This document shows positions 1 to 64,000 of a stretch of DNA of 64,000 nucleotides, in pieces. Below the pieces are notes generated by a model that was not told the DNA's origin, did not search any database, and was given only the letters and a program-made list of their open reading frames with translations. Both the position numbers and the translations under genes were made by a program. The stretch comes from Pseudoflavonifractor sp. MSJ-37. GTDB lineage: Bacteria > Bacillota > Clostridia > Oscillospirales > Oscillospiraceae. The stretch's first letter is position 1; each line of letters starts with the position of its first letter. Location: positions 1-64,000 of the forward strand of contig NZ_JAHLPP010000007.1 of assembly GCF_018917965.1 (NCBI RefSeq), written 5' to 3'.

Positions 1-104
1 TTGTCAGTGAACTTCTCGTAGCTCGCAGCACCGGCGGTGGTCATCATGCCCATTACCATGGTAGACGCCAGACCGACGCTGAGAACCTTCTTGAGGTTGC
101 TCAT
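1..104 (-). CDS. SLH-domain surface protein, N-terminal fragment (cut by window edge)
   Basis: Only the first 34 codons are present; the gene runs off the left edge. The ATG at 104 follows a good AAGGAGG site. The fragment has a signal peptide (two Lys, a hydrophobic stretch and an Ala-Gly-Ala-Ala cleavage region near residues 24-27) followed by the residues YEKFTD, which resembles the start of an S-layer-homology motif. The mature protein is probably exported and bound to the cell wall. Its main function cannot be seen. Confidence 0.75.
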   Translation of the reverse strand, partial: MSNLKKVLSVGLASTMVMGMMTTAGAASYEKFTD

Positions 105-212
105 TGAGGATTCCTCCTTGTTTGATTTTGAAGCTAATCGGGAGACAATCGTCCACGAGTGGAGTACGACAGTCCTCACACCTGCCATTTCCGTACTGTT
201 TTCAAGAGAAAA

Positions 213-251
213 GGGGTATTTTTCGGGGCGTTTTGCCCCGAAAAATACCCC
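213..251. repeat. 17-bp perfect inverted repeat in intergenic region
   Basis: Left arm 213-229 (GGGGTATTTTTCGGGGC) and right arm 235-251 are perfect reverse complements around a 5-nt loop. The repeat lies between the divergent SLH gene and the ArsC-like gene, so it is not at the 3' end of any visible gene. It could be an operator, an mRNA leader hairpin of the leftward gene, or a small repeat element. A second, shorter dyad (8-bp arms TGGCAAGA/TCTTGCCA) follows at 272-291. Confidence 0.8.
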
Positions 252-340
252 TGGTTGACTTTTGGTTGACATGGCAAGATCGGTCTTGCCAATTTCCGCT
301 CTATCGTGCAGAATAGAGTCCAGAAAAGGAGTTGACTGCC

Positions 341-700
341 ATGATCTTCCTCTGGTACCCCAAGTGCTCTACCTGTCAAAAGGCCAAGGCCTGGCTGGAT
401 GCCCGCGGCGTCTCCTACGATCTGCGGGACATCAAGACCGACCGCCCCTCTGTGGATGAGCTCCGGGACTGGTATCGCCAGAGCGGCCTCCCCCTCCGGC
501 GCTTTTTCAATACCAGCGGTCTCCAGTACCGGGCTCTGGGGCTGAAAGACCGTCTCCCCGCCATGACCGAGGCGGAACAGTTGGAGCTGCTGGCCTCAGA
601 CGGGATGCTGGTCAAGCGTCCCCTGCTGGTGGGCGGCCGCTTCGCCCTCCCCGGCTTCAAGGCCGCTGACTGGGCGGAGGCCCTCCACGTGGAGTCCTGA
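341..700 (+). CDS. ArsC/Spx/MgsR-family thioredoxin-fold protein
   Basis: A protein of 119 residues in the arsenate reductase-like (ArsC, Spx, YffB) family. The N-terminal strand is followed by a CSTC motif (CxxC at about residues 10-13), the site of the redox thiol. The length, and the RPLL segment near residue 90 followed by a G-G-R-F-type turn, fit the family. The ATG at 341 was chosen because an AAAAGGA site lies about 9 nt upstream; a TTG nine bases earlier lacks such a site. The family includes true arsenate reductases and RNA polymerase-binding regulators, and the exact role here cannot be decided. The gene stands alone and ends at a strong terminator. Confidence 0.85.
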   Translation: MIFLWYPKCSTCQKAKAWLDARGVSYDLRDIKTDRPSVDELRDWYRQSGLPLRRFFNTSGLQYRALGLKDRLPAMTEAEQLELLASDGMLVKRPLLVGGRFALPGFKAADWAEALHVES

Positions 701-705
701 AACGC

Positions 706-755
706 ATACGGCCGCCGACGGACCGGATCTGGTCCATCGGCGGCCGTATCTTTTT
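706..755 (+). terminator. Rho-independent terminator after the ArsC-like gene
   Basis: A 13-bp stem (706-718 with 737-749) is followed directly by CTTTTT. It lies 5 nt after the stop codon at 700 and just before the end of the convergent DUF975 gene. Confidence 0.9.
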
Positions 756-759
756 CCAT

Positions 760-1590
760 TCAGAACGGGGCTGTCCCGTCCAACGCCCCGGACTGGGGAC
801 CTCTGGGCCAGCGGCCCGTCAAAAAATCATAGAAGTTGGCCATGGTCGTCATGCTGTACGGCGTCACCCACAGGCCCACGATCCCTGCCGTCAGGGCGGA
901 CAGGATCTGCCAGCCCAAGAAGGAGATCTGGAGCTTGAAGCACTCCCACTTCCACCCCCGCATATAGGCCACGCTGCTGCGCACCGCCGCCCGGGCTCCC
1001 GCCTCCGGCTCATCCACCAGGAAGAAAAAGGTCAGGGCATACCGCAGGGACACCCAGAACACATAGATCATGAAGCCGACTGCACCCAACACCGTCAGGG
1101 GCATCGCCGGCCCGCCGAGGAGCGCCCCCGGAAGGCACAGCAGGAACAACGCCCCCATGCCCAGCATCGTCCAGCCCATTGCGCTGAGGCCCACCCAGAC
1201 CACCGCCAGCAGGACCCGGCCCGCCATGGAAAAGATGTCCAGCAGATCCTGGAGACCCGCCCGCCGGCCCCGGGCCATGTTCAGGCTGTAAGCCGTATAG
1301 CCCGCCGCCAGCACCTGGGAGAACAGCCCCATGAGGATCGTGAAGAACAGGTATGGCAGGAGCCACGCTCCACTCCAAAGCTCCGCCGGATAGTAGTCCG
1401 CCCCCAGGGCCATCCCCTTCAGGGCTGCGAGCGGCGAATTGGAGGCCAGCAGGAGGATCACAAAGCTCCCGCCGCTGGTCAGACCGGTGGTGAGCAGAAG
1501 ATATACCAATGTCACCAGCATCGGATGGGGCGACGCCCCTGCCATCCCGGCACGGGCGTCCCATTTCGCGCGGACTCGATCGAAGCGCAT
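760..1590 (-). CDS. DUF975-type integral membrane protein
   Basis: A protein of 276 residues with about six hydrophobic segments. It starts with a short basic region (MRFDRVRAKWDAR) that is typical of DUF975 proteins, then a first membrane segment near residues 25-50, others around 85-115, 135-160, 165-185 and 190-215, and a final one near 235-260. The ATG at 1590 has a strong GGAGGTGG site; the open frame continues upstream in low-complexity GC-rich DNA, which is not part of the gene. DUF975 proteins are conserved in Firmicutes, but their role is unknown. It converges on the ArsC-like gene. Confidence 0.8.
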   Translation of the reverse strand: MRFDRVRAKWDARAGMAGASPHPMLVTLVYLLLTTGLTSGGSFVILLLASNSPLAALKGMALGADYYPAELWSGAWLLPYLFFTILMGLFSQVLAAGYTAYSLNMARGRRAGLQDLLDIFSMAGRVLLAVVWVGLSAMGWTMLGMGALFLLCLPGALLGGPAMPLTVLGAVGFMIYVFWVSLRYALTFFFLVDEPEAGARAAVRSSVAYMRGWKWECFKLQISFLGWQILSALTAGIVGLWVTPYSMTTMANFYDFLTGRWPRGPQSGALDGTAPF

Positions 1591-1661
1591 CGCTCCACCT
1601 CCTATAAATATAGATGGGATCTTCCTCTCTAAGATAGCATAGCCGTATGCCTTTGGCAAGC

Positions 1662-1700
1662 AAAAAGCCCCGGAACTCCCTCTCTCGGGAGTTCCGGGGC
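1662..1700 (-). terminator. Terminator of the TPM-domain gene
   Basis: A 14-bp perfect stem (1667-1680 with 1687-1700) is followed on the minus strand by TTTTTG. It lies 27 bp after the stop of the leftward TPM gene. Confidence 0.9.
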
Positions 1701-1726
1701 CATCGTATGTCCTAAATGGTGACCGG

Positions 1727-2905
1727 TCAGCGGCGTCCGCCGCCGAAACCTCCACCGCCGCCGCGGCTGCCGCCAAAGCCGCCTCCACGGCTGCCGCCGA
1801 AGCTCCCTCCGCCCCGGCTCCCGCCGAAGCCGCCGGAAGGTCTGCTCCCACCAAAACTGCCGCCGGGACGGGCCCCGCCGGAGGGACGGCTCCCACCGAA
1901 CCCACTGCCGGGACGGGCTCCGCCAGAGGGACGGCTCCCGCCGAACCCGCTGCCAGGACGGGCTCCGCCAGAGGGACGGCTCCCACCGAACCCACTGCCG
2001 GGACGGCCGCCGCCGGAGGGACGTCCCCCGCCGAAGCCGCCGGGACCGGGTCCACCGGGCCTGGGACCGCCAGGGCCAGGACCGGGCCCTCTGCCAGGTC
2101 CGGGCCCTCCTCTCGGGCCACCCGGAGGCGGAGGCGGCGGGGCCCAATGGCGCCGGTACCAGCTGGACCGCGGGCCGTGCCAGAAGAAGATCGGCCGGAA
2201 CACCACCGGAGGCTCCGGCACGCCATAATAGCGGCGGCGGTAATCGTTGTAGCGGTACCGGTCCGCGATGGACGCGATGATGAGGATCAGCACCACCGTA
2301 AAGACCAGCACCGTGCCCTGATCCACTCCGCTCTCATAGGTATAGCTGTAGCCATAGTCCTCACCGGGCATCACGGCGCTCCCGCCGAAATAGCTCTGGT
2401 AGACCCCGTCCATCCCCTGATAAAAGCTGAGGATACCGTCCTCCCAGTCGTTTCCGGACAGGACCCGCTCGTCCAGCTCCTGCATGACGCTGTTCGTCAG
2501 GAATGCGGAGAACTCGGTGCCGGGGTACACATAGTAGCTTCCGGTGGCATCGTCGATATAGAGGATCGCGTCTCCATCCCCCAAGCCCATAGCCCGACCG
2601 GCAGACTGGGCGGCGGTCTCCAGATCGTCGGTCCCGGCGTCCTCTACGGTGACCAGGGCCACCACGCTGTTATAACGGCTGTCCCAGTTGGCGTCATAGC
2701 TGAGCACCGTCTGGGCCGCGCTCTTGGAAAGGAGGCCCGCCTGGTCATCCAGGAACCGGCTGACCTTGCCGGTGTCCAGCCCGCTCTCCAGCGGGATGCT
2801 GGGCGTAGGGCCGGTCAGGTAAGACTGCTTCCTGGCCTGTCCGATCCCGATGGCGGCCGCCACCATCAACACGAAAAGCACGATGGCTGTGGTCCGTTTC
2901 TTCAA
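1727..2905 (-). CDS. TPM-domain membrane protein with Gly/Pro-rich C-terminal tail
   Basis: A protein of 392 residues. An uncleaved signal anchor (residues 7-24) is followed by a TPM (YgcG-like) domain at about 45-165, with the family features DDQAGLLS and YIDDATGSYYVYPG. A second membrane segment is at about 190-210. The last 150 residues are almost only Gly, Pro, Arg and Ser, first a PPPPPPGG run and then GFGGSRPSGG-type repeats. The start is a TTG, reading MKKRTT, with GGAG about 10 nt upstream. TPM proteins act at the envelope and have been linked to photosystem repair in plants and possible phosphatase activity. The Gly-rich tail is probably disordered and exposed. TelA and XpaC lie upstream on the same strand. 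Confidence 0.8.
   Translation of the reverse strand: MKKRTTAIVLFVLMVAAAIGIGQARKQSYLTGPTPSIPLESGLDTGKVSRFLDDQAGLLSKSAAQTVLSYDANWDSRYNSVVALVTVEDAGTDDLETAAQSAGRAMGLGDGDAILYIDDATGSYYVYPGTEFSAFLTNSVMQELDERVLSGNDWEDGILSFYQGMDGVYQSYFGGSAVMPGEDYGYSYTYESGVDQGTVLVFTVVLILIIASIADRYRYNDYRRRYYGVPEPPVVFRPIFFWHGPRSSWYRRHWAPPPPPPGGPRGGPGPGRGPGPGPGGPRPGGPGPGGFGGGRPSGGGRPGSGFGGSRPSGGARPGSGFGGSRPSGGARPGSGFGGSRPSGGARPGGSFGGSRPSGGFGGSRGGGSFGGSRGGGFGGSRGGGGGFGGGRR
1862..2041 (-). repeat. Four tandem 45-bp repeats inside the TPM gene tail
   Basis: Units at 1862-1906, 1907-1951, 1952-1996 and 1997-2041 are near-identical 45-mers, each coding 15 residues of the pattern GFGGSRPSGG plus ARPGS. Units 1-3 differ at only a few bases and unit 4 is the most diverged. 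Since the unit is a multiple of three, copy-number change would keep the reading frame. Confidence 0.9.
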
Positions 2906-2941
2906 GGGGCATCACTCTCCTCAAGCGCAAATATCCGTTCT

Positions 2942-3232
2942 GTCTGTCTCAGCCTCTCAGCTCCAGCAGCTTCTGCTTCAGTTCACCTTCGATCTTGCCC
3001 AGTCCCCAGGGAAGGGCGCCGGGGACGCCCTTCCCTGGGCCCCCCATCCTTTCCTTCCTCGGGACGAATGGATCGTCCCTGCGGCAAGACCGCCTGCGGC
3101 GGTGCTTGGACGCGCTCACGCGCGGCGGGCGGACGAACCGCCCGCGCCGAGCTGGGCCGTCGGCTGGTCCGGTCTGTCTCAGCCTCTCAGCTCCAGCAGC
3201 TTCTGCTTCAGCTCACCTTCGATCTTGCCCAG
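2942..3232. repeat. 61-bp direct repeat of the telA 3' end around a hairpin-rich insert
   Basis: Positions 2942-3002 match 3172-3232 with one mismatch (2982 against 3212), an offset of 230 bp. The right copy is the real end of telA, its last 17 codons and stop plus 7 bp beyond; the left copy is an untranslated duplicate. Between them, 3003-3171 holds at least four hairpins: 3005-3018/3026-3039 (14-bp stem), 3061-3067/3073-3079, 3089-3094/3098-3103 and 3125-3132/3138-3145. No gene is visible. It looks like a small structured insertion element or a duplication product, and it fills the telA to TPM-gene gap. Confidence 0.85.
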
Positions 3233-4375
3233 CTCGGCTTCCGCGTCGCGGCGCTTCTGGGCGCCGTCCTGCTGGATCTTCATGACCTCATCCAGCGTAG
3301 AGATCAGCTGTTCGTTGGTGTGCTTCAGGGTCTCGATATCCACCACGCTCCGCTCGGCCTCCTTGGCCGTCTCGATGGTGCCCATCTTCAGCAGGTCCGC
3401 GTTCTTGGTCAGCAGTTCGTTGGTCATGTTGGTCACGGCGCTCTGAGCGGCGGTGGCCTGCCGGGAGTGTTCCAGCCCCATAGCCAGCACCATCTGGCTC
3501 TTCCACAGGGGGATCGTGTTCACCAGCGAGGACTGGATCTTCTCCAGCATGAGGGTGTCGTTGTTCTGGATCAGGCGGGTCTGGGGGCCCATCTGGATGG
3601 ATATCACCCGGGTCAACTCCAGGTCGTGGATCTTCTTGTCGAAGCGCTCGCACATATTGGCCAGGTCGTTGTAGGCCTGCGCGTCCTCCTGAGCGCCGGT
3701 CTGAGTGGCCTTCTGCTTGAGCTCTTCCAGCTCGCCGGTCCGGACCTGCTGGAGCCGCTTCTTGCCCGCCAGGATATACATGGTGAGTTCCTTATAATAT
3801 TTCATGTTCAGCTCGTACATCTGGTCCAGCATGGCCACGTCCTTCATCAGGGTGACCTGATGCTTCTCCAGAAGGGAGGCGATCTTGTCCACATTGGTCT
3901 CAGCCTTGGAGTAGGCGATCTTCATCTCCTCCAGCTCGTTTTTCTTCTTCTGGAAGAAGCCGAGGATGCCACCCTTCTTCTCCTCAGGCGTGCCTACGTG
4001 CTTGAGCTCTACCACCAGGGAGGACAGGGCCTCGCCCACCTCGCCCAGATCCTTGGTCCGCACGGAGTTCAGAGCGCTCTCCGAGAAGCCGGCGATGTTC
4101 TTCTGGGCCGCCGCGCCGTACTGGAGCACCACGTTGGAATCCCGCAGGTCGATCTTCTGGGCGAAGTCGTCCACCATCTTCCGCTCGGCCTCGCTGAGAC
4201 GGCTCTCATCCAGCTTGACGGCGGCGGCCTCCCGCTCGGCCTCGGTCATCTGGCCGGGCTTGGCCGCAGGCTCATCGCCCAGCGTCAGAACGGGGGCCTC
4301 CGGAGCGGCGGCCGCGGCCGTATCCAGAGTGGGGGTGAGCGTCAGCTCCGGCATCATATCCAGTTCGTCAGACAT
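3179..4375 (-). CDS. Toxic anion resistance family protein (TelA/KlaA-like)
   Basis: A protein of 398 residues that matches the TelA family (about 360-400 residues): an acidic, Ala/Pro-rich N-terminus, then long helices from about residue 60 to the end, with the motifs DLRDSNVVLQYG, GFFQKKKNE and LWKSQMVLAMGLEHSRQA. TelA proteins are cytoplasmic coiled-coil proteins linked to tellurite and other cell-envelope stress resistance; the mechanism is not established. It sits 69 bp after xpaC on the same strand, the usual Firmicute pairing. Its 3' end is duplicated downstream. Confidence 0.9.
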   Translation of the reverse strand: MSDELDMMPELTLTPTLDTAAAAAPEAPVLTLGDEPAAKPGQMTEAEREAAAVKLDESRLSEAERKMVDDFAQKIDLRDSNVVLQYGAAAQKNIAGFSESALNSVRTKDLGEVGEALSSLVVELKHVGTPEEKKGGILGFFQKKKNELEEMKIAYSKAETNVDKIASLLEKHQVTLMKDVAMLDQMYELNMKYYKELTMYILAGKKRLQQVRTGELEELKQKATQTGAQEDAQAYNDLANMCERFDKKIHDLELTRVISIQMGPQTRLIQNNDTLMLEKIQSSLVNTIPLWKSQMVLAMGLEHSRQATAAQSAVTNMTNELLTKNADLLKMGTIETAKEAERSVVDIETLKHTNEQLISTLDEVMKIQQDGAQKRRDAEAELGKIEGELKQKLLELRG

Positions 4376-4444
4376 AGCTGATCCATCCTTTCTTCTCGTC
4401 CTTCCATTCGGGAAGTCGAATCCAGTTCGTGATATCCGTCTCTT

Positions 4445-5155
4445 TTATTGCGCTCCGGCCTGGAAGTCGGAGCCGGTCAGGCCCTCTCCGGAGAGCATCC
4501 GCTCCAGAACGGTGATGTCCGTGGCGATGTCCAGGGCCTCGTCTCCGAACAGGGCGTCCAGCTGGCGGTCGAAGGCGGTGACGATGGTGTCCATCATCTT
4601 TTCCACCTTGCCCTTGGTCCCGTCGATGTTGGCGCCGGAGATCCCGGCGCTGTCCATCCGGTCGTAGGCGTTCAGGAGCTTCAGCGTGGTGGGCAGGTAG
4701 TAGTCCAGGAACTTGCGGATCTGAGACTGCTTCTCCGGGTGCTCCGCCACATAGTCCAGGATCTTGCCGGTGACCTCCTCCAGATGGTCGATCTGGGCGG
4801 AGATCTTTGGATCGGCGATGCTGGCGTTCAGCCGCTTCATCTCTCCCACGGCCCGGTCCCGCTCGGCCCGGAGCGCGGCCACCTCCGGAGAGACGGCAGG
4901 CTCCTGCTTTTTCGCGGCCTCCTGCTTGGGCTGGGCGGTCTTGTCCGCCTCCTTCCCCTTCCCGTCCGCGTCAGGATAGGTGACCACATAGTCCTTCCAG
5001 ATCAGGCACCGGCCCAGCACATACACCGCCAGAGAGGCGGCAGCGGCCCCAATGAAATGGAGCGGCGCATAGAGCGGCAGAGCCATGGACCAGAGCAGCC
5101 AGACGATGCCGGCCGCATAGATGGGGATCGTGGACGCTATCTTTTTGTTCGCCAT
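4445..5155 (-). CDS. XpaC-like 5-bromo-4-chloroindolyl phosphate hydrolysis family protein
   Basis: A protein of 236 residues. Two membrane segments at about residues 10-50 are followed by a charged linker rich in Lys/Glu/Ala and a helical C-terminal domain with LDYYLPTTLKLLNAYDRM, the hallmark of the XpaC family. The ATG at 5155 is preceded by TTGGAGG. XpaC was named after a Bacillus phenotype on a chromogenic phosphate, but enzymatic activity is not proven. It is the first gene of an xpaC-telA operon with a near-perfect promoter at 5195-5223. Confidence 0.88.
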   Translation of the reverse strand: MANKKIASTIPIYAAGIVWLLWSMALPLYAPLHFIGAAAASLAVYVLGRCLIWKDYVVTYPDADGKGKEADKTAQPKQEAAKKQEPAVSPEVAALRAERDRAVGEMKRLNASIADPKISAQIDHLEEVTGKILDYVAEHPEKQSQIRKFLDYYLPTTLKLLNAYDRMDSAGISGANIDGTKGKVEKMMDTIVTAFDRQLDALFGDEALDIATDITVLERMLSGEGLTGSDFQAGAQ

Positions 5156-5194
5156 CGGCATTTCCTCCAAACTGAGGTCGATTCGTTCTAGTTT

Positions 5195-5223
5195 ATTGTA
5201 CCGTTCCCCCGAGGCGGTGTCAA
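5195..5223 (-). promoter_or_regulatory. Sigma-A promoter of xpaC-telA
   Basis: On the minus strand, -35 TTGACA (5223-5218), a 17-nt spacer and -10 TACAAT (5200-5195). The transcript would start near 5188, about 33 nt before the xpaC start codon. Confidence 0.85.
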
Positions 5224-5278
5224 GGAAAGTTCCACGGGAGCAGGCCTCTGAGCGTGCCGTTTCTGGTCAGTTTCTCCG

Positions 5279-5307
5279 TTGACTTTATGGGGAAAGATCA
5301 GTATGAT
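5279..5307 (+). promoter_or_regulatory. Sigma-A promoter of the threonine ammonia-lyase gene
   Basis: -35 TTGACT (5279-5284), a 17-nt spacer and -10 TATGAT (5302-5307). The start point would be near 5314, giving a 5' leader of about 124 nt before the ATG at 5438. No known riboswitch, T-box or terminator hairpin is recognised in that leader. Confidence 0.85.
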
Positions 5308-5437
5308 ATATAAAATGCCTTTTCCTACGGTCCCGGCCTGGAGAAGACGACCCGCAACGGCCCGGTCCAGTCCCCTGACAGAAAGGGCGGGACCCCCATC
5401 CGCTGTGCCACTTGTGTCAAAGAAAGGGGACATTCCC

Positions 5438-6649
5438 ATGCTCACGCTCAACGAGTTCAAAGAGGCCCGGAACGTACTGTCCGGCGTCATCCAGGACACC
5501 CATCTGATCTACAGCCCCGCCCTGTCCAAGAACACTGGCAACAATGTATACATCAAGCCGGAGAACATGCAGGTCACCGGCGCCTACAAGATCCGCGGCG
5601 CTTATTATAAGATCAGCACCCTCTCTCAGGAGGAGAAGGAGAAGGGCCTGATCACCGCCTCTGCCGGCAACCATGCCCAGGGCGTGGCCTATGCCGCCCA
5701 GCACGCCGGCGTGAAGGCCACCATCGTCATGCCCACCACCACCCCGCTGGTGAAGGTGAACAATACGAAGGACTACGGCGCCGAGGTCATCCTCCACGGC
5801 GAGACCTTCGACGATGCCGCCGCCCTCTGCACCAAGCTGGCCGAGGAGCGGGGCCTGACCTACATCCATCCCTTCAACGACCCCGCCGTGGCCACCGGCC
5901 AGGGCACCATCTCCTATGAGATCTTCAAGGACCTGCCCGACGTGGACGTGATCCTGGTGCCCATCGGCGGCGGTGGACTGGCCACCGGCGTGTCCACTCT
6001 GGCCAAGCTGCTCAATCCCAACGTCACCGTGATCGGCGTGGAGCCCGTGGGCGCCGCCTGCATGAAGGCCAGCCTGGAGGCCGGCCATGTGGTCACCCTC
6101 CCCAAGGTCGACACCATCGCCGACGGCGTGGCCGTCAAGACCCCCGGCGACAAGATCTTCCCCTATCTCCAGAAGAACATCGACGATATCATCACCATCC
6201 ACGACAGCGAGCTGGTAGACGCCTTCCTGGACATGATGGAGCGTCACAAGATGATCGTGGAGAACGCCGGCCTGCTCACCATCGCCGCCCTGAACCATCT
6301 GGACTGCAAGGGCAAAAACGTGGTGTCTGTCCTCTCCGGCGGCAATATGGACGTGATCACCATCTCCTCTCTGGTCCAGCACGGCCTCATCAACCGTGGC
6401 CGGGTGTTCACCTTCTCCGTACAGCTCCCCGACCGCCCCGGCGAGCTGGTGCGGGTGGCCCAGATCGTGGCCAAGGAGAACGGCAACATCATCAAGCTGG
6501 AGCACAACCAGTTCGTCAACCTGAACCGTCAGGCCGGCGTGGAGCTGCGGGTGACCACCGAGGCCTTCGGCCACGCCCATAAGAACGCCATCCTGGACGC
6601 CTTCAAGGCCGCGGGCTACGACGCCCGCGTGGTGAACACCGTCCTCTAA
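5438..6649 (+). CDS. ilvA: Threonine ammonia-lyase with C-terminal ACT domain
   Basis: A PLP enzyme of 403 residues that deaminates threonine to 2-oxobutanoate, either feeding isoleucine synthesis or threonine degradation. The motif TGAYKIRGA (about residues 43-51) carries the PLP lysine, SAGNHAQGVA binds the phosphate-substrate region, and the glycine loop IGGGGLATG contacts the PLP phosphate. Residues 330-400 form an ACT domain (SVQLPDRPGELVRVAQ). The single short ACT domain is like the catabolic/short TdcB-IlvA forms, not the long two-ACT biosynthetic enzyme. ATG at 5438 has AAAGGGGA upstream. The reading frame is open further upstream, but the promoter at 5279-5307 and family length favour this start. 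Confidence 0.9.
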   Translation: MLTLNEFKEARNVLSGVIQDTHLIYSPALSKNTGNNVYIKPENMQVTGAYKIRGAYYKISTLSQEEKEKGLITASAGNHAQGVAYAAQHAGVKATIVMPTTTPLVKVNNTKDYGAEVILHGETFDDAAALCTKLAEERGLTYIHPFNDPAVATGQGTISYEIFKDLPDVDVILVPIGGGGLATGVSTLAKLLNPNVTVIGVEPVGAACMKASLEAGHVVTLPKVDTIADGVAVKTPGDKIFPYLQKNIDDIITIHDSELVDAFLDMMERHKMIVENAGLLTIAALNHLDCKGKNVVSVLSGGNMDVITISSLVQHGLINRGRVFTFSVQLPDRPGELVRVAQIVAKENGNIIKLEHNQFVNLNRQAGVELRVTTEAFGHAHKNAILDAFKAAGYDARVVNTVL

Positions 6650-6915
6650 ACGAAGCATCCCCTGTGTCGGCCGCCGGCGGAGCCCACCGGCGGCCAACTA
6701 TCTCAGCGGCGCGTGACCGGCCCCAGCCGGGACCGGGCCCCGTGGCTGTGTGGGAGAGCGCTGGCCAGTCCGGCCACGCAGGCGCTTCCGCACCCCTGCC
6801 GCGTGCTCCATCCTATGTGTCTCCCAGCCGCGGGGTGTCCGGCTCCGGCCCCGCGATCTCCCTCCCGCAGACCGGCTCCGGCCCCCTGTGGGAGGACTGA
6901 ACGGAGGATATCGTA
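6650..6915 (+). other. 266-bp intergenic region with GC hairpins
   Basis: No credible gene. A 9-bp stem (GGCCGCCGG/CCGGCGGCC, within about 6669-6695) follows the lyase gene but lacks a T-run. Near the right end, an imperfect stem (CCTCCCGCAG with CTGTGGGAGG) lies 10-15 nt before the rpe ribosome site. No convincing promoter for rpe was found, so rpe and recR may be read from upstream. Confidence 0.5.
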
Positions 6916-7560
6916 ATGATCAAGATCGCACCCTCGATCCTTTCTGCCGATTTCGCCAACCTGGAGCGGGACATCAAGCGTGTCTCCTCCGCCGACTGGC
7001 TCCATGTGGACGTGATGGACGGCATGTTCGTCCCCAACATCAGCATCGGCATCCCTGTGGTCAAGTCCATCCGCAAGTGTACCGATATGTTCCTGGACGT
7101 GCATCTCATGATCGAGAAGCCCGTCCGCTATGTGGAGGCCTTTGCCAAGGCCGGCGCCGACCTGCTCTCCATCCATCTGGAGGCCGACGGCCCCAGCGGC
7201 ATCTCCGAGGCCCTGCGGCTCATGGACGCCTGCGGCGTGAAGAAGGCGGTGGCCCTGCGGCCCATCACCTCCCCCAAGGCCGTGATCCCCTATCTGGAAC
7301 AGCTGGATATGGTGCTGGTCATGACGGTAGAGCCCGGCTTCGGCGGCCAGTCCTTCATGGCCGATCAGCTGGACACCGTGGCCCAGATCCGATCTCTGAT
7401 CCAGCAGTACAACCCCGCCTGCCGGCTGGAGGTGGACGGCGGCATCAACACCGAGACCGCCCGCCGGGCCGTGACCGCCGGCGCCGATACCCTGGTGGCC
7501 GGCTCCGCCGTCTACGGCGCCGCCGACCCCGCCATGGCCATCTCCGCTCTGCGGGGATGA
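6916..7560 (+). CDS. rpe: Ribulose-phosphate 3-epimerase
   Basis: A protein of 214 residues, normal for the family. It interconverts ribulose 5-phosphate and xylulose 5-phosphate in the cytoplasmic pentose phosphate pathway. Visible motifs are APSILSADF at the N-terminus, HVDVMDGMFVPN (catalytic Asp and metal ligands), LDVHLMI (His), VEPGFGGQSF (phosphate loop) and VDGGIN with the second catalytic Asp. An ACGGAGG site lies 9 nt upstream of the ATG. recR follows 26 bp downstream. Confidence 0.96.
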   Translation: MIKIAPSILSADFANLERDIKRVSSADWLHVDVMDGMFVPNISIGIPVVKSIRKCTDMFLDVHLMIEKPVRYVEAFAKAGADLLSIHLEADGPSGISEALRLMDACGVKKAVALRPITSPKAVIPYLEQLDMVLVMTVEPGFGGQSFMADQLDTVAQIRSLIQQYNPACRLEVDGGINTETARRAVTAGADTLVAGSAVYGAADPAMAISALRG

Positions 7561-7586
7561 GTCCGTCCTGACTACGGAGGTCCTCC

Positions 7587-8192
7587 ATGCAGTATTTCCC
7601 TCCCGCGCTGGAGACGCTCACCGAGCAGTTCGCCCGTCTGCCGGGCATCGGCCGGAAGAGCGCCCAGCGTCTGGCTTTCTTTATCCTCTCCCAGCCCCCG
7701 GAGAGCGTCCAGGCCTTTGCCGACGCCCTCACGGCCGCCAAGCAGTCTATCTGCCTGTGTCCTGTCTGCCAGAACCTGACCGAGGGCGAGGGGCCCTGTG
7801 CCATCTGTTCCAGCGAGAAGCGGGACAAGGGGGTCATCTGTGTGGTGGCCACTCCCAAGGACGTGGTGGCCATCGAGCGGGCCCGGGAGTATGAGGGGCT
7901 CTACCATGTGCTCCACGGGGTGATCTCCCCTATGAACCATGTGGGTCCCGACGACCTGCACATCAAGGAGCTGATCGAGCGGGTGGCCGCCGGCGGCGTT
8001 CGGGAGGTCATCATGGCCACCAACCCCGACACCGAGGGCGAGGCCACCGCCATGTATCTCTCCCGGCTCCTGAAGCCCTTCCAGGTGAAGGTCACCCGGC
8101 TGGCCTACGGCATCCCCGTGGGCAGCCATCTGGAGTACACCGACGACGCCACCCTCATGCGCGCCCTGGAGGGCCGCAGAGAGATGCTCTGA
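7587..8192 (+). CDS. recR: Recombination mediator protein RecR
   Basis: A protein of 201 residues, typical length. RecR works with RecO/RecF to load RecA on gapped DNA. Order of domains: helix-hairpin-helix (RLPGIGRKSAQRLAF, residues 15-29), a zinc finger CPVC...CAIC (about 57-72), a Toprim domain (ICVVATPKDVVAIER and TNPDTEGEATA), and a C-terminal Walker-like segment. GGAGG lies just upstream of the ATG. It is co-directional with rpe and ends at a strong terminator. Confidence 0.96.
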   Translation: MQYFPPALETLTEQFARLPGIGRKSAQRLAFFILSQPPESVQAFADALTAAKQSICLCPVCQNLTEGEGPCAICSSEKRDKGVICVVATPKDVVAIERAREYEGLYHVLHGVISPMNHVGPDDLHIKELIERVAAGGVREVIMATNPDTEGEATAMYLSRLLKPFQVKVTRLAYGIPVGSHLEYTDDATLMRALEGRREML

Positions 8193-8216
8193 CGCACATC
8201 CCCCCTCCGAGACGCC

Positions 8217-8253
8217 AACAACGGCCCGCGATATGATCGCGGGCCGTTGTTTC
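8217..8253 (+). terminator. Terminator between recR and the convergent reductase gene
   Basis: A 16-bp stem (8217-8232 with 8236-8251) and a 3-nt loop, ending in TTGTTTC. It can serve recR and, read in the other direction, the leftward operon that ends at 8283. Confidence 0.85.
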
Positions 8254-8282
8254 GTCATCTGATATGACGTCTCGTATTCATT

Positions 8283-8888
8283 TTAGAAGGTCTTGGCAAC
8301 CTCATCACACTCCGCCATGGCCTTGGCCATGATCTGCTCCACGTCATTGCCCACGATGTCCAGGCCGTCGGCGGCGATGGTCCGGAACTCCGGGATATCG
8401 AAGGAGTGGGCGATCGCCTTGAGCTGATTGGCGCCCATCTCCAGCCACTGGGCCTCCGGCGCGGAGAAATCGCCGCCCCGGGTGGTGAGGAACAGGAGCT
8501 TCCGCACATGGCACAGGCTGTGCTTCCCGCCCGCCTCGTCGTAGTAGAAGCTCAGGTTCTTCCCGGACACCCGCTCCAGATAGACCCGCAGGACCGCGGG
8601 GAAGGACTGCTCCCAGAAGGGCGCGGCGATCACCACCTTGTCGGCGGCGGCGAACTGGTGGGCGGCGGCGAACATGGGATCGTCGGTCCGGCCCTCCTCC
8701 AGCAGACGCTCCTGATAGTCCAGCGTATCGGGATAGAGGGGCTCCAGCCGCTCCACCATCACGTCCCGCTCCACCACCGTGTCCTCCGGGTGGAGGGCGG
8801 CATAGGCGGCCAGGAAGTGCCGGGCCAGCTTCAGCGTCCGGGACTTCTCCTGCCGGACACAGGCATTCACGAACAATACGTTCGCCAT
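8283..8888 (-). CDS. Flavodoxin-like NAD(P)H/FMN oxidoreductase (azoreductase family)
   Basis: A protein of 201 residues of the NAD(P)H dehydrogenase (quinone)/AzoR fold. It starts with a beta strand and flavin-phosphate loop (NVLFVNACVRQEKSRT), has the APFWEQSFPAVLRVYLERV region where family members keep P-x-W/M-N-F-x-x-P, and TTRGGDFS as the second flavin loop. It probably reduces quinones or azo compounds with FMN. The ATG at 8888 was preferred to a GTG nine bases upstream because GGAG sits 10 nt before it. It is the last gene of the PadR-DUF2812 operon, 5 bp after the previous stop. Confidence 0.85.
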   Translation of the reverse strand: MANVLFVNACVRQEKSRTLKLARHFLAAYAALHPEDTVVERDVMVERLEPLYPDTLDYQERLLEEGRTDDPMFAAAHQFAAADKVVIAAPFWEQSFPAVLRVYLERVSGKNLSFYYDEAGGKHSLCHVRKLLFLTTRGGDFSAPEAQWLEMGANQLKAIAHSFDIPEFRTIAADGLDIVGNDVEQIMAKAMAECDEVAKTF

Positions 8889-8893
8889 GTGGA

Positions 8894-10063
8894 TCACGCT
8901 CCTAACTGCATTTTCGAAGCTATTGTATCAAGGATCGCCGAATCCGTAAAGTCCAGATCTCCCATGAGGCGCACGGCCGTCCGGCCGCTTTGGAGCAGGA
9001 GACAGCTCCCCCGCTCGTACCGGACGCAGACCGCCCGGACGCCCGCCGGCGGATCCACAGCCTGTTCTGTCCCTCCGCCGCCGCAGAGGATCTCCCGGAT
9101 CTCGTCCCTGTCCAAGCCACGGGACAGCTCCGTGAACACCTCCTCCGCCAGCCAAGGCCAGGCGGCGTCCTCCCGCCGGACATACAGGAGCCCTCCGCCG
9201 TCGATCGTCTGGAGCAACGTCCGGGAGGAGAGCATCCGGCCGCCCGCCCGGGTCAGGCCGTCCTCCGGGAGCGTGCCGCCGAGGCCCAGATCCGCCGCCG
9301 TCACCACGGGATGGCCCTCCGCCGCCAGGGCCGCCGGGTCCAGAGGCTCGGACCGACGGATGTCCCCGCTCAGGAGACTGCCCAGCGCCAGCACCAGTAC
9401 CGCCAGGATCAGCACAGGCTTCATCCCGCTCCGGAAGCGGGCCGCGCCCATCTGGGGCCGCGGGAAGGCCCGGTCCCGCTCCAGCGCCAGCCACACCCGG
9501 ATCCCATAGGCCAGCGCGGCGCAGAACTCATACCCGGTCCAGACCAGCAGAGCCGCCAGCAGGACCATCTCCCCCAGAGCTGCCGGCTCGTAGAACATTT
9601 GGAAGGGGTAGAAACTGCTGTGTCCGATCAGCAGGAGGAGGACGGCATAGAGGGCCGTCGTGGCCAGAGTCCCCAGAGCCGCGCCCATGGCCGGGACCAG
9701 CGCCAGCCGCCGGAGCCGGTCGGCCTCCAGCGCCTCGTCGGTCTGGATAGGCACCACGGTCCGGCCCGGCTTGGACTGATAGACCCGGATCAGGCCCCAC
9801 CGGCCAGTGAGTTCCCAGCCAGCGTCGGCACAGAGCCGGTCATAGCTCCCGGCTCCGTCCTCCGCCGCCCCCAGCAGACGCCTCGGCTGGGCCAGATCCA
9901 CGGAATAGCGCAGGTCCGGCCGGCTCAGGGGAACGAACACAGCCATGCCGCAAATCAGCTTCTCCAGCTCCCAGCCTCTGGACTTCCAGTCCTCCAGCCA
10001 CTGCTCCGCCGCCTTGTAGTCCAGGTCCGCGAAGCCGAACCAGGCATATCGTCTCTCCTTCAT
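8894..10063 (-). CDS. DUF2812 domain membrane protein (copy 2)
   Basis: A protein of 389 residues. Residues 1-105 form a DUF2812 domain (WFGFADLDYKAAEQWLEDW, RGWELEKL), followed by three or four membrane segments around 125-150, 165-190 and 215-235, and an extracytoplasmic or soluble C-terminal half. It overlaps the upstream paralogue by four bases (ATGA), so translation is coupled. DUF2812 proteins are commonly found next to PadR regulators in Firmicutes and are thought to act in envelope or drug response, but no biochemical role is known. Confidence 0.8.
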   Translation of the reverse strand: MKERRYAWFGFADLDYKAAEQWLEDWKSRGWELEKLICGMAVFVPLSRPDLRYSVDLAQPRRLLGAAEDGAGSYDRLCADAGWELTGRWGLIRVYQSKPGRTVVPIQTDEALEADRLRRLALVPAMGAALGTLATTALYAVLLLLIGHSSFYPFQMFYEPAALGEMVLLAALLVWTGYEFCAALAYGIRVWLALERDRAFPRPQMGAARFRSGMKPVLILAVLVLALGSLLSGDIRRSEPLDPAALAAEGHPVVTAADLGLGGTLPEDGLTRAGGRMLSSRTLLQTIDGGGLLYVRREDAAWPWLAEEVFTELSRGLDRDEIREILCGGGGTEQAVDPPAGVRAVCVRYERGSCLLLQSGRTAVRLMGDLDFTDSAILDTIASKMQLGA

Positions 10064-11241
10064 CCTTCCGCCTCCATCCCCAGCCGCTCCGCCACACGGC
10101 GGAGAAGCCCCGTCTCCGTCAGGTCCGGGCCAAGGCCCTCGGTGGAATAAGTCCCCACCAGAGCCGCCGTCCGCCCCTGCCGGAGCAGGAGGAACGCGCC
10201 GTCCCGGGCCGTCCAGCTCTCGTCGAAGCCCAGCTCCGCCGGCTGGAAGTCCAGCGTCCCCAGGCCCTCATAGTCCCCCGTGCCGCACTGGTCCGCCAGC
10301 GCGCAGGCCAGCCGGCGGGCATAGCCCTCCGTACCGCAGACATAGCGCTCACAGGTGAGGAACTGGTATCCCCCGTCCTGCCGGACCGTCTCCTGATACC
10401 GCTCTCCCCGGACCATCAGGGCCCACACCGGGGACAGGTCCGTCCGGGAGACCGTCCGCCCGTCCAGGCCCAGGTCCTCCGCCATGACGATCGGCCGGTC
10501 CCGGAGGGCGGCCCGCCGGAAGGGATCCGTGGTATGACAGCCCAGCACGCCCATGCTCAGCTCCCAGAGCCGGAACAAAACGTACAGCGCCGCGAACAGC
10601 CGCTCCAGCCTCGGCAGGAGGCCTCTGCACCGCGCGGCCCAGCGGGACAAGACCGTGGAGCGCCACGCACGGCCCTCCCGCTCTCGTCTCCACCAGGCCA
10701 GACCGGCGACTCCGATCCAGAAGAGTCCCGCCGTCAGGCAGAGGACGCTCAGGGCCAGCCACAGGGGCGAGGTCCGGCACAGCAGGTCGGCGGGCCCCAC
10801 TACGGGCCGCCGGCCCTGCCGCGCCATGATCCACAGGGCCGCCAGCAGGAACAGCAGGGCCAGCGCCGTCTCCAGCTCCGCCTGGAGCGGCGGCCACACG
10901 GTCCGGCGGAAGCGGTCCCGCCCGGTCCAGCGCAGGTCGGAGCGGACTGGCTCCGGGTCCGCCACGGTCCGGGCCTTCAGGATCGCCAGCGGCCCGGACT
11001 GGGTCTGGAGCTCCCAACCCGCTTCCCGATACCGGCGGAGATCCGCCTCCTCCGGCTCCGGACAGAGATCCACGCACCAGCGGGTCCCGGAGGGCATCTC
11101 CTCCGCCCGCCGCCAGAGGGCCAGGCCACCGGGCCCGATCCGGTCCAGATCCCAGCCCCGGGCACTCTGCCGCTCCAGCCAGTCCTCCGCCGCGGCCCGG
11201 TCCATGGCCCCATAGGGGAACCACCCCAGCTTCCGTCTCAT
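10060..11241 (-). CDS. DUF2812 domain membrane protein (copy 1)
   Basis: A protein of 393 residues, a diverged paralogue of the next gene with the same order: DUF2812 (GWFPYGAMDRAAAEDWLER, RGWDLDRI), membrane segments in the middle and a C-terminal domain. The ATG at 11241 overlaps the padR stop by four bases (ATGA). The frame is open far upstream inside padR, but the family start MRRKLGWFPYG fixes the beginning. Tandem duplication followed by divergence is the simplest history. Confidence 0.8.
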   Translation of the reverse strand: MRRKLGWFPYGAMDRAAAEDWLERQSARGWDLDRIGPGGLALWRRAEEMPSGTRWCVDLCPEPEEADLRRYREAGWELQTQSGPLAILKARTVADPEPVRSDLRWTGRDRFRRTVWPPLQAELETALALLFLLAALWIMARQGRRPVVGPADLLCRTSPLWLALSVLCLTAGLFWIGVAGLAWWRREREGRAWRSTVLSRWAARCRGLLPRLERLFAALYVLFRLWELSMGVLGCHTTDPFRRAALRDRPIVMAEDLGLDGRTVSRTDLSPVWALMVRGERYQETVRQDGGYQFLTCERYVCGTEGYARRLACALADQCGTGDYEGLGTLDFQPAELGFDESWTARDGAFLLLRQGRTAALVGTYSTEGLGPDLTETGLLRRVAERLGMEAEG

Positions 11242-11561
11242 CCCTCCGCCTCCTCCCGCAAGACCCGCTCCATATCCGATGCCTGTCGCCGGATCCGCCG
11301 GTACTCCCGCTCCAGCACCCGCGCCCCCTTCGGGGCCAGGCGGTAGTACTTCCGGCCGTCCTCCACCCGGCTCAGGCCGATGAGGCCATCCTTCTCGAAG
11401 CGCTCCAACAGAGCGTAGAGGCTCCCCGCGCCGATGTTCACCGCGCCGTCCGTCAGGGCACTGACATATTTCATGACGCCGTACCCGTAACGCTCGCTCC
11501 GGAGCGCCAGCAGGATATAGTACATAGGCTCCGTCAGCGTGTCCAGCTTCTTCCGCGCCAT
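11238..11561 (-). CDS. PadR-family transcriptional regulator
   Basis: A protein of 107 residues with the PadR winged helix: LTEPMYYILLALRSERYGYGVMKYV (recognition and dimer region) and GSLYALLERFEKDGLI, then the wing VEDGRKYYRLAPKG. The ATG at 11561 has a strong GGAGGGGG site. It heads the operon padR-DUF2812-DUF2812-reductase, and a palindrome overlapping its promoter suggests autoregulation, as is known for many PadR repressors that respond to toxic small molecules. Confidence 0.92.
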   Translation of the reverse strand: MARKKLDTLTEPMYYILLALRSERYGYGVMKYVSALTDGAVNIGAGSLYALLERFEKDGLIGLSRVEDGRKYYRLAPKGARVLEREYRRIRRQASDMERVLREEAEG

Positions 11562-11582
11562 GGTTCCCCCTCCTCCCTCTCC

Positions 11583-11603
11583 ATATATCGAATATCGATA
11601 TAT
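11583..11603. promoter_or_regulatory. Probable PadR operator
   Basis: A perfect dyad with 9-bp arms (ATATATCGA and TCGATATAT) around three bases. It lies between the putative -10 box and the padR ribosome site, over or just after the transcription start, which fits repression. PadR-family sites are typically AT-rich dyads of this size. Confidence 0.75.
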
Positions 11604-11605
11604 CC

Positions 11606-11635
11606 ATCTTAACATCAGGCCATACAGGATGTCAA
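11606..11635 (-). promoter_or_regulatory. Promoter of the padR operon
   Basis: Minus strand: -35 TTGACA (11635-11630), an 18-nt spacer and -10 TAAGAT (11611-11606). The operator dyad begins 3 bp downstream of the -10. Confidence 0.7.
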
Positions 11636-11655
11636 GCGGCGGCCAAGAGCGAAAC

Positions 11656-11693
11656 ATGCCCGCCCCAAGGCCGAAGCGGCCTCGGGGCGGGCA
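11656..11693 (-). terminator. Terminator of the beta-eliminating lyase gene
   Basis: A GC-rich stem of about 16 bp (11656-11672 with 11678-11693) followed on the minus strand by TGTTTCGC, a weak T-run. It lies 27 bp after the stop codon at 11720. Confidence 0.65.
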
Positions 11694-11719
11694 TAGTATC
11701 TCTTATGGGGAAAGCGCTG

Positions 11720-13168
11720 TCACTGCTCGTCGCCGAAGTCGGCCCGGTAGGCCGCCGCCAGCTTCTCAGGCCAGTCGCTCACCGGCTCCAGTACGCCGGT
11801 GAAGAAGCGCAGAGTGGCCGGCTCGTGGACGAAGCGCAGGCCGCCCACCAGATTCCGGTGGTCATACAGCCACTTGACCCGGTCGATGACGTACTCCGTC
11901 TGGGACAGGGTGAACACCCGGCGGGGGAAGGCCAGCCGCAGGAGCTCCATGGAGGCGATGCGCTCGGTGCCGTCGGGCTCCCGCTCCTCGGAGAGGGTGC
12001 CGCGCTCCATGCCCCGGATGCCGCCGCAGATGTACAGGGCGCAGGCCAGCGCACCGGCAGAGTACTGCTCCTGGGGCACATCGGGCAGGAACTCCTTCAC
12101 GTCGATGTGGGCGCCCAGACCGCCGCCGGGGGTGATGACGGGGATGCCGTACTCATCCAGACGGCGCACACAGTAGTCGATGAACTGAGGGCCCTGAGAG
12201 ATCACGTCCATGTCCATGCTCTCGTCGAAGCCCACGGTCATGGCCTCCATCTCCTTCACGGACATACCGCCGTAGGTCAGGAAGCCCTCGAACATGGGGA
12301 TCAGGTCCTCCATGGAGTGGAAAAGGGCCTCGTCCCGCACCAAGATGGCGCCGCCCCGGGCGAAGCCGAACTTGCGGGCGGAGAAGTAGATGATGTCGAA
12401 CTGGTCGGCGATCTTCCGGGCGATCTCCCGGACGGTCCGATCCCGCATCTCAGGCTCCCGGGTCTTGATGAAGTACAGGTTGTCCTGAAGGAGCGAGGCG
12501 TCCAGCACGGTCATGACGCCGTGCTTCCGGCAGATCTCAGTGGCGGCCTCGATGTTGGCGCAGGAGATGGGCTGGCCGCCGATCAGGTTGGTGCCCGCCT
12601 CCAGCCGGACGAAGGGCACGTTCTCCGGCCCCTCCCGCAGGATGCAGGCCTCCAGAGCCTCCAGATCGATGTCGCCCTTGAAGGGCAGGTCGCTGTGGCT
12701 GACGAGGCCCTCCTTCTTCACCAGCTCTTCCACGCGGCCGCCCAGCCGGGTGATGTGGGCCTTGGCGGTGGTGAAGTGGTAGTTCATGATGACGCAGTTC
12801 CCGGGCTTCACGAAACGGGTGGCCAGGATATTCTCACAGGCGCGGCCCTGATGGGCGGGCAGACAGTAGTGGATGCCGAAGATCTCCTCCAGCTTGCGCT
12901 GCATCTTGAAGAAGGTCTCAGATCCCGCGTAGGCATCGTCCGCCACCAGCATGGCGCTCTGCATCCGGTCAGACATGGCGTTGACGCCGGAATCGGTCAG
13001 CATATCCAGGAAGATGTCCCCGTTGTGGAGCTGGAAGGTATTGAAGCCGGCCTCCCGCATCTTCTCCAGACGCTGTTGGGCAGGCAGGAGATGGAGCTGC
13101 TGGACGATCTTGACCTTGTGCATCTCCATCGGGATCGGCTCGTGTTGATAGAACGTGATCTTAGGCAT
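11720..13168 (-). CDS. Divergent tryptophanase/tyrosine phenol-lyase-like PLP enzyme
   Basis: A protein of 482 residues that aligns by eye with beta-eliminating lyases: LHNGDIFLDMLTDSG, LPAHQGRACEN, EAGTNLIGGQP, DNLYFIKTRE, YFSARKF and TYGGMSVKEMEAM. Lys266 in SARK is the likely PLP lysine. It departs from TnaA and tyrosine phenol-lyase: the usual Asp-Ala-Thr-Arg is Asp223-Ala-Ser-Leu226, so the Arg that contacts the PLP oxygen is missing, and the usual K-K-D around the PLP lysine is R-K-F. Substrate is therefore uncertain. The ATG at 13168 has GAGGGG 8 nt upstream. It is a single-gene unit under a T-box leader. Confidence 0.8.
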   Translation of the reverse strand: MPKITFYQHEPIPMEMHKVKIVQQLHLLPAQQRLEKMREAGFNTFQLHNGDIFLDMLTDSGVNAMSDRMQSAMLVADDAYAGSETFFKMQRKLEEIFGIHYCLPAHQGRACENILATRFVKPGNCVIMNYHFTTAKAHITRLGGRVEELVKKEGLVSHSDLPFKGDIDLEALEACILREGPENVPFVRLEAGTNLIGGQPISCANIEAATEICRKHGVMTVLDASLLQDNLYFIKTREPEMRDRTVREIARKIADQFDIIYFSARKFGFARGGAILVRDEALFHSMEDLIPMFEGFLTYGGMSVKEMEAMTVGFDESMDMDVISQGPQFIDYCVRRLDEYGIPVITPGGGLGAHIDVKEFLPDVPQEQYSAGALACALYICGGIRGMERGTLSEEREPDGTERIASMELLRLAFPRRVFTLSQTEYVIDRVKWLYDHRNLVGGLRFVHEPATLRFFTGVLEPVSDWPEKLAAAYRADFGDEQ

Positions 13169-13228
13169 CGTTTGCCCCTCCTCATGATGATCCAAACTTC
13201 GCTCGGATCCCGACGCCGGACGGAGCGG

Positions 13229-13505
13229 ATAAAAAACGCCCTCCGTGCCCAGCCGGGACACAGAGGACGAGAGCGACTCGTGGTACCACCTCAGTTCACC
13301 GCGTCACCGCGGCCTCATGGGATATGGCTATCCCCCACGCAGTATCGGGCGCACCCGGCGCCGCATACTCCTCCTGATCAGAGTTTCCGGGCGCTGCTCC
13401 AGACGGTAATTGGGACGCTGACGCTTCTCTGCCTCGCACCGACCGGCAGCTCTCTGGAGAAGGGATGGTCCAGCGCCTTACTGGATGTCTTTCATCGCGT
13501 TGTCT
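13229..13505 (-). ncRNA. T-box leader (tRNA-sensing riboswitch), probable Tyr specifier
   Basis: Minus strand, 5' to 3': GCGATGAAAGAC start of stem I, the AGTA motif (near 13480), a GGCGCTG/CAGCGTC helix, the CCAGAGAG bulge and distal loop, the T-box sequence AGGTGGTACCACG (13291-13279) and an intrinsic terminator (13269-13255 with 13250-13237) ending in TTTTTT (13236-13231). The bases after the upper helix read CCAATTACC; by the spacing seen in the Bacillus glyQS T-box, the specifier is TAC (Tyr). Uncharged tRNA would bind and prevent termination, switching on the lyase-like gene. Confidence 0.9.
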
Positions 13506-13511
13506 GTATCT

Positions 13512-13540
13512 ACTTTACCACTTTTGATCGCTGATGTAAA
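13512..13540 (-). promoter_or_regulatory. Promoter of the T-box/lyase unit
   Basis: Minus strand: -35 TTTACA (13540-13535), a 17-nt spacer and -10 TAAAGT (13517-13512). The start point is just before the T-box stem I. Confidence 0.75.
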
Positions 13541-13592
13541 GCGGCTGTCCCAGAAAAAATGGAGCCGATCTCCGCTCATAGCCTATGGCAAA

Positions 13593-13628
13593 ATATGAAA
13601 ACAGCCATCTTCGAAAGAAGATGGCTGT
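13593..13628 (-). terminator. Terminator after the tRNA pair
   Basis: A 12-bp perfect stem (13601-13612 with 13617-13628) and TTTC loop, followed on the minus strand by TTTTCATATTTT. It lies 6 bp after the CCA end of tRNA-fMet. Confidence 0.9.
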
Positions 13629-13634
13629 TTCATC

Positions 13635-13711
<77 letters not shown>

Positions 13712-13714
13712 ATA

Positions 13715-13800
13715 TGGTGCCGGAGACCGGGCTTGAACCGGCACGGGATCGCTCCCACAGGATTTTAAGTCCCGGGCGTCTACCATTCCGCCACTCCGGC
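13715..13800 (-). tRNA. tRNA-Leu (TAA)
   Basis: 86 nt with encoded CCA and the long variable arm of class II tRNAs (GTGGGAGCGATCCCGT region). The anticodon loop is CTTAAAA with anticodon TAA, reading UUA/UUG codons, which are rare in this GC-rich genome. Confidence 0.97.
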
Positions 13801-13839
13801 GTTTCCGGTCGCAAACTCGCTCTTGCTGAGTGCTTGATT

Positions 13840-13868
13840 ATGATAACACATTCTCCCGCGATCGTCAA
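13840..13868 (-). promoter_or_regulatory. Promoter of the tRNA-Leu/tRNA-fMet operon
   Basis: Minus strand: -35 TTGACG (13868-13863), 17-nt spacer and -10 TATCAT (13845-13840), about 40 bp before the mature tRNA-Leu 5' end. Confidence 0.85.
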
Positions 13869-13962
13869 CTACATTTTCAAAAAATTTTTCCGGCCGGCCA
13901 TGCGCATATCTCCCGCCCCGTCGCATAGACTGAGATAGGACCATTGGAAGGAGGCAGATGCC

Positions 13963-14076
13963 ATGCCGGAACACACCCCAGACAGCCCCGCGCCCGCCCC
14001 GATGCCCGCGCCCCGGGAGGACGTGGACGACCTGATCTTCTCCACGGAGACGGAACGGCCCGTCAGCGACCGCTAA
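13963..14076 (+). CDS. Small acidic Pro-rich peptide (37 residues)
   Basis: A short frame with an AAGGAGG site about 9 nt before the ATG. The product is Pro/Ala-rich then acidic (EDVDDLIFSTETE), with no signal peptide, membrane segment or Cys. I do not recognise it. It ends 33 bp before the prfB promoter. The ribosome site is the main support; no clear promoter or terminator was found for it. Confidence 0.45.
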   Translation: MPEHTPDSPAPAPMPAPREDVDDLIFSTETERPVSDR

Positions 14077-14109
14077 GGTGCATTTTCCCCGCCGGACCGA
14101 CAGTTTTGC

Positions 14110-14138
14110 TTTACATTTGCTCTCTCATTGGATATAAT
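14110..14138 (+). promoter_or_regulatory. Promoter of prfB
   Basis: -35 TTTACA (14110-14115), a 17-nt spacer and consensus -10 TATAAT (14133-14138). Start near 14145, so the leader is only about 33 nt. Confidence 0.88.
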
Positions 14139-14177
14139 GGAAAGGCTAATATCGAATGAGATGTGAGAGTGTGTGAT

Positions 14178-15299
14178 ATGCTTCAATTCGACGAATATAA
14201 AGTGAGACTGAACAACATCCTGCCCGCTCTGGACGATCTGGAGCAGGCGCTGGGTCTGAAGGCCGCCGCTCAGGAGGCGGAGATGCTGGAGTCGGAGAGC
14301 GCCTCCGACGGCTTCTGGAACGATCTGGAGAAGGCCCAGAAGGTCCAGCAGCGGATCTCCCAGCTCAAGGGCAAGCTGGACGGTCAGAAGCGCCGCCGGG
14401 ACGAGTGGTCCGACCTGATGGCCCTCTGCGAGATGGGCAACGAGGCGGAGGACGAAACTCTGGTCCCCGAGGTGGAAGAGGGCTTCATCAAGCTGGAGGC
14501 CGACATCGAGGAGGCCCGTCTCTCCTCCCTGCTCACCGGCGAGTACGACAACTCCAACGCCATCCTGACCATCCACGCCGGCGCCGGCGGCACCGAGGCT
14601 CAGGACTGGGCCCAGATGCTCTACCGGATGTACACCCGCTGGGCCGAGCGCCATGGCTATGACTGCAAGACCATGGACTATCAGGACTGCGAAGAGGGCG
14701 GCATCAAGAGTGCCACGATCACTATCTCCGGCGAGAACGCCTATGGCCATCTGAAGAGCGAGCATGGCGTCCACCGTCTGGTCCGTGTCTCCCCCTTCGA
14801 CGCCCAGGCCCGCCGCCAGACCTCCTTCTCCGCCGTAGAGGTCATGCCCGAGCTCCCCGACGACGTGGAGGTGGACATCCGTCCCGAGGACATCGAGATG
14901 CAGGTCTACCGCTCCTCCGGCGCCGGCGGCCAGCACGTCAACAAGACCTCCTCCGCCGTCCGTTTGATCCATAAGCCCACCGGCGTGGTGGTCTCCTGCC
15001 AGACCGAGCGGAGCCAGTTCCAGAACCGGGACAACTGTATGCGGATGCTCCGCTCCCGCCTGGTCCAGCTCAAGATGGAGGCCCACCTGGAGAAGATCTC
15101 GGACATCAAGGGCGTCCAGCTCAAGATCGAGTGGGGCAGCCAGATCCGTTCCTACGTCTTCATGCCCTATCAGCTGGTGAAGGACAACCGCACCGGCTAT
15201 GAGACCAGCAACATCAACGCCGTCATGGACGGCGATCTGGACGGCTTCATCAATGCCTACTTGAAGGCCAGCGCCACCGGCGAGTGGGCCAGCAAGTAA
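14178..15299 (+). CDS. prfB: Peptide chain release factor 2
   Basis: A protein of 373 residues that ends translation at UGA and UAA codons. It carries the SPF anticodon-like tripeptide (VRVSPFDAQ) that separates RF2 from RF1, and the GGQ motif (SSGAGGQHVNKTSSAV) that triggers peptide release. Domain 1 starts MLQFDEYKVRLNN and is read in one frame: the internal UGA frameshift site found in most prfB genes is absent. The ATG at 14178 matches the family start; a GTG five codons upstream is also open, and both have weak ribosome sites, which is unusual beside the strong sites of the neighbours. Confidence 0.95.
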   Translation: MLQFDEYKVRLNNILPALDDLEQALGLKAAAQEAEMLESESASDGFWNDLEKAQKVQQRISQLKGKLDGQKRRRDEWSDLMALCEMGNEAEDETLVPEVEEGFIKLEADIEEARLSSLLTGEYDNSNAILTIHAGAGGTEAQDWAQMLYRMYTRWAERHGYDCKTMDYQDCEEGGIKSATITISGENAYGHLKSEHGVHRLVRVSPFDAQARRQTSFSAVEVMPELPDDVEVDIRPEDIEMQVYRSSGAGGQHVNKTSSAVRLIHKPTGVVVSCQTERSQFQNRDNCMRMLRSRLVQLKMEAHLEKISDIKGVQLKIEWGSQIRSYVFMPYQLVKDNRTGYETSNINAVMDGDLDGFINAYLKASATGEWASK

Positions 15300-15329
15300 G
15301 TCCGCCGTCTTTTCTCAAAAAATGGACCG

Positions 15330-15380
15330 GAGCCCTCCGCAGAGCGATCTGATCTCTGCGGAGGGCTCCTCTTTCGTTTT
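15330..15380 (+). terminator. Terminator of prfB, likely bidirectional
   Basis: A 15-bp stem (15330-15344 with 15354-15368) followed by CTCTTTCGTTTT. On the other strand the hairpin is followed by CCATTTTTTG, so it can also end the leftward small gene that stops at 15388. Confidence 0.88.
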
Positions 15381-15387
15381 GCTTCGC

Positions 15388-15555
15388 TCACTCCGCCATG
15401 GGCCGGTCCTCCAGGCGGAGGGCTAGCTCCATCGTCGGATGCGGCGTCTCCGGAGCCGCCGCCTCCCGCTCCTCTAGATAGGACGGGATACACAGAAGGG
15501 CCGCCAACAGGAGCAGTGCTCCCGGCAGGATCAGCCCTCTCTGCACAGCCTGCAT
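15388..15555 (-). CDS. Small single-pass membrane protein (55 residues)
   Basis: ATG at 15555 with a GGAGAGG ribosome site and a promoter with TATAAT at 15627-15632. The product has a basic start (MQAVQRG), one hydrophobic segment (residues 8-25) containing a Cys at 22, and an acidic, Pro/Glu-rich tail of about 30 residues. It could be a membrane anchor or a lipoprotein-like peptide, although the lipobox is not typical. Not recognised as a known family. Confidence 0.65.
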   Translation of the reverse strand: MQAVQRGLILPGALLLLAALLCIPSYLEEREAAAPETPHPTMELALRLEDRPMAE

Positions 15556-15626
15556 TTCGTTTCCTCTCCTCTCTCCAAGTGCCTGTCCCGGTCATGGCCG
15601 GCGGCAGGCGCTCTTCGCTTCGTGTC

Positions 15627-15655
15627 ATTATAATTCTTTTCCGTCCGTTTGTCCA
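15627..15655 (-). promoter_or_regulatory. Promoter of the small membrane protein gene
   Basis: Minus strand: -35 TGGACA (15655-15650), 17-nt spacer and consensus -10 TATAAT (15632-15627). Confidence 0.75.
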
Positions 15656-15777
15656 CCATCTTTCTCTTCCATCCTGTCCCGCTCGTTTCGTCCATACGGG
15701 GCGGGCCGCACAGAGCTGCCTCTCCGTTTGCCTTCATCAAAATATCGTTCAGCGCAAATAGCTTCCTTCTAAAGTTC

Positions 15778-15806
15778 TTGTCGATCCCACTCCAAGCTGG
15801 TATAAT
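15778..15806 (+). promoter_or_regulatory. Promoter of the PadR-type regulator at 15865
   Basis: -35 TTGTCG (15778-15783), 17-nt spacer and consensus -10 TATAAT (15801-15806); about 52 nt of leader. Confidence 0.82.
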
Positions 15807-15864
15807 ACGAATATCCATGATCTGTATACTGCCCGCGGAACGCGGAGGATAGGAGAAGAACGCT

Positions 15865-16320
15865 ATGACGAACGAGACTGTACTCAAGGCCAAGCGCGGC
15901 AAACGCAAGACCAGCATGTCCCCCGAGGGACTGGAAGAAAACCTGAAGAAAGGCACGACCGAGCTGTTGGTGCTCTACCTTCTCCGGGAACGGGAGATGT
16001 ACATCAACGAGATCACCGACCTCCTTCTGGAGCGCAGCAGTGACCGCCTCAACATCACCTTTCCTTACGCTGTCGTCTACCGTCTGCTGGACGCTCACTA
16101 CATCGAGCTTGGCGAAAAGTGCATCGCCCCAGACGGCCGCCGCCGCCAGTTCTACCACACTACCCCCGCCGGAGAGGCCTATCTGGAGCAGCTCCTGGTG
16201 GTGCTGGACCGCTTCATGGGCGGCGTGTATGAGATCCTGGGCGCGGAGAACCTGCCCAAGGTGAAGCGTAAGCGCAAGCCCAAGGCCGCCGCTGAGGCCG
16301 AAACCTCCAAGGTGGATTGA
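15865..16320 (+). CDS. PadR-like winged-helix regulator with basic tails
   Basis: A protein of 151 residues. Basic N-terminus (KAKRGKRK), then the PadR winged helix: KKGTTELLVLYLLREREMYINEI, PYAVVYRLLDAHYIEL and the wing DGRRRQFYHTTPAGEAYL, and a C-terminal dimer helix followed by a Lys-rich tail (KVKRKRKPK). It is monocistronic with its own promoter and terminator, and has no obvious target gene beside it, so it may act elsewhere or on the divergent small membrane protein. AGGAG precedes the ATG. Confidence 0.88.
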   Translation: MTNETVLKAKRGKRKTSMSPEGLEENLKKGTTELLVLYLLREREMYINEITDLLLERSSDRLNITFPYAVVYRLLDAHYIELGEKCIAPDGRRRQFYHTTPAGEAYLEQLLVVLDRFMGGVYEILGAENLPKVKRKRKPKAAAEAETSKVD

Positions 16321-16332
16321 TCCTCATAGGAA

Positions 16333-16378
16333 AGCAGCCCCTGCCGGACGATCGTCCGGCAGGGGCTGCTTTTATTTT
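16333..16378 (+). terminator. Terminator after the PadR-like gene
   Basis: A 17-bp perfect stem (16333-16349 with 16354-16370) followed by TTTATTTT; on the reverse strand TTTCC follows, so it can also stop the leftward SLH gene. Confidence 0.92.
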
Positions 16379-16386
16379 GGTCCGGC

Positions 16387-16578
16387 TCACTTGCTCAAAT
16401 CCGCCTGGTGGGCGTCGATCTGGGCGGAGGCGATCCCGTGGGCGGTCAGATAGTCCTGAGCGGCCTTCTGCAGGTCCACCTTGGACCGGTCGGCGGAGCG
16501 GTCCACCCCCGGCGGTCTCGTTCAGCCTGCCGTGATCGATGCAGACGGCGATGTTGGTGCGGCCGTACTTCTGGACTC
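16387..16578 (-). pseudogene. Frameshifted C-terminal tail of the SLH-hydrolase gene
   Basis: Downstream of the TAG at 16581-16579 the same coding pattern continues in other frames. From 16576 a frame reads VQKYGRTNIAVCIDHGRL, then after a run of five C (16506-16510 on the plus strand) a second frame reads VDLQKAAQDYLTAHGIASAQ and ends in a natural stop at 16389-16387. One missing base near the TAG and one extra G in the G5 run would restore a continuous protein about 64 residues longer. It may be a real lesion or a sequencing error in a homopolymer. Confidence 0.65.
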
Positions 16579-18609
16579 CTAGACCTTAGCGGCGGCGGGG
16601 CCCCGGCTGGTGTCGTAGGTACTGCCGAAGGTGACGCCGTTGACCACCCACACGTCGGAGAAGTCGGGCTTGCCGTCCTTGTTGGCACAGACCAGATAGT
16701 CACCGTCGCCATGCCTGGATACCGGGTCGTTCACATGGAGGGTGTCGCCCCAGGCGGTATCCACGGTCAGGCGGATGGCGGCGGGCACGAAGCAGGCGAA
16801 GTTGGTGTCCGGAGCCGCCTTGGTCTTGATCGGGACGAAGGTGTCCTTTTTCCCGGTGAAGTCAGCGGCCGTCAGGGCGGAGCCGTCGGGCTTGGTATAG
16901 GTGGACAGGACCTTCTCCAGCTTGGAGACCCACTGCTCCCCGCTGGTGCCCTTGAGGACCACGCTGACGCCGTCGTCCTTGGCGGTGTAGTCGGTGTTCT
17001 CCAGGTCGTTATGGAAGGAGGTGTCCTTGGAGACCATCATGCCCTCGATGGTATAGGAGGTCTTTCCGGTCAGGAAGAAGTCGGCCTCATGGGCGGCGAT
17101 ATAGTCCTTGGCGGAGCCCTCGTCGCTCTCGGTCTCCTCTTGGGCGGCGCCCAGCTGCTTGAGGAAAAAATCGTCCCCGGCACTGACGGCATCCTTCAGA
17201 GCGGTCAGGTCTCCGGAGAACACGTTGAAGGTATGGTCGCAACCGGCGATGAAATGGGTATCCGAGGCGCTGTTGACGGCGGCGGATCTGATCTTGTCGG
17301 CGTTGTCAGGGGTGACGGTGGTATCGGCCTCGCCCTGGATCGCCAGGATGGGGGCCTTGATCTGGGCCACGACCTTCCGCATATCGGTCTCGCCCACCTC
17401 CTGGAACCAGCGGGTGCCCACTTCCAGCGCGTCCCGCCAGTCGAAGGTCATCGTGTAGGAGCCCTTGCTCTTGGCCTGGGCGTAGGCATCCTCGAAGGTG
17501 GTGTCCCCGAACATGGAGCTGCCGGTCAGATCCAGCGCGCCAGCCCAAGTGACCACGGCCTTGAAGGTGTCCGGATAGGCGGCGGCCGCCAGGAGCGCGT
17601 CGGTGCCGCCCTGGCTCCAGCCCATGACGCCCAGCTTGGCACCGTCCACGCCGGTCTGACCGGCCAGATAGTCGGCGGCAGCCTTGGCATCCACCTTGGC
17701 GGAGGTATAGCAGTAGTCGGTGTAGCTGGCCTTGGAGTCGCCGTTGCCCATGAAGTCGATGCGGATGGTGGCGATGCCGCTGGCGGCCATGATGGGCGCG
17801 GCCGTGGCATAGCCGCTGCCGGCCTCATCCCGATTCGAGCCGGTGCCGTGGAGCATGACCACGCCGGGGACCTTGGCGTCCTTGGAGGCGGAGGCGGGCA
17901 TCGTCACGGTGGCGGGGATGGAGTGGGCGGGGATCCCGTCGGTCTCCGGCACGTCGATGGACACCACAGTCTCCGTATAGACTGGCGTCAGAGCGGAGAA
18001 CTGCTTCAGGATCTGAGCCAGCTCGGCCCGCTGGGTGGTGCCCAGCGGTCTCAGATTGCCCTTGTCGTCGCCCTTCAGCACGTTGCTATAGTAGCAGAAG
18101 CTCATATCAGCCAGAGCCCAAGCGGGGATCTTATCGTAGTCGGGCGCCTCCTTCATGGCCATGCCGCCCTCTTCGGAGACGATGTTGTTGAGCTTGGCAT
18201 AGCGGGACAGGACCGCGGCGGTCTCGGCCCGGGTGATGGCCCGCTCGCCGTTGAAGGTCTTGTCCTTGGGCACCGCGGCCAGACCGGTGCTCTCCGCCCA
18301 GGCGGCGGCATCGGCATACCACTTGCCGGAGATGTCGGTGAAGCCGCCCTTGTCCGAGACAGCGGGCTTCCCGGCCATATTGTACAGGGTCTGGTAGACC
18401 ATGGCACGGGTCACGGTAGCCGTTGGGGCGAAGGCGCCCTTGCCGGTGCCGCTCATGAGGCCCTGCTCCGCCACGAAGGAGACGGCGGAGGCGTACCACG
18501 CCTTGCTGTCCACATCGGTGAAGGCGGCGCCCTCCGCCGCCAAGGCGGGAGCGGCCATGGACAGCGCCATAGCGCCGGTCAGGACCAGAGCAACTGCTTT
18601 CTTCTTCAT
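16579..18609 (-). CDS. SLH-domain alpha/beta hydrolase, wall-anchored
   Basis: A protein of 676 residues as read. A signal peptide (MKKKAVALVL...ALA, cleavage near residue 24) is followed by three SLH motifs (FTDVDSKAWYASAV at about 29, FTDISGKWYADAA at about 90, and a weaker one near 150-200), then an alpha/beta hydrolase of the dienelactone/acyl-peptidase type at about 225-490: HGTGSNRDE oxyanion region, GWSQGG with Ser332 as nucleophile, GEADTTV with the acid and CDHTFN with His. The last 150 residues are unassigned. The product is probably an esterase or peptidase held at the S-layer. Its 3' end appears frameshifted. The ATG at 18609 has AAGGTG upstream. Confidence 0.85.
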   Translation of the reverse strand: MKKKAVALVLTGAMALSMAAPALAAEGAAFTDVDSKAWYASAVSFVAEQGLMSGTGKGAFAPTATVTRAMVYQTLYNMAGKPAVSDKGGFTDISGKWYADAAAWAESTGLAAVPKDKTFNGERAITRAETAAVLSRYAKLNNIVSEEGGMAMKEAPDYDKIPAWALADMSFCYYSNVLKGDDKGNLRPLGTTQRAELAQILKQFSALTPVYTETVVSIDVPETDGIPAHSIPATVTMPASASKDAKVPGVVMLHGTGSNRDEAGSGYATAAPIMAASGIATIRIDFMGNGDSKASYTDYCYTSAKVDAKAAADYLAGQTGVDGAKLGVMGWSQGGTDALLAAAAYPDTFKAVVTWAGALDLTGSSMFGDTTFEDAYAQAKSKGSYTMTFDWRDALEVGTRWFQEVGETDMRKVVAQIKAPILAIQGEADTTVTPDNADKIRSAAVNSASDTHFIAGCDHTFNVFSGDLTALKDAVSAGDDFFLKQLGAAQEETESDEGSAKDYIAAHEADFFLTGKTSYTIEGMMVSKDTSFHNDLENTDYTAKDDGVSVVLKGTSGEQWVSKLEKVLSTYTKPDGSALTAADFTGKKDTFVPIKTKAAPDTNFACFVPAAIRLTVDTAWGDTLHVNDPVSRHGDGDYLVCANKDGKPDFSDVWVVNGVTFGSTYDTSRGPAAAKV

Positions 18610-18657
18610 GAGATATCCACACCTTTCACTTCGTTTGGGGAAAACTCGATGTACCAA

Positions 18658-18688
18658 GGCCGGCCCGGTCCCGAAGGACGGGCCGGCC
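18658..18688 (-). terminator. Intercistronic GC hairpin between two SLH genes
   Basis: Arms GGCCGGCCCGGTCC and GGACGGGCCGGCC (18658-18671, 18676-18688) form a very stable stem with a tetraloop, but only a distant TTTTCC follows on the minus strand. It may slow or process readthrough, not fully terminate. Confidence 0.5.
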
Positions 18689-18725
18689 CCGGTGTCATTC
18701 AACGAACATCATTGCGGTCCGCGCA

Positions 18726-21700
18726 TCACGCGGCCTGCTCCGTGGTCTTCGCCAGCAGATGCTGGAAGAAGAATCCGGAGATCCCGCCCTCCACAGCGGC
18801 CGTCACATCAGGCTGGTCGCTGTAGAAGCCGTAGCCGTGGTCCGCGTCTTTCACCACGATCTCAGTGGCATTGGGGAACGCCTTCAGGGAGAGCTTGTTC
18901 ACCTCGGCAGGGGCGATAGTATCCTTGTCGCCATACATGACCAGTACAGGACCGGTATAGCTGGCGGCGTTGGCCAGAGGCTGGGAGGCGATCAGCTCAT
19001 GGAACCACTCGGAAGACAGGTCCTGGACCTGACCGTACCGGGTGGTGAGGGTGTACTTTCCCTCCTGCTCCGCCTGAGCCAGAGCGGCATCCATCTTGTC
19101 ATCTCCGCCCATGATCGACGCGATCAGGGAACGGCCGTCGATCACCGCGCCGGCCAGCAGGACCACGGCCTTATAGCCGCTGTCCTTCTCGCCCGCCAGA
19201 GTGGCGGCGATGCGGCCGCCCATGGAGTAGCCCAGGATACCGATGGCATCCGGATCCACAGGATAGTTGGCCAGCAGATACGCCTTACAGGCGTTGGAGT
19301 CCGAGATCATGTTGGACAAATAGTTCTCGGTGAAGGGCTCCTTGGACTCACCACAGCCGGGGAAATCCATGCGGATGGTGGCGATGCCCTCCTGAGCCAG
19401 AGCCACGGCGATGCCGCCGAAGCCCACGTTCTCATCCTTGCTCCCACCATGGCCGTGGTCCATGATGACCGCTGGGACCTTGTTGTCCTTGGAGGCGGAG
19501 ACAGGCATGGTCACGATGGCGGGCACCTGACGGCTGCCGTTCTGGACCGTGATATGCTCCACCGTATAGGTCGGCTCCAGCTTGGAGAACTGCTTGAGCA
19601 TCTGGGCAAGCTGGGACCGCTGGGCGGTGCCGGTGGGCATGAGCCGGCCCTTGGAGCCGGACAGGATGCCCAGCGCCACGGCCCGCTCCATGCCGTCCTT
19701 GGCCCAGGAGGCCACGTCGGCGGCATCGGTGAAGGCAGTCAGTTCCATATTGGCGGCATGGATGCCGGTGGTCTCGGCGTAGTCAGCGAAGACCTTGGCC
19801 AGCTCCTGGCGGGTCATCGCCTTCTCACCGCCGAACAGGCCCTTGCCCACGCCGGTGGTCAGACCCTGATCCTCCGCCCAGGCGGCGGCATCGGCGTACC
19901 ACTTGCCGGAGACATCGGAGAAGGTAGCGGCCTCCGCCACAGCGGGCTTGCCCGCCATATTGTACAGAGTCTGATAGACCATGCCCCGGGTGACGGTGGC
20001 CTCCGGCGCGAAGCTGGCCTTGCCGGTGCCGTTCATGAGACCGTTGGTCAGCACGAAGCGGGCCGCGTCCGCATACCAGGCAGAGGCGGACACGTCGCCA
20101 TAGTCAGCCAGCACGTCCTTGAGGACGGTGATGCGGCCGGCGGGAGCGCCATACCGCTCGGCGGTGATGGTGCCGCCCAGCACGTCGCGGGTGTAGTTCA
20201 CCAGCGCGTCCTCCATGGCCACGGTGGTGTCGAACAGCTTGGCCTGCTTGAACACATAGTAGGTGTCGCCGCCGGCGGCGGTGAAGTCGTTGGTGGCGAT
20301 GGTGTACTCCTTGGTCAGATCCAGGGCCGCGCCGTCGATGGTCACGTCCTTGATCCGGGCGCCGGGAGCGGCAGGAGCGAAGTAGGTGGTGTCACCGTAC
20401 TGCGCCCCGTTCTCATAGGGCACGGCGGTGTCGATGGTGAAGGAGATGCCGGACACCTGGGGGAACGCGCCGATCGCGGTGGGGGTGGAACAGGTGGCGG
20501 CCTCCAGCGCCTCCAGCAGCTGAGCGCCGGTGAGCGTCACAGTGGCCACAGTGTTGCCGAAGGGGAACACCGTCTTCATGGTCTTCATGGAGATGTCCCC
20601 GGCGGGGATGCTGGCGCGGATGCCGCCGCCGTTGGTGATCGCGGCATCCACCTTATCCTGGCCCAGATACTCCCGGGCCTGCCACAGGATCGCGTCGGTG
20701 GCGAAGTCGCCCAGATTGGTCTCCTGAGTGCGGACGCCGGGGGCGCGCTCGCCGTCCAGATCCACCTCAGTCTTGGCGAATACAGCGGAGAGCTCCCCGT
20801 CCACAGCGGTGTTCCGTTCCGTGACGGCCTTGTCCACCGCCGCGTCGCTCTTGGTGTAATCGCTGGCGGCGACGGCGCCGTACTCCAGGCTCTCAGCGTC
20901 GGGATCGTAGACCACTACGCCCACATTGGCCAGCTTGGTGCCGGTGGAGACCAGCAGAGTCCCATCGATGACGTTGCTCCCGCCGTTCTGGGCGGCCACT
21001 TGCTCGTTGGTGGAGTGGCTGTGGCCGTCCACGAAGAGGTCGATGCCCTTCACATGCTCACACACGTCGATGGAGCGGTTGGGGGCGCTCTCCGGGTCCA
21101 CCCCCAGATGGCCCAAGGCCACGATCAGATCGCAGCCGTCCTGCTTCAGGGCGTCCACCTGAGCCTGCGCACAGGCATACAGGGCCTCGCCCTGGAGGAA
21201 CTCCAGGCCCTCCACATACTTGGGATTGGCCTTAGAGGCGGTCTCTGGGGTGGCCAGACCGAACACGCCGATCTTGGTGAGGCCGTACACGAAGATCCCG
21301 TTCGTCTGGAACACGGGCTTCTGGGTGGCCTTGTCCACGATGTTGGCGGCCAGCAGGGGGAAGTCCATGGAGGCGGCCAGGCTCTTCAGGTTCTCATAGC
21401 CGTAGTCGAACTCATGGTTGCCGGGAGCCATCGCGTCATAGCCGGCGGCATTCATGAAGCCGATCTCGGAGACGCCCTTGTCCAGGTTCACGATGGGCGC
21501 GCCCTGGATGGCGTCTCCGGCGGACAGAAGGAGCACCTCGGCTCCGGCGGCCTCATAGTCCTTCTTCAACTGGGCCACACCGGCGGTGCCGATGGAGTCC
21601 GTGGTCTTGTCCCCCTCGTGGGAGACCATGTCACCGCCGTGGGTGTCGTTGGTGTGCAGGATCACGATCTTCCCCGCCAGACTGTCGCCGGCATCGGGGA

Positions 21701-21788
21701 CTTCCACTGCCATGGCAGGGACGGCCAGACTGAACGTCATGACCACTGCCAGCAGGAGGGAGAGGAGCTTGCTCTTCTGCTTCATCAT
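18726..21788 (-). CDS. 5'-nucleotidase / triple SLH / alpha-beta hydrolase fusion, cell-surface
   Basis: A protein of 1020 residues. Signal peptide 1-27; metallophosphatase domain about 40-310 with the metal motifs LHTNDTHGG (Asp48, His50), GDAIQG (91-96), GNHEFDYG (123-130) and DGHSHS; 5'-nucleotidase C-terminal domain about 350-550 (TNGGGIRASIPAG, NDFTAAGGDTY); three SLH motifs about 562-730 (DVSASAWYADAARF, DVSGKWYADAA, DAADVASWAKDG); then a serine hydrolase about 740-1015 with GYSMGG (Ser855), GDKDTI and DADHGYG. The last part resembles the SLH-hydrolase downstream. It likely removes phosphate from extracellular nucleotides and cleaves an ester at the cell wall. GGAAGG precedes the first ATG. 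Confidence 0.92.
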   Translation of the reverse strand: MMKQKSKLLSLLLAVVMTFSLAVPAMAVEVPDAGDSLAGKIVILHTNDTHGGDMVSHEGDKTTDSIGTAGVAQLKKDYEAAGAEVLLLSAGDAIQGAPIVNLDKGVSEIGFMNAAGYDAMAPGNHEFDYGYENLKSLAASMDFPLLAANIVDKATQKPVFQTNGIFVYGLTKIGVFGLATPETASKANPKYVEGLEFLQGEALYACAQAQVDALKQDGCDLIVALGHLGVDPESAPNRSIDVCEHVKGIDLFVDGHSHSTNEQVAAQNGGSNVIDGTLLVSTGTKLANVGVVVYDPDAESLEYGAVAASDYTKSDAAVDKAVTERNTAVDGELSAVFAKTEVDLDGERAPGVRTQETNLGDFATDAILWQAREYLGQDKVDAAITNGGGIRASIPAGDISMKTMKTVFPFGNTVATVTLTGAQLLEALEAATCSTPTAIGAFPQVSGISFTIDTAVPYENGAQYGDTTYFAPAAPGARIKDVTIDGAALDLTKEYTIATNDFTAAGGDTYYVFKQAKLFDTTVAMEDALVNYTRDVLGGTITAERYGAPAGRITVLKDVLADYGDVSASAWYADAARFVLTNGLMNGTGKASFAPEATVTRGMVYQTLYNMAGKPAVAEAATFSDVSGKWYADAAAWAEDQGLTTGVGKGLFGGEKAMTRQELAKVFADYAETTGIHAANMELTAFTDAADVASWAKDGMERAVALGILSGSKGRLMPTGTAQRSQLAQMLKQFSKLEPTYTVEHITVQNGSRQVPAIVTMPVSASKDNKVPAVIMDHGHGGSKDENVGFGGIAVALAQEGIATIRMDFPGCGESKEPFTENYLSNMISDSNACKAYLLANYPVDPDAIGILGYSMGGRIAATLAGEKDSGYKAVVLLAGAVIDGRSLIASIMGGDDKMDAALAQAEQEGKYTLTTRYGQVQDLSSEWFHELIASQPLANAASYTGPVLVMYGDKDTIAPAEVNKLSLKAFPNATEIVVKDADHGYGFYSDQPDVTAAVEGGISGFFFQHLLAKTTEQAA

Positions 21789-21842
21789 AAGATCCTTCCT
21801 TTCACGCTCATATTCGGGGAGCTCTGCTCCCCTGCTGATCCC

Positions 21843-21871
21843 ATCTTAACAAAATAAAACAGGAAATACAA
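21843..21871 (-). promoter_or_regulatory. Promoter of the nucleotidase-SLH-hydrolase gene
   Basis: Minus strand: -35 TTGTAT (21871-21866), 17-nt spacer and -10 TAAGAT (21848-21843), 54 bp before the ATG. Confidence 0.75.
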
Positions 21872-21918
21872 GCGTCTCTGCGGTCTCTCCGGCTTTTTCT
21901 TTCCGACCGCTGGACCGA

Positions 21919-23001
21919 TCACCGCTCCAGCGTCAGATCTCCCTCCCGGATCCAGCCTGCCCGGCGGCAGACCAGGCCCACCAGCCACGCGATCAGACCC
22001 GGCAGGACGAAGGAGATCAGCACGAGGCCAGCCCAGTCGAAGGGCGTGATGGCAGCCTTCGCTCCGCTGGCCACATCGCTGACCCAGCCGGAATAGACGC
22101 CGATCTGGCCCACCAGACCACAGGTGCCCATGCCGGAGGACACGGCCGCACCGTTCATCTGAAGGCGGAACACACAGGTGGCCAGCGGGCCCGTGATGGC
22201 GGAAGCCACGATGGGCGGGATCCAGATCTTGGGGTTGCGGACGATGTTGCCCATCTGGAGCATGGAGGTGCCCAGCCCCTGAGAGATCAGGCCGCCCCAG
22301 CCGTTCTCCCGGAAGGAGAGCACGGCGAAGCCCACCATGTTGGCACAGCATCCGGCCACTGCCGCGCCGCCGGCCAGACCGGTGAGTCCCAGCGCCGCGC
22401 AGATGGCCGCGGAGGAGATGGGCAGAGTCAGGGCGATGCCCACCAGGACCGATACGGCGATGCCCATGAAGAAGGGCTGGAGATCCGTGGCCCACATGAT
22501 GACCCGGCCCACCGAGGAGGCCGCCATGCCGATGGCCGGCGCGAACATCGTCGCCAGCATACAGCCGGAGAAGATGGTGACGAAGGGCGTCACCAAAATG
22601 TCGATCTTCGTCTCTTTCGAGACCGCCTTGCCCAGCTCCGCCGCGATCACGGCGATCACCAGTACGGCCAAGGGCCCGCCGGCCCCGCCCAGCTCGTTGG
22701 CGGCCCCGCCTACGGTGATCAGGGAAAAGAGCACCAGCGGCGGGCACTGGAGGGCCCAGCCGATGGCACAGGCCATGGCGGCACCCACCACCATGGTGTT
22801 TTTGGCATAGGTCCCCACGGTCACGAATGCCTCGATACCCAACTGGCTGCCCAGAGTCCCCACGATCGTGCCGATCAGCAGAGACGCGAACAAGCCCTGG
22901 GCCATCGCGCCCAGAGCCTCCACGCCATACCTCTTGGCTGATATCTCGATGTTCTTGCGCTTCAGGAACGCACGGATCCCGCCATCCTCTCTTTTGTCCA
23001 T
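21919..23001 (-). CDS. Orphan PTS IIC-like membrane protein (PfoR/EIIC_2 type)
   Basis: A protein of 360 residues with about ten hydrophobic segments and Gly-rich re-entrant loops (GGAANELGGAGGPLAV, CCANMVGFAVLSFRENGWGG, LQMNGAAVSSGMGTCGLVG). It fits the PTS_EIIC_2/PfoR group, named from a perfringolysin regulator but built like a sugar-PTS membrane subunit. No IIA or IIB gene is nearby, so it may work with distant partners or have another role. The ATG at 23001 has AGGAG 8 nt upstream; the longer frame is not used because it would cross the promoter. Confidence 0.8.
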   Translation of the reverse strand: MDKREDGGIRAFLKRKNIEISAKRYGVEALGAMAQGLFASLLIGTIVGTLGSQLGIEAFVTVGTYAKNTMVVGAAMACAIGWALQCPPLVLFSLITVGGAANELGGAGGPLAVLVIAVIAAELGKAVSKETKIDILVTPFVTIFSGCMLATMFAPAIGMAASSVGRVIMWATDLQPFFMGIAVSVLVGIALTLPISSAAICAALGLTGLAGGAAVAGCCANMVGFAVLSFRENGWGGLISQGLGTSMLQMGNIVRNPKIWIPPIVASAITGPLATCVFRLQMNGAAVSSGMGTCGLVGQIGVYSGWVSDVASGAKAAITPFDWAGLVLISFVLPGLIAWLVGLVCRRAGWIREGDLTLER

Positions 23002-23071
23002 AACATACACTCCTAAATATCCGCCAAGATCTGGAAGCCGTTCCAGTTCCGGCGCATTCGATATGGTCCGT

Positions 23072-23100
23072 ATTTTAACCTTTTTCATAAGGCTTGTCAA
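23072..23100 (-). promoter_or_regulatory. Consensus promoter of the PTS IIC-like gene
   Basis: Minus strand: -35 TTGACA (23100-23095), 17-nt spacer and -10 TAAAAT (23077-23072). Its -35 box overlaps that of the divergent lipoate-ligase promoter. Confidence 0.85.
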
Positions 23101-23122
23101 TCTCCCCTTCCTGTGCTAATAT
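23094..23122 (+). promoter_or_regulatory. Promoter of the lipoate-protein ligase gene
   Basis: -35 TTGTCA (23094-23099), 17-nt spacer and -10 TAATAT (23117-23122). The two divergent promoters share the same five bases of their -35 boxes, so RNA polymerase cannot occupy both at once. Confidence 0.78.
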
Positions 23123-23188
23123 GAACCGGTCCGTACAGACTCAGGACTGCCGCATACGGCCAATACCTCAGAGAAAGGGTCGAACAAC

Positions 23189-24181
23189 ATGTATTACATC
23201 GAGAGCACCAGCAGCGATCCTCACTTCAACCTCGCCCTGGAGCAGTATGTCTTCGACAAGCTGGACCAGAGCCAGGACTACTTCATGCTTTGGCAGAATG
23301 ACAACGCCATCATCGTCGGCAAGCATCAGAACACCATCGGCGAGATCAACGCCCCCTATGTGAAGGAGCATGACATCCAGGTGGTGCGCCGGCTGTCTGG
23401 CGGCGGCGCCGTCTATCATGATATGGGCAACATCAACTTCACCTTCATCGCCGACACTGGCGGCGTCAGCAAATTCGACTTCTCCACCTTCTGCCGCCCG
23501 GTGGTGAAGGCCCTGCGGAGCATCGGCGTCCCCGCCGAGATCAACGGCCGCAACGATATGACCGTGGACGGGAAGAAGTTCTCCGGCAACTCCCAGTACA
23601 TGAAGCACGGCCGAGTCATGCATCACGGCACCCTCATGTTCGATTCCGACCTAGAGGTGGTGAGCCAGGCGCTGGCCGTCTCCAGGGACAAGATCGAATC
23701 CAAGGGCCTCAAGTCCGTGCGCAGCCGTGTCACCAACATCAAGCCCTATGTGAAGGAGGACATCTCCACCCAGGACTTCCTGCGGATCCTGCGGGAGTTC
23801 ATGTTCGAGGAGTATGGCCTGAAGCCCTATCCCCTCACCGACGCCGACATCGAGGCGGTGAAGGCCCTCCAGCATGAGGTCTACGACAAGTGGGAGTGGA
23901 ACTATGGCCGTTCCCCTGCCTGCCAGATCCGGAAGGAGCGCCGGGTAGAGGGCTGCGGCAAACTGGAGGTCCACATGGACGTGGCCCGTGGCGGCGAGAT
24001 CACCGCCCTCTCCTTCTTCGGTGACTACTTCGGCAATGGCGACAGCCACGAGCTGGCCCAGCGCCTCATCGGCAGACCTCTGGAGGAGTCCGCCCTCCGT
24101 GCCGCCCTGGAGGGCGTGGAAATCGGCGACTACTTCAATAAGCTGGACAAGGACACCTTCCTCTCCATCCTGCTCCAGTGA
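23189..24181 (+). CDS. lplA: Lipoate-protein ligase
   Basis: A protein of 330 residues, the usual size of LplA/LplJ with its C-terminal accessory domain. It attaches free lipoate, via lipoyl-AMP, to E2 or GcvH proteins. Motifs: RRLSGGGAVYHDMGNINF (lipoate/ATP loop), NGRNDMTVDGKKFSGNSQ with the catalytic Lys, and HHGTLMFD. The C-terminal domain (from about residue 245) contains the W-x-Y-G-x-S-P segment. AGAAAGGG lies upstream of the ATG. It is a single gene with its own promoter and terminator. Confidence 0.93.
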   Translation: MYYIESTSSDPHFNLALEQYVFDKLDQSQDYFMLWQNDNAIIVGKHQNTIGEINAPYVKEHDIQVVRRLSGGGAVYHDMGNINFTFIADTGGVSKFDFSTFCRPVVKALRSIGVPAEINGRNDMTVDGKKFSGNSQYMKHGRVMHHGTLMFDSDLEVVSQALAVSRDKIESKGLKSVRSRVTNIKPYVKEDISTQDFLRILREFMFEEYGLKPYPLTDADIEAVKALQHEVYDKWEWNYGRSPACQIRKERRVEGCGKLEVHMDVARGGEITALSFFGDYFGNGDSHELAQRLIGRPLEESALRAALEGVEIGDYFNKLDKDTFLSILLQ

Positions 24182-24205
24182 ACGTCTCCGATCCTGATCG
24201 AACGC

Positions 24206-24236
24206 AAAAGGCGGAGCCGGCCGGCTCCGCCTTTTT
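24206..24236 (+). terminator. Terminator of lplA, bidirectional
   Basis: A perfect 15-bp palindrome (24206-24220 with 24221-24235) ending in TTTTT on both strands; it also serves the leftward membrane-protein gene that ends at 24238. Confidence 0.9.
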
Positions 24237-24237
24237 C

Positions 24238-24669
24238 TCATTCTCTGTGTCGTGTTCCCAGCCTCGTCCCCAGCCAGGCCGCTGCCAGCAGCATCAGGAA
24301 CGCTGTGACATAGGTCATGAAGAGCCGTCCGCTCCACCGGGTCAGGCGGGCGGCCATGTTCACGAGCGGAAGGTAGTAGAGCTGAGACCATACGCCCAGC
24401 CAGCTCATCCAATAGCGCCGCAGGATCAGCTCCTGGACCGCCAGCAGTACCAGGTCCAACGTCGGCACCAGATGCAGGCAGAGCAGGACCCGCCGCCCTG
24501 TCATCCCCAGCCGGACCGCGGCCCATGCCGCGAAGCCCCAGGCCAGCAGGAAGAGCGTGGCCAGTGACAGGAAGGGCGGCATGACTCCCGTAGTCGTCAT
24601 CTGCCGTTCCAGCATATAACTCCCCGCGAACGGCAGCAGACTGATCAGCACCAAGACGAGTTCCCGCAT
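24238..24669 (-). CDS. Small integral membrane protein, four predicted segments
   Basis: A protein of 143 residues with hydrophobic stretches at about 3-20, 30-55, 62-85 and 112-137, the last followed by an Arg-rich end. No conserved motif is recognised. The ATG at 24669 has GGGAGGG 8 nt upstream. It sits between lplA (convergent) and the terminator of the ribosomal operon. Confidence 0.75.
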   Translation of the reverse strand: MRELVLVLISLLPFAGSYMLERQMTTTGVMPPFLSLATLFLLAWGFAAWAAVRLGMTGRRVLLCLHLVPTLDLVLLAVQELILRRYWMSWLGVWSQLYYLPLVNMAARLTRWSGRLFMTYVTAFLMLLAAAWLGTRLGTRHRE

Positions 24670-24725
24670 CGTGGCCCTCCCTCCCTTCGCCCTCATCCTA
24701 CCATAGCTCCGATCTCAGCACAAGC

Positions 24726-24762
24726 AGAAAAACGCCCCTCTGCCAGTGGCAGAGGGGCGTTC
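24726..24762 (-). terminator. Terminator of the S10-spc-alpha cluster
   Basis: A 13-14-bp stem (24731-24744 with 24748-24761) followed on the minus strand by TTTTTCTG, just 13 bp after the rplQ stop. Confidence 0.92.
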
Positions 24763-24774
24763 GTTCGGTCTTTC

Positions 24775-25116
24775 TTACACCAGCTGGACGATGGCCATCT
24801 CAGCGGCATCGCCGCGGCGGGGGCCGATCTTCACGACACGGGTGTAGCCGCCGTTACGGTCGGCATACTTGGGGCCGATCTCAGTGAAGAGCTTCTTGGC
24901 CACGTCCTCCTTAGTGATGAAGGACAGAGCCTGACGATAGCTGGCCAGATCGTTCTTTTTGGCCAGAGTCACCATCTTCTCAGCGATGGGGGCCACTTCC
25001 TTGGCGCGGCTCAGAGTGGTCTTGATCTGACCGTTCTCCAGCAGGTAGGTGGTCATGGCGCGGAGCATAGCCTTCCGCTGATCGCTGCGGCGGCCCAGTT
25101 TACGATATCCGGACAT
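24775..25116 (-). CDS. rplQ: 50S ribosomal protein L17
   Basis: 113 residues. Typical start [18 protein letters not shown] and the conserved end [15 protein letters not shown]17 lies near the peptide exit tunnel. The ATG at 25116 has AGGAG 9 nt upstream. It is the last gene of the cluster, separated from rpoA by 176 bp that contain two hairpins (GTTTCGCACGGCGAAAC and a GC-rich CCGGCGGCGGACCGCCGG), perhaps mRNA processing sites. Confidence 0.97.
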
Positions 25117-25292
25117 GTGAGTCAACTCCTATCGGTGTTTCGCACGGCGAAACCCAGTGTAGATTCGTCCTGAGGGACCTTGCCCTCTGGAAAAGCCTCT
25201 CAGAGAGAGCCGGCGGCGGACCGCCGGAGCCGGGAGGGGACGTTACATGCCCCCGGACCGCTCCTCCCTGCGGCGCTGACAGGTCAGGCCGA

Positions 25293-26243
25293 TCAGTTGT
25301 TGTCCTCGCTGGCCAGGGACAGGCCCATCATCGCCAGCTTGTTGATGACCTCTTCCAGGGACTTGCGGCCCAGGTTGCGCACCTTCATCATCTCATCCTC
25401 GGTCTTGGAGATCAGATCCTCCACCGTGTTGATGTTGGCGCGCTTGAGGCAGTTGAAGGAACGGACGGACAGGTCCAGTTCCTCGATGGTCAGCTCCAGC
25501 ACCTTGTCCCGCTGGGCCTCGCTCTTCTCCACCACCGTGGACTTGGAGCCCATGGTCTCCGAGAGATCGGTGAAGAGGACGAAATGGTCGCAGAGGATGC
25601 GGGCGCCCAGGCTGACGGCGTCCCGGGCAGTGATGGTACCGTCGGTCCACACTTCCAGGGTCAGCTTATCGAAGTCGGTGAGGTCGCGGACACGGGTGTT
25701 CTCCACCGTGTAGTTGACCTTCCGCACCGGGGTATAGATGGAATCCACCGGGATCAGACCGATGACGGTCTGGGCCGGCTTGTTCCGGTCGGCGGGCACA
25801 TAGCCCCGGCCGTGGGAGAGCGTCAGCTCCATGTTCAGGCTGGCGTCAGGGCCGAGGGTGGCGATGTGCAGCTCAGGATTGAGGATCTCGACCTCGCCGT
25901 CGGCTTTGATGTCACCGGCAGTGACTTCACACTCGCCATTGGCCTCGATGTAGACCGTCTTGACTCCCTCGCAGTGGAGCTTGGCGATGATGTTCTTCAC
26001 GTTGAGGACGATCTCAGTCACGTCCTCCTTGATGCCGGGGATCGTCGTGAACTCGTGCTGTACACCGGCGATCTTGATGGAGGTGACCGCCGTGCCGGGC
26101 AGAGAAGAGAGGAGGATCCGACGCAGGGAGTTGCCGAGCGTGATGCCATAGCCACGCTCCAACGGCTCTACCACATATTTGCCGTAAGAACCGTCTCCGG
26201 GATTTTCCACACACTCGATGCGCGGCTTCTCGATTTCTACCAT
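25293..26243 (-). CDS. rpoA: RNA polymerase alpha subunit
   Basis: 316 residues. The N-terminal assembly domain (about 1-230) has [25 protein letters not shown], the dimerisation and beta-binding region; the C-terminal domain (about 250-310) has the helix-hairpin-helix pattern [14 protein letters not shown] and [13 protein letters not shown], which binds UP elements and activators. AAGGAGG precedes the ATG. Standard place between rpsD and rplQ. Confidence 0.98.
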
Positions 26244-26330
26244 GTGTTACCCTCCTTATCGCAGCGGCGGGCGGGGCAACGCCCGCCGCTTGGTCATATC
26301 GTTCACCAAAATATCGAGGGTACGCGGCTA

Positions 26331-26933
26331 TTACTTGGAGTACAGCTCGACGATCAGGTGCTCCTCGATGGGCAGGTCCACGTCCTCGCGGACGGGCAGC
26401 TTGGTGACAGTGCCCTTCAGGGAGTTTTTCTCGCGCTCCAGCCACTGGGGCAGCAGCACGGTGGGGGCGTCCTCGCCGGTCAGCTTCTTGAACTTCACGG
26501 AAGAACGGCTGGCCTCACGGACCTCGATCACATCACCGGCCTTCACCAGGAAGGAGGGGATGTCCACGCGCTGGCCATTCACGGTGAAGTGACCATGGCT
26601 CACCAGCTGGCGGGCCTCACGGCGGGTGGCGGCGAAGCCCATGCGGTACACCACATTGTCCAAGCGGCGCTCCACCAGGACCAGCAGGTTGTCGCCGGTC
26701 TTGCCGGGCATGCGGGCGGCCTTCTCATAGTAGGAGCGGAACTGCTTCTCCATGATGCCGTAAACGAACTTGACCTTCTGCTTCTCAGAGAGCTGCAGGG
26801 CATACTCGCTCTTCTTCTTTCTCATCTGGCCGCCGGGATTGCGGTTGCTCTCCTTCTTGGCGTAGCCCATAGCGGCAGGAGAAATGCCCAGCGCACGGCA
26901 GCGCTTGGCGATAGGCTGCATATTCTTTGCCAT
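26331..26933 (-). CDS. rpsD: 30S ribosomal protein S4
   Basis: 200 residues. Early-binding 16S protein with an S4 RNA-binding domain ([29 protein letters not shown]). The start [19 protein letters not shown] lacks the Cys-rich zinc motif of some Firmicute S4 proteins. Normal position after rpsK. Confidence 0.97.
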
Positions 26934-26951
26934 TTCTACTTCCTCCTTCTA

Positions 26952-27356
26952 TTACACGCGGCGACGCTTGGGCGGACGGCAGCCATTGTGGGGGATGGGG
27001 GTCACGTCTTTGATCAGGGTGACCTCCAGGCCCACGGCCTGCAGAGCGCGGATGGCGGCCTCACGGCCGGCGCCGGGGCCCTTCACGTAGACCTCGACGG
27101 TCTTCAGGCCGTGCTCCATGGCAGCCTTAGCGGCGGTCTCGGCGGCGGTCTGAGCGGCGAAGGGGGTAGACTTACGGGAACCACGGAAGCCCAGGCCGCC
27201 AGAGGAGGCCCAGGACAGGGCGTTGCCGCCCATATCGGTCACAGTGACCATGGTGTTGTTGAAGGAAGAGCGGATATGCACCTGGCCCTTCTCAATGTTC
27301 TTCTTCTCGCGGCGCTTGCGCACCACTTTCTTGCCGGTCTTAGCAGCAGTAGCCAT
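26952..27356 (-). CDS. rpsK: 30S ribosomal protein S11
   Basis: 134 residues with the family core [21 protein letters not shown] and the end [16 protein letters not shown]. Forms part of the platform and mRNA exit site. 12 bp after rpsM. Confidence 0.98.
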
Positions 27357-27368
27357 CGATATCCCTCC

Positions 27369-27737
27369 TTACTTCTTCTTGTTCGCGACGGTACGCTTGG
27401 GACCCTTGCGGGTACGGGCGTTGGTCTTGGAGCGCTGGCCCCGGACGGGCAGGCCCTTGCGGTGACGGGTGCCACGGTAGCAGCCGATCTCGGTCAGACG
27501 CTTGATGTCCATCGCGACATCGCGGCGGAGGTCGCCTTCCACAGTGTACTCATGACCGATGACCTCGCGCAGCTTGGCCTCGTCCTCGTCGGTGAGGTCC
27601 TTCACGCGGGTATCGGGGGAGATCCCGGTCTTGGCCAGGATCTTATTGGCGCTGGTGCGCCCGATGCCGAAGATATAGGTCAGGCCGATCTCGATCCGCT
27701 TGTCCTTCGGCAGGTCAATGCCAGCAATACGTGCCAT
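27369..27737 (-). CDS. rpsM: 30S ribosomal protein S13
   Basis: 122 residues. [24 protein letters not shown] start, the [11 protein letters not shown] helix and the basic tail [14 protein letters not shown] that contacts tRNA at the P site. AGGAGG lies upstream of the ATG. Confidence 0.98.
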
Positions 27738-27756
27738 ACTGTTTCTGCACCTCCTA

Positions 27757-27963
<207 letters not shown>

Positions 27964-28007
27964 TCATGCCGCCGCGCTGGGGAGTGCCCGGGACGGGACC
28001 GGAGCGC

Positions 28008-28226
28008 TTACTTGCTTCTCCAGGTGATACGTCCGCGGGTCACATCGTAGGGGGACATCTGGACCGTCACCTTGTCACCGGGTAGGATGCGGATGAAGTT
28101 CATCCGCAGCTTGCCGGAGATGTGGGCCAGGATGATGTGGCCGTTTCCGATATCCACGTGGAACGTGGTGTTGGGAAGGGACTCAACCACGACGCCCTCC
28201 ACTTCGATCATATCATCTTTTGCCAA
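28008..28226 (-). CDS. infA: Translation initiation factor IF-1
   Basis: 72 residues, a single OB fold ([34 protein letters not shown]) that binds the ribosomal A site with IF-2 and IF-3. The start codon is TTG at 28226 with a strong AAGGAGGG 9 nt upstream. The 137-bp gap before rpmJ holds GC-rich hairpins but no gene. Confidence 0.97.
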
Positions 28227-28230
28227 AGCG

Positions 28231-28512
28231 TCATACCCTCCTTGTTACAGCTCGGAAAGCGGCCAGCGCCCTCCGGAGTGCCCGGTCGGAGATCTCTTCT
28301 CCCATGCGGAAGCGCTGGAGATGCAGCTGCTGATACGCACCGCTGTCCTCCACTTCCACATGGCCCGGCTTCTTTCGTTTCGGCCGGGAGAGCTTCCGCC
28401 GCTTGCCGTCCACCAGGAGGAGGTATCCGCCTTCCATCCCGGTGACACAGAAGAGCTCGCCCTTGTCATGACCTGCCGTGGATCGGACGATCCAGCCGGT
28501 ATAGTCCTGCAT
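28231..28512 (-). CDS. KOW-domain RNA-binding protein (L14e-like)
   Basis: 93 residues. The N-terminal half has a KOW-like barrel ([40 protein letters not shown]), similar to archaeal L14e; the C-terminal part is a basic helix. Clostridia often keep such a gene exactly here, between map and infA, and it is thought to bind RNA or ribosomes. Spacing to its neighbours is 3-4 bp, so it is translated as part of the operon. Confidence 0.85.
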
Positions 28513-28515
28513 AGC

Positions 28516-29274
28516 TCACTCTCCGGGACAGGTGAGCACTTCGGGCTCCCCGTCGGTGATGAGGATCGTGTTCTCATAATGGGCGGCCAGGGAGCCGTCA
28601 ACGGTCACGGTGGTCCACTTGTCTTTGAGGACCTTCACGTGCCAGTCACCGGCGCAGACCATGGGTTCGACGGCGATGGTCATGCCCGGCTGGAGCCGGG
28701 GACCATGGCCGGCAGGCCCAAAATTGGGGACCTCGGGAGCCTCGTGGAGCTTGACGCCCACGCCGTGACCCACGAAATCCCGCACCACCGAGCAACCGTT
28801 CGCTTCCACGTACTGCTGCACGGCATGAGAGATGTCATAGACCCGATTGCCCGGGCGGGCCATTTTGAAGCCCTCCCAGAAGCTCTGCTCCGTCACCTCG
28901 ATGAGGCGCTTCGCTTCGGGGGAGATCTCGCCGCAGGCGAACGTCGCGGCGCAGTCTCCATGGAAGCCATCGATATAGGCGCCCACGTCCACGCTCACGA
29001 TATCGCCTTCCACCAGCTTCCGGTGATCCGGGATGCCGTGGATGACCACATCATTGATGGAGACACAGGCAGAGCCGGGAAAACCGCCATACCCCAGGAA
29101 GGAGGGGCGGGCACCCTTGCTCTCGATGAACTTCCGAACTGCGGTGTCGATCTCCAGCGTGGACACGCCGGGACGCACCATCGTACCGGCTAGTGCGCGG
29201 GCCTGGGCGGTGATCCGCCCAGCCTTGCGCATCAGCTCGATCTCGCGGGGAGATTTGAGAGAGATCATTTCCAT
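28516..29274 (-). CDS. map: Methionine aminopeptidase, type I
   Basis: 252 residues. Removes the N-terminal Met from nascent proteins. Metal ligands are visible in DVGAYIDGFHGDCAATF (two Asp), GHGVGVKLHEAPEVPN (His) and AVEPMV with the Glu, plus a final Glu in HYENTILIT. Type Ia without an N-terminal zinc extension. It follows adk by 4 bp. Confidence 0.97.
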   Translation of the reverse strand: MEMISLKSPREIELMRKAGRITAQARALAGTMVRPGVSTLEIDTAVRKFIESKGARPSFLGYGGFPGSACVSINDVVIHGIPDHRKLVEGDIVSVDVGAYIDGFHGDCAATFACGEISPEAKRLIEVTEQSFWEGFKMARPGNRVYDISHAVQQYVEANGCSVVRDFVGHGVGVKLHEAPEVPNFGPAGHGPRLQPGMTIAVEPMVCAGDWHVKVLKDKWTTVTVDGSLAAHYENTILITDGEPEVLTCPGE

Positions 29275-29278
29275 CTCA

Positions 29279-29911
29279 TCACTTCCCCAGCAGTTCCATG
29301 ATGGCCGCGTTGGTGGCCTCGATGCCGCCCATATCGGGGACGGACTTGAGGACGCCCTTGGCCTCGTAATAGTGCTTCAGAGGCTCGGTCTCCTGATGAT
29401 AGACCTCCAGACGATGCTGCACGGTGGCAGGCTGGTCGTCCTTGCGCTGCTCCAGAGGACCGCCGCACTTATCACACACACCCTCCACCTTGGAAGGGGC
29501 GGCGGTGACGTGATAGGTGGCGCCACAGGAGTGGCAGGTGCGACGGCCAGTCATGCGCTTCTCGATGACCGCGTCGTCGATCTCCAGGGAGAGGACCACA
29601 TCGAAATGGATCCCGGCTCTATCCAGAGCCTCAGCCTGAGCGATGGTGCGGGGCACCCCGTCCAGGATATAACCATTGGCACAGTCGGCTTCTGCCAGCC
29701 GCTCCTCGATGATGCCGATGATGACTTCGTCGGGGACCAGCTTGCCCGCATCCATGAACTTCTTGGCCTTCAGACCCACGGGAGTGCCGTTCTTCACGGC
29801 GGCCCGCAGGATGTTGCCGGTGGAGATGGTGGGGATGCCGAGCTTCTGGCTGATGATCTCAGCCTGCGTGCCCTTGCCGGCGCCGGGGGCGCCCAAAAGG
29901 ATCAGCTTCAT
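29279..29911 (-). CDS. adk: Adenylate kinase, zinc-lid form
   Basis: 210 residues. P-loop [12 protein letters not shown] (residues 7-18), NMP-binding region [15 protein letters not shown] (usually DGFPRT), and a lid with four Cys: CHSC and CDKC, which bind zinc in Gram-positive enzymes. ATG at 29911 has GAGGTG 8 nt upstream, preferred over a TTG two codons earlier. Converts AMP and ATP to two ADP. Confidence 0.96.
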
Positions 29912-29926
29912 AGCCAAAACACCTCG

Positions 29927-31252
29927 TTACTCCAGGAAGCCCTTATAATGCCGCATGAGCATCTGAGCCTCCATGGCTTTCACGGTCTCCAGCGCCACGC
30001 CCACCACGATGATGATGGAGGTACCGCCGATGGCCAGACTCTGGTTGTTCAGGATGCCGCCGGTCACGATGGGGACGATGGCCACCACGGACAGGTACAG
30101 GGCACCGAACAGAGTGATCTTATTGAGGACCTTGCTGATGAAGTCCGCGGTGGGCTTGCCGGGGCGGAAGCCAGGGACGAAGCCGCCGTTCTTCTTCAGG
30201 TTGTTGGCCACTTCCACCGGGTTGAACTGCATGGTGGAGTAAAAGTAGCTGAACCCCAGGATCAGCAGGAAATACACCACGATATAGAAGACGCTGGTGG
30301 TGTCGAACACCTTCAGGAAGGTGTTCCAGCCGCTGCCCTCGACCTGCGCGGAGGGGACGAACGCCCCGATGGTGGCAGGCAGAGAGGCGATGGACTGAGC
30401 GAAGATGATGGGCATGACGCCGGTCATGTTCACCTTCAGGGGGATATGGCTGGACTGGCCACCGTACATCTTCCGGCCGACCACACGCTTGGCATACTGG
30501 ACGGGGATGCGCCGCTCTGCGTTCTGGATGAACACGATGAAGACGACCATCGCCAGCATACCGATCACGATGCCAACCACACCCAGAGGATGCAGCTTGA
30601 AGGAATCCGCCACATCGTTGGACCAGTTCCGCACGCCCACGACCATGTATTCGATCATGGAGGGACCGCGGGACAGGATACCAGCGAAGAGGATGATGGA
30701 GATACCGTTGCCGATGCCATACTCGGTGATCTGCTCGCCCAGCCACATGACGAAGGCGGAGCCGGCGGTGAAGGAGACGACGATCACGACCGCCGCCCAC
30801 CAGCCGGGAACACCGGTGGTATCCAGCACATCTCCGCCCACGTTCCGGATCAGAGTGTAATAGCCAAAGCCCTGGATCACAGCGATCGCCACGGTGACAT
30901 ACCGGGTGATGGCCGCGATCTTCTTCCGGCCCTCTTCACCGCCCTCTTTCTGCATACGCTCCAGAGCCGGGATAGCCACGGTCAGGAGCTGGACGATGAT
31001 GGAGCTGTTGATATAGGGCTGCACTCCCAGTGCGAACACCGTCGCGTGGGAGAAAGCGGTGCCGTTCATCGCGCCCAGAAGGCCGAAGATCGTGCCGCTC
31101 ATGGCAGTGATCTGCTTCGCGAAAACGGACCCGTCCACGAAGGGAACGGGAACGGCGGAGCCCAGGCGGAAGACCAGCAGCGCGAAGACCACGAAGAGGA
31201 GCTTCTTGCGCAGCTCAGGGATCTTCCAGGCATTGCGTACGGTCTCGATCAC
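29927..31252 (-). CDS. secY: Protein translocase channel subunit SecY
   Basis: 441 residues with ten membrane segments. The plug and pore region is seen in VFALGVQPYINSSIIVQLL, and later GEQITEYGIGNGISIILFAGI and KNGGFVPGFRPGKPT are family hallmarks. The start is GTG at 31252, directly after the rplO stop, with GAGGTG upstream inside rplO. Exports proteins such as the SLH proteins of this window with SecE/SecA. Confidence 0.98.
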   Translation of the reverse strand: MIETVRNAWKIPELRKKLLFVVFALLVFRLGSAVPVPFVDGSVFAKQITAMSGTIFGLLGAMNGTAFSHATVFALGVQPYINSSIIVQLLTVAIPALERMQKEGGEEGRKKIAAITRYVTVAIAVIQGFGYYTLIRNVGGDVLDTTGVPGWWAAVVIVVSFTAGSAFVMWLGEQITEYGIGNGISIILFAGILSRGPSMIEYMVVGVRNWSNDVADSFKLHPLGVVGIVIGMLAMVVFIVFIQNAERRIPVQYAKRVVGRKMYGGQSSHIPLKVNMTGVMPIIFAQSIASLPATIGAFVPSAQVEGSGWNTFLKVFDTTSVFYIVVYFLLILGFSYFYSTMQFNPVEVANNLKKNGGFVPGFRPGKPTADFISKVLNKITLFGALYLSVVAIVPIVTGGILNNQSLAIGGTSIIIVVGVALETVKAMEAQMLMRHYKGFLE

Positions 31253-31693
31253 TTAGATCACCTCGTACTTTCCACCTGCCGCAACGATCTTCTCCTTGGC
31301 GGAGGCAGAAAACGCGGAAGCGCGGACGGTGAGCTTCTTGCTCAGAGTGCCGTTGCCCAGGATCTTCACGCCGTGCTCACACTTGGACAGGATGCCCTTC
31401 TCCAGCAGATCGCTGGCAGTGACCGTGGCGCCGTCCTCGAACTTGTTGAGGGCGGCCACGTTGATGGCCTCCAGCCGCTCCGCAAAGATGTTGTTGAAGC
31501 CACGCTTGGGCAGACGACGGGTCAGAGGCATCTGGCCGCCTTCGAAGCCCACGCGGACGCCGCCGCCGGAGCGGGCCCACTGGCCCTTCTGACCGCGGCC
31601 GGCGGTGGTGCCGTTGCCGGAACCCTTACCGCGGCCCTTACGGAAAGACTTCTTCACAGAGCCGGGCGCGGGGGACAGTTCATGCAGTTTCAT
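31253..31693 (-). CDS. rplO: 50S ribosomal protein L15
   Basis: 146 residues. [15 protein letters not shown] start, Gly/Arg-rich RNA-binding segment ([20 protein letters not shown]) and the C-terminal globular part. ATG at 31693 has AAGGAGG 8 nt upstream; a GTG three codons earlier is inside the ribosome site. Confidence 0.97.
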
Positions 31694-31706
31694 TTCGCGC
31701 ACCTCC

Positions 31707-31889
31707 TTACTTTTCCTCGGTCACCTGCAGCAGGTAACCGATCTGAGCGATCTTGCCGCGGGTCGCGGCGTTGTCGGGCTGTACGGTGGTGTCGCCGATC
31801 TTACGCAGGCCCAGCGCCTCGGCAGTCGCCTTATGCTTGACGATGCGGCCGTTCAGGCTCTTGACCAGCTTGATGTTCATGTTAGCCAT
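31707..31889 (-). CDS. rpmD: 50S ribosomal protein L30
   Basis: 60 residues, normal size, with [33 protein letters not shown] and the end YLLQVTEE. Between rpsE and rplO as usual. Confidence 0.96.
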
Positions 31890-31904
31890 TGTGGTCGGCC
31901 CTCC

Positions 31905-32405
31905 TTAACCTACGATCTCGCCGACGCTCTTGCCCCGGACGCGAGCCACTTCCTCAGGGCTGCGGAGGGTCTTCAGGCCCTCGAAGGTGGCGGAGACCAC
32001 ATTCTGGGGGTTGTTGGAGCGCAGGCACTTAGCGCGGATATCACGGATGCCGGCGGCCTCCATGACGGCGCGGACGGGACCACCGGCGATGATGCCGGTA
32101 CCGGGGGCAGCGGGCTTCAGCAGCACGCGGCCGGCGCCGAACTCACCGATGACCTCATGGGGGATGGTGGTGCCGGACAGGCTCACCGTGCACATATTCT
32201 TCTTGGCATCCTCGATGCCCTTGCGGATCGCCTCGGGCACCTCAGAGGCTTTGCCCAGGCCGAAGCCCACGCGGCCCTTCTCATCGCCGACCACCATCAG
32301 GGCGGCGAACTTGAAGATGCGGCCGCCCTTGACGGTCTTGGAAACGCGGTTCAGAGAAACGAGCTTCTCGGTGAACTCGCTGGGTTCTCTTTCAAATCTA
32401 GCCAT
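31905..32405 (-). CDS. rpsE: 30S ribosomal protein S5
   Basis: 166 residues. N-terminal double-stranded RNA-binding fold ([26 protein letters not shown]) with the KGG loop where spectinomycin-resistance changes are known in other species, then the C-terminal domain with GVIAEFGAGRV-type residues. No departure from the family was noticed. Confidence 0.97.
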
Positions 32406-32423
32406 GTTCGTTTTCTCCTCCCC

Positions 32424-32783
32424 TTAAAATTCGAGGCCGCCCTCGCGGGCACCCTCGGCCAGAGCAGCCACGCGGCCGTGGAACACGAAGCCGCCGCGGT
32501 CGAAGACCACGGTGCTGATGCCGGCAGCCTTGGCGCGCTCGGCAACGGCCAGACCGACCTTCTTGGCAGCCTCGCAGTTGCAGCCCTTGCCCTCGAAGCC
32601 CTTCTCCAGGGAAGAAGCAGCGACCAGAGTCTTGCCGTTCACATCATCGATGATCTGGGCATAGATGTTGGTCTCGCTGCGGAACACGTTGAGACGGGGA
32701 CGCTCGGGCGTGCCGGAAATCTTGGAGCGGACACGCTGATGGCGCTTAAGCCGCTGCGCCTTGGTATTGGGACGATTGATCAT
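32424..32783 (-). CDS. rplR: 50S ribosomal protein L18
   Basis: 119 residues; binds 5S rRNA. Motifs [33 protein letters not shown] and [27 protein letters not shown]. Spacing to its neighbours is 14-18 bp. Confidence 0.97.
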
Positions 32784-32797
32784 GTTGGCACACCTCC

Positions 32798-33343
32798 TTA
32801 CTTCTTCTTGACGCCGGTCTTGCCTTCCTTGCGGCGGATGACCTCGTCAGTGTATTTGATACCCTTGCCCTTATAAGGCTCGGGAGGTCTTTTCTCTCTC
32901 ACTTCAGCGGCGAACTGGCCGACCTGCTCCTTGCTGGCGCCGGAGATCACGATCTTGTTCGCGCTGGGGGTCTCGATGGTGATGCCCTCGGGAGCCTCCA
33001 TGAAGACCTGATGGGAGAAGCCCAGGTTCATGACCAGCTTCTTGCCCTCCATGGCAACACGGTAGCCGACGCCGTTGACGTCCAGCTCCTTCTTGAAGCC
33101 CTCGGTCACACCGGTGACCATGTTGTGGATCAGGGTCCGGGTCAGGCCATGCAGGCTGCGGTTCTCCTTGAGGTCGTTCGGGCGGGTCACATGGATCTCA
33201 GTGCCCTCCTGAGCGATGGTCATGTTGGGGTGGAACGCACGGGTCAGGGAGCCCTTGGGGCCCTTGACGGTCACGACGTTCCCATCGATCTTCACGTCCA
33301 CACCGGCGGGGATGGAGATCGGCTTTCTTCCGATACGAGACAT
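32798..33343 (-). CDS. rplF: 50S ribosomal protein L6
   Basis: 181 residues, two related folds. [12 protein letters not shown] start and the C-terminal signature [13 protein letters not shown], followed by the usual basic tail. Sits near the factor-binding site. Confidence 0.98.
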
Positions 33344-33359
33344 ATTCTACTCTCCTCCC

Positions 33360-33758
33360 TTACCAGACGAACGCAAGGACCTCGCCGCCGACATGGGCCG
33401 AACGAGCAGCCTTGTCGGTCATGACGCCCTTGGACGTAGAAACGATAGCGATGCCCAGGCCGTGGATCACGCGGGGCAGCTCGTCAGAGCCGGCATACAC
33501 GCGCAGACCGGGCTTGGAGACGCGGCGGAGGCCGGAGATGACCTTCTCCTTGCCAGCGCCGTACTTCAGGGTGATGCGGATGACGCCCTGAGTGCCGTCG
33601 TCGATCAGCTGGAAGTTCTTGATATAGCCTTCATCCAGCAGGATCTGAGCGATGGACTTCTTCATGTTGGACGCGGGGACGTCCACGGTGTCATGCTTTG
33701 CGTTGTTCGCGTTGCGGATGCGGGTGAGCATATCCGCAATAGGGTCGGTGATATGCAT
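33360..33758 (-). CDS. rpsH: 30S ribosomal protein S8
   Basis: 132 residues. [20 protein letters not shown] start and the C-terminal signature [26 protein letters not shown]. It follows an unusually long gap after rpsN that contains an internal promoter, so rpsH and the genes after it can be transcribed separately. Confidence 0.98.
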
Positions 33759-34101
33759 GAGTTTACCCTCCTTGTTAGAGTTACAGGCCCGTGAGAAGAG
33801 CCTGTTAAGGCGGCAAGGTATCGGAGTTCGCAGGGCTCCGACCTTTTAACCGTCTGCCAAAGAAATATTATATAGTGAAACGCCCTCGTTGAAAAGGGAA
33901 AAGTATGATTTTTTTCACTTTTGGCGAAACGCCCTACCGCATCCTGTGAAAAAGGTCACACTTGACAGATCTTACAACGAGGACGGCACTACCAGGCCGA
34001 AAATCTGCCAGGATCCGCCTTTTTTGGAACTTTCCCTCACGCAACGCAAGCGCCAGACGTGCTCTCGCACGCCGGGCGCAGCGTTTTGCGTGTCGGTATG
34101 A
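33759..34101 (-). other. 343-bp AT-rich intergenic region inside the spc gene cluster
   Basis: No gene is seen. The region is markedly more AT-rich than the operon, with A/T runs and a sigma-A promoter (33867-33895). Two copies of GAAACGCCCT on the plus strand (33877-33886 and 33926-33935) lie one in the promoter spacer and one upstream of the -35 box. In most bacteria rpsN and rpsH are only a few bases apart. Confidence 0.8.
33867..33895 (-). promoter_or_regulatory. Internal promoter before rpsH
   Basis: Minus strand: -35 TTTTCA (33895-33890), 17-nt spacer and consensus -10 TATAAT (33872-33867). About 100 nt of leader before the rpsH ATG. Confidence 0.72.
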
Positions 34102-34287
34102 TTACCAGGAGGCCTTCTTCACGCCGGGGATCTGGCCCTTGTAAGCCAGCTCGCGGAAGCAGATACGGCAGATGCCGTAGTCGCGCAGATAGGCGTGGGG
34201 ACGGCCGCAGATCTTGCAGCGGTTGTAGCGGCGGGTGGAGAACTTGGGCTCCGCCTGCTGCTTCAGGATCATAGACTTCTTAGCCAT
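34102..34287 (-). CDS. rpsN: 30S ribosomal protein S14, type Z (zinc)
   Basis: 61 residues. Zinc ribbon [20 protein letters not shown] (CxxC...CxxC) typical of the short Gram-positive form; ends [18 protein letters not shown] upstream of the ATG. Confidence 0.98.
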
Positions 34288-34301
34288 TGACGTTCTCCTC
34301 C

Positions 34302-34856
34302 TTAGCGGGCGAAGGGCGCGCCGATCAGGGTCAGCAGCTCCTTGGCCTCTTCATCAGTCTGAGCGGTGGTGCAGAACACGATGTCCATGCCGCGGATCTT
34401 GTCGATCTTGTCGTACTCGATCTCAGGGAAGATCAGCTGCTCCTTGATGCCCAGAGCATAGTTGCCGCGGCCATCGAAAGCGTTGCCGTTGATGCCGCGG
34501 AAATCACGCACGCGGGGCAGGGCCACGTTGAACAGGCGGTCCACGAACTCCCACATACGGTCGCCGCGCAGAGTGACCTTGGCGCCGATGGGCATGCCCT
34601 CACGCAGCTTGAAGTTTGCCACGGACTTCTTGGCCTTGGTGATAACGGCCTTCTGGCCGGTGATCTTGGTCAGGTCGCCCACGACGGCCTCCAGGACCTT
34701 CGCGTTGTCCCGGGCCTCGCCGCAGCCGCAGTTGACCACGATCTTGTCCAGCTTGGGGATCTGCATCACGGACTTATAGCCGAACTTCTGCATGAGAGCA
34801 GGAGCGACCTCGTCCTGGTACTTCTTCTTCAGGTTAGGGACCTTCTTATCAGCCAT
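34302..34856 (-). CDS. rplE: 50S ribosomal protein L5
   Basis: 184 residues; binds 5S rRNA and the P-site t[42 protein letters not shown] and RDFRGIN are family blocks. The ATG at 34856 follows GGAGGAG; the frame is open further upstream but runs into rplX in a different frame. Confidence 0.97.
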
Positions 34857-34875
34857 TACGATGTCTCCTCCTCTC

Positions 34876-35190
34876 TTAGATCTCGGCGCCGCACTTCTTG
34901 CAGATGCGGACCTTCTTGTCACCCTCGATCTTATGACCGATGCGGGTGGGCTTGTTGCACTTGGGGCACACGCGCTGCACCTTGCAGGCGTACAGGGGGG
35001 CTTCCTTCTTCACGATGCCGCCCTCTTCGCCCTGCTTGCGGGGCTTGACATGACGGGTCGCGATGTTGACGCCCTCGACGATGACCTTGCGGTCCTTGGG
35101 CATGACGGAGAGGACCTTGCCCTGCTTGCCCTTATCCTTGCCGGACAGGACGACGACCAGGTCGTCTTTCTTGATGTTGATCTTATTCAT
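34876..35190 (-). CDS. rplX: 50S ribosomal protein L24
   Basis: 104 residues. KOW motif [29 protein letters not shown] and the zinc-like end [15 protein letters not shown]...CKKCG, with two CxxC pairs. L24 starts 50S assembly. Confidence 0.97.
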
Positions 35191-35205
35191 GTTTCTCCTA
35201 CCCCC

Positions 35206-35574
35206 TTACAGCACTTCGGGAGCCAGGGACAGGATCTTCATATAATCCTTGTCGCGCAGCTCGCGGGCCACGGGCCCAAAGATACGGGTGCCCCTGGGGT
35301 TCTTGTCCTCTTTGATGAGGACGGCGGCATTGTCGTCGAAGCGGACATAGCTGCCGTCGCTGCGGCGGACGCCCTTGACAGAGCGGACGATGACGGCCTT
35401 GACGACCTCGCCCTTCTTCACGGTGCCGCCGGGCTGAGCCTTACGGACAGAGGCGACGACCACGTCGCCGATGTTGCCGTATCTCCGCTTGGAGCCGCCC
35501 AGCACACGGATGGTCTTGATCTCCTTGGCGCCGGTGTTGTCGGCGACCTTCAGATAGCTTTCCTGCTGAATCAT
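35206..35574 (-). CDS. rplN: 50S ribosomal protein L14
   Basis: 122 residues. [20 protein letters not shown] start and [28 protein letters not shown] are diagnostic. At the subunit interface. Confidence 0.98.
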
Positions 35575-35586
35575 TCCGGCACCTCC

Positions 35587-35847
35587 TTACTTCGCCTTTT
35601 CGATGATCTCAACGACGCGCCACCGCTTGTCCTTGGACAGGGGGCGGGTCTCCATGACGCGGACGCGGTCGCCCACGCCGCAGGCATTCTGCTCGTCATG
35701 GGCCTTGAGCTTGTAGGTCCGCTTCACGATCTTCTTATAGAGGGGGTGGGCCACACGGTCGGCGATGGCGACCACGACGGTCTTGTCCATCTTATCGGAG
35801 ACCACCAGGCCGACTCTGGTCTTGCGGGAAGAAGTTCTGTTTTCCAT
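35587..35847 (-). CDS. rpsQ: 30S ribosomal protein S17
   Basis: 86 residues. [21 protein letters not shown] and the C-terminal [19 protein letters not shown] fit S17. Confidence 0.97.
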
Positions 35848-35869
35848 GCTCTATTTCCTCCTTCTTACG

Positions 35870-36070
35870 TTATCGGCCAGCGAGCTGCAGCTCGCGCAGG
35901 ATGGTCTTGACTCGGGCAATATCCTTCTTGACCTCAGCGATCTTGACAGGATTTTCGAGCTGATTGGTGGCATGCTGAAGACGGAGCTGGAACAGGTCCT
36001 TCTTCAGGTCGCCCAGCTTGGTCTCCAGCTCGGCGGCGCTCATCTTGCGGACTTCATTTGCCTTCATCAT
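35870..36070 (-). CDS. rpmC: 50S ribosomal protein L29
   Basis: 66 residues. [29 protein letters not shown] and a second helix. The first ATG (36070) overlaps the rplP stop by four bases (ATGA); the second Met (36067) is also possible. Translation is coupled to rplP. Confidence 0.96.
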
Positions 36071-36504
36071 TCTTCACCACCAATCTCGGTCTCGGCGGTC
36101 TCCTTCTTCACGATCTTGCACTTGACGGGCAGCTTGTGAGAAGCAAGACGCAGGGCCTCGCGGGCGACTTCCTCGGAAACGCCGGCGATCTCGAACATCA
36201 CGCGGCCGGGCTTGACCACGGCCACCCAGTACTCGGGGGAGCCCTTACCGGAACCCATTCGGGTCTCAGCGGGCTTCTCGGTCACGGGCTTATCGGGGAA
36301 GATCTTGATCCAGACCTTACCGCCACGCTTGGTGTAGCGGGTCATGGCGATACGGGCGGCCTCGATCTGATTGCTGGTGATCCAGCAGGGTTCAGTGGCC
36401 TGAAGGCCCCAATCGCCGTAAGTGACGGTATTGCCCTTGAGGGCCTTGCCCTTCATGCGGCCGCGATGCACGCGGCGGTATTTCACTCTCTTAGGCAGCA
36501 GCAT
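36067..36504 (-). CDS. rplP: 50S ribosomal protein L16
   Basis: 145 residues. [21 protein letters not shown] start and [45 protein letters not shown] are diagnostic. Its ATG overlaps the rpsC stop by one base (TAATG). Confidence 0.98.
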
Positions 36505-37346
36505 TAGTTGGAGCCTCCTTCCTTCGGGGTGTTGGCAGCGGGACGAGCGCCGCCGTTGCGGTTGAAGCCGCCCTGGGGCCGGCCGCCATTGCGGTTGAAG
36601 CCGCCGTTGCGGTTGAAGCCGCCTCTGCGGTCGCCGTCGCGGCGGTCGCGGCGGGGACGGTCAGGACGCTCCTTGAAGTTCTTGGTGTCCAGGGTGCGAG
36701 GGGTGGTCCGCAGGCTCTGGGTCAGGACCTCGCCCTTGTAGATCCACACCTTCACGCCGATGCGGCCGTAGGTGGTGGCAGCCTCAGCGAAGCCATAGTC
36801 GATGTCGGCGCGCAGGGTCTGCAGGGGGATGGTGCCATCGTGATAGTGCTCGACGCGGGCGATCTCAGCGCCGCCCAGACGGCCGGAGCAGCAGGTCTTG
36901 ATGCCGCGGGCACCCATGCGCATGGCGCGGCCCATGGCGTTCTTCATGGCACGGCGGTAGCCGATGCGCTTCTCCAGCTGCTGGGCGATGTTCTCGGCCA
37001 CCAGCTGAGCGTTCATGTCGGGGTTCTTGACCTCGACGATGTTCAGCGCCACGGACTTGCCGATCATCTTCTCCAGAGTCAGGCGCAGACGCTCGATGTC
37101 CGCGCCGCCCTTGCCGATGACGACACCGGGACGGGCGCAGTGCAGGTAGATGCGGACCTTGGCGTTGTCGCGCTCGATCTCGATCTTGGGGATACCGGCG
37201 CCGTACAGGGTCTTCTTCAGGTAATCACGAATCTTCTTATCCTCGACCAGCAGGTCGCCGACCTTCTCGTTGCGGGCGTACCAGCGGGAGTCCCAATCCT
37301 TGATGACACCCACGCGCAGGCCGTGGGGATTGACTTTCTGTCCCAT
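36504..37346 (-). CDS. rpsC: 30S ribosomal protein S3 with Arg/Gly/Asn-rich tail
   Basis: 280 residues, about 60 more than the usual S3. The KH domain ([23 protein letters not shown]) and the C-terminal domain ([21 protein letters not shown]) are normal. After about residue 222 comes a low-complexity tail with an Arg/Asp-rich part and repeats of GGFNRNGG, four in all with variations, resembling RGG RNA-binding tails. It lies at the mRNA entry side of the ribosome, so the tail could reach incoming mRNA (inference). Confidence 0.97.
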
Positions 37347-37361
37347 TTTGTTCCTCCTCCC

Positions 37362-37694
37362 TTAGCGCTCGCTCACCGCGATGGTGATGTGAGAAGTACG
37401 CTTGTTGATCCGGTACGCACGACCCTGAGCGCGGGGCATGATCCGCTTCAGGATGGGGCCGGGAGCCGCGTAAGTGGTAGACACATACAGCTTCTCAGGA
37501 TCCATCTGGTGATTGTTCTCAGCGTTGGCCGCGGCGCTCTTGAGCACCTTGAGCATGAGCTCGGAGGCGGCCTTCGGGGTGGCCATCAGGATGTTGGTGG
37601 CCTCAGCCACACTCTTGCCGCGGATCAGATCGCAGACGATCTGGACCTTGCGGGGAGAGATGCGGGCATACTTCAAAACAGCTTTCGCTTCCAT
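37362..37694 (-). CDS. rplV: 50S ribosomal protein L22
   Basis: 110 residues. [20 protein letters not shown] and the tunnel loop [26 protein letters not shown]. Lines the exit tunnel. Confidence 0.97.
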
Positions 37695-37706
37695 GTTCTC
37701 TCCTCC

Positions 37707-37979
37707 TTACTTACCGGTCTTAGCGCCGGCGTGGCCGCGGAACGTGCGGGTGGGGGCGAACTCGCCCAGCTTGTGGCCCACCATGTCCTCAGTCACGTAC
37801 ACGGGCACGTGCTTGCGGCCGTCATGGACGGCGAAGGTGTGCCCCACGAAGGCGGGGAAGATGGTGGAGGCGCGGCTCCAGGTCTTGAGGACCTTCTTCT
37901 CGCCGGTCTGGTTCATCTCATCGACCCGCTTCAGCAGCTCGGGGGCGCAAAAGGGGCCTTTCTTGATACTTCTGCTCAT
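37707..37979 (-). CDS. rpsS: 30S ribosomal protein S19
   Basis: 90 residues. [10 protein letters not shown] start, [24 protein letters not shown] and [12 protein letters not shown]. Binds 16S rRNA in the head with S13. Confidence 0.98.
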
Positions 37980-37993
37980 CTTTTACTGCCTCC

Positions 37994-38827
37994 TTACTTC
38001 GCGTTACGATGCTTGACGATGAACTTCTCGGTGCGGTTCTTGCCCTTGCGGGTCTTGTAACCCATCGCAGGCTTGCCCCAAGGAGTCACAGGGCCGGGAC
38101 GGCCAACAGGGCTCTTGCCCTCGCCGCCGCCGTGGGGGTGGTCGTTGGGGTTCATGACGGAACCGCGGACGGTGGGCCGCCAGCCCATGTGGCGCTTGCG
38201 GCCGGCCTTGCCGATCTGGATGTTCTCGTGCTCGATGTTGCCGATCTGGCCGATGGTGGCCAAGCACTCGGGCCGGATATAACGGACCTCGCCGGAGGGG
38301 AGACGGACCTGAGCCATGCCGTTCTCCTTGGCCATCAGCTGAGCGAACTCACCGGCGGCGCGGACCAGCTGGCCGCCCTTGCCGGGATACAGCTCGATGT
38401 TGTGGATCAGGGTGCCCAGAGGGATGTTGGCGATGGGCAGGCAGTTGCCGGGCAGGATGTCGGCCTCAGGACCGGTGGTGATGATGTGGCCGGCCTTCAT
38501 GCCGACGGTCGCCAGGATATAGCGCTTCTCGCCATCCTCATACTGGATGAGGGCGATGTTGGCGGAGCGGTTGGGATCGTACTCCACGCGGACCACAGTG
38601 GCGGTGCCCTGCTTGTCGCGCTTGAAGTCGATGACGCGGTACTTCTTCTTGTTGCCGCCGCCGCGATGGCGGACGGTGATGCGGCCGTAGCTGTTGCGGC
38701 CGGAGTTCTTCTTCAGGACTTCGGTCAGGCTGCGCTCGGGCTTAGCCTTCTTGTCGATCCCCTCGAAGGCGGACACAGTCATGTGACGGCGGGAGGGGGT
38801 AGTGGGCTTGAACGTCTTGATAGCCAT
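37994..38827 (-). CDS. rplB: 50S ribosomal protein L2
   Basis: 277 residues. [19 protein letters not shown] start and the C-terminal signature [18 protein letters not shown] with the His needed for peptidyl transfer. Ends KKFIVKHR-like ([12 protein letters not shown]). Confidence 0.98.
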
Positions 38828-38841
38828 ATCTCAATACCTCC

Positions 38842-39141
38842 TTACACCATGCCCTCGAAGAACTCGATGGTCTTGGAGTCCTCGGTGAGGGTGACGATGG
38901 CCTTCTTGTAGGAAGGACGGCGGCCAGCGGGGTAACGGCCGGTGCGCTTCTGCTTGCCGTCCATGTTGATCGTGTTGACCTTAGCGACCTTCACGCCGAA
39001 GATCTCTTCGACAGCCTTGGCGATCTCGATCTTGTTGGCGTCCTTGGCCACCTCGAAGGTGTACTGCTTCATCTCGAACAGAGAAGCGGACTTCTCAGTG
39101 ATGATGGGACGCTTGATGATATCATAAGCGACGGTAGCCAT
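38842..39141 (-). CDS. rplW: 50S ribosomal protein L23
   Basis: 99 residues. [16 protein letters not shown] start and the loop [21 protein letters not shown]. Docking site for trigger factor and SRP at the tunnel exit. ATG overlaps the rplD stop by one base. Confidence 0.97.
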
Positions 39142-39761
39142 TACGCGAACACCTCCTCGATGACGGCCAGAGCAGCCTTGTCCACGATGAACTTGTCGGC
39201 GTTCACGATGTCGTAAACGCTCAGGATCTTAGCGGTGGTGGTGACCACGCCGGGGATGTTCCGGGAGGACTTCACCACGTTCTCGTTGACCTCGGAGGTC
39301 ACGACGACGGACTTCTTCGCCTCGACGGCGGTGAGGAAGCTCTTCATGTTCTTGGTCTTGATCTCGTCCAGGGACAGGCCGTCCACGACCACGATGTTGC
39401 CCTCAGCGGCCTTGGCAGAGAGGACGGACTTGAGGGCCAGACGTTTGACCTTCTTGTTCAGGGTGTAGCTGTAGTCACGGGGCTTGGGAGCGAACACGAT
39501 GCCGCCGTGGGTCCACTGGGGGGCGCGGGTAGAACCCTGACGGGCACGGCCGGTGCCCTTCTGGCGCCAGGGCTTGATGCCGCCGCCGGAGACCTCAGCG
39601 CGGGTCAGAGCGGACTGGGTGCCCTGACGGCAGTTGGCCAGGTGGTTCTTGACGACCTCGTGGACAACGACCTCGTTGGGCTCGATACCGAAGATGGCGT
39701 CGGAGAGCTCCACTTCGCCGACCTTCGTGCCGGTCATGTTAACAACGTTTGCCTTAGGCAT
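39141..39761 (-). CDS. rplD: 50S ribosomal protein L4
   Basis: 206 residues. [30 protein letters not shown] is the tunnel-loop signature. In enteric bacteria L4 also represses the S10 operon by its leader; whether this happens here is not known. Confidence 0.98.
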
Positions 39762-39778
39762 TTGGTTTCTCTCCTTTC

Positions 39779-40504
39779 TTAGCGGTTACGCGCAGACGCC
39801 TTCTGGGGATTGACGCGGGCGGAAGCCTTCTGCGGGTTGTTGCTGATGCCGGCAGCCGCACCCTTCTCCTTGACGTTGATCACGCTGTTGCGCAGATACA
39901 CGAGGCCGCCCTTGGGGCCGGGGATCGCGCCGCGCACGGCGATGATGCCAAGCTCGGAGTCCACCTTGATCACGTCCAGGTTCAGGACGGTGACCTGATC
40001 GCAGCCCATATGGCCGGCGCCGATCTTGCCCTTGAAGATGCGGGAAGGATCGGTAGCGGGGCCCATGGAGCCGGCGTGACGATGCACAGGGCCGGTACCG
40101 TGAGACTCCTTCAGGCGATGGGCGCCGTGACGCTTGATGACGCCGGCGTAGCCCTTGCCCTTGCTGATGCCGGTGACGTCCACGCGGTCGCCCTCGGCGA
40201 ACACATCGATCTTCACCTCGTCGCCCACGTTCATCTCGGCGGCATTGTCGAGCTTGAACTCCTTCAGGACCTTCTTGGGGGCAACGCCCGCCTTCTTCAG
40301 ATGGCCCAGCTCAGGCTTGGTGAGCTTCTTCTCGGCGACTTCCTCGTAGCCGAGCTGCACGGCGGTGTAGCCGTCCTTCTCCTCGGTCTTCTTCTGCACG
40401 ACGGTGCAGGGGCCCGCCTCGATGACGGTGACCGGGATGACCTTACCTTCGGCGTCAAAGATCTGCGTCATGCCGACCTTCTTACCGATGATGGCCTTTT
40501 CCAT
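39779..40504 (-). CDS. rplC: 50S ribosomal protein L3 with repeated C-terminal tail
   Basis: 241 residues, 25-30 longer than usual. Motifs [14 protein letters not shown] and [16 protein letters not shown] are standard. After KEKGAAAGI the protein ends in two copies of NPQKASAR, an extra tail not needed for the fold. Followed after 17 bp by rplD. Confidence 0.97.
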
Positions 40505-40645
40505 GTTTTTTCCTCCTTGATAAGGTTATTGGTTGGACGAGTTGAGCATTGGTCTCTCATTGCTCGGCCAACTTGACCCGTCCATCTCAAGATGCGATGG
40601 ACAGCGGGTTCAACACATTCGTTTGCGGTCGTCAGACGAGAAGCC

Positions 40646-40960
40646 TTACAGCTTGATCTCGATCTCGACGCCGGCGGGGAGCTCCAGAGACATCAGAGCC
40701 TCGACGGTCTTGGGGGAGGGCTTCTGGATGTCAATCAGGCGCTTGTGGGTGCGGCGCTCGAACTGCTCACGGGAATCCTTGTACTTGTGGACGGCCCGCA
40801 GGATGGTGACCACCTCTTTCTTGGTGGGCAGGGGGATGGGGCCGGACACGGAAGCGCCGGTGCGCTTGGCGGTCTCGACGATCTTCTCAGCGCTCTGGTC
40901 GATGAGCTGATGGTCGTAGGCCTTCAGGCGGATGCGGATCATTTCTTTCTGAGCTGCCAT
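40646..40960 (-). CDS. rpsJ: 30S ribosomal protein S10
   Basis: 104 residues. [33 protein letters not shown] start block and [25 protein letters not shown]10 is also NusE in antitermination. The ATG at 40960 has AAGGAGG 8 nt upstream. First gene of the cluster; 141 bp separate it from rplC, containing a GAGCA/TGCTC hairpin. Confidence 0.98.
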
Positions 40961-41237
40961 GATTGTTTTCCTCCTTGAAACATACGAAGTGACGTTCTGT
41001 ATTCCGTGCACGCTTCGTACGGTGAGAATCTTCTGTACACGTTTCCGTGCGTATCATTCTGTGACACGAAGAAAACCGGCGCAAAAGCAGCCGGTTTCGT
41101 CCCTGCACAGCGATATACGCCGTGTACGGAACCTTCTCAGCCGCCCGATTTGCTCGGACATACTCCGCGGAAGTTACCGGCAAAGCCGCAATCTCCCGCA
41201 TCATCGCAAGGTGTGCCCTTATCACAGGCACTCGTTT
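40961..41237 (-). promoter_or_regulatory. Long 5' leader of the S10 operon
   Basis: About 270 nt between the promoter and rpsJ. It holds a hairpin AACCGGC...GCCGGTT followed by TTCTTC (41073-41097, terminator-like) and another long stem (CGTACGAAG with CTTCGTATG, 40980-41020) just before the ribosome site. These could attenuate the operon. The leader is open in one frame over rpsJ, but it has no ribosome site and no aa signature. Confidence 0.6.
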
Positions 41238-41266
41238 ATTGTACCAGATCGGAGCGGTGGTGTCAA
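41238..41266 (-). promoter_or_regulatory. Main promoter of the S10-spc-alpha cluster
   Basis: Minus strand: consensus -35 TTGACA (41266-41261), 17-nt spacer and -10 TACAAT (41243-41238). It lies about 63 bp after the aroE stop, with no terminator between them. Confidence 0.9.
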
Positions 41267-41328
41267 GCCGCCATACCCCATTTTTTCGCCGAACTCCAGC
41301 TCGTTCCGCTCCGGTCCTTTGTGCATAT

Positions 41329-42198
41329 TCAGCCGCAGGCCGCCAGCGCCGCCTCCACAGCGGGCAGGACGGCCCCCCCGTCGATGCTCTCCCCGGTGAA
41401 ATGCTCCAGTGCGAAGACGGCCTGCCAGATCAGCATCCCAAGCCCGTTGAGGCCCAGATGCCCGCGCAGGCGGGCCTGCCGCAGGAGTTCCGTTTCCGCC
41501 GGGGCATAGATCAGGTCGCACACCGCCGCCCCGTCCTTCAGGGCATCCAGGAAGCCGAAGGACTCGAACTGCCCCGCCGTGCCCGTCATCCCCAAGTTGG
41601 TGCAGTTGACCACCAGGTCGGCCTCCGACGCCAGCCTGCTCAGCGTTTCCTGGTCGAACGCCGCCGGGACCATCCGTCCGTCCCCGTGGGCGGCGCAGAG
41701 GGCCTCCGCCTTCTCCACGGTCCGGTTGGCCACGATCACCCGTTCGGCCCTCCCGGCCTGGCAGAGCTTGGGGGCTACGGCCTTCGCGGCCCCGCCGGCC
41801 CCCAGCACCAGGACGGTCCGGCCCTCCGTGGCGACCCCGGCCTGCCCCAGAGCGGCCAGAAAGCCCCGGCCGTCGGTGTTGTAGCCGTACCGCTTCCCGT
41901 CCCGGAGGACCACGGTGTTCACCGCGCCGTACATCCGGGCATCCTCGTCCAGCGCGTCCATCAGGGGCACCAGCTCCTGCTTGTGGGGCATCGTGGCATT
42001 GAAGCCTGCGTATCCGGCGAACTCAGCGCACTCCAGCCACTCCCGGCAGGTCCCCCGGGCCACTGGCTGACAGAGATAGAGATAGTCCAGCCCCAGAGTC
42101 CGGATCATGGTGTTCTGGATGACCGGCGACTTGGAGTGGAGCACCGGGTCCCCGATGACACAGAGCTTTTTCGTGGTGTTCTTCAGCTCCACCTGCAT
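41329..42198 (-). CDS. aroE: Shikimate dehydrogenase
   Basis: 289 residues. Reduces 3-dehydroshikimate to shikimate with NADPH. SKSPVIQN binds shikimate, NATMPHKQ carries the catalytic Lys (family N-V-T-x-P-x-K), and GAGGAAKAV is the dinucleotide loop, followed by NRTVEKAE, which favours NADPH. ATG at 42198 has AGGAGGG upstream. Last gene of the aro operon. Confidence 0.95.
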   Translation of the reverse strand: MQVELKNTTKKLCVIGDPVLHSKSPVIQNTMIRTLGLDYLYLCQPVARGTCREWLECAEFAGYAGFNATMPHKQELVPLMDALDEDARMYGAVNTVVLRDGKRYGYNTDGRGFLAALGQAGVATEGRTVLVLGAGGAAKAVAPKLCQAGRAERVIVANRTVEKAEALCAAHGDGRMVPAAFDQETLSRLASEADLVVNCTNLGMTGTAGQFESFGFLDALKDGAAVCDLIYAPAETELLRQARLRGHLGLNGLGMLIWQAVFALEHFTGESIDGGAVLPAVEAALAACG

Positions 42199-42202
42199 GA
42201 TC

Positions 42203-42637
42203 TCAGCCCTCCTGACGGGACAGGAAGTAGGACATGGCGGCCTCATAGCCGTAGAGCCCCAGGCCGCAGATCTGCCCCACACACCCGGCGGCGGTGACGC
42301 TCTTGTGGCGGAACTCCTCCCGCTGGTGGATGTTGGAGATATGCACCTCCACGCAGGGGACGCTCACCGCCTTGAGGGCGTCCAGGATCGCCACGGAGTA
42401 GTGGGTATAGGCGCCGGGGTTCATGACGATGGCGTCGTAGACTCCCTGCGCCGCCTGGATGGCGTCCACGATGGCCCCCTCGTGGTTGGACTGGAAGCAC
42501 TCTGCCGTGGAGCCGTGCTCGGCGGCGAAGGCCTTCAGCCGCAGGCAGAGGCTCTCATAGGTGTTCTCGCCATAGATGCCGGGCTCCCGCTGGCCCAGCA
42601 GGTTCAGATTGGGCCCGTTGATGATGAGGAATTTCAT
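42203..42637 (-). CDS. aroQ: 3-Dehydroquinate dehydratase, type II
   Basis: 144 residues. PNLNLLGQREPGIYG (active-site Arg and Tyr), QSNHEGAIVDAIQ, NPGAYTHYS and HISNIHQREEFRHKS (His) mark the type II dodecameric enzyme. Its ATG overlaps the aroK stop (ATGA-like, four bases). Confidence 0.97.
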   Translation of the reverse strand: MKFLIINGPNLNLLGQREPGIYGENTYESLCLRLKAFAAEHGSTAECFQSNHEGAIVDAIQAAQGVYDAIVMNPGAYTHYSVAILDALKAVSVPCVEVHISNIHQREEFRHKSVTAAGCVGQICGLGLYGYEAAMSYFLSRQEG

Positions 42638-43128
42638 TTGTCCAAGACCTCCATGATCATATCCGCCGCCTCTCCCGGGGTGGAATGACCTTCGATGATA
42701 TGGTCGGCCCACTTCTCGTAGACCGGCTCCCGTCTGCGGTACCGCTCCAGGAAGGCCTCTCGCCCGGCCTGTCCCAGAGGGCGGTCCTCCATGGATACGC
42801 TGTCATAGATCGCGCCCGGGTCCCGGCGCAGGAAGAACACAGTTCCGCTGGCCTTCAGCGGGGCGATGCAGTCCCGGCGCAGGGGCAGACCGCCGCCGCA
42901 GGCCACCACCCGGCCGCTCCGCTCGGACAGGTCCTCCGCCACCGCCAGCTCACAGCCCCGGAAGTACTCCTCCCCCTCTTCCGCGAAGATGGTCGGGATG
43001 GAGCGCCCCTCGATCTCCTCCACCATGGCGTCGGTGTCGTTCAGCTCCATGCCCAGACGTCTGGCCAGGATGGCGCCCACTGTGGACTTGCCGCAGCCCA
43101 TCATGCCGATCAGGATCACGTTCTTCAT
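42634..43128 (-). CDS. aroK: Shikimate kinase
   Basis: 164 residues. P-loop GMMGCGKSTVG (residues 8-18), DTDAMVEE (Asp binding shikimate), GGGLPLR and the lid DRPLG. ATG overlaps the pheA stop by four bases. Confidence 0.96.
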   Translation of the reverse strand: MKNVILIGMMGCGKSTVGAILARRLGMELNDTDAMVEEIEGRSIPTIFAEEGEEYFRGCELAVAEDLSERSGRVVACGGGLPLRRDCIAPLKASGTVFFLRRDPGAIYDSVSMEDRPLGQAGREAFLERYRRREPVYEKWADHIIEGHSTPGEAADMIMEVLDK

Positions 43129-44291
43129 GCGTCCTCGTCCTCCCACGCCTTGAAGTTGCCCAGGATCCGCACCTGGCTGGCCAACTGGGAGAGCTCATGG
43201 AGCATCCCATCCATGCCGGGGGCGGCCAGGTCGCCGGTGAAATCCAGGAAGAACAGGTACTCCCACCCCCGTCCGGGGATGGGCCTGGACTCGATCTTCA
43301 GCAGGTTGAGCCCCTGTACGGCGAACACCGTCAGGATCTCATGGAGGGATCCGCTCTGATGGGGCAGACGGAAGAGGGCGCTGATCTTGTTCCGTCCGGG
43401 CCGGAGCTCCATCACCGGAGCGACCACCACGAAGCGGGTGTGGTTCTGGCTGTTGTAGTTGACCCCCTCCGCCAGGATGTGCAGACCGTAGATCTCCGCG
43501 GCCCGGCGGGAGCAGATGGCGGCGGCGGTGCGGTCGCCGGTCTCGGCCACCTGCTTGGCGGAGCCTGCCGTGTCCAGCGTCGGGACCCGCTCCCACTCCC
43601 GGTGCTGATCCAGATACTTCTCCGACTGCATGAGCCCCTGTTCATGGGAGTACACCGTCCGGATGTCCTCCAGCCCCACTCCAGGCAGGGCCATGAGGCA
43701 GTGCTCCACCTTCACCTGATACTCACCCACCATATAATAGTGGTACTGAGCCAGCAGATCGTATACCTGCCGGATGGAACCGGTGGAGCTGTTCTCCACT
43801 GGGAGGACGGCATAGTCGGCCTCGCCCCTCTCCAGAGCCGTGAACACGTCGTTGAACCAGGGAAGGCCCCGGCTGGACACATCCTTCCCGAAGAAGCCCA
43901 CAGCGGCCTCCTCGCTGTAGCATCCCGGTTCGCCCTGATAGACCACCCGGGGGCGCTCCACCGGCGGCCGGGCTTTGGCCACCGCCTCCACATAGGCGGC
44001 ATACCCCGGGTCCCCGGCGTCCTCTGTGACCAGTCCTCTCTGCTGGCGGCGGGAGATGGCCATGATGCTCTCATAGAGCTCGGCCACATCGGCCCGGCGG
44101 GCAGGGTCCGCCGCCAGGGCGGTCTTGGCGGCGATGACCTGCCGCTCCCGTCCGGCGTCCAGCACCGGCACTCCGTGGGCCGCCTTCCACTCCCCCACCC
44201 TTCCGGTGATCTCCATCCGGCGGAGGAAGAGCTCCACCAGCTCCTCGTCGATGTGGTCGATCTCCTGTCGGTACTGATCCAATCCGCTCAT
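43125..44291 (-). CDS. pheA: Bifunctional chorismate mutase / prephenate dehydratase
   Basis: 388 residues. Chorismate mutase (AroQ class) at 1-90 with RQEIDHIDEELVELFLRRM; prephenate dehydratase about 115-290 with GEPGCYSEEAA, VLPVENSSTGSI and NHTRFVVV; ACT domain about 300-380 with the ESRP motif (KIESRPIPG), where phenylalanine inhibits. Makes phenylpyruvate. No tyrA lies in the operon. ATG at 44291. Confidence 0.95.
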   Translation of the reverse strand: MSGLDQYRQEIDHIDEELVELFLRRMEITGRVGEWKAAHGVPVLDAGRERQVIAAKTALAADPARRADVAELYESIMAISRRQQRGLVTEDAGDPGYAAYVEAVAKARPPVERPRVVYQGEPGCYSEEAAVGFFGKDVSSRGLPWFNDVFTALERGEADYAVLPVENSSTGSIRQVYDLLAQYHYYMVGEYQVKVEHCLMALPGVGLEDIRTVYSHEQGLMQSEKYLDQHREWERVPTLDTAGSAKQVAETGDRTAAAICSRRAAEIYGLHILAEGVNYNSQNHTRFVVVAPVMELRPGRNKISALFRLPHQSGSLHEILTVFAVQGLNLLKIESRPIPGRGWEYLFFLDFTGDLAAPGMDGMLHELSQLASQVRILGNFKAWEDEDA

Positions 44292-44383
44292 GCCGTTCTC
44301 CCTTTCCTGCCCATCCTCGTTCCAGGGCCGATGCCTTTCTTTTTATGGTATACTATCCGACCCCGGCGCGCAAGTCCCGGAGA

Positions 44384-45364
44384 TCATCCGATCCTCAGGA
44401 CCTCGCAGGCGGCCAGGGCCGCCGCGGCCTCCACCACAGGCAGGGCCCGCAGGACCACACAGGGGTCGTGCCGCCCCTCGATGGTCAGCTCAGTCTCCTC
44501 CATCCGGGACAGGCTCACCGTCTGCTGGGGGCGGGAGATGGACGGGGTGGGACGGAACACCACCTCGAACTCCACAGGCATCCCGTTGGTGATGCCGCCG
44601 TTGACGCCGCCGGTGTGGTTGGTCCGGGTACGGATCTGGCCATCCTCCAAGCAAAAAGCGTCATTGGCCTCGCTCCCCCGCATGGCGGCGAAGCCGAAGC
44701 CCGCCCCGAAAGCGATGCCCTTCACCGCGGGCACGGCAAAGAGATGCTGGGAGAAGATGCCCTCCACGTTGCAGCCGAAGTCCGGCGCCCCCATGCCGGC
44801 GGGCATCCCGGTGACGGCACAGCGGATGCAGCCGCCCACCGAGTCCTGCTCCGCCTTGGCGGCCAGGATCGCGGCCTGGGCCTGCTCCGGCGTGGGATCC
44901 TGGATCCCGGCGATCTGGGAGACCCGGGCGGTCACGCCGATCCCCCGCTCCTTCAGCACCAGCTTGGCCACTGCCCCGGCAAAGACCAGAGGGGCCGTCA
45001 GCCGGCCGGAGAAGTGTCCGCCGCCCCGGTAGTCGTTATAGCCGCCGTACCGCACCTGACCGGTGTAGTCCGCGTGGCCGGGCCGGGGCATATCCTTGAG
45101 CTGGCTGTAATCCTTACTGCGGGTGTCCGTGTTGCGGATCACGGCGCAGAGGGGCGTCCCGGTGGTCCGGCCCTCGAACAGGCCGGAGAGGACCTCCGGC
45201 TCGTCGGCCTCTTTCCGGGGCGTGGAGGTAGGATCTTTGCCGGGAGCCCGACGGGCCAGCTCCGAGCGGATGAAGGCCCAGTCCAGCTCGATCCCGGTGG
45301 GGACGCCCTCCAGCGTCACGCCGATGGCGGGACCATGGGACTCTCCGAAGATGGTGTATCTCAT
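44384..45364 (-). CDS. aroC: Chorismate synthase
   Basis: 326 residues, on the short side (most are 350-390). GESHGPAIG start (FMN/substrate His), RPGHADYTGQVRYG, RGGGHFSGRLTA and GRHDPCVVLRALPVVEAAAAL end are all present, so the gene is intact. It makes chorismate with reduced FMN. Its ATG overlaps the aroA stop by four bases; a 92-bp gap follows before pheA. Confidence 0.95.
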   Translation of the reverse strand: MRYTIFGESHGPAIGVTLEGVPTGIELDWAFIRSELARRAPGKDPTSTPRKEADEPEVLSGLFEGRTTGTPLCAVIRNTDTRSKDYSQLKDMPRPGHADYTGQVRYGGYNDYRGGGHFSGRLTAPLVFAGAVAKLVLKERGIGVTARVSQIAGIQDPTPEQAQAAILAAKAEQDSVGGCIRCAVTGMPAGMGAPDFGCNVEGIFSQHLFAVPAVKGIAFGAGFGFAAMRGSEANDAFCLEDGQIRTRTNHTGGVNGGITNGMPVEFEVVFRPTPSISRPQQTVSLSRMEETELTIEGRHDPCVVLRALPVVEAAAALAACEVLRIG

Positions 45365-46599
45365 GCCGTTTCCTCCTCCCGGACGATCTGGCCGCCCAGA
45401 GACTCATAGTCCTCCCAGAAGTTGGGGTAGGACTTCTTCACACACTCCGCGCCCTCGACCGTCACGGGGGCTTCACAGCGGACGGCGGCGATGGCCGCCA
45501 TCATGGCGATCCGGTGGTCGTTGTGGCCGGAGACAGTGACGCCCCCCGCCAGCCGGAGCTTCCCGCGGATGGTCAGGGAATCGGCTCCCTCCTCCACGTC
45601 CGCGCCCAGCCGGCTGAGGACCTCCGTCACGGTGGCCAGCCGGTCGCTCTCCTTGATGCGCAGGCGTCCGGCGTTGAGGATCTTGGTGGTCTCCCCCGCC
45701 CGGAGGGCGGCCATGGCCGCCAGCGGGGGCACCAGATCGGGGCACTGGCTCACGTCCAGCTCCATCAGGCCCCGGCCGCTCAGGAGCTGAGCCTGCCGGT
45801 GGACGATCTTGTCCCCCTGCACGGACTCCAGATCCAGCCCGCCGATCTCCACCGGACAGCCGAAGGACCGGGCGGCATACCAGAAGGCGGCGTTGGACCA
45901 GTCGGCCTCGATGGCCATGTCCCGGTGCTCATAGACCTGTCCTCCTGGGACCCGGAAGGTCCGTGCCCCGTCGTATCCAGCCTCCACGCCGAACCGCTCC
46001 AGCGCGTCCAGCGTCATGTCCACATAGCCCCGGCTCTCCAGCTCCGTGGTGAGACGGATCTCTGAATCCCCCTCCAGCAGAGGCAGGGCGTACAGCAGGC
46101 CGGTGATGAACTGGGAGGACACGTCGCCCGGCAGCTCATAGACCCCCGGTGCCAGCGTCCCTTCCACCGTCAGGGCGCCGTCCTCCAGCGCATACCGGAT
46201 GCCCTTCTCCCGGAAGATCTGGAAGTAGGGCTCCTGGGGGCGCTCCATGAGCCGGCCGTGTCCGGTGAAGCGTCCCTTCCCCTTCAGCGCCAGCGCCACA
46301 GGGATCAGGAACCGAAGGGTGGACCCGGACTCGCCGCAGTCCATACACTCAGGGGCCGGATCTTCGTGGCCGTCCACCAGTCCACAGCCCCGGATGATGG
46401 TCCCATCGGCGGAGGCGTCCGCGTCCAGCGTCCGCATACAGCGGAGGGTGGCCTGGATGTCCTCGGACAGGGCCACGTTGGACAGGCGGCAGAAGCCGTC
46501 GGACAGGGCCGCCGCGATGATCAGCCGGTGGGCCTGGGACTTGGAGGGCGGCGGCGTGATGGCCCCCTCCAGGCTCCGGGGTGCGATCGTCACTCTCAT
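45361..46599 (-). CDS. aroA: 5-Enolpyruvylshikimate-3-phosphate synthase
   Basis: 412 residues. PPSKSQAHRLIIAAAL (PEP/S3P Lys), GESGSTLRFLIP, PGDVSSQFITGLLYALPLL, and IKESDRLATVTEVL with NDHRIAMMAA. ATG at 46599 overlaps the aroB stop (TGATG). The open frame before it lies inside aroB and is not used. Confidence 0.95.
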   Translation of the reverse strand: MRVTIAPRSLEGAITPPPSKSQAHRLIIAAALSDGFCRLSNVALSEDIQATLRCMRTLDADASADGTIIRGCGLVDGHEDPAPECMDCGESGSTLRFLIPVALALKGKGRFTGHGRLMERPQEPYFQIFREKGIRYALEDGALTVEGTLAPGVYELPGDVSSQFITGLLYALPLLEGDSEIRLTTELESRGYVDMTLDALERFGVEAGYDGARTFRVPGGQVYEHRDMAIEADWSNAAFWYAARSFGCPVEIGGLDLESVQGDKIVHRQAQLLSGRGLMELDVSQCPDLVPPLAAMAALRAGETTKILNAGRLRIKESDRLATVTEVLSRLGADVEEGADSLTIRGKLRLAGGVTVSGHNDHRIAMMAAIAAVRCEAPVTVEGAECVKKSYPNFWEDYESLGGQIVREEETA

Positions 46600-47660
46600 C
46601 ACAGCGCCTCCAGCAGGGCGGCCTTGGACATCCTGTGGGGGACGGCCTTCCCCATCTCCTCCAGGACGATCAGGGAGATGTCGTCTCCGGCGCCCTTTTT
46701 GTCCAGCCCGATGGCGGCGACGTACTCCTCGTGGCTGCACTCGATCGTGCCAGGCAGGCCCAGGGCCGTGACGGCCCGCTCGATCTGCCCCGCCAGCTCC
46801 GGCGGCGTGAGGCCCAGCTTGGTCCCCAGTTTGGCGGCCAGCACCATGCCCGCCGCCACGGCCTGTCCGTGGGTCCAGGTCTCATAGTGGCCGGCCAACT
46901 CGTAGGCGTGGCCCAGGGTATGGCCGAAGTTCAGGAGCATCCGGCGACCGGTGTCCCGCTCGTCCTCCACCACCACGGACCGCTTCCAGTCACAGCAAGT
47001 GTAGAGGATGTGCTCGATATCGGCCATCAGCTCCTTCCGGCTGGGACGGGCGGCCAGGAAGTCGAAGAACGCCCGGTCGAAGATACAGCCGTATTTGATG
47101 ACCTCCGCCATGCCGTCGGCAAAGGTGCTGTCCGGCAGGGTGTCCAGCACGTCCGGGTCCATGAGGACTAGCTTGGGCTGCCAGAAGGCCCCGGCCAGGT
47201 TCTTGCCCGCCCGCAGGTCCACGGCCACCTTGCCGCCCACGGAGGAGTCCACCTGAGCCAGCAGGGTGGTGGGGATCTGGATGAAGTCCACACCCCGCAG
47301 GATCGTGGCGGCGGCGAAGCCGGCCAGATCGCCCACCACGCCTCCGCCCAAAGCGGCCACCGCGTCGGTGCGGGTCAGGCCGGCGGACATCATGTTCTCC
47401 CACAGGATAGCCAGCTCCTCTGGGCATTTGGCGCTCTCCCCGGCGGGGACGGTGCAGGTGCTCACCCGGAAGCCAGCGCTCCGCAGGCTGGCGGCCGTGC
47501 GCTCCAGGTACAGGGGCTCCACATTGCTGTCCGTCACCAGGAAGATGCGGGCGGCTTTGGGCAGGACCGTCCGGCACCGCTCGCCCGCCAGATCCAACAG
47601 GCCCCGCTGGATCTGGATGTCATATGCCCGTCCGGGCAGGTCCACAGTCAGCGTTCTCAT
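46599..47660 (-). CDS. aroB: 3-Dehydroquinate synthase
   Basis: 353 residues. GGGVVGDLAGFAAATILRG and IPTTLLAQVDSSVGGKVAVD (NAD and Zn regions), NLAGAFWQP, and the zinc ligands in LNFGHTLGHAYE. Second enzyme of the shikimate pathway. 45 bp after aroF. Confidence 0.97.
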   Translation of the reverse strand: MRTLTVDLPGRAYDIQIQRGLLDLAGERCRTVLPKAARIFLVTDSNVEPLYLERTAASLRSAGFRVSTCTVPAGESAKCPEELAILWENMMSAGLTRTDAVAALGGGVVGDLAGFAAATILRGVDFIQIPTTLLAQVDSSVGGKVAVDLRAGKNLAGAFWQPKLVLMDPDVLDTLPDSTFADGMAEVIKYGCIFDRAFFDFLAARPSRKELMADIEHILYTCCDWKRSVVVEDERDTGRRMLLNFGHTLGHAYELAGHYETWTHGQAVAAGMVLAAKLGTKLGLTPPELAGQIERAVTALGLPGTIECSHEEYVAAIGLDKKGAGDDISLIVLEEMGKAVPHRMSKAALLEAL

Positions 47661-47705
47661 GTCATGCGCTCCTCCTCTTTCCTCATGGGTCGTCCCGCTC
47701 CGGTC

Positions 47706-48719
47706 TCAGTCCATGGTGTTCCGCCAGGCGCGGAGGCTCTCCACCTTCTTCATCACCTGGTCGAAGTGCTCGGGGGTCAGGGACTGCTGGCCGTCGCACT
47801 TGGCGTGAGGGGGATCGTTGTGCACCTCGATGATCAGGCCGTCGCACCCGATGGCGGTGGCGGCGATGGCCAGGGGCTCCACCATCCAGTACATGCCGGC
47901 GGCGTGGGAGGGATCCACGATGATGGGCAGGTGGCTCATCTTGCGGATGGCGGGGATGGCGGACAGGTCCAGTGTGTTGCGGGTGTAAGTCTCGAAGGTG
48001 CGGATGCCCCGCTCGCAGAGGATGACGTTCTCATTGCCGGCGGCCATGATGTACTCGGCGGACATGATCCACTCCTCGTAGGTGTTGGCCAGGCCGCGCT
48101 TGAGCAGGATGGGCTTGCTCAGCTTGCCCACTTCCTTCAGCAGATCGAAATTCTGCATGTTCCGGGCACCCACCTGCACCAGGTCCACCTTCTCCTCGAA
48201 GACCTCCGCATAGCGGGGGGCCATGATCTCGGACACGATGGGCAGGCCCGTGGCCTTCTTGGCCTCCAGCAGGAGGTCCAGTCCCTCCTCGCCCATGCCC
48301 TGGAAGGAGTAGGGGGAGGTACGGGGCTTGAACGCGCCGCCGCGGAGCATCTTGGCGCCGCTGGCCTTCACGTCTCTGGCGATGCCGGTGACCTGCTCGG
48401 CGCTCTCCACAGAGCAGGGGCCGGCGATCACCGCGAAGTTGCCGCCGCCCACCTTGACGCCGTTCACGTCCACCACCGTGTCCTCGGGATGGAACTTCCG
48501 GTTGGCCTTCTTATAGGGCTCCTGCACGCGCATGACCCGCTCCACATGGGGGTCGATGGCGATCTTGTCCATGTCCAGCGCGGTGGTGTCGCCCACCAGT
48601 CCCAGGATACTGCATCCCACGCCATTGGTGATGCCCACGCGGAGCCCCTGAGACTCGAACTTCTGAGCCAGAGCCTCGATATCCTGCTTCTGCGTACCGG
48701 GTTTCATGATGACTACCAT
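47706..48719 (-). CDS. aroF: DAHP synthase (type I-beta, with N-terminal ferredoxin-like domain)
   Basis: 337 residues. The N-terminal 70 residues (MVVIMKPGTQKQDIEALAQKF) are the regulatory ferredoxin-like domain; the barrel has AGPCSVES, GAFKPRTSPYSFQG, LLKRGL and DPSHAAG (metal His). First committed step: PEP and erythrose 4-phosphate to DAHP. First structural gene of the operon, behind the attenuator. Confidence 0.96.
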   Translation of the reverse strand: MVVIMKPGTQKQDIEALAQKFESQGLRVGITNGVGCSILGLVGDTTALDMDKIAIDPHVERVMRVQEPYKKANRKFHPEDTVVDVNGVKVGGGNFAVIAGPCSVESAEQVTGIARDVKASGAKMLRGGAFKPRTSPYSFQGMGEEGLDLLLEAKKATGLPIVSEIMAPRYAEVFEEKVDLVQVGARNMQNFDLLKEVGKLSKPILLKRGLANTYEEWIMSAEYIMAAGNENVILCERGIRTFETYTRNTLDLSAIPAIRKMSHLPIIVDPSHAAGMYWMVEPLAIAATAIGCDGLIIEVHNDPPHAKCDGQQSLTPEHFDQVMKKVESLRAWRNTMD

Positions 48720-48740
48720 GATGATCCATCCTTTCTGAAA

Positions 48741-48796
48741 TACGAAAAGGCACCTGACCCGTCCATCGATGAGATCGATGAGCGCGTCAGGTGCCT
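48741..48796 (-). terminator. Attenuator terminator of the aro operon
   Basis: Outer stem of 11 bp (48786-48796 with 48748-48758) and an inner 7-bp stem (48774-48780 with 48764-48770), followed on the minus strand by TTTTCGTATTT. It lies between the leader peptide and aroF. A GATGAG in the upstream RNA (48838-48833) followed by CGCG could pair with CGCGCTCATC (48786-48777) as an antiterminator. Confidence 0.9.
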
Positions 48797-48852
48797 GTTA
48801 TCTGCGGCAAACCTTGGACTCTCCGCGAGCCCCTCATCCATTCCATCTTTCT

Positions 48853-48945
48853 TTATTTACCCATGCCAAAAAAGCCGGCGCCCATAAATCGAGCCCAGCC
48901 ATAGGTAAAGGAGAAAGATGCAGTTGTGAGGGTGCTTCGGTCCAT
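48853..48945 (-). CDS. Leader peptide with Phe/Tyr/Trp codons (aro attenuator)
   Basis: 30 residues. ATG at 48945 follows GAGG at 8-nt spacing and lies about 28 nt after the predicted transcript start. Residues 11-26 contain Phe11, Phe13, Tyr15, Trp17, Phe20, Phe25 and Phe26, i.e. all three aromatic amino acids. A terminator hairpin follows 57 nt after the stop codon. This is the classic layout of ribosome-mediated attenuation; stalling at any of these codons when charged tRNA is scarce would favour transcription of aroF and the downstream genes. Confidence 0.85.
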   Translation of the reverse strand: MDRSTLTTASFSFTYGWARFMGAGFFGMGK

Positions 48946-48979
48946 TCGTCTAGCCTCACATTTCTTGAAATTCAAGTGC

Positions 48980-49008
48980 ATTATACTCCCGCATGCATGA
49001 AAATGCAA
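48980..49008 (-). promoter_or_regulatory. Promoter of the aro operon
   Basis: Minus strand: -35 TTGCAT (49008-49003), 17-nt spacer and consensus -10 TATAAT (48985-48980). Start near 48973. Confidence 0.85.
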
Positions 49009-49083
49009 CCTGCATTTTGTAAAGATCCAGCTTCCGTCGCCGCATGGCTTCGTACGATCTGTTCTCTCGCCTCTGCAGACCGG

Positions 49084-49113
49084 AAAAACGGCGGCCCGTC
49101 CGGACCGCCGCTT
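49084..49113 (-). terminator. Terminator of tatD and its radical-SAM partner
   Basis: A GC stem (GCGGCGGTCC/GGGCCGCCGT) followed on the minus strand by TTTTTCC, 18 bp after the stop at 49131. Confidence 0.88.
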
Positions 49114-49130
49114 TGAGAGGGATATCGCTT

Positions 49131-49748
49131 TTATTCCGGGATATAGGCCCGCACTCGGAGCTTGGCGCCCAGGCTCTCTGCCAGCTCCCGGCAGTGCTGG
49201 ATCTCCTCAGGACTCTTGTCCTTGTCCACGATGGTCATGATCACATGAGGCACGTAGGCCGTGGCCTCCTTCGTGAAGTCCAGCATGGCCTCCCAGCCCT
49301 TCACCCCGTCCCTGGGCTGAGTGACGGCGCAGTACTCCTCCGCCGTGGAACCGTTCAAAGAGATGGATACGGTATCGATCCGTCCCTTCAGCTCCGGCAC
49401 CACGTCCCGGCCGTGGATCAGGTTCGCGTGGCCGTTGGTGTTGATCCGGGTGGGAGGCAGGGCGGGCACCCTGACCTTGAGCTGATCCACCAGCCACAGG
49501 ATATCATCGATCCGGAAGGTGGGCTCCCCAAAGCCGCAGAACACCAGCTCCCGGTAGGAGGCCAGATCTCGGGCCGTCAGGTCGGCCAGAGCCTCTTCCC
49601 GGCTGGGCTCATGCTCCAGCCACAGGTCGTCGGCGTAGATGCTTCCCTTGTGTCCATTGTGCCGCAGGCAGAACACGCAGGCGCAGTCGCACTTGTTGGT
49701 CAGGTTCACATAGAGCGCGCCTTCATATTCATAAGAGATCGTCATCAT
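49131..49748 (-). CDS. TatD-linked radical SAM protein
   Basis: 205 residues. Cys motif C-x3-C-x2-C (CDCACVFC at about residues 19-26) binds the [4Fe-4S] cluster; then GFGEPTFR (SAM-binding GGE-like), NTNGHANL and SISLNGS. It matches the TatD family-associated radical SAM group by motif and by its place directly after tatD. The reaction is unknown. Start MMTIS with GGAGAAG upstream. Confidence 0.9.
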   Translation of the reverse strand: MMTISYEYEGALYVNLTNKCDCACVFCLRHNGHKGSIYADDLWLEHEPSREEALADLTARDLASYRELVFCGFGEPTFRIDDILWLVDQLKVRVPALPPTRINTNGHANLIHGRDVVPELKGRIDTVSISLNGSTAEEYCAVTQPRDGVKGWEAMLDFTKEATAYVPHVIMTIVDKDKSPEEIQHCRELAESLGAKLRVRAYIPE

Positions 49749-49789
49749 AGTCGTTCTTCTCCTCTTCTCTCATTTCTCTAAATGCCGTG

Positions 49790-50620
49790 TCATGGGATGC
49801 GGAAGAACCGCTTCCCGTTCTCCATCGTGACGCGGGCCGCCTCTTCGGTGGTCAGACCCTTGATCTGGGCCACGGTCTCCGCCATGCGCCACAAATACCC
49901 TGAATCACACCGCCGCCCCCGGAAGGGCTCCGGCGTCATATACGGGGAGTCGGTCTCCAGCATGATGTGGTCCATGGGGAGCCACTCCAGCACCTCCAAC
50001 GCCCGGCGGGCCTTCTTGAAGGTGATGCTGCCGGTGAAGGAGAGCATCCAGCCCATCTTCACCAGGATCTTCGCCTCCTCGACGCTCCCGGCGTAGCAGT
50101 GGAACACGCCCCGGGCGTTCGGGTGGGCCCGGGCGATGTCCAGACAATCCTGATGGGCGTCCCGGTCGTGGACGATAGCGGGCAGATCCAGCTCCTCCGC
50201 CAGAGAGAGCTGGGCATCATAGAACGCCCGCTGTTTGGCCCGTCCCTCCGGGTCCTTGACCCAATAGTAGTCCAGACCGATCTCGCCGATGGCCTTGACC
50301 CTGGGATGGGCCGCCAGGGCCCGGATCTGGTCCAGATCCGGCCGCTCCACCCCCTCCAAATTTTCAGGGTGAAAGCCCACGGCGGCATACATGAAGGGCC
50401 AGCGCTCCGCCAGCTCCACGGCCATCCGGGAGGAGGGCAGATCGCAGCCGGGGTCCACCACCAGCGCCACGCCCCGGTCCGCCAGACCGGCCAGGACCTG
50501 ATCCCGGTCCGGATCGAAGGCGTCGCTGTCATAGTGGGCATGGGTGTCGAAAAAGATCGGTCCGGTCTCCTTCACGGCCGGCCAGCAGGGCTGGGGCTCC
50601 GGACAGACAGCATGGGACAT
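49790..50620 (-). CDS. tatD: TatD-family metal-dependent hydrolase (DNase)
   Basis: 276 residues. DTHAHYD (HxH), IGEIGLDYYW (Glu), PAIVHDRDAHQD (His), GVFHCYAGS (His) and LETDSPYM (Asp) form the two-metal site of TatD. An AGGAGG site lies before the ATG at 50620. It forms an operon with the radical-SAM protein 41 bp downstream. The longer open frame upstream is not used because it has no ribosome site. Confidence 0.94.
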   Translation of the reverse strand: MSHAVCPEPQPCWPAVKETGPIFFDTHAHYDSDAFDPDRDQVLAGLADRGVALVVDPGCDLPSSRMAVELAERWPFMYAAVGFHPENLEGVERPDLDQIRALAAHPRVKAIGEIGLDYYWVKDPEGRAKQRAFYDAQLSLAEELDLPAIVHDRDAHQDCLDIARAHPNARGVFHCYAGSVEEAKILVKMGWMLSFTGSITFKKARRALEVLEWLPMDHIMLETDSPYMTPEPFRGRRCDSGYLWRMAETVAQIKGLTTEEAARVTMENGKRFFRIP

Positions 50621-50788
50621 AGGCAAGGACCTCCTAGATATCATGATAGCATCCTCCGTCCCCATTGGAATACCCAGTCCGCAGATATCGGATAAGGCCA
50701 GTGGGATCATCGGACGCAGAAAAAGCTGTTTTTCAGGCTCCATCTATGATACAATGTTTCCTACTTGAATGCAAGGGAGCCGATCGAT

Positions 50789-51742
50789 ATGTCGAGCACA
50801 TCTACGAACACGCTGTCTCAGGCCTTCCGGAGCTTCGCCCAGGAGGGCGGCTTCCGGCTCACCGGCGACGGGAAGGTCTATGGTGCCAGCCGCCGCTATC
50901 CCTTCGAGGCGGCCCTCATCACCCGGGGGCAGGGCGTCGTCTGTTTCTTTGTCCGGGTGGACGGCGTCCTCTCCACCGATGCCCTCACCGCCCTCCGTGG
51001 GAAGCTGGACCAGGGTTGGACCGTTGGCATCGCCGCCCGCGGCAATTATACCCTGACCTACAATGCCGCCAAAAACAAGGGCGGTGCCCACGATCTGGCC
51101 CGGGCGCTGGATGCCATGACCGCCGCTCTGGCGGCTGATAAGGTCCCCATCCCCGACGTCTGCCCGATCTGTCAGAAGAAGCACTGCGACGCACTGGCCA
51201 AGGTCCAGGACATGGGCTTCGGTCCGGTCCACCGGGCCTGTGTCCGCAACGCCGCGAAGGATCTGCGCCCCGCCGCCAAGGCCGGCTCTGTGCCCACCGG
51301 CTGGATCGGTGCGGTGCTGGGCGCGCTGGTGGGTGCCCTCCCCTCGGTGGTCACCACTATCCTGATGGGCCGGATCTTCCTGCTGGCCTATGCCCTGATC
51401 CCCCTGCTGGCCTTCCAGGGCTATAAGCTCCTCCGGGGCAAGATCGATCACCGGGCCCCTCTGACCGCCACCGCCGTCACCTCTCTGGCCGGCCTGTTCC
51501 TGCTGCAGCTCTTCTTCGCTGCCTGGAGCCAGGGCACGGCCCTCTCCCCCGCCCTGTATGGCACCGTGTTCGGTCCCGCGGACGTGCTGAAGAGCCTGCT
51601 CCTCTGGCTCTTCGGTCTGTGGATGGCCTGGGGCCAGCTCAGCCGCACCTCCGGCTATGCCGCCGAGTCCTTCACCTCCACGCTGGACACGATGACCACT
51701 CCGGATGGCAAGCCCCTCCAGTCCGGCCATCAAAAGGACTGA
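50789..51742 (+). CDS. Membrane protein with N-terminal zinc-ribbon-like motif
   Basis: 317 residues. A soluble N-terminal domain (1-120) ends in CPICQKKHCDAL and VHRAC, a possible C-x2-C/H-x2-C metal site near 130-155. Four hydrophobic segments follow (about 175-195, 200-215, 230-250, 265-285) and a short polar tail. ATG at 50789 has AAGGGAG 9 nt upstream. No family was recognised. Alone between tatD (divergent) and the V-ATPase operon (convergent). Confidence 0.75.
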   Translation: MSSTSTNTLSQAFRSFAQEGGFRLTGDGKVYGASRRYPFEAALITRGQGVVCFFVRVDGVLSTDALTALRGKLDQGWTVGIAARGNYTLTYNAAKNKGGAHDLARALDAMTAALAADKVPIPDVCPICQKKHCDALAKVQDMGFGPVHRACVRNAAKDLRPAAKAGSVPTGWIGAVLGALVGALPSVVTTILMGRIFLLAYALIPLLAFQGYKLLRGKIDHRAPLTATAVTSLAGLFLLQLFFAAWSQGTALSPALYGTVFGPADVLKSLLLWLFGLWMAWGQLSRTSGYAAESFTSTLDTMTTPDGKPLQSGHQKD

Positions 51743-51763
51743 CGAAACTCCTCCGAATATCGA

Positions 51764-51797
51764 AAAGGCGCTGCCCGCCCGGGCAGCGCCTTTCTTC
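51764..51797 (+). terminator. Bidirectional terminator after the membrane protein gene
   Basis: 13-bp stem (51764-51776 with 51781-51793) followed by TTTCTTC on the plus strand and by TTTTCG on the minus strand. It ends this gene and the V-ATPase operon. Confidence 0.9.
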
Positions 51798-51817
51798 TTC
51801 GTTCCACGATGTTCGGA

Positions 51818-52531
51818 TCAGATCTCCTCCGGCGCGTCCAGATGGCCTCCGGCGGCCTCGATGGCCTCCCGGTCCTTGGCCTGACGGTCCTGGATGGCGT
51901 CCTGGAGGACCATATCCTTCACCTTCATGAGGCGGATGGTGGTAGAACGCTCGTTCTCATCCAGCTTCATGGAGATATACTTGATAGCCTCCTGCATCTG
52001 GGGGATCTTGACGTACTCCAGCGCGTTGACGCGGCGGCGGGTCTTTTCGATCTCCTCCGCCAGGAGCTGACTGGTCTTTTCGATCTCCGCCAGGCGGAGC
52101 ATATCCTGGAACACGGAGGCCATGGCGTCCACCGCGTCATCCAGCTCGCCAGATGTGGTGGCGAAGCCGTAGGGATAGACCTCCCCCGGATCCTCGCTCT
52201 TGGTTTTGAACTGGTAGACAGGCACTTCCACCGACATGACGTTCTGGAAGCTCATATCCAGTTCCACGCTCTGCTTGGGGTAGAGCAGAGACTGCTCCAG
52301 CATCTCGCTGGACATGAGGGCCGAGGCCACCGTGAAGGAGCCGTAGGCCTGCATGAGGCCGTCCTCTACCTTTTTGCGAAGGGCCCGGTTCTCCCGCACC
52401 ACGTCCAGGAACTGCTTCATCAGCTCATCGCGCTTGTCTTTCAGGAGCTTGTGGCCCCGGGTCGCCGTTTTCAGCCGGCCCTTCAGCCGGGTCAGCTCCA
52501 TGCGGGTGGGGTTCACATTGATGGCCGGCAT
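51818..52531 (-). CDS. atpD: V-type ATPase subunit D
   Basis: 237 residues. Central rotor stalk subunit, two long helices: NPTRMELTRLKGRLKTATRGHKLLKDKRDELM and a C-terminal helix TRRRVNALEYVKIP. Last gene of the operon, 3 bp after atpB. Confidence 0.95.
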   Translation of the reverse strand: MPAINVNPTRMELTRLKGRLKTATRGHKLLKDKRDELMKQFLDVVRENRALRKKVEDGLMQAYGSFTVASALMSSEMLEQSLLYPKQSVELDMSFQNVMSVEVPVYQFKTKSEDPGEVYPYGFATTSGELDDAVDAMASVFQDMLRLAEIEKTSQLLAEEIEKTRRRVNALEYVKIPQMQEAIKYISMKLDENERSTTIRLMKVKDMVLQDAIQDRQAKDREAIEAAGGHLDAPEEI

Positions 52532-52534
52532 ACG

Positions 52535-53917
52535 TTATCCCTCCTTTTTCGGGAGGTACTTCTCGATGAACTCCGGCTTGATGCGCTTCAGCTCCGCGGG
52601 CGGCAGGATGCTCAGCAGCTCCCAGCCCAGCTGGAGGGTCTCCTCGATGGTCCGGTTGGTGTCGTTGCCCTGGGAGACATAGCGCTTCTCGAACTCGTCA
52701 GCGAACTTGGCGTACAGCAGGTCGGTGGGGCTCAGGGCGGCCTCGCCCAGGATGGACATGAGTTCCTTGTTCTCCTTGCCGGTGGAATACGCGGCGAAGA
52801 GCTGGTTCATGGTGCCGGCGTGGTCCTCGCGGGTCTTGCCCACGCCGATGCCCTTGTCCTTCAGACGGGACAGGGAGGGCAGCACGTCCACGGGCGGGTT
52901 GATGCCCTTGCGGTAGAGCTCCCGGCTCAGGATGATCTGGCCCTCGGTGATATAGCCGGTCAGGTCGGGGATGGGATGGGTCTTGTCATCCTCGGGCATG
53001 GTCAGGATGGGGATCAGAGTGATAGAGCCGGGCTTGCCCAGCTGACGGCCGGCGCGCTCGTAGATGGTGGCCAGGTTGGTGTACAGGTAGCCGGGGTAGC
53101 CGCGGCGGCCGGGGACCTCTTTCTTGGCCGCGGAGACCTCACGCAGGGCCTCGGCGTAGTTGGTGATGTCGGTCAGGATGACCAGCACGTGCATCCCCTT
53201 CTCGAAGGCCAGATACTCGGCGGCGGTGAGGGCCATCCGGGGGGTGGCGATACGCTCGACGGCGGGGTCGTTGGCCAGGTTGGTGAACAGCACGGTACGG
53301 TCGATGGCGCCGGTGCGCTTGAACTCCTGCACGAAGAAGTCGGACTCCTCGAAGGTGATGCCGATGGCGGCGAACACCACGGCGAAGTTGCCGGCGTCAT
53401 CGCCCAGCACCTTGGCCTGACGGGCGATCTGGGCGGCCAGGGCCGCATGGGGCAGGCCGGAGCCAGAGAAGATCGGCAGCTTCTGGCCGCGGACCAGGGT
53501 GTTCAGGCCGTCGATCGTAGAGATGCCGGTCTGGATGAACTCGTTGGGGTAGTCACGGGCGGCCGGGTTCATGGCCAGACCGTTGATGTCCCGGTGCTCC
53601 TCGGCCAGGATCTCGGGACCGCCGTCGATGGGGCGGCCCATGCCGTTGAACACGCGGCCCAGCATATCGCCGGACACGCCCAGCTCCAGAGGATGCCCCA
53701 GGAACCGGATCTTGGAATCCTTCAGATTGATGCCGGCGCTGGCCTCGAAAAGCTGGACCACGGCGTTGTCGCCGTTGACCTCCAGCACCTGGCAGCGGCG
53801 GACGGTGCCGTCGGGCAGCTCGATCTCGCCCAGCTCGTCATAGCCCACGCCCTTGACACGGCGGACCACCATCAGAGGACCGTTGACCTCCTGGATCGTC
53901 TTATATTCGCGGATCAT
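52535..53917 (-). CDS. atpB: V-type ATPase subunit B
   Basis: 460 residues. Non-catalytic nucleotide-binding subunit: [36 protein letters not shown] and [32 protein letters not shown]. No Walker A lysine in the usual place, as expected for B. ATG overlaps the atpA stop by four bases. Confidence 0.97.
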
Positions 53918-55689
53918 GCGTCCAGTCCTCCTTTCGCCACGCAGGCGTCGATCTCACTGGCCATGTCACGGACCAGATCGGAGTAGGCCTGCACATAGCT
54001 GGTCTCCTCCACGCTCTTGGCGCGGCCCAGCTTCTCGCGGCTGGGGATGACGAAGAGGTCGGCGGTCTGGGCGCCCTTGCCCACGGCCTCGCGGCAGAGC
54101 TTGTCGTAGTTCAGGATCAGAGCCAGCAACTTCTCCTGACGGTCGTAGCTAGAGTAGCTGTCCACGTCCACGAAGGCGTTCTGCTGGAGGAAATCCTCCC
54201 GGATCATCTTGGCAGTCTCCAACGTGAGCTGATCGGCGGGGGACAGAGAGTCCTTGCCCACCAGCTGGACGATCTCGTTCAGAGCCGACTCCTCCTGGAG
54301 GATGGTCATGGCCTTCTCACGGTCGTCCAGGAAGCCCCTGCCCAGCTTCTCATCGAACCAGGGCTTCAGGGAGTCCAGATACAGGGAGTAGGAATTGAGC
54401 CAGTTGATGGCGGGGAAGTGGCGCTTGTAGGCCAGGGAGGAATCCAGGGCCCAGAACACCTTGACGATCCGCATGGTCGCCTGGCTGACCGGCTCGGACA
54501 GGTCGCCGCCGGGAGGCGACACCGCGCCCACGGCGGTCAGCGAACCCCGGCGCTCGCTGTCGGAGCCCATGCACTCCACCATGCCGGCCCGCTCATAGAA
54601 CTGGGCCAGACGAGAGGACAGATAGGCGGGATAGCCTTCCTCGCCGGGCATCTCTTCCAGACGGCCGGACATCTCACGGAGGGCCTCGGCCCAGCGGGAG
54701 GTGGAGTCGGCGATGACGGCCACGTCGTAGCCCATGTCGCGGAAGTACTCGGCGATGGTGATGCCGGTGTAGATGGACGCCTCACGGGCGGCCACGGGCA
54801 TATCGGAGGTATTGGCGATCAGCACGGTCCGCTTCATCAGGGACTCGCCGGTGCGGGGATCCTTCAGCTCGGGGAACTCCCGGAGCACGTCGGTCATCTC
54901 GTTGCCGCGCTCGCCGCAGCCGATGTAGATCACGATGTCCACGTCGGCCCACTTGGCCAGCTGGTGCTGGACCACCGTCTTGCCGGAGCCGAAGGGGCCG
55001 GGCACGGCGGCGGTGCCGCCCTTGGCGATGGGGAACAGGGTGTCGATGATCCGCTGTCCCGAGCACAGGGGGGCCTTGGGGGGATACTTGTGCTTATAGG
55101 GCCGGCCCACACGGACAGGCCACTTCTGGACCATGGTGAGGGCGTGCTCTTCGCCCTTGCTGTCCTTCAGGACGGCCACGGTCTCGTCCACGGTGTAGTC
55201 GCCGGCGGCGGAGACGGACACCAGAGTGCCGCTCATCTTGGGGGGCACCATGATCTTGTGGAGCACCACGCTGGTCTCCTGCACGGTGCCGATCACGTCG
55301 CCGCCCTGGACGGTGTCACCGGCCTTGGCGACGGGCTGGAAGGCCCACTTCTTGTCCCGGCTCAGGGCGGGGACCTCGATGCCGCGGGTGATGTTGGCGC
55401 CGGCCTTCTTCATGATCTCCTCCAGCGGGCGCTGGATGCCGTCGTAGATGTTCTCGATGAGGCCGGGGCCCAGCTCCACCGCCAGAGGGGAGCCGGTGGT
55501 GACCACCTCCGCGCCGGGGCCGAGGCCGGAGGTCTCCTCATAGACCTGGATCGACGCAGAGTCTCCGTTCATGTTCAGGATCTCGCCGATCAGATGCTGC
55601 TCGCCCACGCGGACCACGTCGGCCATGTTGGCGTCCTCCATCCCGGTGGCGACCACCAGAGGACCGGACACCTTGACGATCTTTCCCAT
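53914..55689 (-). CDS. atpA: V-type ATPase catalytic subunit A
   Basis: 591 residues. Walker [10 protein letters not shown], the long non-homologous region typical of V/A-type A subunits (about 120-190), and [30 protein letters not shown] with the catalytic Glu region. ATG at 55689 with AAGGT upstream. ATP hydrolysis here drives the rotor. Confidence 0.97.
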
Positions 55690-55758
55690 AGGCTGTATAC
55701 CTTCTTTCCACACGCCCGTCGGCGGATCCGGCGGGCGATGCTCGATGTCTGATGCTTG

Positions 55759-56067
55759 TTAGAGGATATCCGCGCCCACGGCGCGCTCCACGGCGCTCTT
55801 CACATTGGCCATGCCGATGCCCAGAGAGCCCTCTGTGCCGGGGATCAGGATGATCGCAGGGGTGACCGCGTCCTTATAGCGGTCCACGTCGGCCTTCATC
55901 TGGGCGGCGGCCTGCTCGGTGAGGTAGATCACCGCGTAGTCCCGCTTGGCCAGGGCGTGGAGGGTCCTGCGGGCCTCCTCCATGCTCTCCACGGGGAACA
56001 CGTCCAGCCCCAGGGCTTTGAAGCCCAGGACGCTGTCCTTGTCCCCCAATACGGCGATCTTATACAT
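55759..56067 (-). CDS. atpF: V-type ATPase subunit F
   Basis: 102 residues. MYKIAVLGDKDSVLGFKALG start and YAVIYLTEQAAAQM are typical. The ATG lies inside the end of atpC (8-bp overlap). Confidence 0.94.
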   Translation of the reverse strand: MYKIAVLGDKDSVLGFKALGLDVFPVESMEEARRTLHALAKRDYAVIYLTEQAAAQMKADVDRYKDAVTPAIILIPGTEGSLGIGMANVKSAVERAVGADIL

Positions 56068-57061
56068 AGGGTTCACGCAGCCTTTCCCGGATGGTGTCCG
56101 CGTCCAGACCGGCCATGCGGCCGGACAGGATCGTGCGGATGGCGGTGAGCTCCGCCTCTCTGGCGTAGAGATAGCCCACCACCGGCTGGTCCCCGAAGGG
56201 GATCCGCTTGGCCTGGCGCAGGTAGCCGCCCACCGCGTCGTCACAGGCCCGCTCGAAGGCGGTGAAGGAGCCCTCCCCCGCCGTGGTCAGGCCCACGCCC
56301 AGCGCGGCGGCGTCCGCCAGCGGGCCGCCCCGGAAGATCCGGGTCAGCTCGTTGGGCTTGGCCTCCCGCAGGGTGTGCTCCTCCACATGGCCGCCGGGCA
56401 CCAGGGCCTGGGCCAGGAAGTCGCCGTTCTTGCCCATCCGGGCCGCCCGGACCACCGAGCGCAGGTTGGCCGTGTCGGCCAGCAGGGCCACATAGCCCTC
56501 CAGGAAGGTGCTCCCGCTCTCCTTGGCGGCGGCGGTCATCTCCCGGAAGTATGCCTTGTCCAGGATGAAGTCGGCCTGCTGAGGATCGCCGGAGGCGGCC
56601 AGGGTCTCCTTGGCGGCCTTGGCGGCCGCCCGGAAGGCATCGCTGCACTCCCGCAGATCGTCCCGGCGGAACTCCTCCGTCAGCGTGGGGGGCGCGTAGC
56701 GCCCGCCGCTGGAGAGATACAATCCCGCGTCCACCCCCATGGCCTCCGCCTTGATGAGCGTCTTGATGTTGTGATAGTCGTATTTCATCTGGAACACGTC
56801 GATCAGATGTTTGTCCGGCACCGCAGAGCGCAGGTCCTGATAGACGCCGTCACGGGCCCGGGTCAGCACCCGGTCCAGCCCGTTGGCGGTGAGCGTCGGG
56901 ATCTCGTCGTACCCGCACTCGCCCAGGACCTTCACGGCCTCCTCATCGGTCCGCGCATCGATCATCCGCTCCATGCGCTCCCGGGTCAGGAGGCGGTTCT
57001 CCATGGCCCGCACCCGAGTCGAGATGCTGAGATAGTCTGTGTCTTTCCGCTTTCTGGCCAA
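56060..57061 (-). CDS. atpC: V-type ATPase subunit C (d-like)
   Basis: 333 residues, all helical, with the repeated three-bundle pattern of V-type C/AC39: RVRAMENRLLTRERMERMID, HLIDVFQMKYDYHNIKTLIKAEA and ERACDDAVGGYLRQAKRIPFG. Socket between rotor shaft and membrane ring. Confidence 0.94.
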   Translation of the reverse strand: MARKRKDTDYLSISTRVRAMENRLLTRERMERMIDARTDEEAVKVLGECGYDEIPTLTANGLDRVLTRARDGVYQDLRSAVPDKHLIDVFQMKYDYHNIKTLIKAEAMGVDAGLYLSSGGRYAPPTLTEEFRRDDLRECSDAFRAAAKAAKETLAASGDPQQADFILDKAYFREMTAAAKESGSTFLEGYVALLADTANLRSVVRAARMGKNGDFLAQALVPGGHVEEHTLREAKPNELTRIFRGGPLADAAALGVGLTTAGEGSFTAFERACDDAVGGYLRQAKRIPFGDQPVVGYLYAREAELTAIRTILSGRMAGLDADTIRERLREPYV

Positions 57062-57094
57062 GACAGTTCCTCCTTTCCGGTCTGGGGATCGGGA

Positions 57095-57694
57095 TCACTT
57101 GCCCTCATCGAAGAGGACCTTGGCCACGGCCGCGTCCAAGTCCCGCCGCTGGAGCCGGACCAGGGTGTCGAAGGTGCCGTTGACCTCCACCTCGCCGTCG
57201 CTGAGGATGAAGCCGCCTCCGATGGGGCGGGTCTCCACCGACAGGGTCAGGCGTCCCTTGCCGCCCAGCAGCTCGTTGGCGCGGGTGACCGCGGCCTTGC
57301 CGAAGCGGGGCCGGTCCTTCTGGGAGAAGATGACCTGCTCCTGTCCGGACTGGCTGCCCTCGGCGATGAGCTTGGCCAGCAGTTCCACATACTCGCCCTC
57401 CGGCAGAGCCAGAAGGGCCTCCAGAGCCTTCCGGAAGGTCTCCTCCAGAAGCTCCTGCTTGGCGGCCAGAGTCAGCTTGCGGGCCTCCAGCTGAGCCACG
57501 CTGGCCAGCCGCTCCTCCCGCTCTTCGGCCGCCGCGCGCCCTTTGGTCCGGATGTCCTCGGACTCCTTCTGGGCGCGCTGGCGGTACTGTTCGGCGATCT
57601 CCGCCGCTTCCGCCGCCGCCTTGGCGTCGATCTCAGCGATCTCCTGCTGAGCGTCGGCGCTGATGCGGCTGGTGATCTTGTCGATTCCGTCCAT
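57095..57694 (-). CDS. atpE: V-type ATPase subunit E
   Basis: 199 residues. Long charged N-terminal helix (Ala/Glu-rich, to about 110) and a globular C-terminal domain with GGGFILSDGEVEVNGTFDTLV. Peripheral stalk subunit paired with the G/H subunit. Confidence 0.93.
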   Translation of the reverse strand: MDGIDKITSRISADAQQEIAEIDAKAAAEAAEIAEQYRQRAQKESEDIRTKGRAAAEEREERLASVAQLEARKLTLAAKQELLEETFRKALEALLALPEGEYVELLAKLIAEGSQSGQEQVIFSQKDRPRFGKAAVTRANELLGGKGRLTLSVETRPIGGGFILSDGEVEVNGTFDTLVRLQRRDLDAAVAKVLFDEGK

Positions 57695-57715
57695 AAATCT
57701 CTCCTATTTGTGCGG

Positions 57716-60203
<2,488 letters not shown>

Positions 60204-60204
<1 letters not shown>

Positions 60205-60518
60205 CAGGCATCCACTACCCTTCTGACGATAAGTGCCACGGCCTCAGCCATCCGGCCCTCAGCCGCCTGACGAAGTGCCCCGCAGGACTGCTTCGTCTCT
60301 TCCAGGACCTGTTCCGTATGATGAGAGGCACGCTCCTCGGCCTCAGCCATATACCCTTTCACCTGCGCCTCGGCTTCCGCTCTGGCCTTCGCCAGGAGCT
60401 CCTCGCCGGCGCCGCGTGCTTCGGCGACGGTCTGCTTGGCCCTGGCCTGTGCCTCGTTCTTCTGCCGCTGGGTCAGGTCCTCGGTCTCGGTCACTTGCTT
60501 GATCCCTTCCAGAGACAT
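60204..60518 (-). CDS. V-type ATPase G/H-type peripheral stalk subunit
   Basis: 104 residues, almost a single Ala/Glu/Lys/Arg-rich helix (QARAKQTVAEARGAGEELLAKARAEAEAQ), as in AhaH/G subunits. ATG at 60518 with GGTGAAGAG upstream. First gene of the operon; the longer frame before it is in the promoter region. Confidence 0.9.
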
Positions 60519-60569
60519 CTCTTCACCGCCTTTCATTGCTCGTATGCGATAGCAGATCCTTCGTGATTT

Positions 60570-60598
60570 GTTATAAACTCTCCATAGGATCTTGTAAA
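60570..60598 (-). promoter_or_regulatory. Proximal promoter P1 of the V-ATPase operon
   Basis: Minus strand: -35 TTTACA (60598-60593), 17-nt spacer and -10 TATAAC (60575-60570), 52 bp before the first start codon. Confidence 0.75.
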
Positions 60599-60599
60599 A

Positions 60600-60628
60600 A
60601 TGATACTTGAATTTCGTACGAATTGCAA
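60600..60628 (-). promoter_or_regulatory. Distal promoter P2 of the V-ATPase operon with TTCGTACGAA palindrome
   Basis: Minus strand: -35 TTGCAA (60628-60623), 17-nt spacer and -10 TATCAT (60605-60600). The spacer contains the perfect 10-bp palindrome TTCGTACGAA, a possible operator. It lies directly upstream of P1. Confidence 0.65.
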
Positions 60629-60913
60629 GTTTGATTTTTCGACCTTTCAAATCGAGATCCACGGTCGCTTTTTAACTAAACTCATGAGTATATATGCCGT
60701 TTTTTGTTAAAATTTTGACTATTATACGGCTTTTGAACGTCCTCCCGCCACCATCTCCATCCATTTTCTGGATGGAGAAGTTTCACCGTTATTTTTGTTC
60801 AAAATGTATATCCTTCTCCATCCGTATCATTTTTCTGTCCTTTCACCCGCTCATCCTATCCCTTCGAGGCGGCGCACATCCCTGTTCCGCCCCGTCCAGA
60901 TCCGGATGAGCGC

Positions 60914-60957
60914 AAAAGAGACCGGCGGTCCCTTCTTGTCGGGACCGCCGGTCTCTT
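60914..60957 (-). terminator. Terminator of the DUF4015 operon
   Basis: A 17-bp perfect stem (60916-60932 with 60941-60957) followed on the minus strand by TTTTGC. It begins 4 bp after the stop at 60961. Confidence 0.92.
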
Positions 60958-60960
60958 GTC

Positions 60961-62049
60961 TCATATTTCGTTCAGGATGGCCCAGCTCTCCGCCGTGCTC
61001 CCGGCAGCTGTGCCTACCGTCACCAGCAGGCAGTCCGGTGTCTCCGCGCCGGCCGTCTTGAGGGCCTGCACCGCATCGGCCCGGCTGGTGCCGCCCAGAT
61101 CGGCCCAGATGCGGTCCGCATCCCGCAGGAGAGCGGCCACGCTCTGTCCGCTGGCCTCATCGAAGCCTCCGGTCAGTACGCCGCCGCTGGTGCGGATGGA
61201 GAGCTTCACATCAGGATAGGAGGCCAGCGCCGCCTTGATCTGATCGTAGAAAGCGGATACTACGGTCTGGAACTGTGCGGCGTCATAGGCCTCGCCCACC
61301 TTGATATAGCCCAGATGGCCGCTGGTGGGATAGCCGCAGTTGTCCAGCAGGATCTCATCGAAGCCCAGCTTGGCCAGCTCCACGCACACATCGGTCACAT
61401 ACTGTCGGGCCTCCGCGCTGGTGGGGCTCAGCCAGCGCACATCGCCGCTGTCCCGCCAGTTGTAGCCGCTGTTGGTCTTGATGCCCAGTCTGGGGATGGC
61501 ATAGGGGACCTTGTTGTCCCGGAAGCAGGACACCCGGGCCACCGTGTGGAGCTCCGTGCCGTTCAGGGCCTGGACCGCGGCGTTCAGGCCGGCATCCGAG
61601 GCCGAAGCCCCCGCCTGCTTGGCCGTTTCCAGATTGGAGACATAGCCCAGACTGCCGTCATCGGCCTTCATGTCGAAGACGGCCGTGTCCGCGCCCAGCT
61701 CCGCAAGCTGAGCCGCGGCGGTGCCGTCGCTCAAGGCCGTCCGGGGCAGGAGGGCGGCATGGACCGGCTGTTCCGGCTCCGGAGTGGGGGTCGGCGCCGT
61801 GGTCACCACCACGATGGGTTCGCTGCCCTCCGGCGGTGTGGGGTCCGGATCCTTCTTCCCATCCAGGAAGGGGAGGCTGAGATGGGGCCCGTCCTTCGTA
61901 AAGACCATGTGGTCCTCCTGGAGGAAGAAGAGCGCCAATACCGCTGCCAGCACCACGGCCAACACACCGACCACGACCTTCATCGCGGTGCGGCCCCTGG
62001 AACGGCCGCGGTAGCTCCCATATCCATATCGACTGCCGCGTCTTGCCAT
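60961..62049 (-). CDS. DUF4015/GHL-type putative glycoside hydrolase, membrane-anchored
   Basis: 362 residues. Arg/Gly/Tyr-rich cytoplasmic start (RYGYGSYRGRSRGRT), one membrane segment about 23-45, a Pro/Thr-rich linker (TTAPTPTPEPEQP) and a barrel-like catalytic region about 100-355 with VFDMKADDGSLGY, and GFDEILLDNCGYPTSG, typical of the putative glycoside hydrolase family DUF4015. It probably acts on cell-wall sugars outside the membrane. It follows the marR gene by 30 bp. Confidence 0.82.
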   Translation of the reverse strand: MARRGSRYGYGSYRGRSRGRTAMKVVVGVLAVVLAAVLALFFLQEDHMVFTKDGPHLSLPFLDGKKDPDPTPPEGSEPIVVVTTAPTPTPEPEQPVHAALLPRTALSDGTAAAQLAELGADTAVFDMKADDGSLGYVSNLETAKQAGASASDAGLNAAVQALNGTELHTVARVSCFRDNKVPYAIPRLGIKTNSGYNWRDSGDVRWLSPTSAEARQYVTDVCVELAKLGFDEILLDNCGYPTSGHLGYIKVGEAYDAAQFQTVVSAFYDQIKAALASYPDVKLSIRTSGGVLTGGFDEASGQSVAALLRDADRIWADLGGTSRADAVQALKTAGAETPDCLLVTVGTAAGSTAESWAILNEI

Positions 62050-62079
62050 CGTCTATCCCATCCCGTTTCGATCGTTCCT

Positions 62080-62520
62080 TCAGTTCCTGGCCCGCTCCCC
62101 GTCGTCCAGAGCGGTCTCCAGCTTCTCTAAGGCGCTCTTCACCATAGAGCGGTCCTTTTCATCCATTTTGTCCAGCAGAGAGTCGAAATAGCCATTCACA
62201 TCGGTGGCCGTCTTTTCCCGCAGGGCACGGTACTTGTCCGTGACGGAGACGTAGATGACCCGCCGGTCGTTCTCCGAACGCTCCCGCTTGGCCAGCTCCA
62301 GCTTCTCCAGCCGGTCCACGATGCCAGACACGGTGCTGTTGGCGCTCCCGGTCCGCTCCGCCAGCGTACTGATGGGCACAGGCCCCTCCTCCGCCAGTAC
62401 GTTGAGGACCAGTGCCTGGGGGAACGTCAGGTTCAGCCGCCCGAAGTGGGACCGGAACTGCTGTGACATTCGCTGGGTCACGCGCAGATAGGTCATCAGG
62501 ACATTGGATGTCTCTTCCAT
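62080..62520 (-). CDS. MarR-family transcriptional regulator
   Basis: 146 residues. Winged helix: LTFPQALVLNVLAEEGPVPISTLAERTGSANSTVSGIVDRLEKLELAKRERSENDRRVIYVSVTDKY, with the DxRxxxxxLT-like wing (NDRRVIYVSVT). ATG at 62520 has AAGGAGAG upstream. Likely represses its own unit, which includes the DUF4015 gene. Confidence 0.93.
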   Translation of the reverse strand: MEETSNVLMTYLRVTQRMSQQFRSHFGRLNLTFPQALVLNVLAEEGPVPISTLAERTGSANSTVSGIVDRLEKLELAKRERSENDRRVIYVSVTDKYRALREKTATDVNGYFDSLLDKMDEKDRSMVKSALEKLETALDDGERARN

Positions 62521-62583
62521 GGAAATTCTCTCCTTTCCCTGCGTTGCTCTCGGATGACGGCGGCCGTGCCGCGTCGCCTTATC

Positions 62584-62612
62584 AGGATAACACCTGAGAG
62601 CCGGTTTGTCTA
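62584..62612 (-). promoter_or_regulatory. Promoter of marR-DUF4015
   Basis: Minus strand: -35 TAGACA (62612-62607), 17-nt spacer and -10 TATCCT (62589-62584). Confidence 0.6.
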
Positions 62613-62641
62613 TCGTCGTTTCTTCGTTCCATCCATCCGGT

Positions 62642-63280
62642 TCAGCCAACAGCGGGCGTCATGAGCCGCTCCAGCACCACGGCCAGCTCGGCCCGGGTGG
62701 TGGAGGCCTGAGGCCTCAGCTTCCCGGCACTGCCGGAGATGAGGCCCGCGCCCACAGCGTGCTCCATCCCATCCACGGCCCATTTGGAAACGGTCTTGCC
62801 GTCCGTATAGGCGTTCAGTTTTCCCTTGGCCGTATCCAGGCCCTGGACCCGGGCATACTGATAGAGGAAGGCGGCCAGCTGCTCCCGTGTGACTGCGGCA
62901 GTGGGGCTGAACTTCCCCTTGCCGTTGCCGGAGGCGATGCCCTTCTGGGCGGCCCAGGCCACGGCAGTGGTGTACCACATACCGTTCGGCACATCGGTGA
63001 AGCTGGTCCCCTCCGCGCTCGGCGCGCCCGCCAGGTGCCACAGGGCGGTGACCGCCATGCCGCGGGTGACAGGGGTGTTGGGGCTGAACTTCCCGTTCCC
63101 GGTGCCGGCCATGAGTCCGGCGTTGGTGACTTCGCTCACCGCCTCGGCATACCATGCCTTGGCGGACACATCAGTGAAGCTGGCGCCGAAGGCCGGCGTC
63201 AACAGCATCGCCGTACAGGACAGGACGACCAGGAGGCGGCAGAGCCGCTTCCTCCCGGCGCTCTTCTTTTGAACTGTCAT
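62642..63280 (-). CDS. SLH-only cell-wall protein
   Basis: 212 residues. Signal peptide (to about residue 33) and three SLH motifs: FTDVSAKAWYAEAV (about 35), FTDVPNGMWYTTAV (about 95) and a weaker third with VSKWAVDGMEHAV (about 160-205), each followed by the G-x-F-x-P and T-R-x-E/M parts. There is no effector domain, so it may form or fill the S-layer or bind as a regulator of wall anchoring. GGAG upstream; the reading ends with PAVG. Confidence 0.9.
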   Translation of the reverse strand: MTVQKKSAGRKRLCRLLVVLSCTAMLLTPAFGASFTDVSAKAWYAEAVSEVTNAGLMAGTGNGKFSPNTPVTRGMAVTALWHLAGAPSAEGTSFTDVPNGMWYTTAVAWAAQKGIASGNGKGKFSPTAAVTREQLAAFLYQYARVQGLDTAKGKLNAYTDGKTVSKWAVDGMEHAVGAGLISGSAGKLRPQASTTRAELAVVLERLMTPAVG

Positions 63281-63403
63281 CTATGATACACGCTCCTTGT
63301 GACTTGTGAAAGGGTCAGGTCTATCCTACAACACCTTTTTTAATATTCTATGAACAACTGATCCTCATCTATAAATTTTCTGCTTCGCAGGATATCAGAC
63401 CGC

Positions 63404-63432
63404 TTGACTTTCCATCCGCGCCGTGATAGAGT
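63404..63432 (+). promoter_or_regulatory. Promoter of the riboswitch/P-type ATPase unit
   Basis: -35 TTGACT (63404-63409), 17-nt spacer and -10 TAGAGT (63427-63432), just before the riboswitch. Confidence 0.78.
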
Positions 63433-63440
63433 AAAGGCAC

Positions 63441-63585
63441 GCAAAAAGGGAGTAGTACCGTGGACAGACCGTCTGCGGGCGTATCGTCAACATCACGGCG
63501 GGGCCCACCGCCTGGCGATATGCGCCAACTCATTGGCAGCAAGACTTTTTGACGGCCGCTTCGGCTGTCAAAAAGTCTTTTTTTA
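63441..63585 (+). ncRNA. yybP-ykoY (Mn2+) riboswitch with terminator
   Basis: Conserved elements: AAAAAGGGAGTAG at the 5' side (63443-63455), CGTCAACA in the middle (63485-63492) and GGCAGCAAGACTTTTTG at the 3' side. The 3' arm overlaps a strong terminator (stem 63543-63557 with 63563-63577, then TTTTTTT). Mn2+ binding would keep the first stem and relieve termination. It precedes a P-type ATPase, the classic target of this element. Confidence 0.9.
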
Positions 63586-63638
63586 TACCCCTCCCCTGTC
63601 ATCTGCGAAAAAAATGAGAAGTAAGGAGTGTATCGATC

Positions 63639-64000
63639 ATGTCCAAGCCCTGGTACAGCCGTCCGCCCCAGGAGGTCCTGGATGCCCTGGAATGCGGCCG
63701 GAACGGCCTTGCCCCCCAGGAGGCCCAGCGCCGTCTGGCCGAGCACGGTCCCAACCAGCTCCAGGAGGGCAAACGCAAGAGCGTGGCCGCTCTGTTCCTG
63801 GAACAGTTCCAGGATCTGCTGGTGGTCATCCTGCTGGCCGCCGCGGTGATCTCCGCTCTGACGGGCAATGTGGAGAGCACCATCGTCATCTTCGCCGTGC
63901 TGATCCTCAACGCCATCCTGGGCACCGTCCAGTACCTCAAGGCCGAGAAGTCGCTGGAGAGCCTGAAGGCCATGTCCTCCCCCACCGCGAAGGTCCTGCG
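63639..64000 (+). CDS. P-type cation-transporting ATPase, N-terminal fragment (cut by window edge)
   Basis: The first 120 residues are seen. A cation ATPase N-terminal domain (WYSRPPQEVLDALE...GLAPQEAQRRLAEHGPNQL) is followed by membrane helices M1 and M2 (QFQDLLVVILLAAAVISALTG, STIVIFAVLILNAILGTVQ). It resembles Ca2+/Mn2+ P2-type pumps. The Mn2+ riboswitch upstream points to manganese or calcium export. ATG at 63639 with AAGGAG. Confidence 0.9.
   Translation, partial: MSKPWYSRPPQEVLDALECGRNGLAPQEAQRRLAEHGPNQLQEGKRKSVAALFLEQFQDLLVVILLAAAVISALTGNVESTIVIFAVLILNAILGTVQYLKAEKSLESLKAMSSPTAKVL

Follow-up and report, generated by a model that had tools for sequence, protein, structure and literature searches.

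The Escherichia coli PheL (pheA) and TrpL (trp) leaders resemble the leader proposed here in that a stalled ribosome sets whether a terminator or an antiterminator forms, but each of them reads a single amino acid. The E. coli ilvG leader is multivalent and contains codons for several related amino acids; it differs from the aroF leader in serving branched-chain amino acids and in belonging to the Gammaproteobacteria. In the Bacillota, aromatic genes are usually controlled by T-boxes and TRAP. The T-box likewise senses tRNA charging and acts through termination or antitermination, but it binds the tRNA directly, without a leader peptide. Aromatic genes of low-GC Gram-positive bacteria are reportedly the subject of Panina et al. 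(2003), and an AroR-aroF attenuator of Corynebacterium glutamicum is said to have been described by Neshat et al. (2014).

In C. glutamicum, as at the locus described here, a leader with aromatic codons precedes a DAHP synthase operon, and limitation for Phe leads to stalling and read-through (PMC11802643, PMC4046766). Compared by description, and as far as the available parts of these sources go, AroR differs in that it belongs to an actinobacterium and contains Phe-Tyr-Phe, and in that Tyr supply has no effect; neither a CGA-UUU site nor a hairpin within the open reading frame (ORF) is mentioned in those parts (PMC11802643, PMC4046766). The DAHP synthase genes of E. coli itself are placed under TyrR and TrpR in the same portion of the text (PMC11802643). 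The Acholeplasma element uORFC-13-1 is also a Phe upstream ORF before aroF with an apparent intrinsic terminator; it is a prediction from 24 representatives with at least one Phe codon from a U run, and in the available part of the source it occurs only in Acholeplasma and unplaced environmental sequences (PMC8632094). Table 7 of a database of terminator and antiterminator predictions lists predicted attenuators before aro/tyrA operons of Bacillota such as Enterococcus faecalis and Thermoanaerobacter (PMC1173090). These are tyrA associated and their kind is unstated; the term "leader peptide" is absent from the accessible text, and neither Oscillospiraceae nor Clostridium occurs in the accessible part of the table (PMC1173090). 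Leader peptides that replace a T-box within the Bacillota are described, in the part of the source at hand, as His leaders before hisS paralogues of Bacilli, which concern histidine and other genes (PMC2965389), and an excerpt from another source states that no Firmicutes synthetase genes were then known to be under classical attenuation (PMC1262725). In the accessible portion of PMC2494555, neither aroF nor a leader peptide occurs. The open-licence literature, covered mostly by listing, yielded no description of a leader-peptide family at DAHP synthase or aro genes of Clostridia. To the extent that these partial sources allow, ribosome-mediated attenuation and the DAHP synthase leaders of Corynebacterium are known and the aroF leader family in Clostridia is new. 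Leader-peptide control of the first aromatic step would then pass from a few isolated cases to a seemingly common arrangement in Clostridia.

The leader region and the operon behind it

The window (the whole 64,000-nt stretch of Pseudoflavonifractor sp. MSJ-37 DNA that was analyzed) carries on its minus strand, in the interval that separates a TatD-linked radical SAM gene from aroF, a promoter, a 30-codon leader and a hairpin terminator, followed by a complete shikimate operon with pheA, as read from the sequence (Table 1). The promoter elements are separated by a spacer of 17 nt, and transcription would start at about position 48973. The leader ATG is preceded by GAGG 8 nt upstream, and the predicted peptide, MDRSTLTTASFSFTYGWARFMGAGFFGMGK, ends at a stop codon and has aromatic residues at positions 11, 13, 15, 17, 20, 25 and 26 (five Phe, one Tyr and one Trp). 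A promoter, a ribosome site, a 30-residue peptide with seven aromatic codons within residues 11 to 26 and a terminator before aroF had all been claimed in the preliminary description, and checking of the letters confirmed each of them. The locus thus has the short ORF expected of an attenuator, placed after the promoter and ahead of the structural genes and equipped with a start codon and a ribosome site; its translation is putative. A generic consensus scan returned no promoters and no terminators at the locus (0.5 and 0.5 in shuffled sequence) because its rules reject a -35 box with three of six matches and because the terminator stem has internal mismatches.

Table 1. Features of the aroF leader and operon, in window coordinates
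Feature	Positions	Strand	Basis
-35 element TTGCAT	49003..49008	-	Read directly; weak, 3/6 matches
-10 element TATAAT	48980..48985	-	Read directly
Leader peptide ORF, 30 codons + TAA	48853..48945	-	Sequence; counterparts upstream of aroF in related genomes
Region 1, CCCTCACAACTGCATC, potential partner of region 2 in a protector stem	48917..48932	-	Fold; letters conserved in LTTAS group
Hairpin P3 inside ORF, GGCTGGGCTC-GATTTAT-GGGCGCCGGCT, then TTTTT	48873..48900	-	Fold, synonymous test, covariation
Codon pair CGA-TTT (Arg19-Phe20), nearly fixed	48886..48891	-	Frequency in leaders versus window genes
Region 2 (GATGAG ... CGCG), antiterminator 5' strand	48824..48838	-	Complementarity, fold
Region 3, CGCGCTCATC, antiterminator 3' strand, within terminator 5' half	48777..48786	-	Complementarity, fold
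Intrinsic terminator hairpin	48748..48796	-	-35.2 kcal/mol; main stem covaries in relatives
aroF (DAHP synthase)	47706..48719	-	NF006421, 498 bits
aroB	46599..47660	-	TIGR01357
aroA	45361..46740	-	TIGR01356, match from residue 59
aroC	44384..45364	-	NF003793, match in two stretches
pheA (chorismate mutase-prephenate dehydratase)	43125..44291	-	NF008865, 218.4 bits, cut-off 219; NF007910
aroK	42634..43146	-	NF010553, 118 bits, cut-off 204 not reached
aroQ (type II dehydroquinase)	42224..42634	-	PF01220, 200 bits
aroE	41329..42282	-	TIGR00507, match from residue 40

The gene order aroF-aroB-aroA-aroC-pheA-aroK-aroQ-aroE provides all seven shikimate steps plus the enzyme of the Phe branch, and each of these genes was matched by profiles, so that the operon may be called complete, as had been claimed. 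The true start of aroA probably lies downstream of the first GTG of its ORF, and that of aroE is probably also farther downstream. The closest named aroF genes are those of Candidatus Flavonifractor intestinipullorum (91% identity) and Pseudoflavonifractor gallinarum (90%). On the 3' side of aroE, the minus strand carries an S10-Clostridia ribosomal leader (RF03136) at window positions 41141-41212; the S10 ribosomal protein operon is probably next, with ORF sizes that fit.

The leader RNA from 48973 to 48719, whose fold the preliminary description had suggested as a check, folds at -105.3 kcal/mol (z -6.32), and none of 200 shuffles was equally stable. The protector stem between regions 1 and 2 occurs in this fold. 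Compared with synonymous versions, the whole leader ORF had no extra stability (mean z +0.29, with 9 of 60 leaders below -1), and since the ORF as a whole has no excess structure, that test lends the protector stem no support.

Conservation of the leader and its RNA elements

Upstream regions of aroF relatives (121 distinct sequences) were searched for ORFs of 18 to 60 codons starting with ATG, and aromatic residues were counted in 18 residues. ORFs with at least 5, 6 and 7 aromatics were present in 104, 96 and 80 of the 121 regions, respectively, compared with 15, 4 and 0 of their reverse complements and 61, 15 and 7 of 605 shuffled regions; because the actual regions far exceed both controls, the aromatic leader is not a product of chance. 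Where aroF identity was at least 70%, 57 of 65 upstream regions had an ORF reaching the lowest of these thresholds (5 or more aromatics in 18 residues). Many orthologues, including that of Flavonifractor plautii ATCC 29863 (L020), carry the same leader, ...LTTASFxFxYGWARFMGAGFFGMGK, and remoter aroF genes in Clostridium, Acetobacterium, Sporomusa, Pelosinus and Christensenella are preceded by dissimilar but aromatic-rich leaders. No such leader was found at the aroF orthologues L013, L023, L027, L107, L108, L123, L124 and L129; L115 had only 7 bases of upstream sequence. NCBIfam and Pfam searches with six leader peptides gave no match over any cut-off. In a class-wide draw, aroF was matched in 110 of 147 genomes, and 58 of 88 distinct upstream regions (59 of 90 rows) reached seven aromatics, as did none of the reverse complements. 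Those 90 rows were the higher-scoring ones among the listed matches, and nearer relatives are therefore overrepresented among them; two regions are doubled, which leaves 88, and four overlap the earlier set. A doubled MIFFNIM... ORF in the class-wide set is probably spurious.

The comparison of relatives that the preliminary description had proposed thus found the reading frame, the aromatic codons and the terminator conserved and a competing antiterminator present. A cluster of codons for end products of the pathway, conserved in relatives, is a further property of an attenuator seen at this locus.

For closer comparison, 60 "window-type" leaders were picked by an R-F peptide motif. Nine leaders were excluded by name (L054, L057, L061, L070, L071, L073, L081, L117 and L137), and six with an early R-F or none (L121, L127, L128, L040, L134 and L142) also fell outside the set. 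Terminators of the relatives were located with a single-hairpin finder. The resulting alignment, A1, contained 59 leaders; L025, a near copy of L109, was omitted. The terminator of L130 was shortened for A1, and this leader was dropped from the species-swap, ribosome-mask and antiterminator-core counts (n = 59) and retained in the synonymous test (n = 60).

An intrinsic terminator lies between the leader ORF and the first gene. In A1, its main stem was paired in 96.9% of cells, and 10 of 12 pairs had both partners altered in one or more leaders; the corresponding values for hairpin P3 were 86.9% and 4 of 10 pairs. For the two hairpins jointly, 15 of 23 pairs had changes on both sides, with a covariation score of 0.303 against 0.149 in shuffled alignments and 0.03 to 0.08 when partners were slid; none of 500 shuffles reached the observed score, a result that is not a probability because the aligned rows are related and not independent. 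The U-tract of the window terminator is short, with TTT at 48747-48745 and a T run of only four. P3 was more stable than the mean of randomized synonymous versions encoding the same peptide in 59 of 60 leaders, 44 of them at z below -1; P3 of the window itself had z -0.91. Together with the TTTTT that follows it, P3 is a candidate RNA polymerase pause site.

The preliminary description had offered region 2 (GATGAG/CGCG) as a candidate antiterminator strand. The pairing of GATGAG at 48838-48833 with CTCATC is real as complementarity, and it appears in the minimum-energy fold of 48855-48777, that is, before the second terminator arm exists; this stretch alone had z -1.22, with 23 of 200 shuffles as good. 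The core is complementary at six of six positions in 47 of the 59 leaders and at five of six in another 11, compared with 19.3% reaching six of six in the shuffle control. A mutually exclusive antiterminator that uses part of the 5' arm of the terminator is therefore present. When region 3 was swapped between species, the energy of the pairing with region 2 went from -12.6 (own) to -11.8 kcal/mol (swapped), the leader's own pairing was better than the swapped mean in 33 of 59 cases and the median rank was 0.43; because the core is nearly invariant, swapping hardly weakens the pairing and the test is uninformative. Among distant leaders, 23 of 44 had the pairing at z below -1. The antiterminator is long and nearly perfect in Clostridium zeae (L049), C. 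guangxiense (L052) and C. tetanomorphum (L055), where the 3' end of the leader ORF contains it.

Clostridium-type leaders upstream of aroF in L055, L062, L225 and L232 end in Ser-Asn-Glu. This ending could encode an antiterminator strand AATGAG, the letters of which were seen for L055 and are deduced from the peptide for the others; with AATGAG inside the ORF, a finishing ribosome would cover the antiterminator strand.

Amino acids and codons of the leader

The preliminary description proposed that a single leader measures all three aromatic amino acids at once, a reading that is only partly borne out. Among the 60 homologous leaders, Phe occurs in 60, Trp in 52 and Tyr in 47, and the presence of all three in 39 favors the proposal; the absence of Tyr from 13 leaders (including three of the same genus, L087, L088 and L089) and of Trp from 8, the partly structural nature of the Trp codon and a separate Tyr-rich leader before aroF2-tyrA speak against it. 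The Trp site is aromatic in 57 of 60 leaders (49 Trp, 5 Tyr and 3 Phe, with Cys in the other 3), and since its codon lies within a conserved RNA stem, part of this conservation is structural. Phe and Tyr alternate at several sites, for example, 28 Phe to 17 Tyr and 29 Phe to 18 Tyr among the 60. As regards the signal only, a leader that senses Phe alone, with the Tyr and Trp codons as passengers as Tyr is reported to be in AroR, comes just short of an even chance. It accords with the constancy of Phe beside the gaps in Tyr and Trp, with the presence of pheA in the operon and with the Corynebacterium precedent, as the accessible parts of those sources give it, but not with the alternation of Phe with Tyr, the replacement of Trp by Tyr or Phe in 8 leaders and the retention of all three amino acids in the 39.

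The genome has a second DAHP synthase gene, aroF2 (L148:7749-8768, minus strand; G000:C4), followed by a tyrA-like gene that is prephenate-dehydrogenase-like at 159 bits, under the cut-offs of the models. Its leader, MIRTVGLGYGYYRCYYFSSGVSACP, is Tyr rich and has a terminator of -29 kcal/mol; the region 2:3 pairing test found no antiterminator in it and gave z below -1 in none of the ten Tyr-type aroF2 leaders of the genus. The genus aroF leaders (n = 9, the locus being cut in the tenth genome) contain 45 Phe, 7 Tyr and 10 Trp, compared with 22 Phe, 54 Tyr and 1 Trp in the aroF2 leaders (n = 10; Fisher p 7e-11, with rows that are not independent). By leader composition, therefore, the aroF operon leans to Phe and carries pheA, and the aroF2 operon leans to Tyr and carries tyrA.

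Codon choice in the leaders is itself unusual at one site. The pair CGA-TTT is found in 58 of the 60 near leaders and in 14 of the 49 far ones, and all 72 of these 72 instances are in frame; the near exceptions are L040, which has no R-F, and L041, which has CGC-TTT. Over all RF dipeptides of the near leaders, Arg is encoded by CGA in 58, CGT in 3 and CGC in 2, and at the first RF of 78 leaders taken with no motif selection, CGA is used in 69 and TTT in 75. The composition test on 60 leaders anchored the site by CG[AC]TTT, with no row lost, and the CGA-TTT count was made without the anchor. In ten window genes, CGA accounts for 5 of 216 Arg codons and TTT for 6 of 85 Phe codons. Neither stem nor peptide demands this choice in the window type because the third base of CGA and the TTT lie in the loop. 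Outside the fixed site, U-ending aromatic codons are also preferred, with TTT at 169 of 233 against the same 6 of 85 and TAT at 63 of 80 against 29 of 73 in window genes, the reference in this comparison being the codon usage of a single genome.

CGA-TTT stands 51.0 nt (sd 6.8) from the ATG in near leaders (n = 62) and 24 nt (sd 9.0) from it in far leaders (n = 10), and its distance to the terminator loop is 111.7 nt (sd 8.4) in near and 115.5 nt (sd 16.4, range 93-157) in far leaders. In the class-wide set, the first R-F was CGATTT in four of five new leaders (L235, L199, L226 and L222), at 143, 120, 111 and 150 nt from the terminator loop, so that spacing there is looser; the CGCTTT of L278 is not part of the aromatic run, and L234 has one CGATTT out of frame. 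Among the 38 of 59 genome tRNA genes listed, the only CGA-reading tRNA is tRNA-Arg(ACG), and CGA is probably read by I-A wobble. A precedent comes from a his-leader reporter, the host of which is said to be Salmonella. In the accessible part of that report, ribosomes move more slowly at CGA, which relieves attenuation (PMC4046918). From the rarity of CGA, the fixed pair, its spacing and this precedent, we propose a built-in slow-codon pause, which would hold the ribosome at a point that leaves region 2 free and would raise the sensitivity of the switch to a slight fall in Phe-tRNA. An attenuator tuned by codon speed, with a fixed pause (CGA before UUU, about 112 nt from the terminator loop and 18 to more than 50 nt from the start) and U-ending aromatic codons, found in Oscillospiraceae, Christensenella and some other Clostridia and with separate Phe- and Tyr-leaning leaders on two DAHP synthase operons, is put forward tentatively, as a possibility on which we would not wager. 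Given the near fixation of CGA-UUU, it bears on whether the pace of the ribosome at one codon of a natural switch is tuned by selection.

For the CGAUUU site alone, an RNA motif rather than a codon pair, namely a hairpin loop bound by a protein or another RNA, would explain why the letters form the P3 loop in the window type and are more constant there than in the stem. We consider this less likely than not, for CGAUUU is also present in leaders that do not fold this hairpin (L070, of Christensenella, and L054, L071, L073 and L081), it is consistently in frame, with the single exception met later in L234, and a crude pattern scan of six leaders for the complement of CGATTTA gave no consistent partner. 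YCGATTTAYG was also considered as a general genome motif and rejected, with three matches against three in the reversed control; one copy, at C1:24577, precedes a T-box by about 150 nt, and inspection by eye showed no aromatic leader there.

Proposed mechanism and other control elements

The aroF leader is very probably a ribosome-mediated transcription attenuator of the trpL/pheL type, as judged from sequence. This reading draws on the leader, its codons, the terminator, the antiterminator complementarity, covariation and wide conservation; that the leader is translated, that the ribosome stalls and the polymerase pauses, which way the response runs and how much Phe, Tyr and Trp each count are deduced. 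Polymerase would start near 48973, and a ribosome would enter the 30-codon leader, with P3 and the T-rich stretch after it probably pausing the polymerase and keeping the two in step. When charged aromatic tRNAs, that for Phe above all, are plentiful, the ribosome would reach the stop codon beside region 2 and keep that region unavailable, so that the terminator forms and shuts off the aro operon. Under shortage of these tRNAs, the ribosome would stall within codons 11 to 26, the slow CGA codon before Phe20 probably sharpening the stall; region 2 could then pair through GATGAG with CTCATC of region 3 ahead of the second terminator arm, and transcription would continue through the operon from aroF to aroE.

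Ribosome masks were applied in silico by folding the transcript as far as the terminator loop, with a ribosome footprint placed at each codon in turn, and averaging over 59 leaders. With no pairs allowed to span the ribosome, 12 to 13 region 2:3 pairs were expected for an A-site from one codon before to ten codons after CGA; the value fell to 8.8-10.4 five to two codons ahead of CGA and was 7.4 at the stop codon. With spanning pairs allowed, early stalls gave about 10 pairs and the stop codon 3.6; stalls at or after CGA-TTT gave 7 to 8, hardly more than the 6.7 obtained with no ribosome, which counts against the attenuator reading. The antiterminator was favored even without a ribosome in L020, L026 and L043. 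On these results, Phe11 and Phe13 look to be the safest stall sites, and the role of Trp17, Phe20 and Phe25-26 in stalling would depend on geometry.

TnaC is an arrest peptide that responds to Trp, and the peptide encoded here (GWARF.GAG.F) might similarly arrest in the exit tunnel on sensing a free aromatic amino acid. The peptide is conserved beyond its aromatics, at W, A/T, R, F and G positions, but much of this can be attributed to the RNA, in which these residues build P3 and stem changes are compensatory; Arg and Phe each keep one synonymous codon although others would give the identical peptide, and distant leaders have little in common beyond aromatic richness. Nascent-chain arrest is therefore improbable. 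A T-box, a riboswitch or a TRAP-controlled terminator, with the ORF incidental, would be the usual expectation for aromatic genes of Bacillota, and one of 18 aroF loci scanned does have a T-box: at aroF of Faecalitalea cylindroides (L053:3728-3964, plus strand, 125.8 bits), with no aromatic leader found upstream of the gene. At the window locus, however, the T-box model RF00230 gave no match in 48700-49060 at E up to 5, the Rfam Trp leader and other cis-regulatory families gave no match to the aroF leader, and a permissive Rfam scan of the leader returned only two microRNA matches far under their cut-offs. The genome has no TRAP gene (PF02081; Bacillus subtilis served as positive control), and with the aromatic ORF far above chance, we regard control of this kind as very nearly out of the question and retain ribosome-mediated attenuation.

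T-boxes are used elsewhere in the genome, with 16 matches, of which 6 are over the Rfam cut-off. They include T-boxes at a trpE-like gene, a TrpX-like transporter gene (both scoring below NCBI's own cut-offs) and pheS, and none at either aroF. Within this genome, the contrast between leader-peptide and T-box control holds, with T-boxes at these genes, none at either aroF and no TRAP gene. The contrast with Gram-negative bacteria drawn in the preliminary description is too sharp: DAHP synthase leader peptides have been published for Corynebacterium and proposed for Acholeplasma, and leader peptides have been published for hisS in Bacilli, as the portions of those sources at hand report. The distribution suggests a division of labor in one genome, with single-tRNA T-boxes at Trp-branch genes and pheS and leaders at the shared pathway; leader peptides can sum several amino acids, and a T-box senses one tRNA.

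Within the window, a T-box match at 13260-13504 on the minus strand (87 bits, below the Rfam cut-off of 93) lies between tRNA genes (Met, 13635-13711; Leu, 13715-13800) and a gene of the tryptophanase/tyrosine phenol-lyase family. By eye, its specifier may be UAC (Tyr), and a T-box before a degradative lyase seems unusual.
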